Part shown: piece by piece, positions 1-64,000 of the stretch
Layout: the number at the start of each line of letters is the position of its first letter
Position numbering within the stretch: position 1 is the stretch's first letter
Source: Exiguobacterium acetylicum
GTDB taxonomy: Bacteria > Bacillota > Bacilli > Exiguobacteriales > Exiguobacteriaceae
Reading direction: 5' to 3'
Length of the DNA stretch: 64,000 bases
Assembly (NCBI RefSeq): GCF_022170825.1
Contig: NZ_CP081878.1
Location: forward strand, 1,266,001-1,330,000
Notes under the pieces: model-generated
Told to the model about the DNA's origin: nothing
Databases searched by the model: none
The model's input: only the letters and a program-made list of their open reading frames with translations
Translations under genes and position numbers: made by a program

Positions 1-2318
1 AAACAGTCGGAATTCTTGAAGAAGATGTTCAAAATGGCATCACATACATCGCTGAACCAGTTGGTGTCGTCTGTGGTGTCACACCGGTCACGAACCCAAC
101 GTCAACGACGATGTTCAAAGCGTTGATTGCAATTAAGACACGTAACCCGATCGTCTTCGCGTTCCATCCATCGGCACAACGATGTTCCGTTGAAGCGGCG
201 AAAACACTCCGCGACGCAGCAATCAAAGCAGGCGCACCTAAAGACTGTATTCAATGGGTCGAAGAACCATCACTTGAAGCAACAAAAGTCTTGATGAACC
301 ACGAAAACATCGCCATGGTCCTTGCGACAGGTGGAGCAGGAATGGTTAAATCAGCGTACTCAACGGGGAAACCAGCACTCGGTGTTGGACCAGGGAACGT
401 TCCATGCTACATCGAACAATCTGCGAAAGTAAAACGGGCAGTCAGCGATCTCGTTCTCTCAAAAACGTTTGATAACGGGATGATTTGTGCATCTGAGCAA
501 GCCGTCATCGTCGACCAAGAGATTTATGCAACGGTCCGGACGGAAATGGAAGCACTCGGTTGTTACTTCTGTTCGCCGGAAGAAAAACAACGTCTCGAAA
601 CACTCGTCATCAAAACCGATACGTGTGCTGTCAACGCGGACATTGTCGGTAAACCAGCGACGTGGATCGCAGAGAAAGCCGGAATCAACGTTCCGGAAAC
701 AACCGTCATGCTCGTCGCGGAACTCGAGCACGTCGGAGCAGCAGAACCACTGTCTCACGAAAAACTCAGTCCCGTTCTCGGTGCGTACCGCGTCGCTTCA
801 TCCGAAGAAGCGTTCGTGATTGCTGAACAAATGCTTGAAATCGGTGGTCTCGGGCATACAGCCGTCATTCATACGACGAACGATGATTTGATGACAGCGT
901 TCGGACTCCGGATGAAAGCCTGCCGGATCCTCGTCAATAGTCCATCTGCTCATGGAGGGATTGGTGATCTTTACAATGAGTTGACACCATCACTGACACT
1001 TGGTTGTGGATCATACGGTAAAAACTCTGTTTCAGAGAACGTAACGGCGAAACACTTACTCAACGTCAAAAAGGTGGCGAAACGACGCGTGAACATGCAA
1101 TGGTTCAAGGTTCCTGAAAAAATCTACTTCGAAAAGAACTCCGTCCAGTACCTACGGTCGATGACTGACGTCTCACGCGTCATGATCGTCACTGATCCGA
1201 CGATGGTGCAATTCGGATATGCCGATAAAGTGATTCAAAACTTGCCGCAGTCCGTCAATTACCGGATTTTCGACCAAGTCGAACCGGATCCATCCGTAAC
1301 GACTGTTCAGACGGGTGCTCAAGCGATGCGTGATTTCAAACCAGACTTGATCATCGCCCTTGGTGGTGGTTCAGCGATGGATGCTGCAAAAGGAATGTGG
1401 CTCTTCTACGAACAGCCGAACGAAACGTTCTCAAACTTACGTCAAAAATTCCTTGATATCCGTAAGCGTGCCTACAAATTCCCGACACTTGGTCGTCAAG
1501 CGAAGTTCGTTGCGATTCCGACGACATCGGGGACAGGTTCAGAAGTGACACCGTTCACCGTCATCACGGATAAAGAGAAGAACGTCAAATACCCGATTGC
1601 TGACTATGCGTTGACACCAGACGTCGCGATCGTTGATCCAGAATTCGTCATGACAGTTCCCGCTTCGATCACCGCTGATACGGGGATGGATGTCTTGACA
1701 CACGCAACAGAAGCGTACGTCTCAGTTCTTGCGAACGACTACACGGATGGACTGGCACTCAAAGCAATCAAAATGATCTTCGACTACTTGCCACGAGCGT
1801 ACGCGAACGGATCTGACGCGGAAGCACGCGAAAAAGTGCACAATGCGTCAACGATGGCAGGGATGGCATTCGCGAATGCATTCCTTGGAATCAACCACTC
1901 AATTGCGCACAAAATCGGTGGGGAGTTCCATACGCCACACGGACGGACGAACGCGATCCTGATGCCACACGTCATTCGCTATAACGCGTCACGCCCAACA
2001 AAACTAGCAGCATTCCCGAAATATGAGTCATTCGTTGCCGATGAACGGTATGCCGACATCGCCCGCTACCTCGGCCTTCCGGCAGCAACGACGGAACAAG
2101 GGGTCGAGTCACTCATTCAAGCAGTTGCTGATCTTGGACAACGTCTCAACATCAAGATGTCATTCAAGGCGCAAGGCATTCAAAAAGCAGACTTCGAGGC
2201 AAAACTCGATAAGATGGCAGTTGATGCTTTCGAGGATCAATGTACGACAGCGAATCCGAAGATGCCGCTTGTCGCTGAGTTACGGACGATCATGGAACAA
2301 GCATACGAAGGCATCTAA
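1..2318 (+). CDS. adhE: Bifunctional acetaldehyde-CoA/alcohol dehydrogenase, 5'-truncated by window
   Basis: Fermentative enzyme that reduces acetyl-CoA to acetaldehyde and then to ethanol with NADH; AdhE forms cytosolic spirosomes. The reading frame is open from base 3, so the N-terminus lies outside the window. The aldehyde dehydrogenase half is seen first, with its catalytic cysteine in NGMICASEQ (codon at 486-488). The iron-dependent alcohol dehydrogenase half follows, with the nucleotide-binding ALGGGSAMDAAKG and the iron-ligand histidine region GINHSIAHKIGGEFHTPHG near 1890-1940. Order and visible length (about 770 residues) fit full-length AdhE of roughly 870. An intrinsic terminator follows, so this is probably the last gene of its transcript. 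Confidence 0.97.
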   Translation, partial: TVGILEEDVQNGITYIAEPVGVVCGVTPVTNPTSTTMFKALIAIKTRNPIVFAFHPSAQRCSVEAAKTLRDAAIKAGAPKDCIQWVEEPSLEATKVLMNHENIAMVLATGGAGMVKSAYSTGKPALGVGPGNVPCYIEQSAKVKRAVSDLVLSKTFDNGMICASEQAVIVDQEIYATVRTEMEALGCYFCSPEEKQRLETLVIKTDTCAVNADIVGKPATWIAEKAGINVPETTVMLVAELEHVGAAEPLSHEKLSPVLGAYRVASSEEAFVIAEQMLEIGGLGHTAVIHTTNDDLMTAFGLRMKACRILVNSPSAHGGIGDLYNELTPSLTLGCGSYGKNSVSENVTAKHLLNVKKVAKRRVNMQWFKVPEKIYFEKNSVQYLRSMTDVSRVMIVTDPTMVQFGYADKVIQNLPQSVNYRIFDQVEPDPSVTTVQTGAQAMRDFKPDLIIALGGGSAMDAAKGMWLFYEQPNETFSNLRQKFLDIRKRAYKFPTLGRQAKFVAIPTTSGTGSEVTPFTVITDKEKNVKYPIADYALTPDVAIVDPEFVMTVPASITADTGMDVLTHATEAYVSVLANDYTDGLALKAIKMIFDYLPRAYANGSDAEAREKVHNASTMAGMAFANAFLGINHSIAHKIGGEFHTPHGRTNAILMPHVIRYNASRPTKLAAFPKYESFVADERYADIARYLGLPAATTEQGVESLIQAVADLGQRLNIKMSFKAQGIQKADFEAKLDKMAVDAFEDQCTTANPKMPLVAELRTIMEQAYEGI

Positions 2319-2350
2319 TAGAGAAAAAATACCATGGCACCAGATCGTTC

Positions 2351-2385
2351 AACCGGCTTCTCACTTTGAGAAGTCGGTTTTTGTT
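2351..2385 (+). terminator. Intrinsic terminator after adhE
   Basis: A 13-bp stem (AACCGGCTTCTCA with TGAGAAGTCGGTT, one G-T pair) is followed by a T-rich run. It sits about 30 bases after the adhE stop. Confidence 0.85.
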
Positions 2386-2507
2386 TTGGAAATCAGTGGA
2401 GACAGTCAGAGAAAAGGTGGGATATAATGGCTGTTGAATGAATTTGATGTTTTTGGTTTCGCTGAAGCAGGAATATTCAAACATCAGACATAAAAGGAGG
2501 AACTAGG

Positions 2508-3908
2508 ATGGAGCCAAGGCAAGAAAGGAAACAACGACGGTTTTCCGTCTGGGATGTCCTGTATGGCGTCCTCATCGGTCTCATCTTTTTCGGTGTCATC
2601 TATGGCGCGATGGCATTTTTGACTTCACAGATTACTTCGTCCTCAGACTATCAAGATCTTGTGACGCAGATGCAACAGGCGGATGTCTCATGGAATGATA
2701 CAGATATTACGGTCTCGCTCATGCTCCTGTTCGTTGGTGGGCTGTCGATTACGATGCCGAGTGCGGTCCGGGAAGGGATCATCAATCAGGTGCTTGATGC
2801 GAGTTCTGCCGGAGACGTCTTATCATTGTTCGGAATCGATTTAAAACAAGTCCTCGCACCACTTACGTTTGATGTCTCTTACGGGACGTTACTCTACTCC
2901 GTATTTGGCATCGGTTTGATCACTTTGCTATTTTTAGTATTACGGATTAAAGCAAGTCGTCTTGGTTGGACGATTCGCTCAGTCAGTTTCTTTTTGACGG
3001 TCGGTATCATTTGGTTCGTACTTGCCGGAAGAGGAAATGATGTACCGTTCCTTGCGCTACAAGACGGCTACGCGATGAATGGTATTTTACCACTCCTCGT
3101 CGTCAGTCTACTTGGCTGGATGGCGTTCTTCCCGCAGAAGTTATCCGGTTTAACAGCTGCTGGACGTGCCAGTCTGCTCATCTTGATGTTCGCAAGTACT
3201 CTGCAACTCGTCTTCACAGTGCAAGATGAAGCGGCGTACGACGGAGATTCCTCACTACGGACAGCACTGACCGTCGCAAGTTTGAACGCCGGAAGTGGTG
3301 GGATGTACGACTGGATCCACGGCGGTCAAGTCGTCTATCAAGCAGACGTCCTTGGAGCAAACGCAGAAGTTCCTGTCTCAATGTTGAACGGTGAAACCTC
3401 AACGGATCAGCTCAATGACTCGATTCAAAAAGTCGTCGACGGGATTGATACGGATCGGGTGACCGAACAACTGTTGACGCTACTCGGTGGAGAACGCCCT
3501 GACTTGTCAGCGACACAATTGAAGCTCGATTCTGTTGATTACGGTGTCGCGCGACAGACGATCCAAGTGATTGATGCGGAATCAGCAGGAGCGACACCAC
3601 CGAATGTTTCGAGTGAGAGTGGGTATTGGGTATTATTGCTCGTGACATTCGCGATCTATTTCGTTTGTAGTATCCGAAGCTTCAAGTCGATCATCGATCC
3701 GTTCGTCTTTGCAATTGCGATCGGTGTCATTAGCTTCATCGTCAGTCAAGCTTCATACGTCCAATTCGCGATGAAGTGGCGCAGTGACGTCTTGTTCGAA
3801 TTTGCTCAACAGACAGCAGGATGGACGGTACTTTACGCCGCAGGACTTGCGTTACTTGCTGGTATTCTCGGTTATGTCGTCCGACGGAAACCAGAGAAAA
3901 CGGTGTAA
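2508..3908 (+). CDS. Polytopic membrane protein, function unknown
   Basis: I do not recognise the family. The 466-residue product has a charged N-terminus (MEPRQERKQRR) and several hydrophobic segments: near residues 18-40, 60-85, 125-145, 155-170, 185-205 and 220-240, then a soluble region (about 245-370) and three more segments near the C-terminus. It is therefore an integral membrane protein with one large extramembrane domain. The start is supported by AAAGGAGG about 8 bases upstream. It stands alone between the adhE terminator and a structured noncoding region. No catalytic motif is visible. A -10-like TATAAT lies at 2423-2428. Confidence 0.8.
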   Translation: MEPRQERKQRRFSVWDVLYGVLIGLIFFGVIYGAMAFLTSQITSSSDYQDLVTQMQQADVSWNDTDITVSLMLLFVGGLSITMPSAVREGIINQVLDASSAGDVLSLFGIDLKQVLAPLTFDVSYGTLLYSVFGIGLITLLFLVLRIKASRLGWTIRSVSFFLTVGIIWFVLAGRGNDVPFLALQDGYAMNGILPLLVVSLLGWMAFFPQKLSGLTAAGRASLLILMFASTLQLVFTVQDEAAYDGDSSLRTALTVASLNAGSGGMYDWIHGGQVVYQADVLGANAEVPVSMLNGETSTDQLNDSIQKVVDGIDTDRVTEQLLTLLGGERPDLSATQLKLDSVDYGVARQTIQVIDAESAGATPPNVSSESGYWVLLLVTFAIYFVCSIRSFKSIIDPFVFAIAIGVISFIVSQASYVQFAMKWRSDVLFEFAQQTAGWTVLYAAGLALLAGILGYVVRRKPEKTV

Positions 3909-4075
3909 GGGAACATGGCGTAGTGAAAATCCTGTGCCATGAATCCGGGCGACGAACGTTACTGTCATCCTCGCTTTCCACAGGCGGGAGGTAAGCCGTG
4001 GTATCCAAAACTCCGTTTCGACTACCGGGCCTCACCTGATCCTGACGAAAGCGAAGAGCGTGCTTTCTTTTCCTA
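3909..4075. ncRNA. Candidate structured RNA of unresolved class
   Basis: Directly after the 466-codon gene there is no credible ORF but there is nested complementarity. CATGGC (3914-3919) pairs with GCCATG (3936-3941). CGCTTTC (about 3972-3978) pairs with GAAAGCG (about 4047-4053) and encloses an imperfect long stem, AGGTAAGCCGTGGTA with TACCGGGCCTCACCT. A strong terminator follows at 4114-4162, which suggests a + strand transcript or leader. Fragments resemble pieces of known riboswitches (GTGAAAATCC as in cobalamin; AGGTGAGGC on the other strand as in the Mg2+ M-box), but neither consensus is complete. Strand and class are unsettled. Confidence 0.35.
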
Positions 4076-4113
4076 TAGGAGTCGAGAATGAATAGATACG
4101 TTCTGCATTAATT

Positions 4114-4162
4114 AAAACGATACTTTTTCAGGACTAAATCCTGAAAAAGTATCGTTTTTTTT
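4114..4162 (+). terminator. Strong intrinsic terminator
   Basis: A near-perfect 20-bp hairpin (ACGATACTTTTTCAGGA ... TCCTGAAAAAGTATCGT, loop CTAAA) is followed by eight T residues. It separates the structured region from the nucleotidase leader. Confidence 0.9.
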
Positions 4163-4195
4163 ATATGAATCATACAATGATGTAAAACACCTTTT

Positions 4196-4219
4196 TTTAC
4201 CATTAACACCTGATTTGTA
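4196..4219 (+). promoter_or_regulatory. Possible PhoP-type direct repeats
   Basis: TTAACA (4203-4208) and TTTGTA (4214-4219) are spaced 11 bases start to start, as in Bacillus PhoP boxes, with a further TTTACC at 4196-4201. The target gene encodes a secreted phosphate-releasing enzyme. A -10-like TATAAT lies at 4312-4317. Only two repeats are good, so this is tentative. Confidence 0.25.
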
Positions 4220-4370
4220 AAGGGGAAATCAACAATGTAAAGCCATTATTTGGAATTAGTTAAGTAGGTTAAATAAGACGGATGTCCGACCTATTTGAAA
4301 GGACTATTAGCTATAATCGAACCATGCTAAATTAATGAAGCAGTCAAAACATCCTGGGGGGAAAATCCAT

Positions 4371-7085
4371 ATGAAAAAAGCTACCAAACTTGTCATCGCG
4401 TCGACGTTGATCGCACCGATGCTCGTACCAGTCGTTCAAGTCAAGACACTTGCTGCCGACAACAGTGTCGTCAAGTTACGCTTCTTAGAAACAACGGATT
4501 TACATACGAACTCAATGAACTACGATTACTTCAAGGATGCGCAGGACGAAACAATCGGTCTCGTCAAAGCCGCTACGGTCATCAAACAACAACAAACGGA
4601 AGTGGGCGCAACGAACAGTTTCTTGTTCGATAACGGAGATACACTTCAAGGAACGCCATTCGGTGATTACGTGAAGAACCAGTACGACAAAGGAAACAAA
4701 GGCAAACATCCGATGTACGAATTGATGGAATACCTCGGTTATGATGCGGTCACGCTCGGAAACCATGAATTCAACTTCGGTCTTGATTTCCTCAAGTCAG
4801 CGATGAGTGCTTCGAGCGGTTCAATCAAGTTCGTCAACTCGAACGTATTGGATGCAGTCACGAAAAAGCCGATCGTCGCGGACTACAACAAAGATGGAAA
4901 AGACTATCAAATCATCGAACGTCAAGTCAAGGACCAGAACGGTGACATGAAAACAGTCAAGGTGGGTGTGTTCGGAGTCGTCACGCCACAAATCATGGCA
5001 TGGGATGCGGGGAACCTGACGGGGAAAGTCACGGCTGAAGATATCATCCCGACTGCTAAAGCAACAGCGAAAAAATTAAAAGATGCTGGCGCAGACGTCG
5101 TCGTTGCACTCGCACACACAGGTATCGGGGATACGACGGATCAAAAAGATGGCGATGAGAATGTCGGCTACGCGTTGACGAAAGTCGCAGACATCGATGT
5201 CTTGATGACAGGTCATCAGCACGGGAAATTCCCAGCAGCCGATTCTGCTTTCAACAAACTACCGAACGTTGATGCGGCAAATGGTCTAATCAATGGCAAA
5301 CCGGTCGTCATGGCGAACACGCAAGGGAAAAACGTCGGTGTCATCGACCTTCAGTTGAAGCAAGTTGACGGCAAATGGGTGGTTGATACGTCAGGTGCAA
5401 AACTAGCAGACGTCACGAAAGACACGACAGCAGATGCAGGCGCCGTTAAGTTGATCGAAAAAGCGCATGAAGGAACACTCGCTTACATTCGTCAAGAAGT
5501 CGGGACGATCAACGACGATATCCAGAGCTTCTTCGCCCTCGCACAAGATGATGATTCAGTTCAGTTCGTCACGAACGCTCAAAAATGGTATGTCGAGAAA
5601 CAACTCAAGGAAAATGCGGATCTTGCGAAATATAAAGATCTTCCATTGTTGTCAGCAGGTGCACCATTTAAGACAGGTGGTCGTAACCAAGTCAACGCAT
5701 CAGATTACACATTAATCAAAAAAGGACCGATCGCACTTAAGAATGTTGCCGATCTGTACGTGTACCCGAATACACTGGAAGTCGTCAAAGTAACCGGTGC
5801 AGACGTCAAAGACTGGCTCGAAATGTCAGCGGGTCAGTTCAACCAAGTCGACGGTGAGCAGACGAACTTATTGAATAAAGAATTCCGTAGCTACAACTTC
5901 GATATTCTCGATGGATTGACATATGAAATCGATATTACGAAACCAGCGAAGTTCGACTATAACGGTGTTGTTGTCAATAAGGATGCAAGCCGTGTCCAAA
6001 ATATCAAGTATCAAGGGAAAGCGATCGCAGATGATCAAGAATTCCTCGTCGCGACGAACAACTATCGTGCAGGTAGTGCGACGTTCCCAGGTCTTGGCGG
6101 CGGTAAGAATATCGTCTACAAATCAGCATACGAAACACGTAACGTCATCTCAGACTTCATTAAAGCAAAACAACCAGTTGATTATAAAGCCGATGACAAC
6201 TGGTCACTCGTTGCAAGTAAGCCGATGACGGTCAGTTTTGATTCAGCGGTTGCAGCGGCACCGTACGTCAAACGGTACGAAGGTATCACGAACACAGGTG
6301 AAACGCGTCCAGGTGAAACGGGTACGTTCCTTACATTCAACATGAACGTGCCGATGAAAGACTTCACAGTCTCGGCAAAAGCAGTCAAACCAGGTGCAAA
6401 AGTCGTCACAGGTCAAGCCGTTCCGGGCGCAAAAGTCACGGTTAAACTCGGTGATAAAGTCCTCGGTACGGCAACTGCAAACGAAGCGGGTCAATACGAA
6501 GTCGCAACACGTCCGCTCAAATTGCGTGACAAGTTGACGGTTGTCTCAGAACTTAGCTTCATGAAAACAGAAACAAGCGTCACTGTCGGAACTGGTGTCG
6601 TTGCAACACCAGCAATTGATAAAAAGTCAGCAGTCTACGGATCAACGGTCCTTCGTGGTAAAGCAACGGAAGGTCTTGACGTCACGCTCTACAAAGGATC
6701 AACGAAGATTGCAAAAGCAAAAACGACAGCAAGTGGCTTCAAGATTGCGGTCAAGAAGGGTCTAACGACGGGCACGTACACAGTCAAGTCGACAGACATC
6801 TCGAACAAGATCACGAAAAAAGCGTCGTTCACGATCAAGAACACGTATCCGGTTAAAAAATGGTCAGGTAAAAAGACGTTGACTGGTAAAGTCGAAAAAC
6901 GTCAAATCGTCCGCCTTTACCAAAAAACAGCGTCTGGTTACCAATTGATCGCACAAGACGTAGCGGATCAGCACGGGAACTACGTCTTGAAGATGCGTCA
7001 AGCATTGACGAACGGTTCGTACAAACTCAACATCTATACAGCGAAGGATCATCTCGATCAATCACGCTACTTCATCACGAAGTAA
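4371..7085 (+). CDS. Secreted bifunctional 2',3'-cyclic nucleotide phosphodiesterase/5'- or 3'-nucleotidase
   Basis: The 904-residue secreted enzyme should release phosphate and nucleosides from extracellular nucleotides. ATG 4371 is chosen over 4335 because a G-rich ribosome site (4356-4361) and a signal peptide beginning MKKATKLVIAS precede it; cleavage is probably after TLAA. The calcineurin-like metallophosphatase domain shows its metal motifs in order: ETTDLHTN, NGDTLQGT, GNHEFNFG and GHQHGK. A 5'_nucleotid_C domain follows (about 340-560). The last ~250 residues are three or four repeats resembling bacterial Ig-like modules (GQAVPGAKVTVKLGDKVLG). No LPXTG or S-layer motif is seen, so how it attaches to the wall is unclear. 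Confidence 0.92.
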   Translation: MKKATKLVIASTLIAPMLVPVVQVKTLAADNSVVKLRFLETTDLHTNSMNYDYFKDAQDETIGLVKAATVIKQQQTEVGATNSFLFDNGDTLQGTPFGDYVKNQYDKGNKGKHPMYELMEYLGYDAVTLGNHEFNFGLDFLKSAMSASSGSIKFVNSNVLDAVTKKPIVADYNKDGKDYQIIERQVKDQNGDMKTVKVGVFGVVTPQIMAWDAGNLTGKVTAEDIIPTAKATAKKLKDAGADVVVALAHTGIGDTTDQKDGDENVGYALTKVADIDVLMTGHQHGKFPAADSAFNKLPNVDAANGLINGKPVVMANTQGKNVGVIDLQLKQVDGKWVVDTSGAKLADVTKDTTADAGAVKLIEKAHEGTLAYIRQEVGTINDDIQSFFALAQDDDSVQFVTNAQKWYVEKQLKENADLAKYKDLPLLSAGAPFKTGGRNQVNASDYTLIKKGPIALKNVADLYVYPNTLEVVKVTGADVKDWLEMSAGQFNQVDGEQTNLLNKEFRSYNFDILDGLTYEIDITKPAKFDYNGVVVNKDASRVQNIKYQGKAIADDQEFLVATNNYRAGSATFPGLGGGKNIVYKSAYETRNVISDFIKAKQPVDYKADDNWSLVASKPMTVSFDSAVAAAPYVKRYEGITNTGETRPGETGTFLTFNMNVPMKDFTVSAKAVKPGAKVVTGQAVPGAKVTVKLGDKVLGTATANEAGQYEVATRPLKLRDKLTVVSELSFMKTETSVTVGTGVVATPAIDKKSAVYGSTVLRGKATEGLDVTLYKGSTKIAKAKTTASGFKIAVKKGLTTGTYTVKSTDISNKITKKASFTIKNTYPVKKWSGKKTLTGKVEKRQIVRLYQKTASGYQLIAQDVADQHGNYVLKMRQALTNGSYKLNIYTAKDHLDQSRYFITK

Positions 7086-7095
7086 TATGAAAAAT

Positions 7096-7125
7096 GGGTG
7101 TCTGCATATGCAGGCATCCGTTTTT
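7096..7125 (+). terminator. Intrinsic terminator after nucleotidase gene
   Basis: GGGTGTCTGCA pairs with TGCAGGCATCC and is followed by TTTTT. It lies between two convergent genes and its T-run overlaps the last codon of the LysR gene. Confidence 0.8.
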
Positions 7126-8005
7126 ATTTGGATAAAAACGTGCCTTGTGAGAGCAGGAATCGTTTGACACGTTCATACATAGTTGCTTGCTCTACCGTCA
7201 ATTGATCCGTCGCATGCGACATATAGAGTCGCGACGTAACGGTAAATACATCGTCCGTAATGAAGGGAAGCTCCATCTCGCGACAGACGGAAACAGGAAC
7301 GAAGCTGAAATACCGTTGCTGGCGTAAGGCGAGCTGAAGTGAGACGTCATCGATGTAATGCGTGGTATTGGCATAGATGTTCAGTTCCGCCATCTTCAAT
7401 TGGATGAAGCGGTTGTAGTCCTTATTGTGGGAGGGGAATAAAAAGGCAGTCTCGGTTGCATCTGCATATAGCGCCTGGATTGCTTCTTTCTCTGAATAGG
7501 AAGCTGGATAAGTGATGACGATATCCTCTTCAACAATAGGTTCACTCGTAATGAGCGGATGTTTGAGTTCCATGAAGCTGATCGAGAAATGGAATTCTTG
7601 ACGGAGCAGACCGGTCAGGATTTCACGGTTCGAGAGGATGTCCGAGTTGAATAAGGGAGCCGTTTGCGGGAGAAGAAACTCCCGTAGAATCAATTGGATG
7701 AAGCGACCGTGCGAACTAGCAAGACTGAGTGGTGTTTCCGTTGATGCATCATTCCGTGCCATTCGTTCCTGAACACGTGTCAGTTCGTGTTCGATTTTTT
7801 CGACCGACTGTAGTAACAGTCGACCATTATCAGTCAAACTGATCGTTCTGCCTTTTCGATGAAATAATGTCGTGTTCAATTCCCGCTCGAGTTTCTTGAT
7901 TGTTGCACTGAGGGCAGGTTGGCTGATGAATAATCGTTCGGCAGCACGTGTCACGTTCAATTCTTCCGCGACGTGACGAAAGTAATTCAAATGTAAGAGT
8001 TCCAT
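7124..8005 (-). CDS. LysR-family transcriptional regulator
   Basis: DNA-binding regulator of 293 residues. The N-terminal winged helix-turn-helix is clear (NYFRHVAEELNVTRAAERLFISQPALSATIKKLE). An effector-binding LysR substrate domain occupies about residues 90-290. The start at 8005 is preceded by AGGAGG at good spacing; the upstream 14 codons in frame have no ribosome site. It is divergent from the ketopantoate-reductase-like gene, with a 16-bp palindrome between them, the usual LysR arrangement. It therefore probably controls that two-gene operon and itself. The effector cannot be read from sequence. Confidence 0.92.
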   Translation of the reverse strand: MELLHLNYFRHVAEELNVTRAAERLFISQPALSATIKKLERELNTTLFHRKGRTISLTDNGRLLLQSVEKIEHELTRVQERMARNDASTETPLSLASSHGRFIQLILREFLLPQTAPLFNSDILSNREILTGLLRQEFHFSISFMELKHPLITSEPIVEEDIVITYPASYSEKEAIQALYADATETAFLFPSHNKDYNRFIQLKMAELNIYANTTHYIDDVSLQLALRQQRYFSFVPVSVCREMELPFITDDVFTVTSRLYMSHATDQLTVEQATMYERVKRFLLSQGTFLSK

Positions 8006-8019
8006 GATATCCTCCTGAC

Positions 8020-8035
8020 ATAACCTACAGGTTAT
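8020..8035. promoter_or_regulatory. LysR-type operator palindrome
   Basis: ATAACCTACAGGTTAT is a perfect inverted repeat with a 4-base centre and satisfies the T-N11-A LysR rule. It lies between the divergent regulator and its presumed target operon, just upstream of the regulator's ribosome binding site. Confidence 0.55.
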
Positions 8036-8106
8036 CAAAATATACAATTATATATATTTCTGTTTATGATAAAACCAGTATATCGTAAATACCAGAGGTG
8101 ATAGAA

Positions 8107-9126
8107 ATGAAAATCGGAATTTACGGAGCAGGGTCACTTGGAACCATTATGGGAGCTTATTTGAGTCAACAAAGTGCGGGTGTCGATCTGATCGATACGA
8201 ATCGCGCACATATCGAGGCATTGAATACGAAAGGCGCACACGTCATTGGACCGGATCTAACGCAATCCGTTCATGCGATTCATCCGGATGACATCACGGA
8301 TATGTACGATATCGTGTTATTGCTGACGAAGCAGGTCTACAATGAACCGGTTCTGGCAAAAGTGCGGACAATCTTGAAGGAAGACGGGATCCTCGTCTCC
8401 TTGCAAAACGGTGTGCCGGAAGAGTTCATTCAACAACAGATTCCAAGCGAACGTATCATCGCGGGATCGGTCGAGTTCGGAGCAACGTACGTTGGACCAG
8501 GCGAGTCACGCTTGACGTCGAACTACGAACACTTTAAGACGTATGCGATGCAAATCGGTGAGCTAGATGGGAAGACAACAGACCGAATCGTTCACTTGAA
8601 AGGTATCCTCGATCACATCGGTGGTACGGAAATTTCCGATAATCTCTCGGGAACGAAATGGTCAAAACTCGTCATCAATAGTACGTTCAGTGGGTTATCT
8701 GCTGCGTGTAATGGGACGTATGGCGACGTGCTCGATCATCCCATCTTATTACGGGCAGCGCTTCATACGATGCAGGAAGTCGTTCAAGTTGGTCACGCCC
8801 ATGGCATCACGTTCGCTCCGATGAGTACGTTTGAGCCGGCAACCTACGCGACACTGGATGATATCGATGAAAAATTGATCACCGTGCCACAATTGATGCA
8901 CGGATCGCGAGACTTAGAAGCGAGCATGTTGCAGGACTTACAAAAAGGGCAACCGACCGAGATTCGTTACATCAATGGGATCGTCACGATGTACGGTAAC
9001 ACGTACGATATCGCAACACCGTTCAACTCACTCATTCAAGAAATCGTCGAAGAAGCGCAAGCTGCGAAGATGGTTCCTGATTTTGAAACAAGTGTCGCAC
9101 GCTTTGCTACTTTACTGAACGATTAA
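8107..9126 (+). CDS. 2-dehydropantoate 2-reductase (ApbA/PanE) family protein
   Basis: NADPH-dependent reductase of the ketopantoate reductase family, 339 residues. The N-terminus has the Rossmann motif GIYGAGSLGTIMGAYL, followed by the family's VLLLTKQ and SLQNG segments. The C-terminal helical domain carries GTKWSKLVINST (catalytic lysine) and a late glutamate/serine region (KGQPTEIRYINGIV). ATG 8107 is used because AGAGGTGA precedes it; the GTG at 8098 lies inside that site. It is cotranscribed with an acetoacetate-decarboxylase-like gene 13 bases downstream, which hints at a 2-oxoacid substrate other than ketopantoate, so a panE symbol is not assigned. Confidence 0.85.
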   Translation: MKIGIYGAGSLGTIMGAYLSQQSAGVDLIDTNRAHIEALNTKGAHVIGPDLTQSVHAIHPDDITDMYDIVLLLTKQVYNEPVLAKVRTILKEDGILVSLQNGVPEEFIQQQIPSERIIAGSVEFGATYVGPGESRLTSNYEHFKTYAMQIGELDGKTTDRIVHLKGILDHIGGTEISDNLSGTKWSKLVINSTFSGLSAACNGTYGDVLDHPILLRAALHTMQEVVQVGHAHGITFAPMSTFEPATYATLDDIDEKLITVPQLMHGSRDLEASMLQDLQKGQPTEIRYINGIVTMYGNTYDIATPFNSLIQEIVEEAQAAKMVPDFETSVARFATLLND

Positions 9127-9139
9127 AGGAGGAACTCAG

Positions 9140-9871
9140 ATGAGACAGGAAGATGTAAAACATGTTGTTGCGACGCCAATCAATGCTCCGGTCTTTCCGG
9201 CAGTCGATATCTTCTTTCGTAACCGGGAATACATGAACATCATCTATGAGACGGATATCGAAGCGTTACAAGCAGTCGTTCCGGAACCGCTTGAAGTACT
9301 GAGCAATCAGATCAAGTTTGAAATCATCAATATGCCCGATAGTACAGGACTGGGTAGTTATCTCGAGTGCGGACAAGTCATTCCGGTACGTTATCAAGGA
9401 GAAATCGGCGAGTTTTACCTCTCGATGTACGTCAACAATCAGCCGGCGATCGCATCTGGTCGTGAAGTAGCTGCTTTTCCGAAAAAGTATGGTTCTCCCC
9501 GATTGTATCTCGATAATGATGTCCTCGTTGGTACACTTGACTATCATTCACTCCGTGTCGCTCAAGCGACGATGGGATACAAATATGTTCCGATGGCAAT
9601 CGAAGAAGCACAGTCGATTGTTGGTGCGCCACAGTTCATGCTCAAGCAACACCGCGGCTATCAAGGTGAGTTGATCATTTCTGAACTGACACGCAGTCAG
9701 ATTACGGATCTTGAGGTGAAAGAAGCATACCGTGGACCAGCACGCCTTCAGTTGTTTGAACATGTCATGGCGCCACTTGCTGACTTCCCAGTTCGAAAGA
9801 TCGTCGATGCCCAGCATATCATCGCTGATCTTCGACTTGGTGGACCTGCGAAACTGCACGATTATCTATAG
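9140..9871 (+). CDS. Acetoacetate decarboxylase family protein
   Basis: The 243-residue protein matches the acetoacetate decarboxylase fold. GREVAAFPKKYGSP holds the Schiff-base lysine of the family, preceded by a conserved glutamate-rich strand (YLECGQVIPVRYQGEIGEFYLSMY is the equivalent region). True members decarboxylate acetoacetate to acetone; relatives act as aldolase-dehydratases. AAAGGAGG precedes the start. It is the second gene of the LysR-adjacent operon and is followed by a terminator. The exact substrate is not fixed by the sequence. Confidence 0.85.
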   Translation: MRQEDVKHVVATPINAPVFPAVDIFFRNREYMNIIYETDIEALQAVVPEPLEVLSNQIKFEIINMPDSTGLGSYLECGQVIPVRYQGEIGEFYLSMYVNNQPAIASGREVAAFPKKYGSPRLYLDNDVLVGTLDYHSLRVAQATMGYKYVPMAIEEAQSIVGAPQFMLKQHRGYQGELIISELTRSQITDLEVKEAYRGPARLQLFEHVMAPLADFPVRKIVDAQHIIADLRLGGPAKLHDYL

Positions 9872-9901
9872 GATTAACGAATTGCTAACATCACGTTTAA
9901 T

Positions 9902-9936
9902 AAAACGACCTCCAAAGCGGAAGGTCGTTTTGTTTT
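9902..9936 (+). terminator. Intrinsic terminator after acetoacetate decarboxylase-like gene
   Basis: AAAACGACCT pairs with AAGGTCGTTTT around a short loop, followed by TGTTTTA. Confidence 0.85.
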
Positions 9937-9977
9937 ACCCTAAAAACTGGCATACTGAGACGAGAGGAGGGACGTAC

Positions 9978-10496
9978 ATGCGACAAGTCATTGTGTTACC
10001 ATATCAATCAGAATGGGAAAGTGAATACGCACGAGAAGCAAAACGATTACAAGACGTGTTTGGGGCACGTCTACATCGCATTCATCATATGGGAAGTACC
10101 TCTGTTCCAGGACTCGCAGCAAAACCGATCATCGATATCTTACCTGTCGTTAATTCTCTTGATGAAATCGAGCAGTTTAACGAATCAATGGAAGCACTCG
10201 GTTACGAAGCGAAGGGTGAGTTCGGGATGCCCGGACGACGCTATTTCCGAAAAGGCGGAGACGAACGGACGCATCATATTCATCTGTATGCGGTAGGAAA
10301 TCCAGAAATCGAGCGGCATCTCGTTTTCCGAGACTACTTGCGTGCGCATCCAGAAGAAGCTAATGCTTATGGGACATTAAAAGAGCAGTTGGCTGCAACA
10401 TATCCGTATGATATCGAAGCTTATATCGCCGGAAAGGATGCATTCGTCAAGGAACTCGAACATCGTGCAATCGCTTGGGGGAACGCGTATGACTGA
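9978..10496 (+). CDS. GrpB family (UPF0157) nucleotidyltransferase-like protein
   Basis: The 172-residue product has the GrpB hallmark HHMGSTSVPGLAAKPIIDILPVV (about residues 34-56). The GS..D..D pattern is related to the nucleotidyltransferase superfamily. The real start is ATG 9978 behind GAGGAGGG; the frame is open upstream but that part is not coding-like. Its last 8 bases overlap the next gene, implying translational coupling. Biochemical role is unknown; the family is sometimes linked to dephospho-CoA kinase by gene fusion. Confidence 0.88.
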   Translation: MRQVIVLPYQSEWESEYAREAKRLQDVFGARLHRIHHMGSTSVPGLAAKPIIDILPVVNSLDEIEQFNESMEALGYEAKGEFGMPGRRYFRKGGDERTHHIHLYAVGNPEIERHLVFRDYLRAHPEEANAYGTLKEQLAATYPYDIEAYIAGKDAFVKELEHRAIAWGNAYD

Positions 10497-10935
10497 CTGG
10501 GAACGTGCGCTCATTCGCCATGTCGGAGTGGGTGTCAAAACGTCGAAAGTCTTATTTAAGAAGATTGAGGCGAAGGATTGGGACGCACGGCCAATTCCTG
10601 GTAAACGGACCGTTGGGGAAGTGGCGGTTCATCTTGCTGTGTTGCTCGAAGCCGATTTATTGATTGCAGCCGGAGCGAATGCGGAAACAATGGAGACATT
10701 TTACGCAGAGCAGGTCACGCGCGATCAGCTCTGTGACCGCATCGATCGGGCGTTTCGTATCTATCAAGAAAAACTAACGACTGGATTTATGACGCGTCCG
10801 ACGTACTGGGGTGTTGACGACTCGATGAATGGATGGGCGATTGAAGCTGCAGTCCATCTCTATCATCATCGATCACAGCTATTTGATTATTTGAACATCC
10901 TCGGATACGAATTGAAGATATCGTTATTTGAATGA
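10489..10935 (+). CDS. DinB/YfiT-like helical bundle protein
   Basis: A 148-residue, mostly helical protein with histidines placed as in DinB-like metal proteins (VHLAVLLEADLL near residue 44 and AVHLYHHRSQLFDYL near the C-terminus). Such proteins are usually thiol-dependent transferases or stress proteins. ATG 10489 lies inside the end of the grpB-like gene, an 8-base overlap. It is the middle gene of a grpB-like/dinB-like/hydrolase run. Family assignment rests on pattern only. Confidence 0.65.
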   Translation: MTDWERALIRHVGVGVKTSKVLFKKIEAKDWDARPIPGKRTVGEVAVHLAVLLEADLLIAAGANAETMETFYAEQVTRDQLCDRIDRAFRIYQEKLTTGFMTRPTYWGVDDSMNGWAIEAAVHLYHHRSQLFDYLNILGYELKISLFE

Positions 10936-10954
10936 ATGGAAGTAGGGAGATAGC

Positions 10955-11836
10955 GTGGAATATATCGTTGAAACACCAGCCGGTCGATTTGATACCCGGT
11001 TAACAGGAAGCGGGGACGTTACATTCGTCCTCGATCACGGGATGATGTCGAATCGGCATCAATGGGGTTGGTTACGAACTGAATTATTAAAACGGGGACG
11101 GGTCTTTGAATACTCGCGTCTTGGTTATGGTCGCTCGAGTCGCGGGAAAAATAAACGTCTTTTTTCACATCAAGCGGATGAGCTCGCGGACGTCTTACGG
11201 ATCCTTCGTGTCGAAGGACCATACGTTTTCATCGGTCACTCGCTTGGTGCCTATATCTCGCTCGCGAGTGGTCAACTGTTTGCGGACGAGACTCGTGGTA
11301 TCGTCTTACTCGATCCATCGCATCCAGATGTCGATGCGGCATTACCGAACTGGTATGAACGAACGCAAGAGGAGTGGAATCGTTTTCTCTATTTCCTTAG
11401 TCATATCCGACCGATTGCTTGGATGATTCCTGATCAAATTGGTAAAAAGATGTTCAGTGTCTTACCAGAAGCCGATCAACTACCGATGTGGCGGCATTTT
11501 GCAGCGCCCGGACACTGGCGTGGAACGCTTGACGAATGGCAGACGGTCGAGGAAAACAATCAAAAAATCCTTTTATTAATCGAACAGGTGACACAGCCAG
11601 TTCTCGTTCTGTCTGCCTCAGACTGGGCAGGTGGTATGCCAGAAAGTTGGTTGAATCCGGCATTGACCGAACAAATCAATACGGCTCATGCCGCGTTTGC
11701 AGACCATTTACCGAACGGAATGTATCATGTGATTGCGGACACGAATCATTATACGATTGCTGGTTTTTCCCACGAGGCAGCAATGCGAATTACGGATTTG
11801 ATTGGTACGACATGGAATTTACCGATTCAAAAATGA
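10955..11836 (+). CDS. Alpha/beta-fold hydrolase
   Basis: The 293-residue soluble hydrolase has the oxyanion segment LDHGMMSNRHQW, the nucleophile elbow GHSLGA (Ser96) and a C-terminal histidine in DTNHYTIAGF that completes the triad. The start is GTG 10955 behind AGTAGGGAG. No signal peptide is seen, so it is cytoplasmic. It lies 19 bases after the DinB-like gene and ends at a terminator. Substrate unknown. Confidence 0.88.
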   Translation: MEYIVETPAGRFDTRLTGSGDVTFVLDHGMMSNRHQWGWLRTELLKRGRVFEYSRLGYGRSSRGKNKRLFSHQADELADVLRILRVEGPYVFIGHSLGAYISLASGQLFADETRGIVLLDPSHPDVDAALPNWYERTQEEWNRFLYFLSHIRPIAWMIPDQIGKKMFSVLPEADQLPMWRHFAAPGHWRGTLDEWQTVEENNQKILLLIEQVTQPVLVLSASDWAGGMPESWLNPALTEQINTAHAAFADHLPNGMYHVIADTNHYTIAGFSHEAAMRITDLIGTTWNLPIQK

Positions 11837-11846
11837 GTGATGGAGA

Positions 11847-11870
11847 AAGTCGACAAGCGTCGGCTTTTTT
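11847..11870 (+). terminator. Intrinsic terminator after hydrolase
   Basis: AAAGTCGAC and GTCGGCTTT form a short stem followed by a T-run. Confidence 0.75.
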
Positions 11871-11887
11871 CTTTTATGAAAAATAAA

Positions 11888-11902
11888 TCGAAATGATTCC
11901 GA
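11888..11902. promoter_or_regulatory. Zur box 1 (upstream of promoter)
   Basis: TCGAAATGATTCCGA is a 7-1-7 palindrome that differs from the Bacillus Zur consensus TCGTAATNATTACGA at one symmetric pair. It lies just upstream of the -35 of the metallochaperone gene. Confidence 0.7.
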
Positions 11903-11931
11903 TTGACGTCAATAGAAAAGTCGGTTAATCT
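11903..11931 (+). promoter_or_regulatory. SigA-type promoter of zagA
   Basis: TTGACG (11903-11908), 17-base spacer, TAATCT (11926-11931). It is sandwiched between two Zur-like boxes. Confidence 0.65.
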
Positions 11932-11935
11932 ATAA

Positions 11936-11952
11936 AGCGTAATGATTACGTT
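11936..11952. promoter_or_regulatory. Zur box 2 (at the transcription start)
   Basis: AGCGTAATGATTACGTT has a perfect CGTAATGATTACG core. It lies directly after the -10, where bound Zur would block transcription when zinc is sufficient. Confidence 0.8.
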
Positions 11953-11963
11953 TTAGGAGATGA

Positions 11964-13091
11964 ATGATGATGCAACCGATATCGATCACCGTTTTATCTG
12001 GATATCTTGGATCCGGTAAAACGACATTATTGAACCATTTGCTACATAATCGCGAAGGGCGACGCCTTGCGATCATCGTCAATGACATGAGTGAAGTCAA
12101 CATCGACGCAGCACTAATTGAACAGGGTGGTTTCTCGCGGACAGAAGAATCGTTCGTCACACTTTCGAACGGCTGCATCTGCTGCACGTTACGTGATGAT
12201 CTGTTACTTGAAGTCAAACGCCTCGTTGACCAAGGCGATATCGATGGTATCGTTATTGAGTCGAGTGGCATCTCGGAACCGATTCCGGTCGCTCAGACCT
12301 TTACGTATGAAGATCCGGACAGTGCGATTGACTTATCACAGGTCACGAAAATCAATGCGATGGTTACGGTCATCGATGGGTACCGTTTCTTGAAGGACTT
12401 CGAATCTGGCGAATCATTGATTGAACGGAAACAGGCAGTCGATGAGACGGACGTCCGTGAAGTCGTCGATCTACTCGTCGATCAAGTCGAGTTTGCGGAC
12501 ATCATCGTCTTAAATAAAGTCGATCGCCTGACACCAGAAGAACGCCATACCGTCATCGGCTACTTAAAGGCATTGAACCCAGTAGCTCGATTGATCGAGA
12601 CGACGTATGGTCAAGTTGATCCAGCAGACATTCTCGACGTCGATCTATTTGATTTCGAACAAGCAGCAGCAAGTGCCGGTTGGATTCGTGAGTTAAATGC
12701 CGAAGAACATATACCGGAAACAGAAGAATACGGAATCAGTTCATTCGTCTACAAGCGGGACATCCCATTTCACCCTGAGCGTTTGCTTGCTTTGATCGAA
12801 GACTGGCCGCAAGAAGTCGTCCGGGCGAAAGGCTTCTTGTTCCTCGCAACTCGTCCCGAGATGGCACTCTTGTTCCATCAAGCAGGATATGCGTCGAACA
12901 TGGAATATGCTGGTCGCTTTGCATCAGACGAGGATCGACGGACAGAGCTCGTCTTGATTGGTATTGGGCTAGAACAAGCGAAACTCGAAGCGTTGTTTGA
13001 TACGTGTCTCGTCCAAGCAGAGGAAACAGACTGGGCATCTCTGAACGATCCGATTCCCGGTCGTGAGATGTACGAAGAAAACTTTTCATAA
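11964..13091 (+). CDS. zagA: Zinc-deficiency COG0523 GTPase metallochaperone (ZagA/YciC type)
   Basis: G3E-family GTPase of about 375 residues that supplies zinc to client enzymes under zinc limitation. The P-loop is [13 protein letters not shown] near the N-terminus. The metal-binding CXCC motif is [13 protein letters not shown] base-specificity segment (VLNKVDRL) and a CobW C-terminal domain with the family's [13 protein letters not shown] follow. Three ATGs in tandem (11964, 11967, 11970) follow TTTTAGGAGA; 11967 is equally likely. Two Zur boxes around the promoter separate this member from cobalamin- or nitrile-hydratase-linked relatives. Confidence 0.92.
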
Positions 13092-13104
13092 GAGGTCAAT
13101 CTTT

Positions 13105-13136
13105 AGAGAAACCGTATCTGCGGTTTCTCTTTTTTG
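13105..13136 (+). terminator. Intrinsic terminator after zagA
   Basis: AGAGAAACCG pairs with CGGTTTCTCT around TATCTG, then TTTTT. Confidence 0.9.
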
Positions 13137-13202
13137 TTATATTTTCATAGTGAATGGGGAAAGAATACTAGTGAAGGTATGTTAATTGAAGGAGGAAAAT
13201 CT

Positions 13203-14726
13203 GTGCGCAACCGGATTTTACAATTCGCACTCGTATTTTTAGTCGCCGGTGGTATCATTTGGGGACTATATCAACTCGGCTATTTATTTTATGTTTTAAC
13301 GATTTCAGCGACGGTCGTGCCACTTGCCGTCATCATGATCATTTTTATCGAAAACCGGACAGCAGAATCAACGATTGCTTGGTTTCTCGTCCTGATTTTT
13401 TTACCGATTCTCGGTGTTATCATCTGGTTGATGTTTGGTCGTAACCCGCGACGACGTCGCCGGAATCGTCGTTCACACGATGAACGGAAATTGCTCAAAC
13501 AAGCGATCCGTCCAGTCCGGTCGCTTGCTGTCAGTGAGTTGCCACCGAATCATTTGAAGCTTGCGAACACGATTCGTAACTTCGGTGGTGGCGGTGTGGA
13601 CGTTCATACATCAAGTGAGATTCTGACGAATGGAGAAGAGACGTTCCCGGCGATTCTTGACGCGATTCGTCAAGCACAGCATCACGTCCACATCCAGTAT
13701 TACATCTATCGTAATGATGAGACGGGCAAGGCGATCCGGGAAGCATTGATCGAGCGACTAGAAGCGGGCGTGACGGTGCGCTTCATGTATGACGGACTCG
13801 GGAGCTATATGCTCGGTGAGAACTTCCTGCGCCCACTTCGAGACGCTGGAGCACACATCGCAGCTTACGATCCAATTTCGAGTCCGTTGTTCATCTTCAC
13901 AGCAAACTTCCGGAATCACCGGAAGATCGTTGTCGTCGATGGGAAGGTCGGCTTTACGGGTGGATTGAACGTCGGAGATGAGTACGACGGCAAGAGTAAG
14001 AAGTTTGGCTTTTGGCGCGATACGCATTTACGTCTTGAAGGGCGTGCCGTCAAAGAGTTGCAAGCGACGTTCCTTGACGACTGGATCTATGCTCAAATCG
14101 AATCGGAAGATACGTGGGAAACGTTTGCTGGTGATGAGACGATTCGTCAGTATTTCCCGAAACACGACGTCGCGACAGACGGGGCGATTCAAATTGTCAC
14201 GAGCGGACCGACCTCAAAGGACCCTGCGATTCGAAATGCATTGATTGCTGCCATCATCTCGGCGCAGCGTTCAATCTGGATCGCAACACCGTATTTGATT
14301 CCAGACAACGAGACGATGACTTTGCTTCGACTCGCAGCCCGTGCCGGACTCGACGTTCGGATCCTGACACCAGGTAAAGGCGATAGCTTTACGTCTTATT
14401 ACGGGACTCGGTCCTACTTCGGACCACTTCTGAAGGATGGCGTCAAGATTTATACGTATAACCGTCACTTCATTCATGCGAAACTGTTCCTCGTCGACGG
14501 GAAAATCGGTGCCGTCGGAACGGCGAACATGGACATTCGTAGCTTTGTCCTCAACTATGAACTGATGGCATTTTTATATGACACGGAAAGCACCGAGCAG
14601 CTCGAGCGCGACTTCATCGCTGATTTTGATGTTTCGATTCAGTTATCATCGAATGATTACGTCAAACGACCACTCCGCTTCCGAATTTTCGAGTCACTCT
14701 CACGTTTGATTTCACCATTATTATGA
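13203..14726 (+). CDS. cls: Cardiolipin synthase
   Basis: Membrane phospholipase-D-type enzyme (507 residues) that makes cardiolipin from two phosphatidylglycerols. Two N-terminal transmembrane helices (about 5-27 and 33-58) are followed by an arginine-rich loop. Two HKD motifs follow: HRKIVVVDGKVGFTGG at about residue 238 and HAKLFLVDGKIGAVGT at about residue 423. The start is GTG 13203 behind GAAGGAGGAAAA; the upstream in-frame ATGs lack a ribosome site. Monocistronic, with terminators on both sides. Confidence 0.95.
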   Translation: MRNRILQFALVFLVAGGIIWGLYQLGYLFYVLTISATVVPLAVIMIIFIENRTAESTIAWFLVLIFLPILGVIIWLMFGRNPRRRRRNRRSHDERKLLKQAIRPVRSLAVSELPPNHLKLANTIRNFGGGGVDVHTSSEILTNGEETFPAILDAIRQAQHHVHIQYYIYRNDETGKAIREALIERLEAGVTVRFMYDGLGSYMLGENFLRPLRDAGAHIAAYDPISSPLFIFTANFRNHRKIVVVDGKVGFTGGLNVGDEYDGKSKKFGFWRDTHLRLEGRAVKELQATFLDDWIYAQIESEDTWETFAGDETIRQYFPKHDVATDGAIQIVTSGPTSKDPAIRNALIAAIISAQRSIWIATPYLIPDNETMTLLRLAARAGLDVRILTPGKGDSFTSYYGTRSYFGPLLKDGVKIYTYNRHFIHAKLFLVDGKIGAVGTANMDIRSFVLNYELMAFLYDTESTEQLERDFIADFDVSIQLSSNDYVKRPLRFRIFESLSRLISPLL

Positions 14727-14728
14727 CC

Positions 14729-14766
14729 AAATGTCCCGCATCTATTTTTTGATGCGGGACATTTTT
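14729..14766 (+). terminator. Intrinsic terminator after cls
   Basis: AAATGTCCCGCATC pairs with GATGCGGGACATTT; the loop is T-rich and the T-run continues after the stem. Confidence 0.9.
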
Positions 14767-14780
14767 GGGTTGATTCTTCC

Positions 14781-14808
14781 TTGAAGTGGGAACATGAACT
14801 CTTATACA
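14781..14808 (+). promoter_or_regulatory. Promoter of GH31 gene
   Basis: TTGAAG (14781-14786), 16-base spacer, TATACA (14803-14808). The start point should fall near 14815, inside the adjoining cre site. Confidence 0.5.
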
Positions 14809-14815
14809 CTAGATG

Positions 14816-14829
14816 TGTAATCGGTTGCA
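14816..14829. promoter_or_regulatory. cre site (CcpA operator) at GH31 promoter
   Basis: TGTAATCGGTTGCA matches the relaxed cre consensus TGWAANCGNTNNCA at every fixed position. It overlaps the expected start point, so repression by CcpA on preferred sugars is predicted. Confidence 0.65.
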
Positions 14830-14856
14830 CACTACTTAGCCTGGAAGGAAGTGAAA

Positions 14857-14870
14857 GGGGCGCAAGTCCC
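14857..14870 (+). promoter_or_regulatory. GNRA-loop hairpin between SD-like sequence and start codon
   Basis: GGGGCGCAAGTCCC folds into a 5-bp stem capped by a GCAA tetraloop. The purine-rich AAGGAAGTGAAAG lies before it and ATG 14879 shortly after. Folding would bring an otherwise too distant ribosome site near the start. No other in-frame start exists between the upstream stop (TGA) and 14879. Confidence 0.5.
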
Positions 14871-14878
14871 GAACCCGT

Positions 14879-17254
14879 ATGCGAACAATTGATGAATCCC
14901 ATTTCTACACGCGCGACATGAAACCACAAGCACGACCAGACGCTATTATCCAAGGAGATGTCTACCGTTTCACGGTATTGACGAGTCGGATGATTCGACT
15001 CGAATACGCGGCGGATGGACAGTTCGAGGATCGACCGACCCAAACGGTCTTCAATCGTGATTTCCCGGTACCTGCTTACCGCATCGTCGAAAACGAGGAA
15101 GAATTGCAAATCATCACCGAGCATGTCCATCTGCATTATACGAAGGGACCGTTCGCTGCGAACACACTCTATATCGATGTACTAGGGAACTTCAGTACCT
15201 ATTACAGCCGCTATACGTTCGGTGGACCACTTCGGACGTTAAAAGGAACGGCGCGGACACTCGATCATGCAGACGGTGTCATCCCGCTCGAAGAAGGGAT
15301 TCTCTCACGCCAAGGCTACGCAGCGATCGACGACTCGAACGCCTTCGTCCTGACGGAAGATCACTTCGTCGAGCCGCGTCGCTCCGGTACGCATGACATC
15401 TACTATTTCGGATACGGTCACGACTATAAACAGGCATTGCGTGACTTCTACCACCTGACAGGTCCGACGCCGATGTTACCGCGTCAGGTACTTGGCAACT
15501 GGTGGAGTCGCTACTGGCGTTATAGTGAGAAAGAGTACAAGGACTTGATGACACGCTTCAAAACGGAGGACATTCCATTCTCGGTCAGTGTCATCGACAT
15601 GGATTGGCACGTCACCGACATCCCGGAACGATACGGGAGCGGCTGGACGGGTTACACGTGGAACCGTGATTTGTTCCCAGATCCACGCGGCTTCTTACAA
15701 TGGTTGAAAGACGACGACCGGATGGTCACGCTTAATTTGCACCCAGCCGACGGTGTCCGTGGCTTTGAGGAAGCATATGAAGCAATGGCGGTCGCAATGG
15801 GCGTCGATCCTGAATCAGATGTCCGGATCCCGTTTGATTTCTCAGACCGAACGTTCATCGAGAACTATTTCACGAAGCTGCATCATCCGCACGAAGCGGA
15901 TGGAGTCGACTTCTGGTGGATCGACTGGCAACAGGGCGCGAACTCGAAGATGAAGGGACTCGATCCGCTTTGGATGCTCAATCACTATCACGCGCTTGAT
16001 ATCGCGCGCGACGGCAATCGACCGTTGATCTTCTCCCGTTACGCAGGACCCGGAAGTCACCGCTATCCGGTCGGTTTCTCGGGCGATACGATCATCTCGT
16101 GGGCATCGCTTCAATTCCAGCCGTATTTCACGGCAACAGCGTCAAACATCGGCTACGGGTGGTGGAGCCATGATATCGGCGGTCACCAGCGCGGGGAAAA
16201 AGATGATGAGTTATCGACACGTTGGCTCCAGTACGGTGTCTTCAGTCCAATCATGCGCCTCCACAGTACGATGAGCATCTTCAACGGAAAAGAACCATGG
16301 CGTTATTCGACTGATGCAGCGAACGTTATGAAGAAATACTTGCAACTCCGTCACCAGCTCGTGCCATACATCTATACGATGAATGCCCGCAATCACTTTG
16401 ACGGGTTACCACTCGTCTCACCGATGTATTATGAGCACCCGGAAGACGATCAAGCCTACAACGTTCCGAATCAGTTTTACTTCGGAACGGAACTGATCGT
16501 CGCGCCGATGGTCACACCGATGCATCGGAAATTGCACATGACATCTACGACAGCTTGGTTACCGGAAGGCGAATGGTTCGATTTCTTCAATGGGCATCGG
16601 TACCGTGGCGGCAAGCAAATACGCTTGTTCCGCTATCTCGAAGACCAAGGCGTACTCGCAAAAGCCGGCGCAATCGTTCCACTCGGTCGTCATCTTGAAC
16701 AGTCGAATGCCCTGCATAATCCAAAAGAGCTCGAAGTCGTCGTCTTCCCAGGCGCATCGAACCGGTTTACCTTGTTTGAAGACGACAGTTCAGGTGTTGC
16801 GCACCGCGACGGTGTCAACGTCGAGACGACGTTTGCGCTCGACTGGGGGGCACGTGAGCTGACGATTGCAGCACCGACCGGGCATCGTGATTTATTGCCG
16901 GAGAGCCGTTCGATCACATTGATCTTACGTGGAGTCCGTGAAGGATACGTGCAACGCGACGGGGAGAGTGTAACCGGCCACTATGATCATGCGACACAGT
17001 CCCTTCGCGTTGAACTGGGTGAAGTGACGGATACGATCACGTTGTCACTTCAAGTCGAGATGTCGACGAACGAGAACAAGATGGACCGGTTGTATACGTT
17101 CCTCGATCAAGCGGAAATCAGCTATGACCTGAAGGACCGTTTGTACCGTCTCTTGTCACAAAAGCTCGACCCGGTCAACATGATGCACCAGTTGCAAGCA
17201 CTTGAACTGGAGAAGGATCTCGTCGACTGCCTGCTTGAGTTGATGTTGTCTTAA
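14879..17254 (+). CDS. GH31 family alpha-glycosidase (alpha-glucosidase/alpha-xylosidase type)
   Basis: Retaining glycoside hydrolase of 791 residues acting on alpha-linked sugars, with no signal peptide, so cytoplasmic. Family markers are the MDWHVTDIPERYGSGWTGYTWN loop, the nucleophile Asp349 in WWIDWQQG, and the probable acid/base Asp403 in GFSGDTIISW. A GGHQRG loop and the C-terminal beta-sandwich domains follow. The last ~60 residues (from NENKMDRLYTFLDQAEI) form a helical tail not typical of the family. The cre site suggests use of a secondary sugar. Substrate specificity cannot be called. Confidence 0.9.
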   Translation: MRTIDESHFYTRDMKPQARPDAIIQGDVYRFTVLTSRMIRLEYAADGQFEDRPTQTVFNRDFPVPAYRIVENEEELQIITEHVHLHYTKGPFAANTLYIDVLGNFSTYYSRYTFGGPLRTLKGTARTLDHADGVIPLEEGILSRQGYAAIDDSNAFVLTEDHFVEPRRSGTHDIYYFGYGHDYKQALRDFYHLTGPTPMLPRQVLGNWWSRYWRYSEKEYKDLMTRFKTEDIPFSVSVIDMDWHVTDIPERYGSGWTGYTWNRDLFPDPRGFLQWLKDDDRMVTLNLHPADGVRGFEEAYEAMAVAMGVDPESDVRIPFDFSDRTFIENYFTKLHHPHEADGVDFWWIDWQQGANSKMKGLDPLWMLNHYHALDIARDGNRPLIFSRYAGPGSHRYPVGFSGDTIISWASLQFQPYFTATASNIGYGWWSHDIGGHQRGEKDDELSTRWLQYGVFSPIMRLHSTMSIFNGKEPWRYSTDAANVMKKYLQLRHQLVPYIYTMNARNHFDGLPLVSPMYYEHPEDDQAYNVPNQFYFGTELIVAPMVTPMHRKLHMTSTTAWLPEGEWFDFFNGHRYRGGKQIRLFRYLEDQGVLAKAGAIVPLGRHLEQSNALHNPKELEVVVFPGASNRFTLFEDDSSGVAHRDGVNVETTFALDWGARELTIAAPTGHRDLLPESRSITLILRGVREGYVQRDGESVTGHYDHATQSLRVELGEVTDTITLSLQVEMSTNENKMDRLYTFLDQAEISYDLKDRLYRLLSQKLDPVNMMHQLQALELEKDLVDCLLELMLS

Positions 17255-17273
17255 ATGATTTGATAGGCATATA

Positions 17274-17322
17274 AAAAAGCCAGTATTCGTCATCCGTATG
17301 GACGAGGAATACTGGCTTTATT
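17274..17322. terminator. Bidirectional intrinsic terminator
   Basis: AAAGCCAGTATTC pairs with GAATACTGGCTTT. The T-run is stronger on the minus strand. It serves the convergent GH31 and SUKH genes. Confidence 0.85.
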
Positions 17323-17329
17323 GTTTAGG

Positions 17330-18124
17330 TCATAACTCTTCTTCTTCGTCCATCCAAGACAACAGATCCTCTGCATCAAGAGCATCACCTTTACTGAGGA
17401 TCAAAGCCGTGACGTCGGCTCGTTTCTGTTCTAACAACTCAGGGTTGTTCGTCAACACTTCCATGAGGTAATACGCATAGGAGTCGAGGAAATCAGGCTG
17501 GTCGTTTCGTTCGATTAGTGTCATAAATGCTTCGATGAGTTCTTCTTGTTCTTCATCGAGAATCATCCAGTGGGAGTAGGCGAGGAGTTTTTCGTTCTCA
17601 TCCTCACCACGGAGGATGTCCTTGATTTCAGGTAACGTCAGAAATACGACATCCGATTCAACTACTTCTGGAACATCGAGACTCAGCTTCGTTAACCACT
17701 CGTCATAGGTCGCCGCAACGAAATGTGTCGTCTCGTCCGAAATGTCGAGGCACCAGACAGTCGGCTCAGCAGCTTCCGTGTAGTGGAAGTACCAAAAATA
17801 GCTACCTTCTCCTTCTGCGAACGTCATGACGTTTCCTTCGACACCCCATTCCCGAAGAACCGACAATTCGTTCAGATACCGTTCGAATGATAATGACGTC
17901 ATGGAGCGGAGTGGGAGGTGTAATCCCGTTTCTTCGTCCGACCATGTATTCTCGAACTCGACCATTACGGCCATTGCCTCTGGAGAACCGCCATTTTGTT
18001 CCCGGATCTGTTCGAGGTAACGGGCAGGAAGTCGACCGTTAACGGCTTGCTCGATTCGTTTAATGTCTGCTTCATTAACTGAAATCATCGTTTCTTCTTG
18101 TAACTCTTCATCCCAAAATGCCAT
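17330..18124 (-). CDS. SMI1/KNR4 (SUKH) family protein
   Basis: Acidic 264-residue protein. The N-terminal part (residues 10-150) has the SUKH pattern: IKRIEQAVNGRLPARYLEQIREQNGG, then the aromatic SYFWYFHY region and VAATYDEWLTKL. SUKH proteins often act as immunity factors against polymorphic toxins, but many are single housekeeping genes. The start at 18124 follows GGAAGG; 23 further in-frame codons upstream are unlikely to be translated. The C-terminal ~110 residues are acidic and helical, with no known motif. No toxin gene is adjacent. Confidence 0.8.
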   Translation of the reverse strand: MAFWDEELQEETMISVNEADIKRIEQAVNGRLPARYLEQIREQNGGSPEAMAVMVEFENTWSDEETGLHLPLRSMTSLSFERYLNELSVLREWGVEGNVMTFAEGEGSYFWYFHYTEAAEPTVWCLDISDETTHFVAATYDEWLTKLSLDVPEVVESDVVFLTLPEIKDILRGEDENEKLLAYSHWMILDEEQEELIEAFMTLIERNDQPDFLDSYAYYLMEVLTNNPELLEQKRADVTALILSKGDALDAEDLLSWMDEEEEL

Positions 18125-18191
18125 TGTATGACCTTCCTTGCTATGTAGTATGTAGACCTTGATTATACGCGAAAGATTTGGAAAATGTTTC

Positions 18192-18226
18192 AAAAAAAGA
18201 CCCTTTCCGTTATGGAAGGGTCTTTT
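18192..18226. terminator. Terminator between minus-strand genes
   Basis: AAAAAAAGACCCTTTCC pairs with GGAAGGGTCTTTT. On the minus strand it ends in a T-run and terminates the DUF1643 gene. Confidence 0.85.
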
Positions 18227-18229
18227 GTG

Positions 18230-18811
18230 TCATTTACGACGTAATTTTTTCGCTTTTTGTTTCATGTCGTTGTACGTGATCATCGGGCTGTCGTCCATCG
18301 TCAAACGCAGATGGTTTGGTTCGCCTTTGTTCGTAATACCGGAGCAATACAAAATATCGGCATATTCATTGAACAGATCTTCGTAAGCCGGCAAATGGTG
18401 CATCAGACGACCAGGAGAACCCCAGCCACAAAGGACGACGCCATTTTTTGCTTTGACATCGGCAAGGGTCTTCGCAACGAACTCATAGTTCGTCTCATCG
18501 AAGCTCGCTTGCGCGAACGGCAGATCCTCGCTGACGAGCAGGTCGGGCATCAAACTGATGATGTCATATTGTTTAACAGGATCACTGACATATTTCTTCA
18601 TCAAATTGTACGCACGTTGTGTCGTCGTTCCAGAGAGAAAGGCGTCCGTCGTCCGTGGTGTGTAGATTAAAGCGGCGACGTGCGTACCTTCTGCGATGTC
18701 GTCAAAGATGTAGCTGCGTAAATAGCGTTTCGTCTTGTCTCGATCAAACGTCGTCTGGACGCGGATCGACGATTCCTCAATCAAGAGTTCGGAAGAATCG
18801 GCTGGTGTCAT
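18230..18811 (-). CDS. DUF1643 domain-containing protein
   Basis: The 193-residue protein fits the DUF1643 pattern: an N-terminal region ending LIYTPRTTDAFLSGTTTQRA, then DIISLMPDL and GVVLCGWGSPGRL, and near the end LYCSGITNKGEPNHL. The fold is thought to be uracil-DNA-glycosylase-like or related, but function is unknown. A strong AAAAGGAGG lies 8 bases before the ATG. It lies 15 bases after the lytic transglycosylase gene and may be cotranscribed with it. Confidence 0.8.
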   Translation of the reverse strand: MTPADSSELLIEESSIRVQTTFDRDKTKRYLRSYIFDDIAEGTHVAALIYTPRTTDAFLSGTTTQRAYNLMKKYVSDPVKQYDIISLMPDLLVSEDLPFAQASFDETNYEFVAKTLADVKAKNGVVLCGWGSPGRLMHHLPAYEDLFNEYADILYCSGITNKGEPNHLRLTMDDSPMITYNDMKQKAKKLRRK

Positions 18812-18826
18812 GGGTGGTGCCTCCTT

Positions 18827-19510
18827 TTAATTGGTCAAACGTGAGCTGATGCGAAGGAAGAACGCGAGTGTCTTCTTCTTGAGGTCGAGATCGTTCGCAT
18901 CGATCGCCTCGACTTGTTGCTGGTAACGATCGTATTGGGCGAGCACGTCAGAGACATATTGTTCACTGCGATTGTATTCAAACAGTGCTGTCGCGAGCGT
19001 GTCTCGGTCGGATGTCTGTGTGACATCGTGTTGCTTCAGGTATTTCGCTGCCGTGTGGGCGCTATCGACGAGACTTGTCGGATCGGCTTTCCCGTCGCCG
19101 TCCGCGTCAACTCCAAGACCACCATACTTCTCGATGGATTTTGGATCCGTGACGTCAATGCCGTCATGCTCGATGTCACCGAGCGACGTGCCACCTTCGT
19201 ATCCCCAACCGACCCATGTTTTCGGCATGAATTGGAATGGACCGATGGCGCCAACGGACGATTGCATCGCTGACGAGTTCGAGAAAATCGTCTCGACGCG
19301 ATGGATGGAGGCGAGTAGCTTCCAGTCGATGCCGTAACGTGCCGCGGCTTGTTCGTAGATGTCGATGTTCTCGGCAGGTACGCCATGCTGTCCATAATAC
19401 GTACGATACATTTCATTTTGAACACGTTCCCGATTTTGCCAGTAGATGAAGCTGCTGACGATGAGGGCGAACAGTACGAACAAGATGCTGATTCGAAAAA
19501 CTTTTCGCAT
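18827..19510 (-). CDS. Membrane-anchored lytic transglycosylase
   Basis: Cell-wall enzyme of 227 residues that cleaves peptidoglycan to 1,6-anhydroMurNAc ends. An N-terminal membrane anchor (residues 5-24) is followed by an SLT_2/MltB-like domain: YGIDWKLLASIHRVETIFSN (catalytic Glu), then GAIGPFQFMPKTWVGWGYEGG and the DxDxDGKADP loop. ATG 19510 follows TATAGGAGGAG. Its position upstream of the DUF1643 gene on the same strand suggests an operon. Confidence 0.9.
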   Translation of the reverse strand: MRKVFRISILFVLFALIVSSFIYWQNRERVQNEMYRTYYGQHGVPAENIDIYEQAAARYGIDWKLLASIHRVETIFSNSSAMQSSVGAIGPFQFMPKTWVGWGYEGGTSLGDIEHDGIDVTDPKSIEKYGGLGVDADGDGKADPTSLVDSAHTAAKYLKQHDVTQTSDRDTLATALFEYNRSEQYVSDVLAQYDRYQQQVEAIDANDLDLKKKTLAFFLRISSRLTN

Positions 19511-19617
19511 ATTGTTCTCTCCTCTATATAGGATTCCACTGAATGGTATCATATTTTAGTAGGGTCTAATAGCACTTTCTGTGACGGGAGTGTGGAATCA
19601 AAAAAGGAGTCGAAGTC

Positions 19618-20292
19618 ATGTATCTCTTCGTAAATGGTTTTTTACTCGGATTGCTCGTCGTCCTTTCAATCATCGCGGCAGTCCGTCCGGTCGATTTGAC
19701 GATCGTCCCACGCAAGGAATTTTATCCCTCGATGGTCCAGTCAAGCGGGATCTTATGTCTGTTGCTTGTCGGTGGAACGCTGATCAGTGGTACGACATTG
19801 CAAGAAGTCGGGTTAACGTTTTTTGTCCCAAGTGGTCCCGTCTGGTACGCGACGATTGGAATGATCGTTTTTCTATTCATCGTCCTCATCTTGACAGCAA
19901 CCGTTCCGGCGTTTCGCAAACGACTGTTGCCACTCTATCAAAGTGAGGCGGAACAGCTAATTTTGCCACGAACGAAGGAGGAACGGACCGGATTCCAGAT
20001 GGTCGCGCTGATGGCAGGTGTGACGGAAGAGTTGATTTATCGTGGGTTTCTCTTTCATACGCTCGGACTATTTTTACCGTTTTCTGACGTTAGTTTCGTC
20101 TGGATCGGGGCAATTTTGTTCGGTGTCGCTCATCGTTATCAAGGGTGGTTCGCAATCCTCGTGACGGGACTGATTGGGGCAGGGTTCGGTTACTTGTACC
20201 TAGCACTCGAGACACTTTGGCCGCTGATCATCATCCATGTCTTAATCGACCTCATTGCCGTCTACATTTACAAGGACGATGTTAATTCCTGA
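19618..20292 (+). CDS. CPBP family intramembrane metalloprotease
   Basis: A 224-residue membrane protein with about six hydrophobic segments and the Abi/CPBP motifs in order: TEELIYRGFLFH (EExxxR), then FGVAHRYQG (FxxxH), then HVLIDLIA (HxxxD-like). These residues form the glutamate-activated active site of the Rce1 type. AAAAGGAG supports the start. Substrate unknown; relatives process peptides or take part in bacteriocin self-immunity, which nothing here supports specifically. Confidence 0.88.
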   Translation: MYLFVNGFLLGLLVVLSIIAAVRPVDLTIVPRKEFYPSMVQSSGILCLLLVGGTLISGTTLQEVGLTFFVPSGPVWYATIGMIVFLFIVLILTATVPAFRKRLLPLYQSEAEQLILPRTKEERTGFQMVALMAGVTEELIYRGFLFHTLGLFLPFSDVSFVWIGAILFGVAHRYQGWFAILVTGLIGAGFGYLYLALETLWPLIIIHVLIDLIAVYIYKDDVNS

Positions 20293-20401
20293 CATCGTCA
20301 AAAAGCGTTGAATTTGGTAGACTGAATGTCAAGCGAAGTCATCGTTTAAATTGGTCAAGTTGACGGTTGCAGAACAGGTCAAATGACAGGTAGAATGAGA
20401 A

Positions 20402-20415
20402 GGTAAACGCTTACA
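20402..20415. promoter_or_regulatory. cre site (CcpA operator)
   Basis: GGTAAACGCTTACA differs from the cre palindrome TGTAAACGCTTACA only at the first base. It lies just after a possible promoter (TTGCAG at 20367, TAGAAT at 20391). Confidence 0.65.
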
Positions 20416-20439
20416 CATCAAAAGGAGATGGATAAAACC

Positions 20440-20862
20440 ATGCGAACGATCACTTCCACTGGCGAGCGAAAGAAGACGAGTTGGACATTGAATATCGGCA
20501 ATCAGCCACATTTGATGATGGATGGTGTGACAGAACAAACGCTTGATGCCGAACAACGTGTTGTCTATGATGAATTTTTAATTCCGACGACGGACACTTT
20601 GATTCATCGGTTCAAAGCCCGCTTCCCGAACCATCTCTGCGAGAACGGGTATGATGTGTATGGTGCTGCCGCTTTTGACGAACAGGTCGTCGAACTGATC
20701 TCGAATTGGTTCATCGAGCTGGTCACCGTCTTAACAGCGATGCAGCGGACGAAAGGCATTCAGCATGTACAGATTGAAGGCGGTGTCGCAAAACGGACCG
20801 ACTTCTTACCGACCGTGCGTCGGACATGCCGAGCACTGGAGTCAACGATTGATATTTATTGA
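20440..20862 (+). CDS. Conserved hypothetical protein, 140 residues
   Basis: Not recognised. The protein begins MRTITSTGERKKTSW and has no signal peptide or membrane segment; the middle carries an alternating hydrophobic pattern (VVELISNWFIELVTVLTAM). ATG 20440 is preferred because AAAGGAG (20421-20427) abuts the alternative ATG at 20428. The preceding cre site predicts catabolite control. A terminator follows directly, so it is monocistronic. Confidence 0.75.
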   Translation: MRTITSTGERKKTSWTLNIGNQPHLMMDGVTEQTLDAEQRVVYDEFLIPTTDTLIHRFKARFPNHLCENGYDVYGAAAFDEQVVELISNWFIELVTVLTAMQRTKGIQHVQIEGGVAKRTDFLPTVRRTCRALESTIDIY

Positions 20863-20880
20863 AACACCAGTCACGTGTTC

Positions 20881-20916
20881 AGAGAGGACGTCCATCAGGG
20901 CGTCCTCTCTTTTTTG
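20881..20916 (+). terminator. Intrinsic terminator
   Basis: AGAGAGGACG pairs with CGTCCTCTCT, followed by TTTTTT. Confidence 0.9.
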
Positions 20917-21045
20917 TTCATCTCGAATCGTTTTCCTGGGAAGTGATTTCGAGTGAACAAATCGGTTTCCTTTCTTCCGGATATAAAAAGTAGAAATGAA
21001 GTCGAAATACTCGCGGAGTCGGACATGATTGTCCGGCTCTTTTTC
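20916..21045 (+). ncRNA. Possible small structured RNA or leader ending in a terminator
   Basis: GTTCATCTCGAA (20916-20927) is complementary, with one bulge, to TTCGAGTGAAC (20948-20958). About 55 bases later GAGTCGGACA/TGTCCGGCTC (21015-21039) with a T-run forms a second intrinsic terminator, although no ORF lies between this and the terminator at 20881. Strand and promoter are unproven. Confidence 0.25.
21015..21045 (+). terminator. Second, orphan intrinsic terminator
   Basis: GAGTCGGACA pairs with TGTCCGGCTC, then CTTTTTC. It insulates the ABC operon promoter that follows. Confidence 0.75.
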
Positions 21046-21075
21046 ATTTTCTGGATGATAGCAGGAAAAAACAGG

Positions 21076-21109
21076 TTGACGCTAGACTGTATGGCATGTA
21101 CCATACAGT
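21076..21109 (+). promoter_or_regulatory. GntR-type operator overlapping ABC operon promoter
   Basis: ACTGTATGG (21086-21094) and CCATACAGT (21101-21109) form a perfect 9-bp inverted repeat with a 6-base centre. It begins five bases after a TTGACG -35 (21076-21081) and covers the expected -10 zone. YtrA-subfamily GntR regulators use sites of this shape in front of ABC exporter operons. Confidence 0.55.
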
Positions 21110-21164
21110 TAACAGATGTACTATTGTCTTAATACAATGGTAGGAATTGAGGAGGGGAATTCTA

Positions 21165-21845
21165 GTGCTTGAAGTGAAGGGGTTACAAAAGCGATACGGA
21201 CGAAAAAAACAGGTCTTACGTGACGTGACGTTCTCTGTCGGTCTAAACGAAGTGACATGTCTGATTGGCTTGAACGGGGAAGGGAAGTCGACGATTTTAA
21301 AAGCAATTCTCGGTCTGATTCCGGTAGATGCCGGGACGGTGACGGTCGACGGTAAAACGTCGCGCGACCAGATCGCGTTCGTGCCTGATCTTCAGACGAT
21401 GCCGAGCTATATGACGATCGGACAAGCGCTCACGTATATGGCGGATCATTATCCAGACTGGAATCAAGAGACAGCGGAACGACTGCTGCAGACGTTCCAG
21501 CTGTTTACGACGGATAAAATGGCGAACTTATCAAAAGGGAACAAGGCGAAGTTCAATCTCGTCTTAGGATTCGCCCTCGATCGACCGTACATATTACTCG
21601 ACGAACCGCTCGCAGGAATTGATCTCTTCATGAAGGAACAGATTGCTTGGATTTTCTCAAGTGAGTTCATGGAAGGACGGAGCATCCTGATGACGACTCA
21701 CGAAATTGCCGAGGTCGAGCAGGTGATTGACCGAGTGTTGTTCTTACGGGACGGGAAAATCGTCGAAGTCAAAGAGACGGATGAGCTGCGCGGACGTCAT
21801 CATCAATCGGTCCAGGACCGGATGCGGGAGGTATATCAAGGATGA
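21165..21845 (+). CDS. ABC transporter ATP-binding protein
   Basis: The 226-residue ATPase has Walker A GLNGEGKST (alanine and serine of the usual motif replaced), the Q-loop region, signature NLSKGNKAKFNLVL (LSKGN instead of LSGGQ), Walker B YILLDEPLAGID and the switch histidine MTTHE. This atypical signature is seen in YtrB-like exporters linked to GntR regulators. GTG 21165 lies 7 bases after GAGGAGGGG; the upstream TTG is inside that site. It overlaps the permease gene by four bases (ATGA). Confidence 0.92.
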   Translation: MLEVKGLQKRYGRKKQVLRDVTFSVGLNEVTCLIGLNGEGKSTILKAILGLIPVDAGTVTVDGKTSRDQIAFVPDLQTMPSYMTIGQALTYMADHYPDWNQETAERLLQTFQLFTTDKMANLSKGNKAKFNLVLGFALDRPYILLDEPLAGIDLFMKEQIAWIFSSEFMEGRSILMTTHEIAEVEQVIDRVLFLRDGKIVEVKETDELRGRHHQSVQDRMREVYQG

Positions 21846-22660
21846 AACGCTGGTTATTATTAACGAATGAAGAACTGAAACGGAGCATGAAATTACTGGT
21901 GTTGTTGATTTCAGGATTGATTGTCGCGGAAATCGCGTCACTGCTCTATCAGATTTACGATTATCAAAGCACGATCGAAAAAACGATGCGGATTGATCAG
22001 ATATCAGAAATGGATGCGATCGCGCGAGCAGGTGGTGCGTTGACCTTCGCACAGGCAACGGATTTTTACGATTCAATCATCGTATTAGCGATGGGGATGA
22101 TCCTCTTGTTCGCGTTCTGGATTTGGTACCGCGACTGGATGGGCGAGACGAAATACATCTACAGATTGCTGTTGTTACCTGGTTCACGCCGGGCGATTGT
22201 TGCATCAAAACTGACGGCCGTTCTTCTCGTCGTTGCTAGTCTGATCGGGATCCAGTGGGTGTTGTTGTTACTTAGTCGCAATCTTTACTTATGGCTATTG
22301 CCAGATGCTCAACAGGTCACAGCCAGCATCAACGAATACTCCTTCTACATGAAGTTGTTCTATACGATGTACCCAACTGACATTTTATTCATTTTACTGA
22401 TGACATTCATCGTCATCTCGTTCGTCTTCATGACAGTTTTACTTGAACGATCATTCCGTAGAGGAAAAGCGTTCTTACTCGTCGGATTACATGGCGTTGC
22501 CTTAATTGGTGGTTGGTTCGTCATAGGTGTGACATTAACAGCTATTTCGAACGATTTGAGTCAATTGCACATGCAATTTTATTTTGGATACGTTGTGCTC
22601 TTGACGTTATATGTGTCGTACAAAAATCTGCGGTTAGTCCAGACGCGCCTATCCGTTTAA
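21842..22660 (+). CDS. ABC transporter permease
   Basis: A 272-residue integral membrane protein with about six hydrophobic segments (17-40, 80-105, 125-150, 175-200, 210-235, 240-258), as expected for an ABC-2 type permease partner. The start overlaps the ATPase stop (ATGA), implying coupling. With the preceding ATPase it should export an unknown compound, perhaps a cell-wall-active agent by analogy with YtrA-type systems. Confidence 0.85.
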   Translation: MKRWLLLTNEELKRSMKLLVLLISGLIVAEIASLLYQIYDYQSTIEKTMRIDQISEMDAIARAGGALTFAQATDFYDSIIVLAMGMILLFAFWIWYRDWMGETKYIYRLLLLPGSRRAIVASKLTAVLLVVASLIGIQWVLLLLSRNLYLWLLPDAQQVTASINEYSFYMKLFYTMYPTDILFILLMTFIVISFVFMTVLLERSFRRGKAFLLVGLHGVALIGGWFVIGVTLTAISNDLSQLHMQFYFGYVVLLTLYVSYKNLRLVQTRLSV

Positions 22661-22672
22661 AGGAGAAATCTC

Positions 22673-23743
22673 ATGAAACGATATCGTCACCTTCTGATCT
22701 ATGGATTGATCATTCTCGTTACAATCGGAAGCTACATCGGTTATACGCTTTCAATCCAAGGCGCAGACTTGTCCCTTAAGACCGTCAGTGGAAAATCTTC
22801 GGAAATCGAAAATTTTAATTTACGTTTACAGACGAAAGGCATGCGCTCGACGATTTATGATGTCAATGCAAATGGAGACATCGAAAAACAGTCAAACTCA
22901 TACGTCGGACAACTATTCCGTAAGGATGGAATGACGGCTTTACCAGACGAATATTATACTTTCACGACGCAAATGGAAACGAACGTCAGTGGAGATGAAC
23001 AATCGGAGTATGCGATTCAAATCAAACACAATAGACTGCAATTTAAGATGTTTACGTTTAAGACAAAGGAAATGTTTGAGAAAACATTTAAATATGAGAC
23101 GAAACTTGAGACGGGGACGGACTTGCAAGCAAGTGTCGTTGATAAACAGGCGATGAAGGTCTATATTCAACTCGATCGTGTCGATCAGCCCATGGAAACA
23201 AAACTCCTTGTGCTCGATTTAGCAGGCGACCAGGTCGAAGAAATCGTTCTTCAAAAATCAGTGACGCCTAACCATTCTCGCCAATTTTTAGCGATTCATC
23301 AAAATGAGGTTGTCTACACGGAACAACCGTCTGACAGCGATGAACAGAACACCAAACTATCTTATTTCCTCGATGACGGAAAAAGCGCTCAGTCCATCAA
23401 GGAGTTAAATCAGCAAGAAATCGGTTATACACCATATGCGAACGGTCGTTATTTAATCGGATTCCGTCTACCGGAAGGGGAAACGAAGCGAATCGAATGG
23501 TCGAAGTTCGATTTGGAAGCGAAGCAATTATCTGAGCATAGCGTCAGTAGTCCGCTTGTTATGAAAAAGATCGATTGGTTGGACTCAACGGACGAGATGC
23601 AGCTTTATCTCGCATCCGAGACGAACGATGGATTCCAAATGTCCGTGATTGATCTGAAGAATGAGCACCTGATGTATCAAGGTGAAATCAAAGATGCAAA
23701 TCACAAAAAAGGAACAAGTATCTACGATTTTGCGATTCAATGA
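22673..23743 (+). CDS. Membrane-anchored extracytoplasmic protein of ABC operon
   Basis: The 356-residue protein has one N-terminal hydrophobic segment (about 8-28) without a lipobox, followed by a long soluble part rich in beta-type patterns, probably outside the cell. AAAGGAG precedes the start, 12 bases after the permease gene. Its place as third gene suggests an accessory or sensor part of the transporter. Not recognised as a named family. A terminator closes the operon. Confidence 0.75.
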   Translation: MKRYRHLLIYGLIILVTIGSYIGYTLSIQGADLSLKTVSGKSSEIENFNLRLQTKGMRSTIYDVNANGDIEKQSNSYVGQLFRKDGMTALPDEYYTFTTQMETNVSGDEQSEYAIQIKHNRLQFKMFTFKTKEMFEKTFKYETKLETGTDLQASVVDKQAMKVYIQLDRVDQPMETKLLVLDLAGDQVEEIVLQKSVTPNHSRQFLAIHQNEVVYTEQPSDSDEQNTKLSYFLDDGKSAQSIKELNQQEIGYTPYANGRYLIGFRLPEGETKRIEWSKFDLEAKQLSEHSVSSPLVMKKIDWLDSTDEMQLYLASETNDGFQMSVIDLKNEHLMYQGEIKDANHKKGTSIYDFAIQ

Positions 23744-23757
23744 TCAGCGAATGAAAA

Positions 23758-23807
23758 AACGCTTTGCACCGGAAAAAGTTATCCGGTCCGAAGCGTTCTT
23801 TTTTTAG
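23758..23807 (+). terminator. Intrinsic terminator closing ABC operon
   Basis: AACGCTTTGCACCGGA pairs with TCCGGTCCGAAGCGTT, followed by CTTTTTTT. Confidence 0.9.
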
Positions 23808-23844
23808 ATTTAACTAGGAATCGATCCATCATAAGGCGAAAGCA

Positions 23845-24738
23845 TCAAGAAGTGAAATTTTTCTCTGCTGCTTTACAGGCACGCAATAAGGCATCCTTGA
23901 AGAAACGATCTTCCTGTGAAGCGAGCTGTTGTGTCGCTTCCTCGTCTCCGCGCAGTGAGCGGGCGAGCATCTGAATGACCTTGACCCAGCGGCGGACGTG
24001 ATCGAGTTGCGGGCGACCCATTGCGACGTATACCGTAAACCAATCGTTTTGATCGCGACGGATCATCCGCTGGAATAATGATTTCGCGAGATCGACTTCT
24101 TCGGTCGTCGGGAGTTCGTTCGTCTCGAAATAAAGACGTAACGCTGCGACAGCAGTCGCATATGCTGCCTTGACGTCTTCCGACGGTTGGTGTTTGCCGT
24201 AATCAGATGTCGACAGATGAAGTAAGGCGGGTTTCTTTTCGACACCCGTGATCCAAGCGGAGATCGTCTTATTGCCTTTATAGGCTTGACGGTTCGCGAC
24301 CGGGAGCTTCGCCGTGACATTACCGACTTTCCCGATCAAGGTCACTTTATTGTTGCGATCTTGGATTTCAGTCACTTTCATCTCGACCGTATCACCCATT
24401 TCATGGGGAATGGCTTTCGGCTGAAGCTTTTCTCCTGCCGAGAGTGGCGAGCGCTTGCGGATCATCCGCAGTGCTTCCTGTTCAATCCGGTCGTCAAGCG
24501 ACCAGAGGTGCTCTGGTGGGACGTTACGGAACCGGCGACGTCGAACCTTGATGTACTGGTCAAGCGCGTCAGCAGCTTGCTCCCGCGTCGATTCGCCACG
24601 TGCGACGGGGCCGATGATGTCTCGCAGCGTAATGGATTCGAGACGTTCCATGATACCTTCGAACGGGATGAGTTCCATTACGTAGAGACTACAGACGACG
24701 AGTTCGCATTCGCGAGGAGTGAGTGGGCGTTTGGCCAT
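23845..24738 (-). CDS. Conserved hypothetical protein with possible OB/S1-like segment
   Basis: The 297-residue soluble protein is not a family I can name. Residues about 105-180 (MGDTVEMKVTEIQDRNNKVTLIGKVGNVTAKLP) have the spacing of an OB-fold or S1-type RNA-binding strand set; the rest is helical and basic. Start 24738 follows AAAGGAAG. It is convergent with the ABC operon and downstream of its own promoter region only. Confidence 0.65.
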   Translation of the reverse strand: MAKRPLTPRECELVVCSLYVMELIPFEGIMERLESITLRDIIGPVARGESTREQAADALDQYIKVRRRRFRNVPPEHLWSLDDRIEQEALRMIRKRSPLSAGEKLQPKAIPHEMGDTVEMKVTEIQDRNNKVTLIGKVGNVTAKLPVANRQAYKGNKTISAWITGVEKKPALLHLSTSDYGKHQPSEDVKAAYATAVAALRLYFETNELPTTEEVDLAKSLFQRMIRRDQNDWFTVYVAMGRPQLDHVRRWVKVIQMLARSLRGDEEATQQLASQEDRFFKDALLRACKAAEKNFTS

Positions 24739-24779
24739 AAATTGACTTCCTTTCAGCTGGTTGATGTTTCTAGTATACC

Positions 24780-24817
24780 AAAAAAAAGCCATCGTCACGT
24801 AATCCCGTGACGATGGT
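24780..24817 (-). terminator. Terminator of DUF2922/DUF1659 operon
   Basis: On the minus strand CCATCGTCACG pairs with CGTGACGATGG and is followed by CTTTTTTTT. Confidence 0.9.
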
Positions 24818-24827
24818 CTGAAAAAGC

Positions 24828-25034
24828 TTACAAGACGAATGGCGATTCTGAACTGTTTTGTAATTCGGCGGACGCGAGGCGTGTGACGCCGTTCATGAAC
24901 GGGTCATGGGCGACGAACAAATCTCCGATTGCTTTGATCTCAGCAACAGTCGCGTTCTCCTTCGCACCAGCGATGCGTAAGCGATACGGTTTTTTCGTCA
25001 CCGTATCAAAAGTCAGGACGATCGTATGTTCCAT
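24828..25034 (-). CDS. DUF2922 domain-containing protein
   Basis: The 68-residue protein opens LVLTFDT-like (IVLTFDTVTKKPYRLRI) and ends in an ATVAEIKAIGDLFVAHDPF segment, the usual DUF2922 form. The family is small, widespread in Bacilli and of unknown function, nearly always paired with a DUF1659 gene, as here (37 bases apart, same strand). Confidence 0.88.
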   Translation of the reverse strand: MEHTIVLTFDTVTKKPYRLRIAGAKENATVAEIKAIGDLFVAHDPFMNGVTRLASAELQNSSESPFVL

Positions 25035-25070
25035 CAGTGGTCACTCCTTTCATGAAATGTAGGGGATGGG

Positions 25071-25298
25071 TTATGCCTTCAGTAAAGCGTAGTCACGGCT
25101 GATTTCCGTCAGCGCGTAACGTCCTTCAAGCAAATTGCCGACCGCTTGACCAATCGAAGCGACGACGTCTGCTGGAAGATTCGAACGTAAGCCGTTGTAG
25201 CGGCGACGAGCAACGACGGCATCGCCGTTTGCTGTCACTTTGTCTTTGCGTTCGAAGACGATGACGAGACTCGTTTTGATCTCTTCTGCTTGTGTCAT
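25071..25298 (-). CDS. DUF1659 domain-containing protein
   Basis: The 75-residue protein contains SLVIVFERKDKVTANGDAVV and a C-terminal VASIGQAVGNLLEGRYALTEI helix, matching DUF1659. ATG 25298 is preceded by a perfect AAGGAGGTGAT; the in-frame GTG at 25307 lies inside that site. First gene of the two-gene operon with the DUF2922 gene. Function unknown. Confidence 0.88.
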   Translation of the reverse strand: MTQAEEIKTSLVIVFERKDKVTANGDAVVARRRYNGLRSNLPADVVASIGQAVGNLLEGRYALTEISRDYALLKA

Positions 25299-25366
25299 GT
25301 GTATCACCTCCTTCGCCCTTATTGACAGGGCAAGAGACCAGATTGTTCGAAAGGAATGAAAAAAAC

Positions 25367-26362
25367 ATGGTCTGGTTACGTTTTTTACGAAAAGTCTCGT
25401 TTCTACGGATGCGGACGCTTGGGTATGCGTCCTTGATCTTTGTCTTCGGTGTCGCAGGAATCATGTATGCGCTGGAACCGGAAACGTTCGGATCCTACTT
25501 CCGTGCCGTCTACTGGACGATGACGACCGTCGTCACAGTCGGATACGGAGACTTCTTCCCGAATTCCGATACCGGTCGGATTCTGACGATCTTCGTCTTC
25601 ATCTTCGGGATCGGGATCGTCGGTGGATTAATCTCAAAACTGGTCGATGGAGTTCAGTTGATTCGTAATCAAAAGGAAAGAGGGTTGTTGCAAGTGAAGG
25701 AAACAGGGCATACAGTCGTCTTCGGGTACAGTCGCCGTTCGAAGCACGTCATCGAGTCATTACTCGAACATACGGATGTCGTCCTCGTCGATGATTTAGA
25801 GCGCGAGCCATTCAGTCACCCACGGTTTCATTACGTCTGTGGTGACCCGGCACTGACGTCAACGCTCGAGCGAGCACACATTGAAAAAGCGGTTCGTGCG
25901 ATCGTCCTCGCCGATCATTCGATTCCACCGGTCCATGCGGATGGACGGACGCTCTTGATTGCGTCAAGCATCGAACGGGCGAATCCGAACATTTATACAA
26001 TCGTTGAGATGATGCTTGAGGAACACCTCGATAGTTTCGAACAGGTCAAAGTCGATGAAGTCTTGCTCGGCGACGAGACGATTGCCCGGATGGCGATTCT
26101 CGCGTCGCATCATCCTGGTGTGACGAAGGTCGTGACAAACTTGTTGACGAAGGATGGCGAGGGGATGTTCTCGATTCCGACAAGACCGGAATGGATGACA
26201 TACCGCGATGCGTTCCATGCCTTACTTGAGGAAGGTGTGACGATTTTATCCGACGGAAAACGGCTTGATTTGAACCAACGTCTGGATGAATCGATTCCAA
26301 AAAACGGAACGCTGATTGTTTTATGTTCAGAAGAAACCGCGAAACGAATCGGAGCGATTTAA
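25367..26362 (+). CDS. Potassium channel with TrkA-N regulatory domain (YugO-like)
   Basis: The 331-residue membrane protein has a two-helix pore module with selectivity filter TVVTVGYGDF (about residues 47-56). An RCK/TrkA-N domain follows, beginning HTVVFGYSRRSKHVIESLLE, with the acidic strand end VVLVDD. The layout matches single-pore prokaryotic K+ channels such as B. subtilis YugO. Start ATG 25367 follows AAAGGAA at rather long spacing; earlier in-frame starts overlap the divergent DUF1659 promoter region. Confidence 0.88.
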   Translation: MVWLRFLRKVSFLRMRTLGYASLIFVFGVAGIMYALEPETFGSYFRAVYWTMTTVVTVGYGDFFPNSDTGRILTIFVFIFGIGIVGGLISKLVDGVQLIRNQKERGLLQVKETGHTVVFGYSRRSKHVIESLLEHTDVVLVDDLEREPFSHPRFHYVCGDPALTSTLERAHIEKAVRAIVLADHSIPPVHADGRTLLIASSIERANPNIYTIVEMMLEEHLDSFEQVKVDEVLLGDETIARMAILASHHPGVTKVVTNLLTKDGEGMFSIPTRPEWMTYRDAFHALLEEGVTILSDGKRLDLNQRLDESIPKNGTLIVLCSEETAKRIGAI

Positions 26363-26431
26363 GGAGGACATGATTTAACTAATCTTTTTTCGGGTATAGT
26401 AAACAAATTTACTAAACGGAGGAAAAAGATT

Positions 26432-27124
26432 ATGACACAACCACAACCAGAATGGATTCAAGAATTATTTGAGACGGTCGACCAAGGCGAAATTAAAAAT
26501 GCGCCCAAATTACTCTATATGGCACTGACACTTGAACCAAGTTATTTTACAAAAGCAGTTAGTCGGTTTAATCAACGCTTAGAAGTCGAACCATTAACGG
26601 ATGTTTCCGAATTACTGACGGTCTATCGTCAATTCTTCCTCTCAGCTAATCCGTCAGAGGAATATTGGTCGCTCGCTTGGAACGAACTCATCCAGACCTT
26701 ACAACATATGATTGATCGATCAGAAACCCAGCAATTACTTAAAGAACATGTCGATTTACTGGACTGGTGGTCGAGTGAATCGTTATTATCACTCCCAAGT
26801 TGGTTGACGATTTTAGACGTCGCAGAACGAATCGACGCACTTGATCAATTTAGCAGTTATCTTCCAGATATTTTCGAGAGTTATGCGCTCGAAACAGCGA
26901 AGGATGAACCATTCGCTCGCCTTGCCTGGTACGCACTCGCGAGTAATCAACAAGAGTTGCTTGCCCCGTACAGAGACCGAATTGAAGCCGGTTCATCAAA
27001 GGAAATCCAGTCGCTGCGTCAACCAGATCTCATCGATCAAATTGAAACGACACGGGTCGGTATGTTAAAGTCGAAAGATAACGAGCCGATTGAATTAACG
27101 TTTGATCGAAAATGGACATTATAA
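26432..27124 (+). CDS. Hypothetical protein, 230 residues
   Basis: Not recognised. The soluble, acidic, helix-rich protein has many Leu/Trp repeats (LLDWWSSESLLSLPSWLTIL) that suggest an alpha-solenoid-like fold. ACGGAGG precedes the start. A -10-like TATAGT lies about 40 bases upstream. Reading-frame composition and the ribosome site support a real gene. Confidence 0.7.
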   Translation: MTQPQPEWIQELFETVDQGEIKNAPKLLYMALTLEPSYFTKAVSRFNQRLEVEPLTDVSELLTVYRQFFLSANPSEEYWSLAWNELIQTLQHMIDRSETQQLLKEHVDLLDWWSSESLLSLPSWLTILDVAERIDALDQFSSYLPDIFESYALETAKDEPFARLAWYALASNQQELLAPYRDRIEAGSSKEIQSLRQPDLIDQIETTRVGMLKSKDNEPIELTFDRKWTL

Positions 27125-27183
27125 ATTATCGAAGAAAAAATGACACCTAGAAGCCGCACGAATCCAATCCAAGGGGTGTAGGG

Positions 27184-27597
27184 ATGATTCACGTCAATTT
27201 ACCGAGTGGTGACTATGTCGTGTTAGTAGAAATAAATCGTGAAGTGCTATTGTGTCATTCGATCGAAGAAGCGGAACAAGCACAACGCGACCGGTATGAA
27301 CTGGTCGGACGGATGAGCGAACGTTTACCTGCAGAAGTGATCGGACCCTCGATTGCGGACTTCGTCCGCTTTTCGACCGGGTTCATCGGTGAGGAAGTAA
27401 CGTGGCATGAAGAGGAAGAAGCGTTCTTTTGCCAGCAGTTCGAGACGTTCGACGGTTCTCCATTAGGTGAAGACCTGACGGGCATCGATGCAACGCGTTG
27501 GCGTGCGGTCCTTGCACGCTACTATGCTTACGTGACGATCGGAAAGATCATTCCTTTTGAAGTCAGCGAAGAACCGGACGGTACGGTTCCGCTTTAG
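27184..27597 (+). CDS. Hypothetical protein, 137 residues
   Basis: Not recognised. The small acidic soluble protein begins MIHVNLPSGDYVVLVEINREV and contains an EEEEAFFCQQFETFDG stretch. AGGGGTGTAGGG precedes the ATG. It lies between another unknown gene and the secreted protease gene (49 bases upstream of it). Confidence 0.7.
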   Translation: MIHVNLPSGDYVVLVEINREVLLCHSIEEAEQAQRDRYELVGRMSERLPAEVIGPSIADFVRFSTGFIGEEVTWHEEEEAFFCQQFETFDGSPLGEDLTGIDATRWRAVLARYYAYVTIGKIIPFEVSEEPDGTVPL

Positions 27598-27646
27598 TCC
27601 AGACGATTCTTCGGTCGGCGCGTAAACAGAGAAGGGCAGGGTTCCC

Positions 27647-28990
27647 ATGAAAAAGCAACTTGCACTACTCACGCTAGCGACAATCGTCGCCATGCCAACG
27701 TCTGCTTTCGCGCAGTCTCAATATGTACAATACGACCCATCGTTTACAGAACAACAAAAACAAGAGTGGTTAGCGAATCAAGGACTGACTGAGCTTCGCG
27801 CCTTAAAACAAAAAGGCTTCTCACTCGTCGAGCCACTTGCGCATCTCGAGGAAGAGGACATCGATGCTGATTTGATTCCGATTACGGAAGTCAAAAAAGC
27901 GACGGATTCTGCCCAGTTCCAACAAACATATCTTGATCAGTCACGCATTCCTACGTACTGGAAGTATAGCCGTGGTAAATCAGATGTTCGCGTCGCGATT
28001 ATCGATGATGCGATTGATACGAAACACCGTGAGTTCAAAGATGTCATCTATAAAACAACGACGATCTCTGGAATCCGCAAACCCGACGACCACGGGACAC
28101 ACGTCGCGGGAATCGTTGGGGCACGTGAAGACGGTCAAGGAATCGTTGGTGTCGCATCTGGTGTTAAATTGATTGGGGCTGATGTCTTCGATGGAGAATT
28201 TGCCGGATCAATCGATATCGGCGACGGTATTTTGTATGCAATCGAGCAAGGGGCAGACGTCATCAATCTGTCGCTCGGACAATACGAATACGATCCGTAT
28301 ATGGAGTCTGCGATTAAAAAAGCAGAAGCGAAGAACATTCTCGTCGTCGGGGCGGCAGGAAACGATGGGAAGGGCAAAGTCCTCTTCCCGGGCTCGATGA
28401 GTCAAGTCGTTGCTGTCGGCTCGGTCGGTACTCTCGGTCGCGCCTCGACGTTCTCGAACTATGGTAAAGGACTCAACATTATGGCACCAGGCGAAGGTGT
28501 CTACTCGACGATCGTCGGCAATAAATATGGCTATCTCGATGGCACGTCGATGGCGACTCCCGTTGTTAGTGGTGTCCTCGCACTTGCGAAATCAAAAAAT
28601 CCGTTCGTCTCGAACACGACGATGCGTAGCAAGTTATACGCTGCGGCATCAAAAAAATCAGGCGATACGAAGTCGCATTACGGAACCGGTCGCTTAAATG
28701 CCGGCATCCTTGCGACACTGCCGGCACCGATCTCGAAGATTTCGTTGCCGTCAACGGTGAAGCCGAATCAGCTGTTTTCGTTCTACTTCGATGAATATGC
28801 GAGTGCGAAGACGACGACGCGTCTGTATAAGGATGGCAAAGTTGTCAAAACGTTCACGCAATCGAATTTAAGAAATGGGACACATAAATTTACGTACAAG
28901 TTGAAAGAGAAGGGGTCTTACAAGCTCGTCTTTACTACGACAGGCGGACGTCATACGCGCACCGTTGAACGATTATTGACTGTGAAATAA
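27647..28990 (+). CDS. Secreted subtilisin-like serine protease (S8)
   Basis: Extracellular endopeptidase of 447 residues. The signal peptide is MKKQLALLTLATIVAMPTSAFA, followed by a propeptide of about 80 residues. The catalytic triad is Asp120 (VAIIDDAID), His149 (DHGTHVAG) and Ser301 (GTSMATPVVSG), with the oxyanion asparagine in GAAGNDG. A C-terminal ~90-residue beta-type domain (from PISKISLPSTV) follows the catalytic core, as in several secreted S8 proteases. No terminator with a + strand T-run follows directly. Confidence 0.95.
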   Translation: MKKQLALLTLATIVAMPTSAFAQSQYVQYDPSFTEQQKQEWLANQGLTELRALKQKGFSLVEPLAHLEEEDIDADLIPITEVKKATDSAQFQQTYLDQSRIPTYWKYSRGKSDVRVAIIDDAIDTKHREFKDVIYKTTTISGIRKPDDHGTHVAGIVGAREDGQGIVGVASGVKLIGADVFDGEFAGSIDIGDGILYAIEQGADVINLSLGQYEYDPYMESAIKKAEAKNILVVGAAGNDGKGKVLFPGSMSQVVAVGSVGTLGRASTFSNYGKGLNIMAPGEGVYSTIVGNKYGYLDGTSMATPVVSGVLALAKSKNPFVSNTTMRSKLYAAASKKSGDTKSHYGTGRLNAGILATLPAPISKISLPSTVKPNQLFSFYFDEYASAKTTTRLYKDGKVVKTFTQSNLRNGTHKFTYKLKEKGSYKLVFTTTGGRHTRTVERLLTVK

Positions 28991-29015
28991 AAAAAGCGCT
29001 ACTCACATAGTGAGA
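28990..29015 (-). terminator. Terminator for minus-strand hypothetical gene
   Basis: GCGCTTCTCAC pairs with GTGAGTAGCGC; the T-run (TTTTTTTATTT) is only present when read on the minus strand. Confidence 0.7.
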
Positions 29016-29037
29016 AGCGCCGTACGAGACCCGGAGG

Positions 29038-29481
29038 TTACTTCGGGTCTTTTCCTTTTTTATAGACGGGCGTCGGAGGCGTCATTGCCTCTCCAGTCCA
29101 CGTGATCATCGCTTCCATCTTGTATCCTGTGTCATCCTCATGGACGAACGACAGACGACTGGAATCGATCAATTGATATAAACCATAAGCGACCTGGTCA
29201 GCCCAAGAGCGTAACGTCATTGCATCATCATACAACGGGATTTGCTCAGGGAAACGTTCATTCATAAGCAAGATATCGTGTTGATCGAAATGATAGCTAC
29301 GTTTTGAGAGTGCATCGGGCGCCTTGACGTTAAACGGCTCGAACGCGTGGATGAGCTCTCCTTGACGATAGAAGGCGAAGATGCCGTTTCGCAGATGAAG
29401 TGCCTTGATCTCGTCGATCTCAATCAAGAACGTCAACTTGCGAACCGTTCGCCGGTTCGTACCAGAGCGTCGTTTTTTCAT
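29038..29481 (-). CDS. Hypothetical protein, 147 residues
   Basis: Not recognised. The N-terminus is very basic (MKKRRSGTNRRTVRK) and is followed by a soluble alpha/beta pattern (TFLIEIDEIKALHLRNGIFAFYRQG). Start 29481 is preceded by GGGGG at 8 bases. The C-terminus is lysine- and proline-rich. It is convergent with the protease gene. Confidence 0.65.
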   Translation of the reverse strand: MKKRRSGTNRRTVRKLTFLIEIDEIKALHLRNGIFAFYRQGELIHAFEPFNVKAPDALSKRSYHFDQHDILLMNERFPEQIPLYDDAMTLRSWADQVAYGLYQLIDSSRLSFVHEDDTGYKMEAMITWTGEAMTPPTPVYKKGKDPK

Positions 29482-29568
29482 GCTACATGCCCCCTTCTGA
29501 ACTCTTGTACTATACCGTGAAATGAGGCAGAGACGCAACTTTTTCGTTTATAAAACGAGAATTGCCTC

Positions 29569-29597
29569 TTGCAGGAAAGCGGCATCTACGCTACACT
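29569..29597 (+). promoter_or_regulatory. Promoter of rnpB
   Basis: TTGCAG (29569-29574), 17-base spacer, TACACT (29592-29597). The predicted start is near 29604. Confidence 0.65.
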
Positions 29598-29603
29598 CAT
29601 AAG

Positions 29604-30003
29604 CAGTGACTATGTTGGTTCGGACAATCGCGGGGCATTTCGGTGCTTTGAGGAAAGTCCATGCTCGCACAGCCTGCGATGGCTGTAGTGATCGTGCTAC
29701 ACAAAAAGATAAGTGTAGGCAGCGTCAAGCTGACGGCAGAAGGAACGCCTAAGTCTTCGGATATGGCCGAAACTTCTTGAAGGTGCCACAGTGACGGAGC
29801 TTCATGGGAAACCATGAAGGTGGAACGAGGTAAACCCCACGAGCGAGAAACCCAAATTTGGTAGGGGAATTTCCGGAGCGGAATTGAACGCGAAGGAGAG
29901 CGTATGCAAATACGGAGATAGATGATTGTCGCCTGCGTGTGAGGGTCAAACCGTTTGAAACACTAAGGAACAGAACATGGCTTACAGGACCACATAGGCT
30001 GTT
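29604..30003 (+). ncRNA. rnpB: RNase P RNA, type B
   Basis: Catalytic RNA that trims tRNA 5' leaders. Hallmarks of the Bacillus-type molecule occur in order: GAGGAAAGTCCATGCTCGCA, the CTGACGGCAGAAGGAACGCC region, GTGCCACAGTGACG, GAACGAGGTAAACCCC followed by GAGCGAGAAACCCAAATTT, GATAGATGATTG, and near the 3' end AGAACATGGCTTACAG. The ends pair (CTATGTTGGT with ACCACATAG, helix P1). Length near 400 bases is typical. The methyltransferase gene downstream is the same neighbour as in B. subtilis. Confidence 0.97.
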
Positions 30004-30018
30004 ATTTTTAAGTTGAAC

Positions 30019-30051
30019 GAGAGTCCAGGTCCACCCTGGGCTCTTTTTTTA
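30019..30051 (+). terminator. Intrinsic terminator of rnpB
   Basis: GAGAGTCCAGG pairs with CCTGGGCTC, followed by TTTTTTT. Confidence 0.9.
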
Positions 30052-30100
30052 TTGCAATGAAACGATTCAGTGGAAGAAATGATAAAGGAGTGAACGCGAT

Positions 30101-31246
30101 ATGGCAAAACGCTTAGTCATCGCGACAGCGGCGATGGGAATCGAAGCGCTCGTCGCAAAAGAAGTCCGTGCGTTAGGGTATGAATGTACGGTCGAGGACG
30201 GAAAGGTCTACATCGATTGTGAGATGGAGGACATTCCCCGTTTGAACATGTGGCTTCGGACAGCGGACCGGGTCAAACTCGTCGTTGCCGAGTTCCGCGC
30301 GACGACATTCGAAAAATTGTTCGATCAAGTTAAGGCACTGCCATGGCACGAATTGATGCCGTGGGATGCGAACTTCATCGTCAACGGTCGTTCGGTCAAG
30401 TCGAAGCTCTTCTCGATCCGTGACTGTCAGAAGATCACCGAGAAAGCGATCGTCTCGCACATGCAAGAAGCGTACAACAAAGGAACGGAATGGTTGCCGA
30501 AGACAGGCGCGAGCTATCCGATCGAAGTCGCCTTGTTAAAAGACATCGCAACATTAACGATCGATACGTCAGGCGACGCATTGCACAAACGCGGCTACCG
30601 TGAGTTCCATTCAGCAGCCCCACTAAAAGAAACGATGGCAGCAGCGATGCTGATGCTGACGAACTGGAAGCCGGACATGCCGCTCTACGATGTCTTCACT
30701 GGTTCAGGTACGCTGGCGATCGAAGCAGCAATGATCGGGCGTAATATCGCACCAGGGATCAACCGCGAGTTCGTCTCACAGGAATGGAAATGCATTCCGA
30801 AGAAGGCATGGTTTGATGCGATCAACGAAGCGAACGAAAAAGCAGAGTGGGACAAACCATTGAAGATTTACGCAAGCGATGTCGATCCAGAGATGGTCAA
30901 GCTTGCGAAAACAAACGCAGAACTCGCAGACGTCCGCGATGCGATCAACGTCATGCAACGCGACGCTGCAGACTTCAAACCGAAGGAAGACTTCGGTGTC
31001 ATCATCGGGAACCCGCCGTACGGGGAACGTTTGGAAGATGCACGTGAAGTCCATCAGCTCTACCGCAAGATTGGAACAGCGTATAAAGAATTCCCATACT
31101 ACAGTGTCTACATGATCACGTCGTATGTTGAGTTCGAAAAAGCGTACGGTCGCCCAGCGACGAAACGCCGGAAGCTCTATAACGGAAATATTGAAGTTCA
31201 GTTCTATCAATATTATGGTTTGCGTCGGAAAAGACCGCAGTCTTAA
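30101..31246 (+). CDS. THUMP-domain class I SAM-dependent RNA methyltransferase (RlmL/YpsC type)
   Basis: The 381-residue enzyme should methylate 23S rRNA guanine N2. The N-terminal THUMP domain (about 45-160) is followed by a Rossmann methyltransferase: DVFTGSGTLAIEAAMIGRNIAPG binds SAM and the catalytic motif IIGNPPYGERL has the NPPY of N-methyltransferases. AAAGGAGTGA precedes the ATG. Synteny with rnpB is conserved in Bacilli. A degenerate copy of the gene's last ~20 codons and its downstream sequence lies 7.3 kb away (38480-38660). Confidence 0.92.
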   Translation: MAKRLVIATAAMGIEALVAKEVRALGYECTVEDGKVYIDCEMEDIPRLNMWLRTADRVKLVVAEFRATTFEKLFDQVKALPWHELMPWDANFIVNGRSVKSKLFSIRDCQKITEKAIVSHMQEAYNKGTEWLPKTGASYPIEVALLKDIATLTIDTSGDALHKRGYREFHSAAPLKETMAAAMLMLTNWKPDMPLYDVFTGSGTLAIEAAMIGRNIAPGINREFVSQEWKCIPKKAWFDAINEANEKAEWDKPLKIYASDVDPEMVKLAKTNAELADVRDAINVMQRDAADFKPKEDFGVIIGNPPYGERLEDAREVHQLYRKIGTAYKEFPYYSVYMITSYVEFEKAYGRPATKRRKLYNGNIEVQFYQYYGLRRKRPQS

Positions 31247-31261
31247 GCCATTTGTGAGAGA

Positions 31262-31299
31262 TGAGTGGGCGCCAGTTCCCACTCAGTTCCCACTTTTTT
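31262..31299 (+). terminator. Terminator after methyltransferase gene
   Basis: GAGTGGG can pair with either of two TTCCCAC blocks; the second is followed by TTTTTTATTTTTTT. Confidence 0.7.
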
Positions 31300-31321
31300 A
31301 TTTTTTTCGCCAAAATGTTAT

Positions 31322-31345
31322 GAGCCGCTCGGTTGAGCGGTTTCT
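31322..31345 (+). terminator. Second hairpin downstream of methyltransferase gene
   Basis: CCGCTC pairs with GAGCGG around GGTT and is followed by TTTCTTT. A comparable hairpin precedes the 17-base identical block in repeat A copy 2. Confidence 0.5.
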
Positions 31346-31530
31346 TTGCGTTTCAAAAGCTGCTCGAATCAAAATCACCAAGTCTTTTTTGGATGACATT
31401 TCGGATTGTACTGAAGTTTTTAATGCCAGTTCGATTGTTAAGAAATTTTCAAATCATAACTTTTTTACATACTTATGTTCTGTTTCTGTCAGAAAGAAAA
31501 AGCACCTGAGTGCCTTCAGTGTAAACCTTT

Positions 31531-32769
31531 TTAATTGCCGTCGATATCGGGTGTAGTTAAATCTAGCGAGGTAAATCCGGATGTATCTAAATTGCTGTTC
31601 AAGTCGTTCAAATTTTGGATAGCTTCTTGTCCTCTATAGTATCCGTCCTGACGCGTTTCCATCTCATCACTCTTAAGTAGTCTTTCCGAACTCACTAATT
31701 CAGACGCAGTGGATTGCATCTCAATGATCGTAGTCGACAAGGCGTTGGCGATGTGTTTGATATCTCTATCTGCTGTGAGCGATTTCTGAATGCCTATGAT
31801 TTTTTCCGACATACCATTTACCATGAGAGACAAAGAATCGCCAGTTGTTAAATCGTCAGCTTCTACTGGATATTCGAGTGACATCTCGTAATATTTTTCA
31901 TCCGCTTCTTTTAGCATGGCTGTCAGTTGAAATTGACCATCTAAAAATTCTGCAATCAATTCTCCATCATCTTTGTTCATTACATTTGAAACACCAGTAC
32001 TCGTTTCAGTAGCATCAGTAGAAGAAGCTTTGAAGATAGCTTCATTAAGCGGAATTGCCCGTAAAGTTTTTTCTTCTCGATTAGGTAAATAGTTTTCAGC
32101 TTCGTTCCATGTTTCAAAACTCTTAGAAACCGTATACGTCTCTAAGCTGTATGCCATATCTAATAGGTTCTGAGAAAGAGTTTCGAGTTTTTCAGCTATC
32201 ACGTTTTCTACATTTGTGAATGGGACGTCTTCATTCTTCGCCATGTACGCACCTGATGCCATCATATGGGCAATCTGTGCAGCTTCGTTTAGTACTTTAA
32301 CTTGCGCGTCTACTCGATCTCTCACATCTTGGGTGACAGTTTTTTGAAAATCTTTGATTCGAAGTTGTTCTGTTTCTTTCATCTCTTTTTGTTCTTTAAC
32401 AATACGGTTCACTAACTCGGTTGTGGATGAAATAGCTTTCTCAACAACAGGCTTCCCTGTATCTAAAGCATTTTGGACATCTTCTGGAGAAAAATCGTTG
32501 TTCGTTTGTTCTACATTTGTTCCATGTCCGAAAGAGGCGAGGTCTCTCGGATCAGAAGCTACAGGTGTGTCATTTTTTTGTTTTGCTTTTTCTGTTTTTG
32601 ATTCTGTGATAGGATTTTCCTTTTTAACCTGTGAAGATTTAGCATGCATCCCAAGAAAGTACGATCCCCCGATTATTACAACTGCAAGGATTCCGATAAT
32701 CCAGCGCATCTGGATGGTCCGTCTGTTATAACGACTATATTTAAAAGTACGTTTCTTTTCATTGTCCAC
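31531..32769 (-). CDS. Membrane-anchored hypothetical protein, 412 residues
   Basis: Not recognised. The basic cytoplasmic tail (MDNEKKRTFKYSRYNRR) and one transmembrane helix (about 22-42) are followed by a long, acidic, helix-rich extracellular part with serine/threonine and glutamate-rich stretches, possibly coiled coil. GTG 32769 is preceded by GGAGG 7 bases away. Base composition is more AT-rich than the flanking housekeeping genes. It is the first gene of the accessory stretch, convergent with the methyltransferase gene. Confidence 0.7.
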   Translation of the reverse strand: MDNEKKRTFKYSRYNRRTIQMRWIIGILAVVIIGGSYFLGMHAKSSQVKKENPITESKTEKAKQKNDTPVASDPRDLASFGHGTNVEQTNNDFSPEDVQNALDTGKPVVEKAISSTTELVNRIVKEQKEMKETEQLRIKDFQKTVTQDVRDRVDAQVKVLNEAAQIAHMMASGAYMAKNEDVPFTNVENVIAEKLETLSQNLLDMAYSLETYTVSKSFETWNEAENYLPNREEKTLRAIPLNEAIFKASSTDATETSTGVSNVMNKDDGELIAEFLDGQFQLTAMLKEADEKYYEMSLEYPVEADDLTTGDSLSLMVNGMSEKIIGIQKSLTADRDIKHIANALSTTIIEMQSTASELVSSERLLKSDEMETRQDGYYRGQEAIQNLNDLNSNLDTSGFTSLDLTTPDIDGN

Positions 32770-33238
32770 GACGTATCCTCCATCAGTAATTATTAATTTA
32801 ATCCTAATTTAGTACATTTATGAATTTAATTTCCATATTAATTCTAACTCAAAATGGTTTATTATACGACATAAATTTAAGCAATAGGACAACTATCTTC
32901 GCATCGAATAATCGTATACTTAACGTATATGAATATTGAAATGTAGTTACTGCATTAATTTCCAAGTATTATAGTCTCTATCGTGGAAGAGCACATGCAA
33001 AAGTTACATTTATTATATACATGATTGATAATGCACAATCATTACATAGTTTTTAAGAACCTCTCTAGATTAAATTAGGACAATATAAAAAATCCCTTTG
33101 AAATGACATACTTAAAAAAAGTACAAACTTTGAAAGAGTTTTTGATTAGCACAAAGTATATTTTTAAGCAGGATGATGCGAATAGTAGTCAAAAGGTAAA
33201 CATAAATGATGTACTTATACATACTGAGGGAGAAAAAC
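32770..33238. other. AT-rich intergenic region, nothing firm
   Basis: Divergent spacer between two hypothetical genes. It must hold both promoters, but many AT-rich hexamers make any one choice arbitrary. No RNA fold, repeat or credible small ORF with a ribosome site was seen. Confidence 0.5.
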
Positions 33239-33892
33239 ATGACAAGGATCTGGATCGAAAAGTATGAAGTAACGGGTGATTTAGGGCGTCTATTTGGTCA
33301 CTTTTTAGATATGGATGATTCAATTAAAACGGCATATTTAATAAGTCCGTCAGAGGGAGACGAATGTATTACACCGACGAAGAAAATTTTGTTTGAGTTT
33401 TTAGAGCATCGAAATGATTTTCCGCTGTATCTGTATTTTTCAGATGAATATGTATTAAGAGAAAGACATCAGCAGTTCTTTCAACAACAAGATGTTGACT
33501 ATACCATTCAAACGGTTTATCCGAATCGCAAACATCATTTAGATCCGCTTGTCTATTTTACAGTCGAGTTAAAGAACAAGGAAGCACTCAGACGCGTCGT
33601 TCGTAAAACGTACTGGTTAGGAGAAGAGAATGTCTTCTACGTGATTTCGAATTATGATAATTTAAAATTTACGTTTGAGGAAAGGCAACATTGGGGGTTT
33701 CAACAATATCTGTCAGTTGCTTCGTTTGATCGAAATCCTCCATCGGTGCTTATCAAGCCTGGTCATGACGGATGTGGTTTTTTCATATGTTCAAACGATC
33801 GATCGGTGAATTCGTTAGAAAACGTCATTCGGAGTATGCCAGAAGAAATCATCACGTATCAAGTCAATGATGAACTATATGAACCCGAGTAG
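33239..33892 (+). CDS. Hypothetical protein, 217 residues
   Basis: Not recognised. A soluble protein rich in aromatics (MTRIWIEKYEVTGDLGRLFG start; HHLDPLVYFTVELKNKEAL in the middle; VLIKPGHDGCGFFICSNDRS towards the end). ATG 33239 follows GAGGGAG; an upstream in-frame ATG lacks a ribosome site. It is divergent from the membrane-anchored protein and closed by a strong hairpin at 33979. The GHDGCGFFICS stretch is the only distinctive motif. Confidence 0.7.
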   Translation: MTRIWIEKYEVTGDLGRLFGHFLDMDDSIKTAYLISPSEGDECITPTKKILFEFLEHRNDFPLYLYFSDEYVLRERHQQFFQQQDVDYTIQTVYPNRKHHLDPLVYFTVELKNKEALRRVVRKTYWLGEENVFYVISNYDNLKFTFEERQHWGFQQYLSVASFDRNPPSVLIKPGHDGCGFFICSNDRSVNSLENVIRSMPEEIITYQVNDELYEPE

Positions 33893-33978
33893 GAAGAATG
33901 AATAGTTTTAGTAAGCTATAAACTCATTAAAGTGAGTCATTGATTTTGCGTATAGTTTTGTAGCCGTTCCAAAACGAA

Positions 33979-34025
33979 ATAGACGTAAAGAAGACCGAAA
34001 TCATTATTCGGTCTTCTTTACGTTA
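33979..34025. terminator. Long bidirectional hairpin between convergent genes
   Basis: ACGTAAAGAAGACCGAA pairs perfectly with TTCGGTCTTCTTTACGT, 17 bp. T-richness is modest on both sides. Confidence 0.75.
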
Positions 34026-34047
34026 TGTACTTATTCAATGTACAGTT

Positions 34048-34959
34048 TTACGTCAACAAATGGTCCGCTCGACATAAAACCGTCACCTTCACACCATCAG
34101 CGACAGAAAAGCCATTCATTCGCGTGCCATCATTCATGCGAAGCGGTGTCGTTTGGACGATGTCCTGGAAGAAAAATAGGTCACTTCGTAAACGACGCAG
34201 TAATTGGCGAACATGATCGTACGTAATCGCTTGACCACTCAATTCCGTCAATCGCTCGGCTAGCGCAGGATACGTTGACGTCGTGTTCGTCATAATCATG
34301 AAGAGTGTCAAGAAACCGTTCGGATTCAGTAAGATGGTTTGATTTTTCCACTCGACGAAGGTTCCCTCTGAACTGCTACGTAAGATGATTTCTTGAACGT
34401 CAGCCTGATACTCCTGAAACGAACGTTCATTGATTAATGTCTCCATTCCATCTTGGATCTTTCGATAATAGAGACGGTCAAATAATTGCTCGTCTTCAAC
34501 GAGTAACTCGTTTCGATATTTATTGAGTCGTGCTGCTTCATCCGGGTGCTCCTCATGTTCGCGGTATTCGAGTTCAGCAAGTGATTCGCGAGCGAGGTAG
34601 ATGCTGCAGTTGACGACGAACATATGCGTCAGCGTCGTCTGGATGTCACTGAGAGCAGCATCGACCGTACCGTCGAGCGCTCGGCTGAAGTGACGAATCG
34701 CTTCCGCATACTGACGATCGACATAATGAATATAGCCGATACGATAATTCGCAAGCGGATGCTTCGGACGAAGGCGGATTGCCTTAGTCAATGCGCGACG
34801 CGCTGCGTCATAATCCGGTGTCTCCGAAAATTTCGAGTACTCCGCTTGGCGGACATACAGATTCGTTAGTTCGTCTTCCAATTGTCTTCTTTTATCTCGA
34901 TCTGTCGTTTCCCGAATGGCGCGCTGGAGTTCTTGCGCTCGTGCATAACTCGTTATCAT
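34048..34959 (-). CDS. TPR-containing protein with C-terminal winged-helix-like region
   Basis: The 303-residue protein carries one or two tetratricopeptide-like repeats near residues 50-100 (DYDAARRALTKAIRLRPKHPLANYRIGYIHYVDRQYAEAIRHFSRAL). The last ~100 residues (TILLNPNGFLTLFMIM ... YDHVRQLLRRLRSDLFF) resemble a regulator-type winged helix. Start 34959 is chosen because AAAGG lies 9 bases upstream; the ATG at 34968 touches that site. It could be an intracellular regulator; target unknown. Confidence 0.65.
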   Translation of the reverse strand: MITSYARAQELQRAIRETTDRDKRRQLEDELTNLYVRQAEYSKFSETPDYDAARRALTKAIRLRPKHPLANYRIGYIHYVDRQYAEAIRHFSRALDGTVDAALSDIQTTLTHMFVVNCSIYLARESLAELEYREHEEHPDEAARLNKYRNELLVEDEQLFDRLYYRKIQDGMETLINERSFQEYQADVQEIILRSSSEGTFVEWKNQTILLNPNGFLTLFMIMTNTTSTYPALAERLTELSGQAITYDHVRQLLRRLRSDLFFFQDIVQTTPLRMNDGTRMNGFSVADGVKVTVLCRADHLLT

Positions 34960-35075
34960 TTCGGTCATCCTTTCTGTCTCTTTTCTTTCATCATAGGGCG
35001 GACGAACGCGTGTGACAAGCTGTCACAGCGGTGTTGCTACTCTATAGGTACCAACACTAAAGGAGTCGATATGAG

Positions 35076-36404
35076 ATGAGAAACGAAAGCAAATGGATCC
35101 GTTATGGCATTTTACGTGGAGAAGTCATCAAAGAACAGACATGGTCAGCTTGTGTGCAAGATGTCGTGCAACGAGCGGGTCAACAGGAAGCGACGGATGA
35201 AGAGATTCTCGATTGGATCGAAGAAGCAAAACATCGCTATGCACCACTTGACGATCATGGGATGGAAGCATTGTTTGATCCAAGAAGACAGGCGTTACCT
35301 TATCATCTGTTTGACGGGTATGTCAGAGGCATCGTCCGTATGTTGAACGAACTTGGAATTTTGACAAGTTCCTGTTGTGACGGTCACGGTAAACGAGCTG
35401 CTCGGGTTTATACGCAGGATTTGCTGACGAACCAGCAACGGTATTTGCTTCGTTTAGCGGCAGACGCGGTTCCAGGGTTGACCGTGTCCTTACAGAGTCG
35501 GTGGATTCAACTTGAAGTGAGAGAGCAGCGTTCGCTGTTGCTCGATTTAGCGGAAGTCTTATACCGCATCAAACAAGACGCGTCGACGATACAAGAGCTG
35601 CAATTGCAACGCTTCAGAAAGCGTCTGCTCAGATGGCTCGCTATTCCTGGACAAAGCAGAAGGGAACAGATGGTTCGCAGTCGCGTACAACAGGCAGTCC
35701 GCCGGTTTGCTGACGATTCTTTTGTCGATGAAAAAGGGAACCTGCTCGTGACCTACCATCGAGGGGAAGGACCGGTCATTTTATTATCGGCACATCTCGA
35801 TACCGTCGAACGTATCGATTCGTACCGGACGCTGTTTCAAGAAGGAACGGTCCTAACGAGCTCAAACGGAATTCTCGGGGCAGATGATCGAGCGGGTATC
35901 GCTGCGATACTTGAACTCATGGAACGCATCCCAGCGACTGACTTCCGCGGAACGATCAAGCTCGCATTTTCAGTCGAAGAGGAAATCGGTTGTCGTGGTA
36001 CAGAAGCGATGGACGCGTCCTTTTTAGAGGACGTCGATGCAGCAATCGTCTTTGACCGCCGCGGTACACGCGATATCGTTACGGGGTGTTATGGAGAGTT
36101 TGATTTTTGCGAGACGGCTTTTGGTGCATGTTTTGAGCAAGCCGGTATATTGAGTGGTATGCCAGATTGGCAAATGACGCGGTACGGGGGAAGTAGTGAT
36201 GCGAAACTATTCGCGCTACGAGCTATTCCGGCTGTCAACTTGTCCGTCGGTTATCTGCATGAGCATACGGATTTTGAACAGGTTGATTTTGCGGCGACGC
36301 TCGAAACCGTCCGTTTGGTCGAAACGTTACTCCATCATCGATTGCTCGAGCGTTATTTCGCTGAGCGGACAGAAAATCCAACTCTAGGCGGATATACCGA
36401 TTAA
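35076..36404 (+). CDS. M20/M28-type zinc peptidase with unusual N-terminal domain
   Basis: The 442-residue protein's C-terminal half has the co-catalytic zinc peptidase motifs in order: LSAHLDTVERID (about 245), GADDRAGIAAI, SVEEEIGCRGTEA (general base), FDRRG, YGGSSDAK and HEHTDFE. This is an aminopeptidase/tripeptidase-like catalytic core. The first ~200 residues are not part of the peptidase and include ILTSSCCDGHGKRAA, a Cys/His patch that could bind metal. AAAGGAG lies 10 bases before ATG 35076; ATGAGATGAG places a two-codon ORF just ahead. Confidence 0.82.
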   Translation: MRNESKWIRYGILRGEVIKEQTWSACVQDVVQRAGQQEATDEEILDWIEEAKHRYAPLDDHGMEALFDPRRQALPYHLFDGYVRGIVRMLNELGILTSSCCDGHGKRAARVYTQDLLTNQQRYLLRLAADAVPGLTVSLQSRWIQLEVREQRSLLLDLAEVLYRIKQDASTIQELQLQRFRKRLLRWLAIPGQSRREQMVRSRVQQAVRRFADDSFVDEKGNLLVTYHRGEGPVILLSAHLDTVERIDSYRTLFQEGTVLTSSNGILGADDRAGIAAILELMERIPATDFRGTIKLAFSVEEEIGCRGTEAMDASFLEDVDAAIVFDRRGTRDIVTGCYGEFDFCETAFGACFEQAGILSGMPDWQMTRYGGSSDAKLFALRAIPAVNLSVGYLHEHTDFEQVDFAATLETVRLVETLLHHRLLERYFAERTENPTLGGYTD

Positions 36405-36450
36405 TGGATTCCAAATATAGTAAAAAAGAGAGGTGAGAGGAGAGGGTTCG

Positions 36451-36741
36451 ATGTGGATCATACTAGGTTTACTGGCGATTGGTTTTACTGCTCTGAATAT
36501 CATCTTTTATTTAATTGGTAAAGACTATCGTTTCCTGATGGTGCTCGGACTGAGTTTTACGGCACTGACGCTGTGCGCGGAATACAGACTCGTCGCGGAA
36601 TTTGTGGCACGGAAGGACTGGGCAGCGTTACAAGACGTCGTACCGGGCATGGAGCGGGCACTGTGGGTATTGACGTTCATCTCGATCGGATTAAATGTAT
36701 TGCCGCTACTGTTAGACTACCGAAAGAATCGATCTCGTTAA
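36451..36741 (+). CDS. Small membrane protein, 96 residues
   Basis: Three hydrophobic segments (about 2-20, 27-45, 72-90) are separated by short charged loops, ending DYRKNRSR. ATG 36451 follows GAGAGGAGAGGG. It lies between the peptidase and the GNAT gene on one strand with short gaps (46 and 25 bases), so it is probably cotranscribed. Function unknown. Confidence 0.75.
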   Translation: MWIILGLLAIGFTALNIIFYLIGKDYRFLMVLGLSFTALTLCAEYRLVAEFVARKDWAALQDVVPGMERALWVLTFISIGLNVLPLLLDYRKNRSR

Positions 36742-36766
36742 CGAACCGAAGAGGAGCTGAAACACG

Positions 36767-37267
36767 ATGAACTATGTCTTTGCACCGCTAACGCAGCGGC
36801 AGGCGGAGCAGATTGCCTACGAGTGGCAGTATGATGGACCGTTTGCATTTTATGATATGCCGAATGACGAGGAAGATTTAGCCGAGTTTCTCAATCCAGA
36901 GGAACGGACCGAGCATTACTTCGCTGTGTTGAATGGGGAAGAATTGATTGGCTACTATGTATTCGAACCAAACTCAGAAGTCGTTGACGTCGGACTTGGC
37001 ATGCGACCGGACTTAACGGGGCAAGGAAATGGAGCGGCATTTTTAGAAGCCGGTCTTGCGTTCATCATGGATCGGTATGCACCAAAACAAATCGAATTAG
37101 CCGTCGCGACATTCAACGAGCGGGCGATTCGCTTGTATACGAAAAGTGGCTTCCTTCCAGTCGAACGCTTCCAACAGGCGACGAATGGTGGAAGTTATGA
37201 ATTTTTGAAGATGCGTTTACAACCCGTCCACTCGACGGAACCTTTTCCAAACTCTATAAGTAGATAA
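36767..37267 (+). CDS. GNAT family N-acetyltransferase
   Basis: The 166-residue protein has the GNAT acetyl-CoA site VGLGMRPDLTGQGNGAAFLEAGL (motif A, R/QxxGxG/A as TGQGNG) and the motif B region ELAVATFNERAIRLYTKSGF. The ribosome site is AGAGGAG. Substrate unknown; the family acetylates small amines, ribosomal proteins or antibiotics. Confidence 0.9.
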   Translation: MNYVFAPLTQRQAEQIAYEWQYDGPFAFYDMPNDEEDLAEFLNPEERTEHYFAVLNGEELIGYYVFEPNSEVVDVGLGMRPDLTGQGNGAAFLEAGLAFIMDRYAPKQIELAVATFNERAIRLYTKSGFLPVERFQQATNGGSYEFLKMRLQPVHSTEPFPNSISR

Positions 37268-37286
37268 CAGAAAAGGAGATGATGTT

Positions 37287-37511
37287 ATGGCACGCTGTAC
37301 GAATTGTCAGTATAAGTTCAACACAAAAGAAGTGCTCGCTGTCAGTGTTGCGATACACGGGAAAGGCAAGACGTGTCCGAACTGTGGCGTGAAACAATAC
37401 ATGTCCCGAAAGTCGCAATTTTATCTTTCACTCGGGAATATCAGTCTCTTGTTCGTTCTGTTCTTGCCATTTCTAATCCGGTTGAGCGACCGGGAAGAAT
37501 CGATGAGGTAA
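37287..37511 (+). CDS. TIGR04104 family putative zinc-ribbon membrane protein (paralogue 1)
   Basis: The 74-residue protein has two CxxC knuckles (CTNCQYKF and CPNCGVKQY, about 30 residues apart) and a C-terminal transmembrane segment (NISLLFVLFLPFLI). AAAAGGAGATGATG precedes it. It is a diverged relative of the two near-identical genes at 37586 and 40447. Role unknown. Confidence 0.85.
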   Translation: MARCTNCQYKFNTKEVLAVSVAIHGKGKTCPNCGVKQYMSRKSQFYLSLGNISLLFVLFLPFLIRLSDREESMR

Positions 37512-37585
37512 GATGTCGGTTACTTTTATTTTCATGAAACTTTTTCCTGAATCCACCAGTAGATAAGGAAGAAGGAGATGATCAG

Positions 37586-37804
37586 ATGGTACGTTGTACG
37601 AATTGCCAATATACGTTCAAAACGAAAGAAGTGCTCGCTGTCGGATTTGCGAAACACGGGAAAGCGTGTCCGAACTGCGGCGTGAAGCAATACATTTCAA
37701 AAGACTCGCAACATTACTTATCGCTCGGATACGTCAGTCTCTTGTTCGTCTTGATCCTACCGTTCGTCATCAAACTGAGCGACAAAGAAGAGACGATCTG
37801 GTAA
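37586..37804 (+). CDS. TIGR04104 family putative zinc-ribbon membrane protein (paralogue 2)
   Basis: The 72-residue protein differs from the gene at 40447 by one visible residue (QYTF instead of QYKF). It has CxxC pairs CTNCQYTF and CPNCGVKQY and a transmembrane C-terminal segment (YVSLLFVLILPFVI). GAAGGAGATGATC precedes the ATG. It lies inside repeat B copy 1. Confidence 0.88.
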   Translation: MVRCTNCQYTFKTKEVLAVGFAKHGKACPNCGVKQYISKDSQHYLSLGYVSLLFVLILPFVIKLSDKEETIW

Positions 37805-37811
37805 AGCATTA

Positions 37812-37847
37812 CGCGCATGCCTGAAAACGACAGGGTGCGCGTTTTGT
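37812..37847 (+). terminator. Intrinsic terminator of paralogue 2
   Basis: GCGCATGCCTG pairs with CAGGGTGCGC around AAAACGA, followed by GTTTTGTCTT. The same structure is found at 40674. Confidence 0.8.
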
Positions 37848-38009
37848 CTTATACTCGAGATTAAATAATAAACTAGGGGGATTACAACATTTTTTAAATG
37901 GGTAAATAAGGATATTTTTTACTATAATCAAGTTGTGGTTGGGGAACTACTCGATGCTAACGGGGTATCATTGGAATTGGCGGGCCTTCTGCATTTGCGG
38001 GAGGTTATT

Positions 38010-38273
38010 TTACGTAAACAAAAAAGAGTGCCCGTCAGGACCTCCCAGTTGCATCTTCAGTTGTTCCTCGAAGCGCTCCAGCTTCTTGCGGCTTGACGTG
38101 ATGTCTAGCTGCATCAGATTCTCCGTCTGCTTCAGGACATCGACCTGCAGGCCTTTCGTCAGACGGTAGAAAGCGGCGAGGATCTCAGGTGCCTCTCCCG
38201 ATAGTACGATTTGCGTCTTGTTCACGAACAAAAATTTTATGTGCTCCTCCTTGTGTGAAACGGCGACGATCAA
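38010..38273 (-). CDS. Small hypothetical protein, possible remnant
   Basis: The open frame encodes up to 87 residues (FVNKTQIVLSGEAPEILAAFYRLTKGLQ ... KKLERFEEQLKMQLGGPDGHS). A strong AAGGAGGAG lies inside the frame, so translation more likely begins at a TTG about 10 bases after it, giving roughly 70 residues. GC-richer than its surroundings. It sits inside the repeat-B-bracketed segment with no recognisable neighbour and could be a leftover of a mobile element. Not recognised. Confidence 0.45.
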   Translation of the reverse strand: MIVAVSHKEEHIKFLFVNKTQIVLSGEAPEILAAFYRLTKGLQVDVLKQTENLMQLDITSSRKKLERFEEQLKMQLGGPDGHSFLFT

Positions 38274-38479
38274 TATACGCCACGTGAATGTAAAGCAAAC
38301 GGATTGTCACTTGATTCCAGAAGGTTTTCCGCTTATTCTGAAGGCATCGCTTCATTTCAGTTCCACTACCTCTTACAAATGGTCAGTTCCCACCTGAATT
38401 CCCACTTGATGGATGACGAGAAATGAAATAGTAGGTGCGCCAATCATTTTCAAGTCCGATGTTCAGACGAGAGGAACCA
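38274..38479. other. Non-coding stretch inside the bracketed segment
   Basis: No ORF with a ribosome site. It contains CAGTTCCCACCTGAATTCCCAC (near 38385), similar to the CAGTTCCCACTCAGTTCCCAC block after the methyltransferase gene (near 31273), another sign that this segment derives from a related locus. Confidence 0.4.
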
Positions 38480-38660
38480 CACGAAATCAGCGTATAGTTT
38501 TATGAATATTACGGTTTGCGTCGGAAACGTCCGCAAGCTTAAGCGATTTAAGTAATAAAAATAACCAAAATTCTAGTGCATATTTATATTTGATTTGAGA
38601 TTTGAAGAATAATTGTGAAAAAGTCGTTATATTTCAGCGATTTTTTGCGTTTCAAAAGCT
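38480..38660 (+). pseudogene. Repeat A, copy 2: decayed methyltransferase 3' end
   Basis: Frame-conserved remnant. FYEYYGLRRKRPQA-stop (38498-38542) parallels FYQYYGLRRKRPQS-stop of the intact gene, with an in-frame TAG a codon upstream. The conserved 17-base block TTTGCGTTTCAAAAGCT recurs at 38644-38660. Divergence is much greater than in repeat B, pointing to origin from another strain or an old duplication rather than a fresh copy. Confidence 0.7.
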
Positions 38661-39239
38661 ATTTGAAGTCTCTTATGGCTATTTTTATAATTGAATAGTA
38701 TGCATTAAAATAAATGGAATTGTCGAATTTAATGAAGAATCAAAGTGAATCGCATTGAAATAAATGTTCTCATTTCGAATAGAAATAGTTATAAAAAGTG
38801 TGGCGTTAAAGAACTAAATGAGAAAGGTTTATCGAGCGACTAATTTTAAGAATTGAAATTCTATAACAGCAAGTAATAATTTGGTCTACGAAAAAAACTT
38901 TGTTGATTCACACCAACCTCAATAAGTTCCAGAGTACATTTTGAATCACGATTTACATGAAAAGGACCTTATTAAAGAAGGATATTGAGTGTTACAGAAC
39001 TGAAGTATGTGTAATATGATGTCTCTCAGAAGACGTAATTAAATTTAGTTTTTAAATCTATATAATTGTTACATATATTTACATGTTAGTTTTGTAAGAT
39101 TCATAATAATCAGCTTTGGTTCGAAAGGTACTAATGATAACCCGAGTGATTTTCTTTAGGAAGCGATTAAATAAGAAAGTTATTTTTTCATAATGTTGTG
39201 GAGTCAAAGAACTTAGATTTTCTAAAGGGGGTAATAAAA
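38661..39239. other. AT-rich non-coding lead-in to orphan gene
   Basis: No ORF above noise on either strand and no recognisable RNA. Composition is similar to the orphan gene that follows, so it probably arrived with it and carries its promoter; the choice among many AT-rich hexamers is not possible. Confidence 0.45.
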
Positions 39240-40328
39240 TTGAAAAGTAACCATAAACAAATTATTAATGCAAAATTAAAACTGTCTATTAAAAATATTA
39301 CTGATGGAGAAAATAACTGTTACTATGATGTAGATAAAATACATGAAGAAAAATCAATAAAATCACATTCTATTTGGAATAATGGAATACTTAAGCTTTT
39401 AGCTGAAAATAATAAAATATTTTGGATTGATCCTAAAATGAGATTTAAATTATATGGTGAAGAAGAGTCTTTATTTCATGAAGTAATTACAAAAAATGCT
39501 ACTGTTTATAGAGGCTTTTGTGGAGAACATGATAATAAATTATTTGAACAAATTGAGAAAGACAGTAGTTACGAAGGTACATTAATACAAAATTTTTTAT
39601 ATAGCTATAGGGCGTTCTCATATCAACATGTCCAAAATAAATTATCGAAATTAGCATATGAAGATATGTATCAAGAAATAAGAAAAATGGTTATTCACAA
39701 AATTGATGGCTTGAATGAAAATACTCTAAAAAATATAGATGAGCTTATAAAATTACATAATAAAAAAAGGGAACGAGGTGACGCTATATTTACTTCTACA
39801 AAAGAAAAATTTAATGCAAGTTTTAAAAATATTCATGACGAAAAATGTTTTAATAATAGTATTAATGAAAATTTTGTTTTCAAATTTTTTAAAATAAATA
39901 AAAAAATTGAAGTTGCTTGTTCAGGAATAGGTGATCCTTTAATTGATATTGATGGGAAAAAAATTATTACGCCAACATCAGGATTTTTATTTTTAAATTT
40001 GTTTCCTATAAGTTTAAATGAATCATATTTCATTTTAGGATTATTAAAAAAAGATGAAAAAATTTACAAAAAAATAATAGAATACTTAAATTTAGAATAT
40101 CAAAAATATAATGAATCACAAATTAATAATTTTGAGCTATTTGTTCAAAATTTAATAGTAAATGGATCAGAAAATATAGTTATGTCTCCAAAGTTATATC
40201 ATAAACTCAATTTAAATGGTGATATTGAGAAATTTGAAAAACAGTTTAATGGAAGTATTGCATTATCACATAAAGAGCAAAAATTACATCAAAACTTACT
40301 TGCAGATAATGGTTATAAATTGATATAA
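39240..40328 (+). CDS. Very AT-rich orphan gene, unknown function
   Basis: The 362-residue soluble protein starts at TTG 39240 behind a strong AAAGGGGG. Lys, Asn and Ile dominate and codons are almost all A/T-ending, in sharp contrast to flanking genes, so transfer from a low-GC Firmicute is likely. There is no signal peptide or membrane segment. The C-terminal half has VACSGIGDPLIDIDGKK followed by FLFLNLFPISLNESYFIL, which faintly recalls DUF4238-type proteins (SDxPx then FPLS). This is too weak to assign. It stands alone within a segment bracketed by repeat B. Confidence 0.75.
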   Translation: MKSNHKQIINAKLKLSIKNITDGENNCYYDVDKIHEEKSIKSHSIWNNGILKLLAENNKIFWIDPKMRFKLYGEEESLFHEVITKNATVYRGFCGEHDNKLFEQIEKDSSYEGTLIQNFLYSYRAFSYQHVQNKLSKLAYEDMYQEIRKMVIHKIDGLNENTLKNIDELIKLHNKKRERGDAIFTSTKEKFNASFKNIHDEKCFNNSINENFVFKFFKINKKIEVACSGIGDPLIDIDGKKIITPTSGFLFLNLFPISLNESYFILGLLKKDEKIYKKIIEYLNLEYQKYNESQINNFELFVQNLIVNGSENIVMSPKLYHKLNLNGDIEKFEKQFNGSIALSHKEQKLHQNLLADNGYKLI

Positions 40329-40446
40329 ATAGTTGATTAATTAAATGCACTAACTTCTAATAATTTCTTATTTATCATCAACAAAATTCACTCGACAAAA
40401 CTTTTTCCTGAATCCACCAGTAAATAAGGAAGAAGGAGATGATCAG

Positions 40447-40665
40447 ATGGTACGTTGTACGAATTGCCAGTATAAGTTCAAAACGAAAGAAGTGCTTGCT
40501 GTCGGATTTGCGAAACATGGGAAAGCGTGTCCGAACTGCGGCGTGAAGCAATACATTTCAAAAGACTCGCAACATTACTTATCGCTCGGATATGTCAGTC
40601 TCTTGTTCGTCTTGATCCTACCGTTCGTCATCAAACTGAGCGACAAAGAAGAGACGATCTGGTAA
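40447..40665 (+). CDS. TIGR04104 family putative zinc-ribbon membrane protein (paralogue 3)
   Basis: Near-identical twin of the gene at 37586, with the same GAAGGAGATGATC site, CTNCQYKF and CPNCGVKQY knuckles, and C-terminal membrane segment. It precedes gpx by 74 bases, and its own terminator lies between. This is probably the ancestral position, since its downstream flank joins ordinary chromosomal sequence. Confidence 0.88.
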   Translation: MVRCTNCQYKFKTKEVLAVGFAKHGKACPNCGVKQYISKDSQHYLSLGYVSLLFVLILPFVIKLSDKEETIW

Positions 40666-40673
40666 AAGCATTA

Positions 40674-40708
40674 CGCGCATGCCTGAAAACGACAGGGTGC
40701 GCGTTTTG
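40674..40708 (+). terminator. Intrinsic terminator of paralogue 3
   Basis: Same hairpin as at 37812 (GCGCATGCCTG with CAGGGTGCGC) followed by GTTTTGTC. Confidence 0.8.
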
Positions 40709-40739
40709 TCTTATACTCGGGGCAAAGGAGCTGTGAAAC

Positions 40740-41216
40740 ATGCAAACCGTATATGATGCAACCGTACAAAACGCAGCAGGAGAGACTGTTTCATTAGGTG
40801 ACTATGCGGGGCGTGTCCTCGTGATCGTCAACAAGGCAAGCAAATGTGGGCTCGTCAAACAACTTGGCGAACTGCAGGCATTGTACGATAAATATGACGA
40901 GCAAGGAGTCACGGTGCTTGGCTTTCCGTGCGATCAATTCAATCAGCAGGAGTTCGCGAGTCAGGAAGAGACGATGCAGTTCTGTCAGCTGAACTATGGC
41001 GTGACGTTTCCGATGTTTCAGAAAATCGATGTCAATGGACCAAATGAACATCCGCTTTATACATTCCTAAAACGCGAACGCTCCGGTCTGCTGTCGTCGA
41101 AGATTAAATGGAACTATACGAAGTTTTTAATCGATCGCCAAGGACGTGTCGTACAGCGGTTCAGTCCGGTCGATTCCGTCCAGTCGGTTGAAAAAACCTT
41201 ATCTTTGTATCTATAA
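40740..41216 (+). CDS. bsaA: Glutathione peroxidase family (BsaA-like) thiol peroxidase
   Basis: Cytosolic peroxidase of 158 residues that reduces hydroperoxides, in Bacilli probably with thioredoxin or bacillithiol rather than glutathione. The catalytic cysteine is Cys36 in NKASKCGLVKQ (Cys, not Sec). The partner residues of the family are seen in GFPCDQFNQQE (Gln) and IKWNYTKFLID (Trp, Asn). AAAGGAG supports the start. A terminator follows. Confidence 0.92.
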   Translation: MQTVYDATVQNAAGETVSLGDYAGRVLVIVNKASKCGLVKQLGELQALYDKYDEQGVTVLGFPCDQFNQQEFASQEETMQFCQLNYGVTFPMFQKIDVNGPNEHPLYTFLKRERSGLLSSKIKWNYTKFLIDRQGRVVQRFSPVDSVQSVEKTLSLYL

Positions 41217-41261
41217 TCCAAGTAACCGTCCGGCGCGAGTCGTTGGGCGGGACGAACGAAT

Positions 41262-41292
41262 ACCCTACCTTTGGCAAGGTAGGGCTTTTTTT
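41262..41292 (+). terminator. Intrinsic terminator after gpx
   Basis: ACCCTACCTT pairs with AAGGTAGGGCT around TGGC, followed by TTTTTTT. Confidence 0.9.
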
Positions 41293-41295
41293 ATG

Positions 41296-41757
41296 TCATT
41301 CAACGCGAAACGAATCAAATGAATAGGTGACAATCGCATCGCTGCGCTTATGTCCGAGATCGGTCAGAACCGGTGGACGGGGAGACAAGACATGAAAATC
41401 CTGCTCGAACGCTCGGAGCCAGTAATGGACCCAGTCTTTTGTAGGATCGAGATTCATCATTTCACGTGCGAATGTCAGCAGCTTTGAATCGGTCAGCGTC
41501 AGAAGTGGAATCGGATTGATCTCGACATCTTCTTTTAGTTCATACAGATCCAGTGAACGAAGCAGAATCGCATCCGCTTCGAAAGTCAATTGAAAGTAAT
41601 TACAGCTGTAGTCGCCGACGATGACCATCGTCTCCTCCGTATGCCCGCGAAAATGAAAGATCAATCGGTTACCATTTGCGACATCCATCGAGAACTGATC
41701 AAGTCCGATGTTATAATCCTCGCGAAATTGTAGTTTTTCAAGCGTGATTTCTCGCAT
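41296..41757 (-). CDS. Hypothetical protein, 153 residues
   Basis: Not recognised. The soluble protein has alternating beta-type stretches (NRLIFHFRGHTEETMVIVGDYSCNYFQLTF). Its ATG lies four bases after the EamA stop codon and its AGGAGG lies inside the last EamA codons, so the two are cotranslated from one transcript. Confidence 0.75.
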   Translation of the reverse strand: MREITLEKLQFREDYNIGLDQFSMDVANGNRLIFHFRGHTEETMVIVGDYSCNYFQLTFEADAILLRSLDLYELKEDVEINPIPLLTLTDSKLLTFAREMMNLDPTKDWVHYWLRAFEQDFHVLSPRPPVLTDLGHKRSDAIVTYSFDSFRVE

Positions 41758-41760
41758 GAC

Positions 41761-42672
41761 TTAACCTCCTGTTCGAGTTTGTCGTTCTTCTGTCAAAACG
41801 GTTTGGCGTGCTGCTAGGCGGGACGAGCCAATCAATAGAGCGATTCCGAGTAACAATAACGAAATTCCGAACCAAGCCGTTCCACTTAACTGCTCGCCGA
41901 GGACGAACACACCAAGCAAGGCGGCCGTCAATGGTTCACCGAGCGAGAGTGTGACGGCAGTCGACGACGGTACGTTCGATAGTCCTTTTGCGAATAACCA
42001 GTAAGCAAGCCCGGTCGCAACGACGCCGAGATGGAGGCTGATCCCAGCCCCTCGTGACGTGGCCAACCACGAGAGATCGAATAAGAATAGTGGGGGAGAT
42101 AGTAGCAGGGAGCTTGTCGTAAAGATGACGGCAACGACCGATAGCGGCGCGTGGGTCTTGACGAGGTCACGACTGACGAACGTGTACCCGGCAAACGATA
42201 GTCCGGCACCAAGTGCGAGAACGATGCCGATTGGATCGATCGCGACCGTCCCTTGATTGTTCAGGAGCAACAGACAACCGGTGATCGATAATCCGGTTGA
42301 AGCCCACCACAGCAACGCGGGACGTTTCTTTAAGAACAGCCACTCGATGCATCCAGAGAAGATTGGTGCGCTCCCAATCGCAACGACAGTACCGACAGCG
42401 ACACCCGTCATCAAAACAGCGGAGAAGAACAGGGGCTGGTAAGCTGCCATGCTGACGGCAGCGAGTAAAATCGTCCGCAGCGGCCAGTCGCGCAATGTCA
42501 GTTTTCCCTTTAAGAAGACGAGACAGAGCAAGAACAGTCCGCCGACAGCAAGACGAACGGCACCAATCGCAATCGGATGTGCATCGTCCGGAGCAAAGGC
42601 TTGCGAGGTACCCGTCGTGCCCCAAAAGATTGCAGCGAGTAATATGAGCAACATCGATGATGATTTAGACAT
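41761..42672 (-). CDS. EamA/DMT superfamily exporter
   Basis: The 303-residue inner membrane protein has ten hydrophobic segments and the internal duplication of EamA transporters: an early LLAAIFWGTTGTSQAFAP and a second half GLSFAGYTFVSRDL, then GVVATGLAYWLFAKGL and LGEPLTAALLGVFVLGE. Usually exports metabolites or amino acids; substrate unknown. GAGGTGAC precedes the ATG. Confidence 0.92.
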   Translation of the reverse strand: MSKSSSMLLILLAAIFWGTTGTSQAFAPDDAHPIAIGAVRLAVGGLFLLCLVFLKGKLTLRDWPLRTILLAAVSMAAYQPLFFSAVLMTGVAVGTVVAIGSAPIFSGCIEWLFLKKRPALLWWASTGLSITGCLLLLNNQGTVAIDPIGIVLALGAGLSFAGYTFVSRDLVKTHAPLSVVAVIFTTSSLLLSPPLFLFDLSWLATSRGAGISLHLGVVATGLAYWLFAKGLSNVPSSTAVTLSLGEPLTAALLGVFVLGEQLSGTAWFGISLLLLGIALLIGSSRLAARQTVLTEERQTRTGG

Positions 42673-42828
42673 GGGTCACCTCTTCGAATGCAATTTTTTA
42701 AAATGATATTAGAACGAGAATACCACAGAACGAGTAGGATGGAATACACCAAATAATTGAAAAAATGGTATGGTATATAGGGTGAAGTCGTATCATTCAC
42801 GAATACGAAAATGAAAAGGATGGGACCC

Positions 42829-43782
42829 ATGAAAGAAATGAACCAAATCGAAGCGGTACTTGACGTCTTATCACAAAAAATCAATCACGGGTCGACCTTC
42901 ATTCAGCGGCGATACGATACAGGAGTCGCTCAATTCAATTTAAATGATCCGGTGACGGAACAGGCGATTCAGTCATTTGAAAAACAGTTCAAGCTAACGT
43001 TACCAAGTGAATATAAGTCATTCCTTCGTTTACATGACGGAGCGGAGTTGTTCATGATTCAAGGTCTTGGTATCGAACTCTATCCACTTGAAAAAGTCAT
43101 TGAAATGACAATCCAGGCTAAAGAGGACGACCTGATTCATGAAGACTATGATCACTTCTTGATGATTGGCGAAATGAACGAAGGATATGTCTTGATTCAG
43201 ACGGAAGATGCGAAGACGGATGAGACACCTTATATGCACTGGATGTTTCATGAGTTGTCGACAGAGGAGACTGACCCAATCGGACAGAACTTTGGCACGT
43301 TCCTTGAATATGCGATCATTGCACAAGGGGATATGTTCTGGGAATTCAAGGACTTCTCGATTGCAACGAATGATTATTATGTAGAGGACTACAATTCCGA
43401 AGAAGAAGTGAGCAAACCACAATCGATTCGCTTCGTCGACTCGGTTCGCGTTGAAATCGAGTATCCGACTGCGAAGCGGGATGCATATTTCTCAGTTAAG
43501 ATTTTCGAAGGGAAACAAGATAAAGAAAGTCTCGGCGCTAGCTACGACTCGGATTCGCGCTTTGAGAAAGTGGTCCAATCGGTACGGGAATATCTAATGG
43601 CGGAGCGTTTCCAGTATTCTTCGATCATGGTCTTTCAAACAGAACACCGATTTTGGCAGAACGATGACGAGACAGGTGATTCCTTGATTCGCAACCACAA
43701 TCCACAACGGCAAGGAATGCGCTTCGATGGATATCGTGCCTTCGTCGAGGGGCCACCTCGTCCACTTCCAGGGTGGGAATGA
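42829..43782 (+). CDS. SMI1/KNR4 (SUKH) family protein
   Basis: The 317-residue protein has an N-terminal SUKH domain: VTEQAIQSFEKQFKLTLPSEYKSFLRLHDGAELF (residues 40-75), then GIELYPLEKVIEM and a late FGTFLEYAI helix. The C-terminal ~130 residues are a separate unknown domain. ATG 42829 is preceded by AAAAGG at 9 bases; the earlier in-frame ATG at 42811 overlaps that site. No toxin gene adjoins, so an immunity role is only a family-level possibility. Confidence 0.82.
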   Translation: MKEMNQIEAVLDVLSQKINHGSTFIQRRYDTGVAQFNLNDPVTEQAIQSFEKQFKLTLPSEYKSFLRLHDGAELFMIQGLGIELYPLEKVIEMTIQAKEDDLIHEDYDHFLMIGEMNEGYVLIQTEDAKTDETPYMHWMFHELSTEETDPIGQNFGTFLEYAIIAQGDMFWEFKDFSIATNDYYVEDYNSEEEVSKPQSIRFVDSVRVEIEYPTAKRDAYFSVKIFEGKQDKESLGASYDSDSRFEKVVQSVREYLMAERFQYSSIMVFQTEHRFWQNDDETGDSLIRNHNPQRQGMRFDGYRAFVEGPPRPLPGWE

Positions 43783-43818
43783 GTCAGAAATTTCTTCATA
43801 CGGAACGGAGTTTGACAG

Positions 43819-44247
43819 ATGAAAAAATGGTTGTTGATTCCCATGATTCTTTGTTTAAGCGGTTGTATGATCCAACCGCAAAGTGGGAGTGAGACGAATG
43901 AGACGTCTTTCAAAGGGAATACGAAAGAGGGACTCGTCTTTGAATACAAATTGACGAATACAGGTGACCATGCATTCGATGTCATTGCACATTCTGGTCA
44001 TTTGTTGAATGTCGTCGTTCGTGATAGCAAGTCGAGGACTGTCGTTTTCGATTCAAGAAAACAGAAGAGTAAAACAAGCCAACAAAAGAAACGTGTCAAA
44101 GCATCAGAAACCGTCATTCTCAAACAAACGATACAAGGCGGTACGATCGAGTCAGGTACATATGATATCGAATATCTCGTTGAGGAGAAAGAAAAGTATA
44201 GCGAAGGTTCTAGTTCAGTGGAGGACATGGAAGAGAAATTAAAATGA
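43819..44247 (+). CDS. Lipoprotein, BsuPI-like
   Basis: The 142-residue secreted lipoprotein has signal peptide MKKWLLIPMILCLSGC with a lipobox (LSGC). The following domain (LVFEYKLTNTGDHAFDV ... VVVRDSKSRTVVFDSRKQ ... GTYDIEYLVEE) has the strand pattern of BsuPI, the intracellular proteinase inhibitor fold. It lies 36 bases after the SUKH gene on the same strand and may share its transcript. Confidence 0.75.
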   Translation: MKKWLLIPMILCLSGCMIQPQSGSETNETSFKGNTKEGLVFEYKLTNTGDHAFDVIAHSGHLLNVVVRDSKSRTVVFDSRKQKSKTSQQKKRVKASETVILKQTIQGGTIESGTYDIEYLVEEKEKYSEGSSSVEDMEEKLK

Positions 44248-44357
44248 TTTATGCTCTGGTGCACGACTTCTTTAAAAATATCTTCAGAGTCTCATACAGG
44301 TTTCGGTACGAATGATGCTACTAGTAACACGAGACGTAAAAGAGTGGTCCCATGAGA

Positions 44358-44408
44358 AGCTGATTTTTGTCCTTTAGGCAACTAACGGGTGAAAATCAGC
44401 TTTTTGTT
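44358..44408 (+). terminator. Intrinsic terminator after lipoprotein gene
   Basis: AAGCTGATTTTT pairs with GAAAATCAGCTT; TTTTGTTT follows. Confidence 0.8.
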
Positions 44409-44420
44409 TATTAATGATAC

Positions 44421-44576
44421 TATGCGACGCTGCTCTATCAACTGACGATCAATCAATCCTACGGACCACGCATCCCGTTACTCGTCGCGACGATAGGACG
44501 GGAGCGAATGTCTGCGTTACTGGACTTTGCGAATGAGGAAATTACGACAAGCAGGAAATCAAGAGACCAAGCCTGA
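44421..44576 (+). pseudogene. Short ORF remnant upstream of murQ
   Basis: An open stretch of 51 codons reads YATLLYQLTINQSYGPRIPL ... MSALLDFANEEITT and ends at TGA 44576. A stop lies directly before it and there is no start with a ribosome site. Composition is coding-like, so it is plausibly the C-terminal end of a lost gene. The family is not recognised. Confidence 0.35.
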
Positions 44577-44608
44577 AAAAGAAGGACAAAACCTTATTTT
44601 TATATATC

Positions 44609-44667
44609 GAAATTTAATTTCAAAAATAAATAAATAACATTGAATTAAAATTTCTTAATTGTATAAT
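44609..44667 (+). promoter_or_regulatory. Promoter and operator of the mur genes
   Basis: TTGAAT (44640-44645), 16-base spacer, TATAAT (44662-44667). Just upstream, GAAATTTAATTTC (44609-44621) is a perfect 13-base palindrome of the kind bound by RpiR/MurR regulators. A related AATTAAAATTTCTTAATT overlaps the promoter spacer. Confidence 0.5.
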
Positions 44668-44696
44668 AAAGGGAGGGAAGAGAAAGGGTGAAGCAC

Positions 44697-45581
44697 ATGT
44701 TAGATCAATTAGCAACGGAACGTCGAAATGAACAGACGATGCAACTCGATGAGATGACAGTCGAGGATGTCTTACGGGTGATGAACGCTGAGGATCAAAC
44801 GGTCGCGACGGTCATTCAGACGCAGATTCCGGTCATCGCGGAAGTCGTCAAACACGTCATTTCGTCATTCAAAAACGGAGGACGCTTGATTTACATCGGT
44901 GCTGGTACGAGCGGGCGGCTCGGGATTCTTGATGCGGCAGAATGTGTGCCGACGTTCGGGGTCTCACCAGACATGGTCGTCGGTTTGATTGCTGGCGGCG
45001 AACGCGCGTTAATCAAGGCGGTCGAGGGAGCAGAGGATAGTCGGACGCTTGCCGTCGACGATTTGAAAGCGCTCCAGCTAGAAGCACGTGATACGGTCAT
45101 CGGGATCGCAGCAAGCGGTCGGACACCGTATGTCATCGGTGGTCTTGATTACGCGAAGGAAGTCGGAGCGGTGACGGTAGCGATTTCTTGTAATACGAAT
45201 GCGGTTATCAGTGGGCACGCGCGTTATGCAATCGAAGTCGAAACAGGTCCGGAAGTCTTGACGGGGTCAACAAGACTAAAGGCTGGAACGGCACAAAAGC
45301 TCGTCTTGAACATGGTTTCGACAGCGGCGATGATCGGTGTCGGTAAGGTCTATCAAAATTTGATGGTTGACGTCCAGTCAACGAACGAAAAGCTTGAGAT
45401 CCGGGCGAAGCGGATGATTTGTGAGGCGACGGGAGTCGATGCCGTAACGGCGGAGCGTGTCTTCCATGAAGCGCACGGGCACGTCAAGACGGCGATCGTC
45501 ATGATTCTCGCGAATGTTTCGTATACGGAAGCCGTCGAACGATTACAGCAAGCGAACGGATTCGTCCGAGACGCACTCTAA
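44697..45581 (+). CDS. murQ: N-acetylmuramic acid 6-phosphate etherase
   Basis: Cytosolic lyase of 294 residues that splits D-lactate from MurNAc 6-phosphate to give GlcNAc 6-phosphate, the key step of MurNAc recycling. The SIS fold is seen in [26 protein letters not shown] and the [11 protein letters not shown] and [19 protein letters not shown] segments. Start at ATG 44697 (AAAGGGTG before it) or GTG 44688; the first is slightly better placed. It is 12 bases ahead of the transporter gene and forms an operon with it. Confidence 0.95.
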
Positions 45582-45593
45582 GGGGGAAATACG

Positions 45594-46967
45594 ATGAAGA
45601 AGGAAGAAGTGCTGGCACACGCGATTCTTGAGCACGTCGGTGGAAAAGATAATCTCCGGCAGCTTGCGCACTGTATGACGCGGGTTCGTTTATCGTTAAA
45701 GGATCCGATGCAAGCAGATTTCGATGCGTTAAAGCGGATTGATGGGGTCATGGGGGTCATCGATGACGAGACATTACAAATCGTCGTCGGTCCGGGAACG
45801 GTCAATCGGGTAGCCGACCACTTAAGTCGCGAGACGGGACTCGCAATCGGGGAAGAGTCCGTTGATCCGAATTTGACGCCAGAAGAACGAGCTGCCGTCG
45901 AACGGCAAAAAGTAAAAGCAAAACAACAGTCTCCGTTCAAACGCTTCTTGCGCCGAATCGGGAACATCTTCATTCCGCTCATTCCGGGTCTTGTTGCTTC
46001 CGGTATCATCAACGGTGGTGCGAACTTCGCAAAAAATGCGGGTGTCGATGCAACACAGACATGGATGCAGATTTTACTCTTGATCGGTGGGACGGTCTTT
46101 GCATATCTCGCCATCCTTGTCGGTTGGAATACGGCGAAGGAGTTCGGCGGAACACCGGTGCTCGGGGCGATTGCCGGTGGGATTCTATTCAACCCCGTGC
46201 TTGCGGACATCACGATTTACGGGGAACCGCTCGTTCCAGGCAGGGGCGGCTTGTTTGGTGTCATCTTCGCTGCGTGGTTGATGACGTATCTTGAGAAACA
46301 CATCCGTCGCTTCATGTTCGCATCGATCGATATCATCTTTACGCCACTGTTGACGGTGCTGATTGTCGGATTCGCCTCGCTCTATGCGATCATGCCGGTT
46401 GCTGGACTGTTGTCAGACGGCATCATGAAAGCAATCAATGCCGTGCTTGAGGTCGGTGGACCACTCGCTGGAGCCGTTCTGGCTGGCTTCTTCCTACCCC
46501 TCGTCATGGTCGGTCTCCACCATGGATTGACACCAATCCATCTCGAGTTCTTGAACACGATTGGCAACACACCACTCTTACCGATTCTTGCGATGGCAGG
46601 AGCGGGTCAAGTCGGGGCGGCAATGGCGATTTTCGTCAAGACGCGCAATCCGCGCCTGCGTAACATCATCAAAGGTGCGATTCCGGTCGGATTCCTCGGA
46701 ATCGGTGAACCGTTGTTATACGGGGTCACATTGCCGCTCGGTCGTCCGTTCGTAACGGCATGTCTCGGCGCAGCAGTCGGTGGTGCCTTCCAAGCAACAA
46801 TGAAGACGACGGCGCTTGGAGTCGGCGTATCCGGGTTATCATTGACACCGTTGATCGATAACGGAATGTACTTGACGTACATCGGCGGTCTCGTCATCTC
46901 GTACGCGGCAGGATTCCTGTTCACGTACTGGTTCGGTTTCAAAGAAGAGATGGCAGACGGTATTTAA
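45594..46967 (+). CDS. murP: PTS EIIBC component, MurNAc-type
   Basis: The 457-residue phosphotransferase permease imports and phosphorylates its sugar. The EIIB domain comes first with phosphocysteine Cys27 (AHCMTRVRLSL). An EIIC domain of about ten membrane segments follows (from NIFIPLIPGLVASGIINGG) with the substrate-region GLHHGLTPIHLEF and the GIGEPLLYG motif. Neighbours murQ and mupG fix the substrate as MurNAc or GlcNAc-MurNAc. There is no EIIA domain, so it must borrow one from another system. TAAGGGGG supports the start. Confidence 0.9.
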   Translation: MKKEEVLAHAILEHVGGKDNLRQLAHCMTRVRLSLKDPMQADFDALKRIDGVMGVIDDETLQIVVGPGTVNRVADHLSRETGLAIGEESVDPNLTPEERAAVERQKVKAKQQSPFKRFLRRIGNIFIPLIPGLVASGIINGGANFAKNAGVDATQTWMQILLLIGGTVFAYLAILVGWNTAKEFGGTPVLGAIAGGILFNPVLADITIYGEPLVPGRGGLFGVIFAAWLMTYLEKHIRRFMFASIDIIFTPLLTVLIVGFASLYAIMPVAGLLSDGIMKAINAVLEVGGPLAGAVLAGFFLPLVMVGLHHGLTPIHLEFLNTIGNTPLLPILAMAGAGQVGAAMAIFVKTRNPRLRNIIKGAIPVGFLGIGEPLLYGVTLPLGRPFVTACLGAAVGGAFQATMKTTALGVGVSGLSLTPLIDNGMYLTYIGGLVISYAAGFLFTYWFGFKEEMADGI

Positions 46968-46977
46968 GGTGTTGACC

Positions 46978-47019
46978 AGCAGTTGAATCCTTCCCAAAAG
47001 AAGGAATCAGCTGCTTTTT
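46978..47019 (+). terminator. Hairpin terminator between murP and mupG
   Basis: AGCAGTTGAATCCTTC pairs with GAAGGAATCAGCTGCT, followed by TTTTTC. It may attenuate mupG rather than end the operon. Confidence 0.85.
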
Positions 47020-47049
47020 CTCTAAGTAGAGAAGAGAAGGAGTGAGTCG

Positions 47050-48096
47050 ATGAAAGGATTATCAATCTATTTAAGTGAACCGATGACGGATGAGACGAAG
47101 GAGTGGTTGCAGCGGATGCGTGCTGTCGGCTTTTCGTCGCTCTTTACATCACTACATATTCCGGAGGATGATTCCTCGCTATACGTCGAACGGTTGCAAG
47201 CGCTCGGTCGCGTAGCAAAGACACTCGGGTATGAGCTTGTCGCGGACATCGCACCGGCTTCACTTGCGACACTCGGAAAGACATGGGAGACGGCAGCGAC
47301 GTTAACGGAGTGGGGTGTCACCGGACTGCGCCTTGATTACGGCATCAGCCCGCAGCAAATCGCGACGTTATCGAACCAGATGATGGTCGCACTGAATGCC
47401 AGCACGTTAACAGAAAACGAATTAACTGAGATGAAGGTACACGGGCTTCAAATTGAACGCACGGAAGCGTGGCATAATTTTTATCCACGACCAGAAACCG
47501 GGCTCGATCGGACATGGTTTGACGAAAAAAATGCCTGGTTGCACGCACAAGGATTACGCGTCCAAGCATTCATACCGGGCGACGGAACACTTCGCGGACC
47601 GTTATTCGAGACGTTACCGACACTTGAAGACCACAGAAAAGCGGCACCGTTCGCAAGTTATATGGACTTACAGCCGACCGTCGACCGAATTCTTGTTGGG
47701 GATCCACGGTTGACGGAAGCAACGATTCGGCAATTCGAAGCAGAGCAAGACGGTATCATCGTACTGCGAGCACTCGCGAACGGACAACAGGCGCGACGAG
47801 ACACGGAAACGAATCGGTTTGATCCAGCGCGGGATGTCATTCGGTCCGTCGAATCGCGGATTAGTCCGTCGAAAATGGACCTGACACTACACAATACGTC
47901 TGCTCGTCCGCTTGGAACGATCACAATTGATAATGAACGCTACGGGCGATACGCCGGTGAGGTGCAAATCACGAAGTGTGATCTTTCGGCAGATGAACGG
48001 ATTAATGTCCTTGGACGAGTGATTGCAGAAGATCGTCCATTGATTACACAGATTGGTCCAGGACAGAAGTTCCGGATTGACTGGGTGACGCCATGA
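47050..48096 (+). CDS. mupG: 6-phospho-N-acetylmuramidase MupG (DUF871)
   Basis: The 348-residue TIM-barrel enzyme cleaves MurNAc 6-phosphate-GlcNAc inside the cell, giving substrate for MurQ. Family features: start MKGLSIYLSE, FTSLHIPEDD, VADIAPASLATLG, LRLDYGI, then HNFYPRPETGLDR and the C-terminal cyclophilin-like part ending IGPGQKFRIDWV. AGAAGGAG precedes the ATG. It overlaps the next gene by four bases. Its presence implies uptake of the disaccharide as in Bacillus and Staphylococcus. Confidence 0.93.
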   Translation: MKGLSIYLSEPMTDETKEWLQRMRAVGFSSLFTSLHIPEDDSSLYVERLQALGRVAKTLGYELVADIAPASLATLGKTWETAATLTEWGVTGLRLDYGISPQQIATLSNQMMVALNASTLTENELTEMKVHGLQIERTEAWHNFYPRPETGLDRTWFDEKNAWLHAQGLRVQAFIPGDGTLRGPLFETLPTLEDHRKAAPFASYMDLQPTVDRILVGDPRLTEATIRQFEAEQDGIIVLRALANGQQARRDTETNRFDPARDVIRSVESRISPSKMDLTLHNTSARPLGTITIDNERYGRYAGEVQITKCDLSADERINVLGRVIAEDRPLITQIGPGQKFRIDWVTP

Positions 48097-48611
48097 GGCA
48101 GATTGTTGCTGAACGCTTCGCCTATCTATACCGAGGAGAGCTGTTCACAGTCATCACGATTTTACCGCTTAGTTGGTTCGGAAATCGTCTTTTTCCACAG
48201 CTTCAGCTATTTGAATTAAGCGCATTTTGGATGTCGTTGTTCCTATTCGAACTGTTGCTGATTCAAGGAGCATCGTATTGGTATAGCAAGTGGAGACGTC
48301 TAAAAAAAGAAGGAACGTCAATCACCCCGATATCCGTCGTTCAACGGTTAAAGAGCTGTCGCGTCATCAATCTCGGTTTGATTATATTGACGGCATGTAC
48401 GTTCGGAATCGATCTTATACGTTTCCAATCAGAGATTCCTGTGTCCGGTTTACTGATTGCCTTGTTATTATATGTATGTGCGATTCTTGAATATATCAAT
48501 TATTTCCATATCCAACTTATGTACGATAACCGGTCGGATGTGCAATACTTAATACAGAATAGACGGTTGAAACGATCGGCATTAAGTAAAGATATGCAAC
48601 GACTGCGTTAG
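48093..48611 (+). CDS. Membrane protein, 172 residues, coupled to mupG
   Basis: Four hydrophobic segments (about 18-33, 43-62, 92-110, 118-138) and a basic C-terminal tail. The ATGA overlap with mupG indicates coupled translation, so a link to cell-wall recycling is possible but unproven. Family not recognised. Confidence 0.75.
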   Translation: MRQIVAERFAYLYRGELFTVITILPLSWFGNRLFPQLQLFELSAFWMSLFLFELLLIQGASYWYSKWRRLKKEGTSITPISVVQRLKSCRVINLGLIILTACTFGIDLIRFQSEIPVSGLLIALLLYVCAILEYINYFHIQLMYDNRSDVQYLIQNRRLKRSALSKDMQRLR

Positions 48612-48651
48612 ATAGTCGAGGTACGGTTTCATAGAATATAGGAGGGATTAT

Positions 48652-48708
48652 ATGTTCGATATGCTCATTCGTGGCTATCGTAAATTGCGGAAGTTAAGAG
48701 GACGTTGA
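48652..48708 (+). CDS. Possible 18-residue basic peptide
   Basis: ATG 48652 is preceded by TATAGGAGGGATTAT, one of the best ribosome sites in the region, and the frame reads MFDMLIRGYRKLRKLRGR then TGA. The peptide is strongly cationic and could form an amphipathic helix. It lies between the mupG-coupled membrane gene and the amidase gene on the same strand. Could also be a leader peptide. No homologue is known to me. Confidence 0.45.
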   Translation: MFDMLIRGYRKLRKLRGR

Positions 48709-48743
48709 AAAAGTAGAAATCATAATACGGAGTGTGATGAAGA

Positions 48744-49457
48744 GTGAAGCGTATAGGGTTACTCATCATGTTAAGTCTACTGATCGGAAGCGCGTCACCG
48801 ATTGAGGGTCAGGCCAAATCGACGTCAAAGAAAGAAACGATTTGTATTGATCCTGGGCATCAAAAAAAGCAAAACTTAGGGAAAGAGCCAGTTGCGCCAA
48901 AGTCGAAAGTCATGAAAGTAAAAGTAAGTGCTGGAACAAGTGGCGTAAAGACGAAAATTCCGGAATATAAACTGAATTTACAAGTCGGATTAAAACTAAA
49001 AGCTGCATTAGTGAAAAAGGGATACCAGGTACATATGACGCGCACGACACATGACGTCAACATTAGCAATGCAGAGCGTGCAAAATATTGTAATGCGAAG
49101 AAAGCTGCCTTAACCGTTCGAATTCATGCAGATGGAAGCACGGATCGAAAGGTTGAAGGAATCTCTGTCTTATATCCCGATGATCAAGTGACGAAGGCCA
49201 TCAATAAGACGAGTAAAAAACAAGCAACCATCATGTTAAAGCACTTGATCGAATCGACGAAAGCGAAAAAGAGTTACGGGACAGGTCTTGTTCCAAGAAC
49301 AGATTTAACAGGTTTCAATTGGTCGAAGACTCCTGTTGTGTTGATTGAGATGGGTTTCATGTCAAATCCAACTGAAGATCAAAAATTAGCATCTGCTAGT
49401 TATCAAAAAAAGCTAGTGAACGGAATGGTAAAAGGAATTGATGCATCATTAAAATAA
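48744..49457 (+). CDS. Secreted N-acetylmuramoyl-L-alanine amidase (Amidase_3)
   Basis: The 237-residue zinc amidase cleaves the bond between MurNAc and the stem peptide in peptidoglycan. Signal peptide is residues 1-25 (VKRIGLLIMLSLLIGSASPIEGQA). Zinc and catalytic residues appear as IDPGHQ (His), the glutamate region IPEYKLNLQVG, RIHADGS (His) and LIEMGFMSN (Glu). Start is GTG 48744. Its place after murQ-murP-mupG suggests it helps release the muropeptides that the cluster recycles. It lacks a visible wall-binding domain. Confidence 0.9.
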   Translation: MKRIGLLIMLSLLIGSASPIEGQAKSTSKKETICIDPGHQKKQNLGKEPVAPKSKVMKVKVSAGTSGVKTKIPEYKLNLQVGLKLKAALVKKGYQVHMTRTTHDVNISNAERAKYCNAKKAALTVRIHADGSTDRKVEGISVLYPDDQVTKAINKTSKKQATIMLKHLIESTKAKKSYGTGLVPRTDLTGFNWSKTPVVLIEMGFMSNPTEDQKLASASYQKKLVNGMVKGIDASLK

Positions 49458-49492
49458 AGGTGCAATCTATCATTTAAATAGGGGGATGTTCG

Positions 49493-50059
49493 ATGAAAAA
49501 CATGAGCTGGCTAAATCCGCCAACACGAATTAAAGAGGAATCGCCATTACGCTTCATGACGGATCCAGACACAGATTTTTGGCGCAATACGCATTATCAG
49601 TTCAACCGACTGACGGGACATGCGTTGCTGCAGGACGCTCCAAGTGGAGAATTCAAATGCCGGATTGAAGTGAAATTAAAACCGAACGCTACATATGATC
49701 AAGCGGGAATTTTACTCTATGTAAACGACGACCACTGGGTGAAAGTGTCGGCTGAATTCATTCCGGATGGTCCATCACATCTCGGTGCCGTCGTAACGAG
49801 CTTCGGTTATTCGGACTGGTCGTGTCGGGACGTCGAGAATACGCTGTTTGATGCGCCGCTTGTCTTTGAACTCCATTATCTCAATCAAGATGTCACGTTG
49901 TATCACGTGACTGGAGAGCAAAAAGAGCAGCTTCGCATCGCACACTTGCATGATGTGACGGATTTGAAGATTGGACCGTACGCCTGTAGTCCGGATGTAG
50001 AAGCAGCAGGCTGTGAAGTAGAAGTATTGAACTTCTCGTTAGAACAGATTACAGAATAA
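49493..50059 (+). CDS. DUF1349 domain-containing protein
   Basis: The 188-residue protein follows the DUF1349 concanavalin-like pattern: TDFWRNTHYQFNRLTGHALL, then YDQAGILLYVNDDHWVKVSAEF and IGPYACSP. These are lectin/glucanase-like beta sandwiches of unknown substrate, cytoplasmic by lack of a signal. GGGGGATGTTCG precedes the start, 35 bases after the amidase gene. Confidence 0.9.
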   Translation: MKNMSWLNPPTRIKEESPLRFMTDPDTDFWRNTHYQFNRLTGHALLQDAPSGEFKCRIEVKLKPNATYDQAGILLYVNDDHWVKVSAEFIPDGPSHLGAVVTSFGYSDWSCRDVENTLFDAPLVFELHYLNQDVTLYHVTGEQKEQLRIAHLHDVTDLKIGPYACSPDVEAAGCEVEVLNFSLEQITE

Positions 50060-50198
50060 GGTATGAAAAGATTTTTACACGATGTTAGTGAATGGGAACG
50101 CGCAAAATTCGTATAGGGAAATCAGTCTGTTTCTCCTACCCACTAGAATTAAAAACATTACCTGACTAGCATCGCGTAAGAAGCGAAGGAGACAAAGC

Positions 50199-51206
50199 AT
50201 GGTGAATATTAACGCCAAGTTCAATCGGTGCTTAAAACTGATCGAGAAATATCCGCAAGCTTTCGTAGTAGGGAAAGGGGCAACTGAAAATGAGATGCTT
50301 GAAGTCGAAAATCGTCTTCAGGTCACACTTCCTCCGATGTACAGAGAATTTCTAAAAAAATTCAGTTACCTGGCGACGTATGATAATGAGATCTGGGGAA
50401 TCAATCCATCTAATCACCAGTTAGATATTGTGTTTAGACTTGAAAAATATAACGAGGAGCTACGTAGCAAATCTCAAAGTGAAGTTCCTTCATATCTAAT
50501 CGGAATACAGATGGAGGACTTTAGTTCGTCGCTCGTTTGTTTAGACTTACATGCTTTGACCTTCAATGATCAAGAGGCAAAAGTGTGTTTTTATCCGAGT
50601 GATGAGGAAGCGCATTATACGGATTCTTTCACAGAATTATTATTTGAAGTATGTGATAGCGCTGTTTCAACGTATTTGGATGATAGTGCGAACGATGCAC
50701 CCCCTACTATTGAAAAAGTGAGTGAAAGCAAAACGGGGCGGAAGGATCTTTATTCAGAAGCAAAAGCGTTGATCCATGCACATCCGGAGTTGTCTGAGTT
50801 TGGAGAAGGTTTATCTGATGCTGAAATCGAGGTAATTGAAAAAGAATTGAAGGTAACCTTACCTAAAAGTTACGTGACTTTCTTGAAAGAATTTGGAGGC
50901 GGTGTATTTGGAGACAACCAGTTTTTTACGATGTTCAATGATGAATTAGTAAAAACGAATCTCGAATTATATCTTCCAACAGAGTATGAGCATGCTCTTT
51001 CAGAACATCTTGTAGCTTTTTATTTTGACGACCTTGAGGAATTTTATGCGTGTCTCGATTTCAAAAATGTCAGGAACGGTGAGCCTAAAGTAGTGTATAG
51101 AGAAGTGAACGTACCGGAAGAAGACTACGATGATCATGATGCTTTCAAATCGTTCTCAGATTTTTTCTATTACATTATTCAAGATACGATTGACGTCAAT
51201 AGCTAA
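50199..51206 (+). CDS. Tandem SMI1/KNR4 (SUKH) protein
   Basis: The 335-residue acidic protein contains two SUKH domains in series: residues about 25-150 (ENEMLEVENRLQVTLPPMYREFLKKFSYLA) and about 195-330 (DAEIEVIEKELKVTLPKSYVTFLKEFGGG). A Ser/Asp-rich linker joins them. Tandem SUKH arrays occur among polymorphic-toxin immunity proteins, but no toxin or LXG/WXG gene is near. GAAGGAGAC supports the start. A bidirectional terminator follows. Confidence 0.85.
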   Translation: MVNINAKFNRCLKLIEKYPQAFVVGKGATENEMLEVENRLQVTLPPMYREFLKKFSYLATYDNEIWGINPSNHQLDIVFRLEKYNEELRSKSQSEVPSYLIGIQMEDFSSSLVCLDLHALTFNDQEAKVCFYPSDEEAHYTDSFTELLFEVCDSAVSTYLDDSANDAPPTIEKVSESKTGRKDLYSEAKALIHAHPELSEFGEGLSDAEIEVIEKELKVTLPKSYVTFLKEFGGGVFGDNQFFTMFNDELVKTNLELYLPTEYEHALSEHLVAFYFDDLEEFYACLDFKNVRNGEPKVVYREVNVPEEDYDDHDAFKSFSDFFYYIIQDTIDVNS

Positions 51207-51278
51207 CAACCTCCTTGTTCATTAAGTGTCTTGTTTTAATATGACGAACCGTTAAGTAGACGGAAGTTATAACAAAAA

Positions 51279-51326
51279 ATTAAACGGCTTGAACCCTTAG
51301 TGCTAAAGGGATCAAGCCGTTTAATC
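51279..51326. terminator. Bidirectional terminator
   Basis: ATTAAACGGCTTGA pairs with TCAAGCCGTTTAAT around an inner ACCCTTTAG-like stem. Confidence 0.85.
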
Positions 51327-51395
51327 GTTATTTTATAACGCTGTTCGTTGATGAAAATCATATGTTATCGATTCTACTTATTTTAGATAACATCT

Positions 51396-52031
51396 TCACT
51401 GATTAATAGACGTTGCAGCCATGAGTTGGAAGAAATATTTCGGTTCGTTCGTCTTATGAAGACCATACCATGCGTCTAACGTTTCAGGTGTAAACACATC
51501 GAGTGCTCGAATCGTTTCATAAGCAAACTCTAATGCTGCCATTCCTGATGCTGTGATTAATGAATCGTCACGGACGACTGGAGTATGCTGATAAAAAGGT
51601 GTACCCGCATAATTCGAGCAAACGGATTGTAAGTAAGATAAATCGTTACTTGTATGTGGACGCTGATCTAAGAAGCCACTCTTTGCTAATCCTTCTGTCG
51701 CTCCACAAATCGCAGCAATGAGTGTTCCGTTACTTAGGGCGACTCCTACTTTATTCAGTAAGGCGGTATGAAGAGGTTCTTGCCACGACTGTCCACCTGG
51801 AAGAATCAAAGCATCCGTTGAAGTAAGCTCTAATTGAGAAACCACGATATCCGGTAAAATTCGCAGTCCTCCCATTGTCGCAATGGGTTGTAGCGTTGGT
51901 CCTACCGTAACGACATTTAATTGTGGAGCATCTGCTTTGAAATATCTCCGTGAATGTAACTCGGGCATTATGTACCCATATTCCCAATCTGAAATTGAAT
52001 CGAATACATATAAATAGACAGTTTTAATCAA
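51396..52031 (-). CDS. DJ-1/PfpI family glutamine-amidotransferase-like protein
   Basis: The 211-residue protein shows the class I GATase-like fold: YLYVFDSISDWEYGY start, ALILPGGQSW, and the nucleophile elbow AAICGATEGLA (Cys109). Relatives are proteases, chaperones or glyoxalases. It is transcribed away from the WYL regulator on the same strand, 78 bases downstream, and could be its target. Confidence 0.9.
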   Translation of the reverse strand: MIKTVYLYVFDSISDWEYGYIMPELHSRRYFKADAPQLNVVTVGPTLQPIATMGGLRILPDIVVSQLELTSTDALILPGGQSWQEPLHTALLNKVGVALSNGTLIAAICGATEGLAKSGFLDQRPHTSNDLSYLQSVCSNYAGTPFYQHTPVVRDDSLITASGMAALEFAYETIRALDVFTPETLDAWYGLHKTNEPKYFFQLMAATSINQ

Positions 52032-52109
52032 GATAACCGCTTCCTTTACTATATGAGATACATTCAGTATAGAGAGGCTACCCTGACAACTACTGTCAGT
52101 GAAAACAAA

Positions 52110-53054
52110 TCACTGATGTGAAGCGATTAATTCGTATAATCGATCAATGATTTTGCTTTTGATTTCAATCGGAGAAACGACTTGTATCGATGTTCCGTAA
52201 GCAATGAGGAGACTCGGGACTTGTTCGTTTAAAACGCTCGCCTCAATTTTAAAGACGGCTCGATTACGATCTTGTTCAACCAGACAGTGCTTGAAGTACC
52301 AGTGTTGGCAAATTGAATCGATGGTGGAAGTATCACCAGTAAGGATCAATTCACCTTGCGTTTCGTTTTGATTTGGTAGTAACTCGGTCATAAAAGAAGT
52401 TGAATCATCAAAATCATCTGGAATGTCGAATTGATCTGTCGTCATATTGAATTTGTGAATGCGGTCGATTTTAAAATGACGGATTGCTCCTCTTAACTGA
52501 CAGAAGGCAGTGACGTACCAAGCGTGTTTCCAGTAAGTTAATTTAAATGGATTGATGTCACGCGATTGAACATCTTCCGTATTCGCACGGCAATATTGAA
52601 TATGTAGGGTTATTCGGCTACGGATTGCTTGATCGATTTCCCGTAATAAAGTTTCGGCATCCAATGATATTTCAGATTGATAGGGAATCACATCCAATGT
52701 CGAAACACTTATCGAAGTATCTAAAGCATGCTGTTTTATTTTTGATATTGCGCGATTCAATGCTGCATTGCCATAATAGCCGGCTTCCTCTGCAAAAAGA
52801 GCAGCATGATATAAAGACTGCTGCTCTTCCGCATCGAAGAATAAGGGAGCTTCTATGAATTGAGGTAACAAGGTGTATCCGCCATGGTGACCTGCTTCGG
52901 CAACGATAGGGACACCACTTGCCGAGAGAGTATCAATATAGCGATAGACAGTCCGGATATTCATCTCAAGTTGTTCTGAGATATACTGGGCTGTTACTTT
53001 TTTACCAGACTGAAGTATCCAAAGTATTGCAAGTAAATGATCACTTTTCGCCAA
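52110..53054 (-). CDS. HTH/WYL-domain transcriptional regulator (YafY type)
   Basis: The 314-residue regulator starts with a DeoR-like winged helix (LAILWILQSGKKVTAQYISEQLEMNIRTVYRYIDTLSASGVPI). A WYL domain follows (AWYVTAFCQLRGAIRHFKIDRI) and a C-terminal WCX-like part. WYL proteins sense nucleotides or DNA damage. TTG 53054 with GGAG 8 bases upstream is preferred to the in-frame GTG at 53072. Citrate synthase precedes it and the DJ-1 gene follows. Confidence 0.88.
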   Translation of the reverse strand: MAKSDHLLAILWILQSGKKVTAQYISEQLEMNIRTVYRYIDTLSASGVPIVAEAGHHGGYTLLPQFIEAPLFFDAEEQQSLYHAALFAEEAGYYGNAALNRAISKIKQHALDTSISVSTLDVIPYQSEISLDAETLLREIDQAIRSRITLHIQYCRANTEDVQSRDINPFKLTYWKHAWYVTAFCQLRGAIRHFKIDRIHKFNMTTDQFDIPDDFDDSTSFMTELLPNQNETQGELILTGDTSTIDSICQHWYFKHCLVEQDRNRAVFKIEASVLNEQVPSLLIAYGTSIQVVSPIEIKSKIIDRLYELIASHQ

Positions 53055-53078
53055 AAGAGTTACTCCGATCACTAATCA

Positions 53079-54185
53079 TTAAAACTTAGCCGCTTTTTCC
53101 GGCATCTGACCCGTATAAGACGATTGTGGTCTGAAAATCCGGTTGTCTTGCGCTTGTTCGAGAATGTGTGCCGTCCAACCGATGATACGGCTAGAAGTAA
53201 AGGTCGGTGTGAACAGTTCTTTTGGAATATCGAGTCCTTTTAGGACGGCTGCCGCGAAGAACTCAACGTTCGTATACAACTTTCTACCTGGTTTGTATTC
53301 TTCGAGTAAATCAATCGCCGTTTGCTCCATTTGTGTAATCAGGTTGAACCAATCGCTCTCTTGCGCAAGATCTTTCGAGACGACTTTCAAGGCTTCTGAA
53401 CGGGGATCACGTGTCTTATAGACGCGGTGACCAAAGCCCATCAGTTTTTCGCCTTTCTCTAACTTGTTTCGAATCCACGGCTCGATGTTATCAATCGTTC
53501 CGATTTCATCAATCATCTCAATGACTTCTGACGGAGCACCACCGTGAAGTGGGCCTTTCATTGAACCAATCGCAGCACAGACACCAGAAATCATTTCCGA
53601 TTCCGTCGAGACGACGACACGGGAAGCGAACGTCGAAGCATTCATACCATGTTCAATCGTTAGGATCAGATACGCCGTCAGTGCTTTAATCTCAACATCA
53701 CTCGGCAATTGTCCTTTGATCATATAGATGTAATTCGCGACATGATCAAGTTCCGGATTCGGTTCGATGAAGTCAGCACCTTGATTTTTTTGATATTTAT
53801 AAGCAATGATCGTTGGTAAGAGTGCTGTTAACTGCATCGCTTGATCAATGGTCGGTGGCCAAGCGAAAGCAGGTGTACCAAGCGCCGAGATTGCCGTGCG
53901 CATCGTGCTCATGACATCCATCTCGTTCGGCAATGTATCGAGAATCGTTTTTACGTAAGAAGGAAGTTCACGGTAGCTTGTCATCTGTTCTTTGAATGAC
54001 AAAAGTTCCGATTCAGTCGGGAACGCACCGTTCCAGACGAAATACGCGACTTCTTCAAATGAATAAGATAATGCGAGTTCTTTTGCCCAGTGTCCGCGAT
54101 AGACGAGATGACCTAACGTCCCATCCACTAAACCGATTTGTGTTTCTGCGGCAATGACGCCTTCTAGTCCTTTTTTGTACTCCAT
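53079..54185 (-). CDS. Citrate synthase (CitA/MmgD-like)
   Basis: The 368-residue enzyme condenses oxaloacetate with acetyl-CoA or a related acyl-CoA. Family motifs: the histidine-bearing IEHGMNASTFASRVV, GPLHGGAPSEV, and the active-site MGFGHRVYKTRDPR, with catalytic Asp in TNVEFFAAAVL. ATG 54185 follows AAAGGAG. It stands alone, without icd/mdh neighbours, so it may be a minor or methylcitrate-type synthase rather than the main TCA enzyme. Confidence 0.9.
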   Translation of the reverse strand: MEYKKGLEGVIAAETQIGLVDGTLGHLVYRGHWAKELALSYSFEEVAYFVWNGAFPTESELLSFKEQMTSYRELPSYVKTILDTLPNEMDVMSTMRTAISALGTPAFAWPPTIDQAMQLTALLPTIIAYKYQKNQGADFIEPNPELDHVANYIYMIKGQLPSDVEIKALTAYLILTIEHGMNASTFASRVVVSTESEMISGVCAAIGSMKGPLHGGAPSEVIEMIDEIGTIDNIEPWIRNKLEKGEKLMGFGHRVYKTRDPRSEALKVVSKDLAQESDWFNLITQMEQTAIDLLEEYKPGRKLYTNVEFFAAAVLKGLDIPKELFTPTFTSSRIIGWTAHILEQAQDNRIFRPQSSYTGQMPEKAAKF

Positions 54186-54363
54186 CTTCAACACTCCTTT
54201 TCTAATACCTATAGTCAGTATGACGTACGTTACCACTAAATCACCAGTAATTTGAATGCGTTTCCAAAATTATTCTGTGATGTACTATAATTAAAGAAGA
54301 AATTTTAATAGATTACAGAAAACCATGTCTACTATAGCTGATGTAGTGGAAGAAGGAACACAT

Positions 54364-54630
54364 ATGAATAAAGCCATGATCATTCGTTTGTTCGGTTTTT
54401 TCTTTATATTAAATGTCTTTTTAATGATTGATTTATTCTTTTCGGTGAACCGAACGTTTCTGGAGCCACTTGGATTAGTCGTTGCTTCATTAGTATTGTT
54501 CGTTCCCATCAAACGGCTTGAGCCTTTAGAGGATCAAACGCTGTCAGTATTCAAATCAACTATCACTGTCGTGTTAGGCATGCTCCTGATGGGCGGATTG
54601 TTTTTACCCATTGTATTTATCTTCGGATAG
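54364..54630 (+). CDS. Small membrane protein, 88 residues
   Basis: Three hydrophobic segments (about 5-24, 33-48, 68-87). ATG 54364 follows GAAGAAGGAA. Divergent from citrate synthase and closed by the terminator at 54653. Family not recognised. Confidence 0.7.
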   Translation: MNKAMIIRLFGFFFILNVFLMIDLFFSVNRTFLEPLGLVVASLVLFVPIKRLEPLEDQTLSVFKSTITVVLGMLLMGGLFLPIVFIFG

Positions 54631-54652
54631 GTGATCCTTTATCCGTCATAAC

Positions 54653-54693
54653 AAAAAGAGACCGGGACAGTGTAAGTGTCCCGGTCTTCTTCA
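54653..54693. terminator. Bidirectional terminator
   Basis: AAGAGACCGGGACA pairs with TGTCCCGGTCTTCTT; used by the small membrane protein gene and the siderophore operon. Confidence 0.85.
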
Positions 54694-55389
54694 TGCCAAA
54701 AACGTATCCAATTGATCTTGGCGTTTATCAATCATAATCTGAGCCTTTGGAATGTTAGCGTCTTGCAACACGTTAATTGTGTCATGGAGGAATTCATCAC
54801 TGCCGACAACGTAATACAAACCTTCCTTGTCTGCTGTCATATCCTTTAAAGCATCGTAGTAGGCGGAGCGACTCTCAACATAAGTGGAGCTAAACTGCTC
54901 ATGCAAAGGAAGCTGAGTCTTGAATAGTTCAGTCTGGGCAGAGTCGACGTTCAACGAGTGCATGTGCGGAATACCACTTCTGTCAGTCTGATGTTGCAAA
55001 ATAATTGGACGAAACGTTGCCAGACCAACGCCTGCTGAGAGTAAGTACACCGTACGACTTTCCCGACGCAGCGGAATATTCGAATGCGTCTTAAATAGGG
55101 CAATCTTTTCACCCATTTTTAATTGCTGGAGTGTCTGCTTGAAGACGGAACATTCCGGTTTGATCCGTGTCGTGATCCCGATCGTCCCTTCGCTAGGTAA
55201 CGTCGAAATCGACATATGCCGGATCAGACTACGGTTCGGCTTTTCTCCTGCATTAAAACCTTCGAGCGCCATATGCGTGTGTGCGCCTTCCTCCCAAACG
55301 AAATCATCTGGAAGTTTCAAATGAAACGTGTAAGTGTGTTCGCCTTCTTGCGTTACCTGTTCTAGGGGTAGCCAATCGATCTGCATCAT
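54691..55389 (-). CDS. Ferredoxin-reductase-like FAD-binding oxidoreductase of siderophore operon
   Basis: The 232-residue protein has an FNR-type fold: an FAD-binding RHMSIST motif and a nucleotide-binding start LLSAGVGLATFRPI, ending YYVVGSDEFLHD. As the last gene of a Fur-controlled ferric-siderophore uptake operon it probably reduces iron to release it from the siderophore. Two ATG codons in tandem follow GAGGA; the second is better spaced. The ATPase gene ends 25 bases upstream. Confidence 0.82.
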   Translation of the reverse strand: MMQIDWLPLEQVTQEGEHTYTFHLKLPDDFVWEEGAHTHMALEGFNAGEKPNRSLIRHMSISTLPSEGTIGITTRIKPECSVFKQTLQQLKMGEKIALFKTHSNIPLRRESRTVYLLSAGVGLATFRPIILQHQTDRSGIPHMHSLNVDSAQTELFKTQLPLHEQFSSTYVESRSAYYDALKDMTADKEGLYYVVGSDEFLHDTINVLQDANIPKAQIMIDKRQDQLDTFLA

Positions 55390-55414
55390 TCATTCCTCAT
55401 TTCTATATAAAGTA

Positions 55415-56167
55415 TCAATAGACAGCAATCGGACCATAGGGCCCTTCGATGATCTCAAGTCGTGTCTCGAAAATATCGGATAACGTCTCTTCGACCATGA
55501 TTTCCTTGACCGTTCCGAAGGCAGCGATTTGCCCGTCCTTCATCGCACAGATGTGATCCGCGTATTTGGCAGCAAAATTGATGTCATGCAAAACAGTGAT
55601 GATCGTTCGTCCGAACGTATCAGCGACGTGTCGCAGGTAGCCCATCATCTGGACTGAGCGGGCGATATCGAGGTTATTGAGTGGCTCGTCGAGTAGGACG
55701 TATTCCGTTTCTTGACAAAGCACCATCGCAACATAAGCTCGTTGCCGCTGACCACCCGATAATTCATCAAGGTAGCGGTTCTCAAGTGACGTCAGTTCAA
55801 GAAAATCGATGTATTTCGAGATGATTGTTTCATCATCCGCTGTCAGGCGACCTTGTGAGTAGGGGAACCGTCCAAAACCGACAAGCTGCCGGACCGTCAG
55901 CCGCGTCACGAAATGATTTTCTTGTCGCAAGATCGTGATGATCTTTGCTAAGTCTTTCGATTTACTACTTGTCACGTCCATCCCGGCGACTTCGATCTGC
56001 CCGGCATCGAGATCAAGCAACCGTCCGATCATCATCAACGTTGTCGACTTGCCGGCACCGTTTGGACCAATCAATGCCGTGAATCCGCCTTTTGGAATCG
56101 ATAGATCAATCGGACCGATCCGGACGTCGTCCGTATACGATTTTTTTACTTGTTCGAGTGATATCAT
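55415..56167 (-). CDS. Iron-siderophore ABC transporter ATPase
   Basis: The 250-residue FecE/YclP-type ATPase has Walker A GPNGAGKST, signature LSGGQRQRAYVA, Walker B YVLLDEPLNNLD and switch HDINFA. It energises ferric-siderophore import. The start overlaps the upstream permease stop (ATGA). In gene order and sequence style the set resembles B. subtilis yclNOPQ (petrobactin), though substrate is not proven. Confidence 0.93.
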   Translation of the reverse strand: MISLEQVKKSYTDDVRIGPIDLSIPKGGFTALIGPNGAGKSTTLMMIGRLLDLDAGQIEVAGMDVTSSKSKDLAKIITILRQENHFVTRLTVRQLVGFGRFPYSQGRLTADDETIISKYIDFLELTSLENRYLDELSGGQRQRAYVAMVLCQETEYVLLDEPLNNLDIARSVQMMGYLRHVADTFGRTIITVLHDINFAAKYADHICAMKDGQIAAFGTVKEIMVEETLSDIFETRLEIIEGPYGPIAVY

Positions 56168-57228
56168 AGGGACCTCTTTCTAAGCAACACGATAAGGAAA
56201 ATCAGACCGCCGAACAGTTCGATAATGACGGAGACGACGCTTGGCGTGTTGAAAATGTGATACATGAAGAAATAAGCACTTGTTAAAACAAAGAATCCAA
56301 TTGCGAATGCCATCGGGAAAACGTATTTGTGATCGTACGTCGCAGCGACCTGATAACTGAGTGTCGCCACTAAGAAACCAAAGAACGTCAAGGGTCCGAT
56401 CAGCGCCGTCGACATCGACATCAAGAGTGAAATCAGAATCAAGAAGTAGATGACACTGCCGCGATGATTGACACCGAACGATGTCGAAACCTCTTTTCCG
56501 AGTGCGACGACATTGAGTCGTCCGGACGAAAAGTAGAGTAACAGACCGACGACGAGGACAATCGGAATGACAATCGGGAAGTAAGCTGCGTCGGCATTCG
56601 TGACCGAACCGAACAGTCGCGCTTGTAAGATATCGAACTCGGACGGGTCGAGCATTTTCCGCATGAACGACGACAGGGAGTTCAGACCAGTACCGAGAAT
56701 GATTCCGACGAGCAACATCAGTTGCAAGTTCGCGTACTTACCAGACAACAACCATCCGTATAACAAGAGACTCATCGCAAGCATGACCGCGACTTGTGTC
56801 AAAAAGGCATTCGTGCCCGTAAAGCCGACGAGTGCTCCCGCACCGAAGAAGAAAATCATCGATGTCTGGATCGTCGAGTAGAGGGCGTCGAAACCAAGTA
56901 AGGACGGTGTGATGATCCGGTTATGCGTAACGGAGTGAAAGGCGACGGTCGCTAGACTTTGGCAGATTGCTGCGATCGCCATCGTGATGACAGCCGTAAT
57001 CCGACGCTCGACGACCGGCCAAAAGGACGGCGAATCAAACGGAACCGGATTATTGTAGAGCAAGAGTCCGATCGTACTGAGCACTCCGCCGCTGATGAAC
57101 AGGACGAGGAGGATCCAGTAGCGTCGCTCGAGTCGTTTCGATTGAAAGGCAGATGCCCGGCGATTGGTTTCACGTGTAACGCTCGGTTGAGGGCGCATAT
57201 GTTCCTGTTGTTTGATTGCGGTACTCAT
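56164..57228 (-). CDS. Iron-siderophore ABC permease 2 (FecCD type)
   Basis: The 354-residue FecCD-family permease has about nine membrane segments after a ~30-residue polar N-terminus. Typical segments are VTHNRIITPSLLGFDALYSTIQTS and the coupling region ALGKEVSTSFGVNH, then LIGPLTFFGFLVATLSYQ. It overlaps both neighbours by four bases, so the three transport genes are translationally coupled. YclO-like by position. Confidence 0.92.
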   Translation of the reverse strand: MSTAIKQQEHMRPQPSVTRETNRRASAFQSKRLERRYWILLVLFISGGVLSTIGLLLYNNPVPFDSPSFWPVVERRITAVITMAIAAICQSLATVAFHSVTHNRIITPSLLGFDALYSTIQTSMIFFFGAGALVGFTGTNAFLTQVAVMLAMSLLLYGWLLSGKYANLQLMLLVGIILGTGLNSLSSFMRKMLDPSEFDILQARLFGSVTNADAAYFPIVIPIVLVVGLLLYFSSGRLNVVALGKEVSTSFGVNHRGSVIYFLILISLLMSMSTALIGPLTFFGFLVATLSYQVAATYDHKYVFPMAFAIGFFVLTSAYFFMYHIFNTPSVVSVIIELFGGLIFLIVLLRKRSL

Positions 57229-58241
57229 CTGACACCTCCAGTCTTACGTCGACGTAACAGAATGATGATGAAGACGGCTGCCCCGACGGTTCCAAGAATC
57301 AGTGAAACCGGGAGTTCGAACGGTCGGATGATCGTGCGCGAAATTAAATCGCTGATTAGAATCGTTGCCATCCCGATCAGGCAGACCCAAGGCAGATTAC
57401 TGCGGAGATCGTCACCGCGAAACATCGAGACAATATTCGGGACAATCAAGCCGAGGAACGGCAGATTGCCGATGACAGTTGCGACGACACCAACGGATAG
57501 TGCGATTAGTCCGGTCGCAATCAGCATCAGCCGGTTGTAGTTGACACCAAGACTCGTAGCGACGTCTTCGCCGAGCCCGACGAGCGTCAAGCGACTCGCA
57601 AGAAAGAAGATACAGACCGTGACACCGATGATGATCCAGAGATATTCATAGCGACCGATTTGGACAGACGCGAATGAACCAACGAACCAGCCTTCGATTG
57701 CTTGGCTAGCGCGGAAAAATAATCCGAGAAACGTCGAAATCGCAGAGATGACGGCGCCGAGCATTAGACCGATGATCGGGACAATCAGCGATGAACGCAA
57801 ACGGACCGACCGGAGAAACCAGAAGAAAACCATCGTCCCGATAAACGCGAACACGATAGCACCGGTCATCCGCATCATCAGCGACGGTGCCGGAACGAGT
57901 AAGTAAACGGCCAATAGTCCGAGACCAGCCCATTCGATTGTTCCCGTCGTCGTCGGTTCGACAAGGCGGTTTTGTGTGATCAGTTGCATGACGAGTCCTG
58001 CCATCGCCATTGCAGCACCGGTCAGCATCAAGGCAAGTGTTCGCGGGACGCGCGTAATCCAGAACATATCGAAATCGTTCGTGGCACCACGCAGTTCATA
58101 GACGCCTGTGAAAAGGGAAGCCGTCGCAAGTGCTAAGACGAGACATAAAGTAAAGATGAACGACTTCGTCCAGACGACAGAAAAGGAAGGTCGAGCCGGG
58201 GGCTCAACTCTTCCATTCATTTGTTGCTGTGCGTGTGCCAT
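57225..58241 (-). CDS. Iron-siderophore ABC permease 1 (FecCD type)
   Basis: The 338-residue FecCD permease begins with a proline-rich tail and has about nine membrane segments. Markers are the TRVPRTLALMLTGAAMAMAGLVMQ region near residues 64-87, the coupling segment GLGEDVATSLGVNY and the NLPFLGLIVPNIVSMFRG stretch. The start overlaps the binding-protein stop (TAATG). YclN-like by position. Confidence 0.92.
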   Translation of the reverse strand: MAHAQQQMNGRVEPPARPSFSVVWTKSFIFTLCLVLALATASLFTGVYELRGATNDFDMFWITRVPRTLALMLTGAAMAMAGLVMQLITQNRLVEPTTTGTIEWAGLGLLAVYLLVPAPSLMMRMTGAIVFAFIGTMVFFWFLRSVRLRSSLIVPIIGLMLGAVISAISTFLGLFFRASQAIEGWFVGSFASVQIGRYEYLWIIIGVTVCIFFLASRLTLVGLGEDVATSLGVNYNRLMLIATGLIALSVGVVATVIGNLPFLGLIVPNIVSMFRGDDLRSNLPWVCLIGMATILISDLISRTIIRPFELPVSLILGTVGAAVFIIILLRRRKTGGVR

Positions 58242-59233
58242 TACTTCTCCAGCGCTTTCGCGATATCAGTGAAGAATTCCGAGTATGTCTGGATCGATTC
58301 GTTCAAGTACGTATCTTTTGGTGCGTAGACGATATTGTCATCTTTGATTGCTTTTGTTTTCTGGAGAGCTGGTGCACGGTCGATGACGTCTTGCGCCGGT
58401 ACGGCACCTTCTGCGTTTCCAAGTGGTGCGTCACGGTCAAGGACGAGTAACCAGTCCGGATTACTTTGAGCAATCGCTTCGATCGAGACTTCATCGCCTT
58501 GGTCATTGCCTGATTTTTGTTTGACTTCGAGTGCCGGTTTCCAGTCGAACAGATCATACATCGGTCCGAAGACACGTCCACTCATCGGAGCGGAGAATCC
58601 GATATCACCGCCCGAGACGATGACCGACATGACGCTATCCTGTCCGTTATACGATTTTTTGACATCTTTGATCGATTGCTCGAGTGTTGTCACGAGTTGA
58701 TCGGCTTCTTGTTTCTTATCAAAAATCTGTCCGAGTGTTTCTGTCGTATCTTCGAGTCCTTTAACGAGTAATTCACCTGGTGTACCTGAGTCTTCCGGTA
58801 AAGTGATATCGAGATCGATGACAGCGGCGTTCGGAACGAGCTTTTTGATATCTTCGTAATGATCAGCGAAGCGTTGTCCGACGATGACGACATCTGGATT
58901 GACTCCAGCAATTGCTTCGAGGTTCGGTTCGAAATGCATGCCGACGTCGACGATATCTTTGTCTTTTGCGTATGGTGATTCGGCCGGGAGTAGTCCGACT
59001 GGTGCTGCAACGAGTTCGACGTCCCATGCGGCAAGTGTCTCAAACGTCCGGTTATCGAGTGCGACGACTTTCTTCGGGTCAACTGGGACGTTGACCGTTC
59101 CGTGTGCGTCCTTGATTTTGACCGTCTTTGGTGCCTCCGCGTTCTTCTTCGTGTCTGCTTCTCCTGCGTTCCCGCATGCTGCGAGTAAAACAGCAAGCGA
59201 ACTCACGACGAGTGGTGTTTTCCATTTCCCCAT
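58241..59233 (-). CDS. Siderophore-binding lipoprotein (FepB/YclQ type)
   Basis: The 330-residue extracytoplasmic solute-binding protein has signal peptide with lipobox LLAACGN (Cys20). The family pattern follows: VNVPVDPKKVVALDNRTFETLAAWDVELVAAPVGLLP, then NPDVVIVGQRFADHYEDI, and the long C-lobe from SVIVSGG. The glutamates that salt-bridge the permeases are in NLEAIAG and VSIEAIAQ-like turns. AGAGGAG precedes the ATG. First gene of the operon; a consensus Fur box lies about 100 bases upstream. Confidence 0.93.
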   Translation of the reverse strand: MGKWKTPLVVSSLAVLLAACGNAGEADTKKNAEAPKTVKIKDAHGTVNVPVDPKKVVALDNRTFETLAAWDVELVAAPVGLLPAESPYAKDKDIVDVGMHFEPNLEAIAGVNPDVVIVGQRFADHYEDIKKLVPNAAVIDLDITLPEDSGTPGELLVKGLEDTTETLGQIFDKKQEADQLVTTLEQSIKDVKKSYNGQDSVMSVIVSGGDIGFSAPMSGRVFGPMYDLFDWKPALEVKQKSGNDQGDEVSIEAIAQSNPDWLLVLDRDAPLGNAEGAVPAQDVIDRAPALQKTKAIKDDNIVYAPKDTYLNESIQTYSEFFTDIAKALEK

Positions 59234-59333
59234 GATGATTCAGCTCCTCTTGTTTAATTTGATAATACATAAATCACGGATTGAGCAGCAGATGGATTAT
59301 GTATGTCTACGTGATTAATCTGTTCTCAATTAG

Positions 59334-59348
59334 TGATAATGATTATCA
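59334..59348. promoter_or_regulatory. Fur box
   Basis: TGATAATGATTATCA is an exact match to the Bacillus Fur 7-1-7 consensus TGATAATNATTATCA. It should repress the siderophore operon when iron is replete. Confidence 0.92.
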
Positions 59349-59461
59349 TTGTCATGTTCACCGAGAATCATAGCAAACGAATTTGGAAGACGCAACGCTA
59401 ATTTCCAAGGAATTACCTGGATCATTTTTTTGCTTCTATAAACTATACGAAAATAAAAAAA

Positions 59462-59476
59462 TGATAATCTTTCTCA
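59462..59476. promoter_or_regulatory. Second, weaker Fur-like site before GGDEF gene
   Basis: TGATAATCTTTCTCA matches the left Fur half-site perfectly and the right half partly; the outer AATGA/TCATT arms are symmetric. Confidence 0.4.
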
Positions 59477-59615
59477 TTTGGATATAGAAATAGGACCATC
59501 GGACGCTTTTAAGCAACAGAGGTTTAGACGACTTCAAAAAGAGAAAGTGGTAATATATGTATCAAATTTTCAAATCAGAGACGCTGCAGAAGATGACTTC
59601 GAAATGAGGTGCTCT

Positions 59616-60569
59616 ATGAATCAGCCATTTGAAGAATTAAAGATGTATCAAAATTTTGATGAGCTCGCAGATGATGTACTCGATTTCGCAAAAGAGATTT
59701 TACCGGATCAGATGTTGTACTTGTCGGCAATCGAAGCAGGGCAACAACGGATGCTGAAGATTGCAAACGATAAAGCGGACATCCCGATGGTCGAAGGGAT
59801 GCAACTTGAATTGAATCAGTCGTTATGTAAGTTGATTGATTTTGAGACGAAACAACCGGTCGTCTTAGAGAATATTCCAAACGCAGAGCAACTCGGCGAT
59901 TGGCGAAAGGATCTGGAGGAGGCACATGTCCGCTCCTATCTAGGAATTCCAATCGTCCTGACGAGCGGTGAGACGTTCGGGACATTATGTGCAATCAATA
60001 ATCAAGTCAGCTTGTATGATCAAAAGAATGTTCAGCTGTTGCAACGCATCGTGCGGTTATTTTTGTATTATTTAGAGCTCGAGCGGTATGCGTGGAAAGA
60101 CGCGTTGACAGGTTTGTATAATCGACGCTACTTAACGAAACAGTTCGAGGATCATCCAGGACAAGGAGGGGCAATCTTCTTTCTCGATCTCGACGGTTTT
60201 AAGCAAGTCAATGATCTGTATGGTCATGAGACAGGGGATATCGTCCTGCAAGAAGTCGCGCAACGCTTGCAACGATTCGTGCGCGAACAAGACGATGCGA
60301 TGGCGGTACGATTAGGTGGCGATGAGTTCATCTTGCATGTTGGTCATTCGGATTCAAGGGAAGGGTGGGAGCAACTCGCGGATCAGATCGTCACTTCGTT
60401 AAGTGAGTGGGAAGCGGACTATCGCGTTTCGACAAGCATCGGAATCGTAATGTATGATGAGTACCGTCCAGAGCTGCAAGCTTTGTTGCAACAGGCAGAT
60501 GTTGCGCTTTATGCTGCCAAGTCATCAGGAAAGAATACGTATCAGTTTTACGAGTTGGTGAGAGAGTAG
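59616..60569 (+). CDS. GAF-GGDEF diguanylate cyclase
   Basis: The 317-residue cytosolic enzyme should make cyclic di-GMP. A GAF-like sensor (about 1-150, with GIPIVLTSGETFGTLCAINNQ) precedes a full GGDEF domain: DALTGLYNRRYL, FFLDLDGFKQVNDLYGHETGD and the intact active site RLGGDEFILH. The canonical RxxD inhibitory site is not at the usual spacing, so feedback inhibition may be lost. ATG 59616 is preceded by GAGGTG; longer starts back to 59478 have no ribosome site. It is divergent from the siderophore operon and shares its Fur-site region. Confidence 0.9.
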   Translation: MNQPFEELKMYQNFDELADDVLDFAKEILPDQMLYLSAIEAGQQRMLKIANDKADIPMVEGMQLELNQSLCKLIDFETKQPVVLENIPNAEQLGDWRKDLEEAHVRSYLGIPIVLTSGETFGTLCAINNQVSLYDQKNVQLLQRIVRLFLYYLELERYAWKDALTGLYNRRYLTKQFEDHPGQGGAIFFLDLDGFKQVNDLYGHETGDIVLQEVAQRLQRFVREQDDAMAVRLGGDEFILHVGHSDSREGWEQLADQIVTSLSEWEADYRVSTSIGIVMYDEYRPELQALLQQADVALYAAKSSGKNTYQFYELVRE

Positions 60570-60649
60570 TGTCTATCAATCATATGAATATTTATTCCAG
60601 TATGTATATTTTTATTATGGTAAAATACAAATAAAAATATAGTACTTGT

Positions 60650-60683
60650 AAAACACTCATGTAATGTATGAGTGTTTTTTTGT
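60650..60683 (+). terminator. Intrinsic terminator after GGDEF gene
   Basis: AAACACTCAT pairs with ATGAGTGTTT around GTAATGT, followed by TTTTTGTTTT. Confidence 0.88.
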
Positions 60684-60733
60684 TTTGTAAAAGTAGAGAC
60701 AGTTTTTTGTCAGGAGCTAGAACAAACTTCAAT

Positions 60734-60773
60734 CGTAAACGCTTACAAAACTAGATCGTTTTCGTTTTATACT
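60734..60773 (+). promoter_or_regulatory. cre site and promoter of PTS regulator gene
   Basis: CGTAAACGCTTACA (60734-60747) differs from the ideal cre palindrome by one base. It overlaps a poor -35 (TTACAA 60743-60748) upstream of a good -10 TATACT (60768-60773), so CcpA would block the promoter. Confidence 0.65.
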
Positions 60774-60796
60774 GAATGCGTAGGAGGCCTCCACTT

Positions 60797-62812
60797 ATGT
60801 TATTGAACGAAAAAAGCAAACGAATCCTTCATGTGATTCTTCATGAAGAGGTCGTACAAATTCCATTTTTATTAACGATTTTACCGTATTCTAAACGAAC
60901 TTTGGAATATGAAATCGAACGTATTCAGGAATGGCTAGGTTATCATCAATTGCCATTGATTGATGTGAATGGATCGATTTTGACGATTCTATCCGATAAG
61001 GGGATCGGAGAAAAATTAGAGAAGGCTGAAATAATCTTTTCAGAAGAAGAGCGTGAGCTGCTAATCATTTTCTATACGATGATGGAGGAAGATTTTGTTT
61101 CTTCCGTACATTATCAACAGTTGTTAAATGTATCGAAATTTACAGTGCAAGAAAGCTTAAACGCTGTGAAAAAAGATGCGGTTCAATTTGGAATTACACT
61201 TAATTATTCTCGAAAAGATGGATATCACTTCTATGGACATCTTCAAACTATTTATTTGTATATGTATCGAGCAATCGAAAGATTGATTCGACTTTCTACG
61301 AAAAACGATTTGATGTCTATGATCATCAACGATTGGTCTGATCGTCTCGTTAAAGCAAAGCGACAAATTGAATCATATGAACTGGAGCAATCCTTTCAAT
61401 TCGTAGAAGAGCATCGAGAAAAACTTTCTTACTTTTTGATGATGGGTCGTTCGCTAGCAATAAAAGAAATCGTTCCGAGTGAAGAACCATTATTCGTTAA
61501 GGATATTGATTCGAAACTAATTTCGTATTTCGAAGAACGGACATTATTCGTTGATACGTTAGATCTCCTTATACAAAGTGGTCCGAAGGTAGAAGAGGAA
61601 ATTCAGAAGGATTTGCATGTTCGTCTCTCTACGATCATGCATGAAGTGATTACTCATTTTGAAACGATTTCTTGTACTTTCATTATCGAAAAAGAAGCTC
61701 TTTGTGAAAAACTAGTACTCCACTCGAAAGCTACAATGCAACGTCTCTATTCAGGTTTGGAATCGTCATCAGAATTAAAGCGTTATGTCATGGAAGAACA
61801 TCAAGTATTACATGTTCTAGTGTCGAAAGCATTAGAGCCATTCCGCAAGTTGATGAATCAAGATATACCAGATGTTGAAGTCATGTATTATACGCTCCAC
61901 TTTGCTACACATCTGAATCAGCAAGGGGAGCAACTGGATAAAAAGTTGAAAGCAATCGTTGTCTGTCCAAGTGGGATTAGCGTATCGCATATGCTCGATT
62001 ACATTCTCAAGAATCAATTTCCGGAGATTGTATTCTTACCGCCCGTGTCACAACGAGAAGTCGGCCAATTCGTAGAAATCGTCGATGTCATTTTTACGAC
62101 AGTTCCGTTAGAAGAGGGCATTCATTTGCAGGCAGATGTCATGCTAGTGCCTACATTACCAACCCGTTTTGAGCAAATTACATTGAGACGTTCGGTCGAA
62201 CAACGTTTTTTAAAGCGAAACCAACCTGATGGAGTTCAGCTGGAGGATTTGATTGCTGTCATCAAACAACATGCAACGATCCATAGTGAATCGGCATTAC
62301 GACAGGAACTGAATCAATTGTTATATCCAAGACAACAAAAACCGCTACAAGGAGGGCAACCGGTGCTAAATGATTTAATTACAACAAACCAAATACAGAT
62401 GCACCAACGTGTGGATTCATGGATGGATGCCATTCGAGTAGCAGCCAGTCCTTTACTGCTCGAGAAGAAAATCCAACCGACATACATTGAAACGATGATT
62501 CAAAACGTTGAAGCTCATGGACCATATATCGTTTTGATGCCAGATGTGGCGATTCCACACGCACGACCGGAAGACGGCGTACTCCAACTAGGAATGAGTA
62601 TTTTGAAGTTAGAAGAGCCTGTATTGTTTCCGCAAGATAAAGAGGTTCGTCTGTTCTTTGTCCTTGCAGCAATTGATCAAACAACACATCTAAAAGCATT
62701 AAGTCAACTGACGAATCTTTTAGGAAATCAAGCAGATGTCACACGTTTGCTAGAAGCAAACTCTGTGGCAGAAATTGAAACAATCATCGAACCATATTCA
62801 GAGGAGGACTAA
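60797..62812 (+). CDS. PRD-containing transcriptional regulator with EIIB-like and EIIA domains
   Basis: The 671-residue regulator of the MtlR/UlaR-like class. N-terminal helix-turn-helix modules (1-160) are followed by two PTS regulation domains (about 165-395), an EIIB-like domain (KLKAIVVCPSGISVSHML, with a cysteine) and a C-terminal EIIA_2 domain whose phosphohistidine is in PDVAIPHARPEDG (near residue 588). ATG 60797 follows TAGGAGG. It is followed four bases later by the EIIB gene, so it probably activates its own PTS operon. Its EIIA domain may supply phosphate to the neighbouring EIIB. Confidence 0.9.
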   Translation: MLLNEKSKRILHVILHEEVVQIPFLLTILPYSKRTLEYEIERIQEWLGYHQLPLIDVNGSILTILSDKGIGEKLEKAEIIFSEEERELLIIFYTMMEEDFVSSVHYQQLLNVSKFTVQESLNAVKKDAVQFGITLNYSRKDGYHFYGHLQTIYLYMYRAIERLIRLSTKNDLMSMIINDWSDRLVKAKRQIESYELEQSFQFVEEHREKLSYFLMMGRSLAIKEIVPSEEPLFVKDIDSKLISYFEERTLFVDTLDLLIQSGPKVEEEIQKDLHVRLSTIMHEVITHFETISCTFIIEKEALCEKLVLHSKATMQRLYSGLESSSELKRYVMEEHQVLHVLVSKALEPFRKLMNQDIPDVEVMYYTLHFATHLNQQGEQLDKKLKAIVVCPSGISVSHMLDYILKNQFPEIVFLPPVSQREVGQFVEIVDVIFTTVPLEEGIHLQADVMLVPTLPTRFEQITLRRSVEQRFLKRNQPDGVQLEDLIAVIKQHATIHSESALRQELNQLLYPRQQKPLQGGQPVLNDLITTNQIQMHQRVDSWMDAIRVAASPLLLEKKIQPTYIETMIQNVEAHGPYIVLMPDVAIPHARPEDGVLQLGMSILKLEEPVLFPQDKEVRLFFVLAAIDQTTHLKALSQLTNLLGNQADVTRLLEANSVAEIETIIEPYSEED

Positions 62813-62815
62813 ATC

Positions 62816-63082
62816 ATGAAGAAAATTTTAGTAGTATGTGGAAACGGACTTGGATCAAGTTTTATCATGGAACTCAACGTTAAAAAGGCACTTGAACAAA
62901 TGGGGAAAGAGGCAGATGTTTCTCATACGGATTTATCGACGGCTCAAACAGAACCTGCCGATATTTATTTAGGAGCAAAAGATATCATTGTTTCGCTCGA
63001 CAACGGTACGCGCGATATCGTTGCTCTTGAAAATGTCATGAATATCGAAGACATTAAGGCACAACTCAGTACACGTCTATAA
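62816..63082 (+). CDS. ulaB: PTS EIIB component, ascorbate (Ula) type
   Basis: The 88-residue cytosolic EIIB carries phosphocysteine Cys8 in VVCGNGLGSSFIMELNV, the exact form of the L-ascorbate family, and GAKDIIVSLDNG. It relays phosphate from EIIA to the sugar at EIIC. GAGGAGGAC lies in the regulator's last codons. Ascorbate is the family's namesake substrate, but other sugar acids or alditols are possible. Confidence 0.88.
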   Translation: MKKILVVCGNGLGSSFIMELNVKKALEQMGKEADVSHTDLSTAQTEPADIYLGAKDIIVSLDNGTRDIVALENVMNIEDIKAQLSTRL

Positions 63083-63115
63083 AATATCACCACATAACAG
63101 AAGGGGGGACTGACC

Positions 63116-64000
63116 TTGCTTGATTTACTTATGCGTGACATTTTAGGGACACCAGCTATCCTACTCGGTATATTTGCTCTTGTCGGATTAATGTTGCAAA
63201 AGAAAGATCTTGCGACAATCGTTTCTGGGACACTGAAGACAATCATGGGCTTTATCATTATCGGAGCAGGAGCCGGTGTCATCATCGCAGCACTCGAAAT
63301 CTTTAGTAAGATGTTCGACCAAGCATTCAGTATTCGGGGAATCATTCCGAATAACGAGGCAATCGTAGCAGTTGCACAAGATGCATTTGGTGTAGAGACT
63401 GCAATGATCATGGTGTTCGGGATGGTCATGAATATCATCTTGGCACGTTTCACACCATTCAAGTATATTTTCTTGACTGGTCATCATACGCTCTTTATGG
63501 CAAGTTTACTTGCTGCGATTCTTTCAGTTTCAGGATTGAGCGGTGTTCTATTGGTTGTTGTAGGTTCGATTCTACTTGGATTATGTATGGTTCTTTTCCC
63601 GGCACTCTTGCAACCGTTCGTGCGACAAATCACTGGTTCTGACGACTTTGCAGTTGGGCACTTTGGTTCTCTTGGATACTTTATTTCTGGAACGATTGGA
63701 AAATATGCGGGAAATAAAGAACACTCAACGGAGCAAATTAAGGTTCCAAAACAACTAGGGTTCTTAAGGGATACATCCGTTGCTGTTTCTTTGACGATGA
63801 CGCTATTGTTTGTTGTCGTTGCATTGTTTGCCGGACCAGGATTCATTGAAAAAGAATTATCAAGTGGATCAAACTATATCGTTTTCTCTATCATTCAAGC
63901 TATTACGTTCGCGGCAGGAGTATACATCGTACTTGCCGGTGTTCGGATGCTAATTTCGGAAATCGTACCCGCGTTCAAAGGAATTGCAGATAAACTCGTA
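63116..64000 (+). CDS. ulaA: PTS EIIC component, ascorbate (UlaA) type, 3'-truncated by window
   Basis: The frame is open from TTG 63116 (behind AAGGGGGG) to the window end, 295 codons. The product is a multi-pass permease beginning MLDLLMRDILGTPAILLGIFALVGLML. Family segments are visible: IIGAGAGVIIAALEIFSKMFDQAF, KYIFLTGHHTLFMASLLAAIL and QITGSDDFAVGHFGSLGYF. Full-length UlaA has about 450 residues, so one third is missing beyond the edge. Third gene of the regulator-EIIB-EIIC operon. Confidence 0.88.
   Translation, partial: MLDLLMRDILGTPAILLGIFALVGLMLQKKDLATIVSGTLKTIMGFIIIGAGAGVIIAALEIFSKMFDQAFSIRGIIPNNEAIVAVAQDAFGVETAMIMVFGMVMNIILARFTPFKYIFLTGHHTLFMASLLAAILSVSGLSGVLLVVVGSILLGLCMVLFPALLQPFVRQITGSDDFAVGHFGSLGYFISGTIGKYAGNKEHSTEQIKVPKQLGFLRDTSVAVSLTMTLLFVVVALFAGPGFIEKELSSGSNYIVFSIIQAITFAAGVYIVLAGVRMLISEIVPAFKGIADKLV

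Follow-up and report, generated by a model that had tools for sequence, protein, structure and literature searches.

A segment of 2,540 bp, foreign to its position, lies in the chromosome of Exiguobacterium acetylicum between two nearly identical copies of a short unit, immediately ahead of the peroxidase-type gene gpx, which raises the question of how such a segment arrived together with a second copy of the unit that borders it. We analyzed this locus within a window of 64,000 nucleotides (the whole stretch of DNA studied; all coordinates refer to it) and compared it with 19 genomes of the genus, the own genome included, with one genome per species, so that all relatives are other species. 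A preliminary description of the same DNA had taken the two copies as the footprint of a recent recombination between a resident unit and a donor fragment carrying one unit.

The repeat units and the interval they border

Unit B (37537–37857, plus strand) and unit C (40398–40719, plus strand) differ by 6 substitutions in 321 compared sites and by one extra A in C. Their alignment is made up of a 269-nt block at 98% identity and a 55-nt block at 100% identity, one base out of register, and the likeness is far above chance (E ∼5e-156 in a search of the own genome). The coordinates and near-identity of these direct repeats agree with the preliminary description, but the end of C is not abrupt on the left, where it extends to 40389. 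The leader of C (40389–40436) is 87.5% identical to the acetyltransferase end of G017, a relative with a single unit, the match lying mostly inside the 3′ end of the acetyltransferase gene; judged from this alignment, the leader is an echo of an acetyltransferase 3′ end. Each copy contains an intact 72-residue ORF (37586–37804 in B, 40447–40665 in C). The terminator of B folds into a hairpin of −21.7 kcal/mol (z −4.15), and C carries the identical 55 nt of it. The ORFs and terminator thus stand as reported, but the encoded proteins, which had been assigned to TIGR04104, are called TIGR04104-like here because their bit scores (40.7 for B and 42.4 for C, with 38.2 for unit A) are all below the curated cut-off of 45 bits. 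Unit A (37239–37511, plus strand; ORF 37287–37511), just upstream of B and 75% identical to it, is an older, diverged copy, which adds a third member to what had been described as a pair. The gpx gene follows C at 40740–41216 (plus strand; Pfam GSHPx, 1.8e-38). The unit is a small zinc-ribbon unit ahead of gpx that, together with gpx, forms the right border of the interval.

A DNA match to the unit is present in 18 of the 19 genomes, leaving 17 relatives for comparison. In all 17 the unit lies directly before gpx and the 2,540-bp insert is absent, and the segment as a whole has no match in any other of the 19 genomes. This comparison, which is between species only, supports the earlier proposal of a segment that did not originate at this place and brought its own repeat unit. 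The spacing between unit and gpx is 75–84 bp in 16 relatives; in G013 it is 126 bp when measured from a broken-off match and 77 bp when a second piece is added. Five relatives (G001, G002, G006, G009 and G010) have an A-B pair and twelve a single unit, while a three-unit arrangement occurs in none of the 17.

The left border is a gene at 30101–31246 (plus strand), an ORF for an RNA methyltransferase that we take, in line with the preliminary description, to be of the rlmL type. It is 93–99% identical in 16 of the 17 relatives and is not on the stretch available for G014. Measured in 15 relatives, the distance from rlmL to the first unit ranges from 2.3 to 12.8 kb, and the content varies between the conserved borders, as in a hotspot. 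Flank identities form a mosaic in the loci compared and do not tell which half of our locus is resident. As one part of the explanation developed below, the rlmL–gpx interval is probably an integration hotspot, in which the rlmL 3′ end serves phages with a tyrosine integrase as their attachment site and cargo turns over up to the unit.

Phage attachment at the 3′ end of rlmL and the make-up of the insert

The 3′ end of rlmL holds the resident attachment core (31200–31253, plus strand), which is 85% identical to 38496–38549 in the insert. It is followed by a short integrase remnant, of which 16 C-terminal codons and the stop are left (31318–31368, minus strand). An integrase C-terminus after rlmL scores above all 40 shuffled controls in 11 of 17 flanks, a count that includes the open gene of G017 and the window stub. 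The difference from the best shuffle is narrow in the window (50 versus 48), in G016 (45 versus 44) and in G006 (45 versus 39), and six flanks (G003, G007, G010, G011, G015 and G018) have no integrase remnant above the shuffles. The integrase at rlmL in G004 is interrupted by four stops. Further on, a 412-residue gene (31531–32769, minus strand) matches genes near rlmL in G017, G008, G012 and G013 (36–49% by tblastn); its relative in G017 adjoins the integrase.

Two observations identify the phage connection. In G017, two rlmL-end cores 41.3 kb apart flank a related, intact prophage, of which the end regions were read: an open tyrosine integrase gene lies beside the rlmL core, and holin, endolysin and baseplate genes lie beside the other core, on its inner side. 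Phage vB_EalM-137 (MH884510), an isolated temperate phage of Exiguobacterium alkaliphilum, encodes an integrase that shares 56% identity with the G017 enzyme; immediately outside the gene for it, 28 of 31 bases agree with the end of rlmL. From the double core of G017 and the core of vB_EalM-137 it follows that 38496–38549 is a phage attachment core. This stretch had previously been noted as a decayed rlmL-type 3′ end; the earlier observation was real (85.2% identity to the own rlmL) and is the key to the insert. As expected of a prophage remnant, this copy of the target-gene end borders phage DNA (38021–38549 compared with G017). With the G017 integrase as query, one viral contig was found, at 91% identity. 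The locus suggests that phages of the genus have repeatedly used the 3′ end of rlmL for attachment. Our literature search found nothing on rlmL together with a prophage attR remnant, and the words "attachment", "hotspot" and "insertion site" are absent from the main text, as far as available, of a paper on Exiguobacterium phages (PMC13233415).

The insert is composite: a prophage end is followed by the 3′ end of rlmL in a second copy, then by an AT-rich cargo gene and the second unit. The joint at 37857/37858 lies directly 3′ of the terminator of B and is followed by a 38-bp junction zone (37858–37895) that has no match in the genus loci compared. The lysis-side prophage end (37896–38495) matches prophage ends of G017 (84%, from 38021 onward) and G007 (79%, across 37896–38274), with shorter parts matching in G003 and G009; for 37896–37984 the match is to G007 alone. 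In G007, the matching stretch starts, by eye, ∼10 bp past an inverted repeat that resembles a terminator and includes a run of T. The phage-end stretch in G007, G003 and G009 is located near relatives of genes from the corresponding end of the G017 prophage, a 144-residue protein in all three and an endolysin in two. It contains an 87-residue ORF (38010–38273, minus strand), which had been regarded as an orphan; the ORF is present, but four genomes of the genus contain relatives of it, located among or close to prophage genes. No match to its product was detected in the phage, viral_contigs or plasmid collections, nor in vB_EalM-137, which otherwise shares with this locus the integrase family and the rlmL-end core; this absence speaks against the attachment-core reading.

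The second, attR-like core (38496–38549, plus strand) is nearer to the rlmL gene of another species, G016 (50 of 54 bases, 92.6%), than to that of its own genome (46 of 54, 85.2%), a similarity that hints at a donor lineage and falls short of proving it. Behind this core, a tentative candidate for a decayed integrase C-terminal echo (38636–38667, minus strand) resembles G002 (88% of 33 nt; E 0.001 in a small database), and at the protein level its score of 33 is not above that of the best shuffle (35). The DNA between this echo and the cargo gene is AT-rich. The preliminary description had seen neither transposase nor integrase. No intact integrase gene exists in or beside the insert, and the only integrase match in the genome (E up to 1e-20) is elsewhere, at C1:1908343; the insert does carry the attachment-site copy and the weak candidate echo. 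A transposon was considered and rejected, with no transposase among the insert proteins scanned. The window contains no tRNA, and a search for an RNA target in 28000–42000 returned only RNase P RNA at gathering thresholds. Elsewhere in its own genome, the insert matches only rlmL (54 nt) and a stretch of ∼50 nt at 80%.

Origin of the arrangement

The order of core, cargo and unit in 38496–40719 parallels that in the resident 31200–37857, and the locus can therefore be read as two versions in tandem. We consider it rather likely that the locus consists of two alternative contents of the rlmL–gpx interval head to tail, with a phage scrap between them and one non-homologous joint. Version X (31254–37857) would comprise the integrase stub, cargo, the acetyltransferase gene and units A and B, and version Y (37858–40719) the prophage end, the attR-like core, the AT-rich cargo gene and unit C, so that 0.6 kb of the prophage end of Y would separate the two. 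The direct repeat would then reflect the fact that X and Y each have a unit at their right end. The likeness of the C leader to the acetyltransferase end of the single-unit G017 counts in favor of this reading, as do the empty site in all 17 relatives, the prophage-end and core matches in G017 and vB_EalM-137, the integrase remnants after rlmL, the varying length of the interval and the closeness of the inserted core to the rlmL of other species. In G010 and G011, rlmL is followed by ∼3 kb and a unit, with no acetyltransferase match, and a Y-like version would therefore be natural. On the other side, haplotype Y by itself was not found in any genome, and an attP on a free phage could equally show phage end, core and integrase echo in this order. 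The unmatched 38 bp at the joint, the 87-residue ORF with no counterpart in the phage, plasmid and viral collections, the integrase echo that does not exceed the shuffles in protein score and the mosaic flank identities also count against it.

X and Y may have been joined in one recombination, with the single non-homologous joint at 37857/37858 and the other end formed by homology. A Y fragment could have entered a cell with X, using homology at gpx, or an X fragment could have entered a lysogen with Y, using homology at rlmL and replacing the prophage body. The simplest route would be that DNA arriving by transformation or transduction underwent homology-facilitated illegitimate recombination. 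In the available text of PMC2884548, this process has one homologous end and one that is not; the layout here would fit, with a putative joint and a putative donor. A ComEC-type match is present in the genome, which lends weak support to transformability because the control, in E. coli, gives a match as well.

The preliminary description had inferred a recent event from the high identity of the repeats, and this is not supported. B and C differ by 6 of 321 sites and one indel, about as much as either differs from units of other species: B differs from G006 and from G002 by 7 of 321 sites each, and so the B-C likeness is no sign of recency. C likewise differs from G006 and G002 by 7 of 321 sites each and from G016 by 5 of 288 (283 matching), while B differs from G016 by 5–8 of 288, the lower figure being a by-eye count on the same alignment. 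The remaining four units compared (G010, G001, G009 and G017) are further from B and C. A FastTree phylogeny places B beside G006 (0.49) and C beside G016 (0.92), but the sites are too few for these groupings to be reliable. Near-identical flanking repeats should not be equated with a recent event where the unit itself is highly conserved between species.

A Campbell-type insertion, as put forward in the preliminary description, in which a circle of ∼2.86 kb with one unit would have entered the resident unit by a single crossover, yields exactly the observed topology, with near-identical units at both ends. However, the odd joint between a unit end and a phage end would already have to be present in the circle, the insert has no recognisable replication gene, and the plasmid matches of the cargo gene cover at most 35% of it at 31–40% identity. 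We regard this insertion as rather unlikely; a circular donor is possible and is not needed, as a linear fragment with one homologous end gives the same layout.

A tandem duplication within the genome could have run from a prophage end at rlmL as far as B, after which the prophage body and the greater part of the second copy would have been lost. It would account for the direct orientation, the second core and the second unit, and there are known cases in which DNA uptake sets off a tandem duplication (PMC3784515, in the text available). It would take several more steps, among them additional losses and the gain of a cargo gene. The second core being nearer to the rlmL of another species than to its own also argues against it, and C is closer to B than G006 or G002 is by one site at most. 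Such a duplication appears unlikely. A tandem of A, B and C that formed first, with mobile DNA inserted later between B and C, is improbable: A-B tandems do occur in five relatives, but three units occur in 0 of 17, the leader of C resembles an acetyltransferase end instead of the A-B spacer, and the insert has one core, not two. An assembly artefact is hardly credible; repeats of 320 bp can mislead short-read assembly, but the chromosome is a single contig of 3,176,680 bases, the two copies differ at 7 positions and the insert contains genus-specific phage DNA.

The joining of versions X and Y can be set beside known systems. Oliveira et al. (2017; PMC5635113, as far as its text was available) describe hotspots of horizontal transfer between conserved genes; our locus shares with them the conserved borders and fast-changing content, and differs in having two contents next to each other and two copies of the right border gene. 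Transformation-driven merodiploidy in Streptococcus pneumoniae, in the accessible part of PMC3784515, produces duplications of ∼100–900 kb with like content at existing repeats. In both cases a short imported fragment would result in a doubling of DNA with a repeat at its border, whereas only a few kb of unlike content are concerned here. The event is an ordinary one of genome remodelling, of a known kind and in unusually clear form, and this one locus would show how two hotspot versions can end up side by side. One might speculate, with considerable doubt, that hotspots grow by such stacking, in which an arriving version of the interval does not replace the resident one but settles next to it with another copy of the border gene, that the doubled border gene provides homology for further cargo swaps, and that the AT-rich gene, though uncharacterised, is carried in this way as a protective cargo. 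The segment could possibly be lost again through recombination between B and C.

The AT-rich cargo gene

The cargo gene (39240–40328, plus strand) encodes 362 residues from a TTG start at 39240 and has a GC content of 22.4%, compared to 45.8% for the window, in agreement with its earlier description as very AT-rich. Its product has no match in Pfam, PADLOC, NCBIfam or PHROG. First scans of genome_contigs and viral_contigs with the single protein as query yielded no relatives; genome_contigs now contributes 39 loci and viral_contigs 27, along with 12 plasmid records and 9 of 398 genomes of the class, the own genome included. The protein is absent from the 37 other genomes of the family (1 of 38, its own). 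The cargo family is thinly spread over plasmids, chromosomes and viral contigs and has no known function.

Of the 66 loci found, 57 were ORF-called, 54 had an ORF, 53 of these were of suitable length and 48 were aligned, which gives 49 rows with the window protein. Seven columns are invariant in the 49 members, among them C27, H43, C94, H97 and D98, and the invariant cysteine, histidine and aspartate residues look like a metal site, as predicted from the alignment. A SEC-C motif is present in 3 of 5 plasmid relatives and 26 of the 49 aligned members and is absent from the window protein. Similarly, PADLOC assigns no family to the window protein, while up to 25 of the 49 members weakly match E2-type models, matches that probably arise through the SEC-C motif.

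An AlphaFold2 model of the protein based on the 49 rows has a mean pLDDT of 88.1. At E up to 0.001, Foldseek searches with this model returned no match, either PDB or viral, and the best VIA-align Z score was 6.3, for helical stretches. Searches with the predicted structure thus indicate neither a function nor a new fold. A protective or defence role of the gene is a guess. The neighbors were scanned at 32 loci (109 of 118 ORFs, without a background control), and the first 25 families listed among the PADLOC and Pfam matches include restriction and integrase families.

A second variable spot ahead of the unit

The stretch between the acetyltransferase gene (36767-37267) and the unit, the small TIGR04104-like gene with its terminator that precedes gpx, is a second variable spot. 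The acetyltransferase is conserved up to residue 151-152. In five genomes (the window's own, G001, G006, G009 and G017) the leader of the unit is fused with the acetyltransferase tail; in others the two lie 0.47-9.6 kb apart.

Integrases, prophage ends and a possible phage cargo gene

The 412-aa gene on the minus strand (31531-32769) has relatives close to rlmL in G017, G008, G012 and G013, with 36-49% identity, and the G017 relative adjoins the integrase. This gene is perhaps phage-borne cargo, a remnant of an earlier insertion. A viral contig, IMGVR_UViG_3300011772_000037 (locus L159, 1-705), carries a terminal integrase with 91% identity to that of the G017 prophage. Beyond the window, at G000:C1:1908343-1909449, lies one more member of this broad integrase family (35%), which may mark a second prophage. 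Related prophage ends occur at different chromosomal sites in G007, G003 and G009 (L055, L056 and L057), all of which share the small 87-aa end gene (38010-38273, minus strand in the window).

The AT-rich cargo family

The 362-aa protein encoded at 39240-40325 belongs to an uncharacterised family, in which an N-terminal SEC-C motif is present in 26 of 49 aligned members and absent from the window's protein. AbiH, DUF262, type I restriction or prophage genes, identified partly by eye, lie close to some of its relatives.
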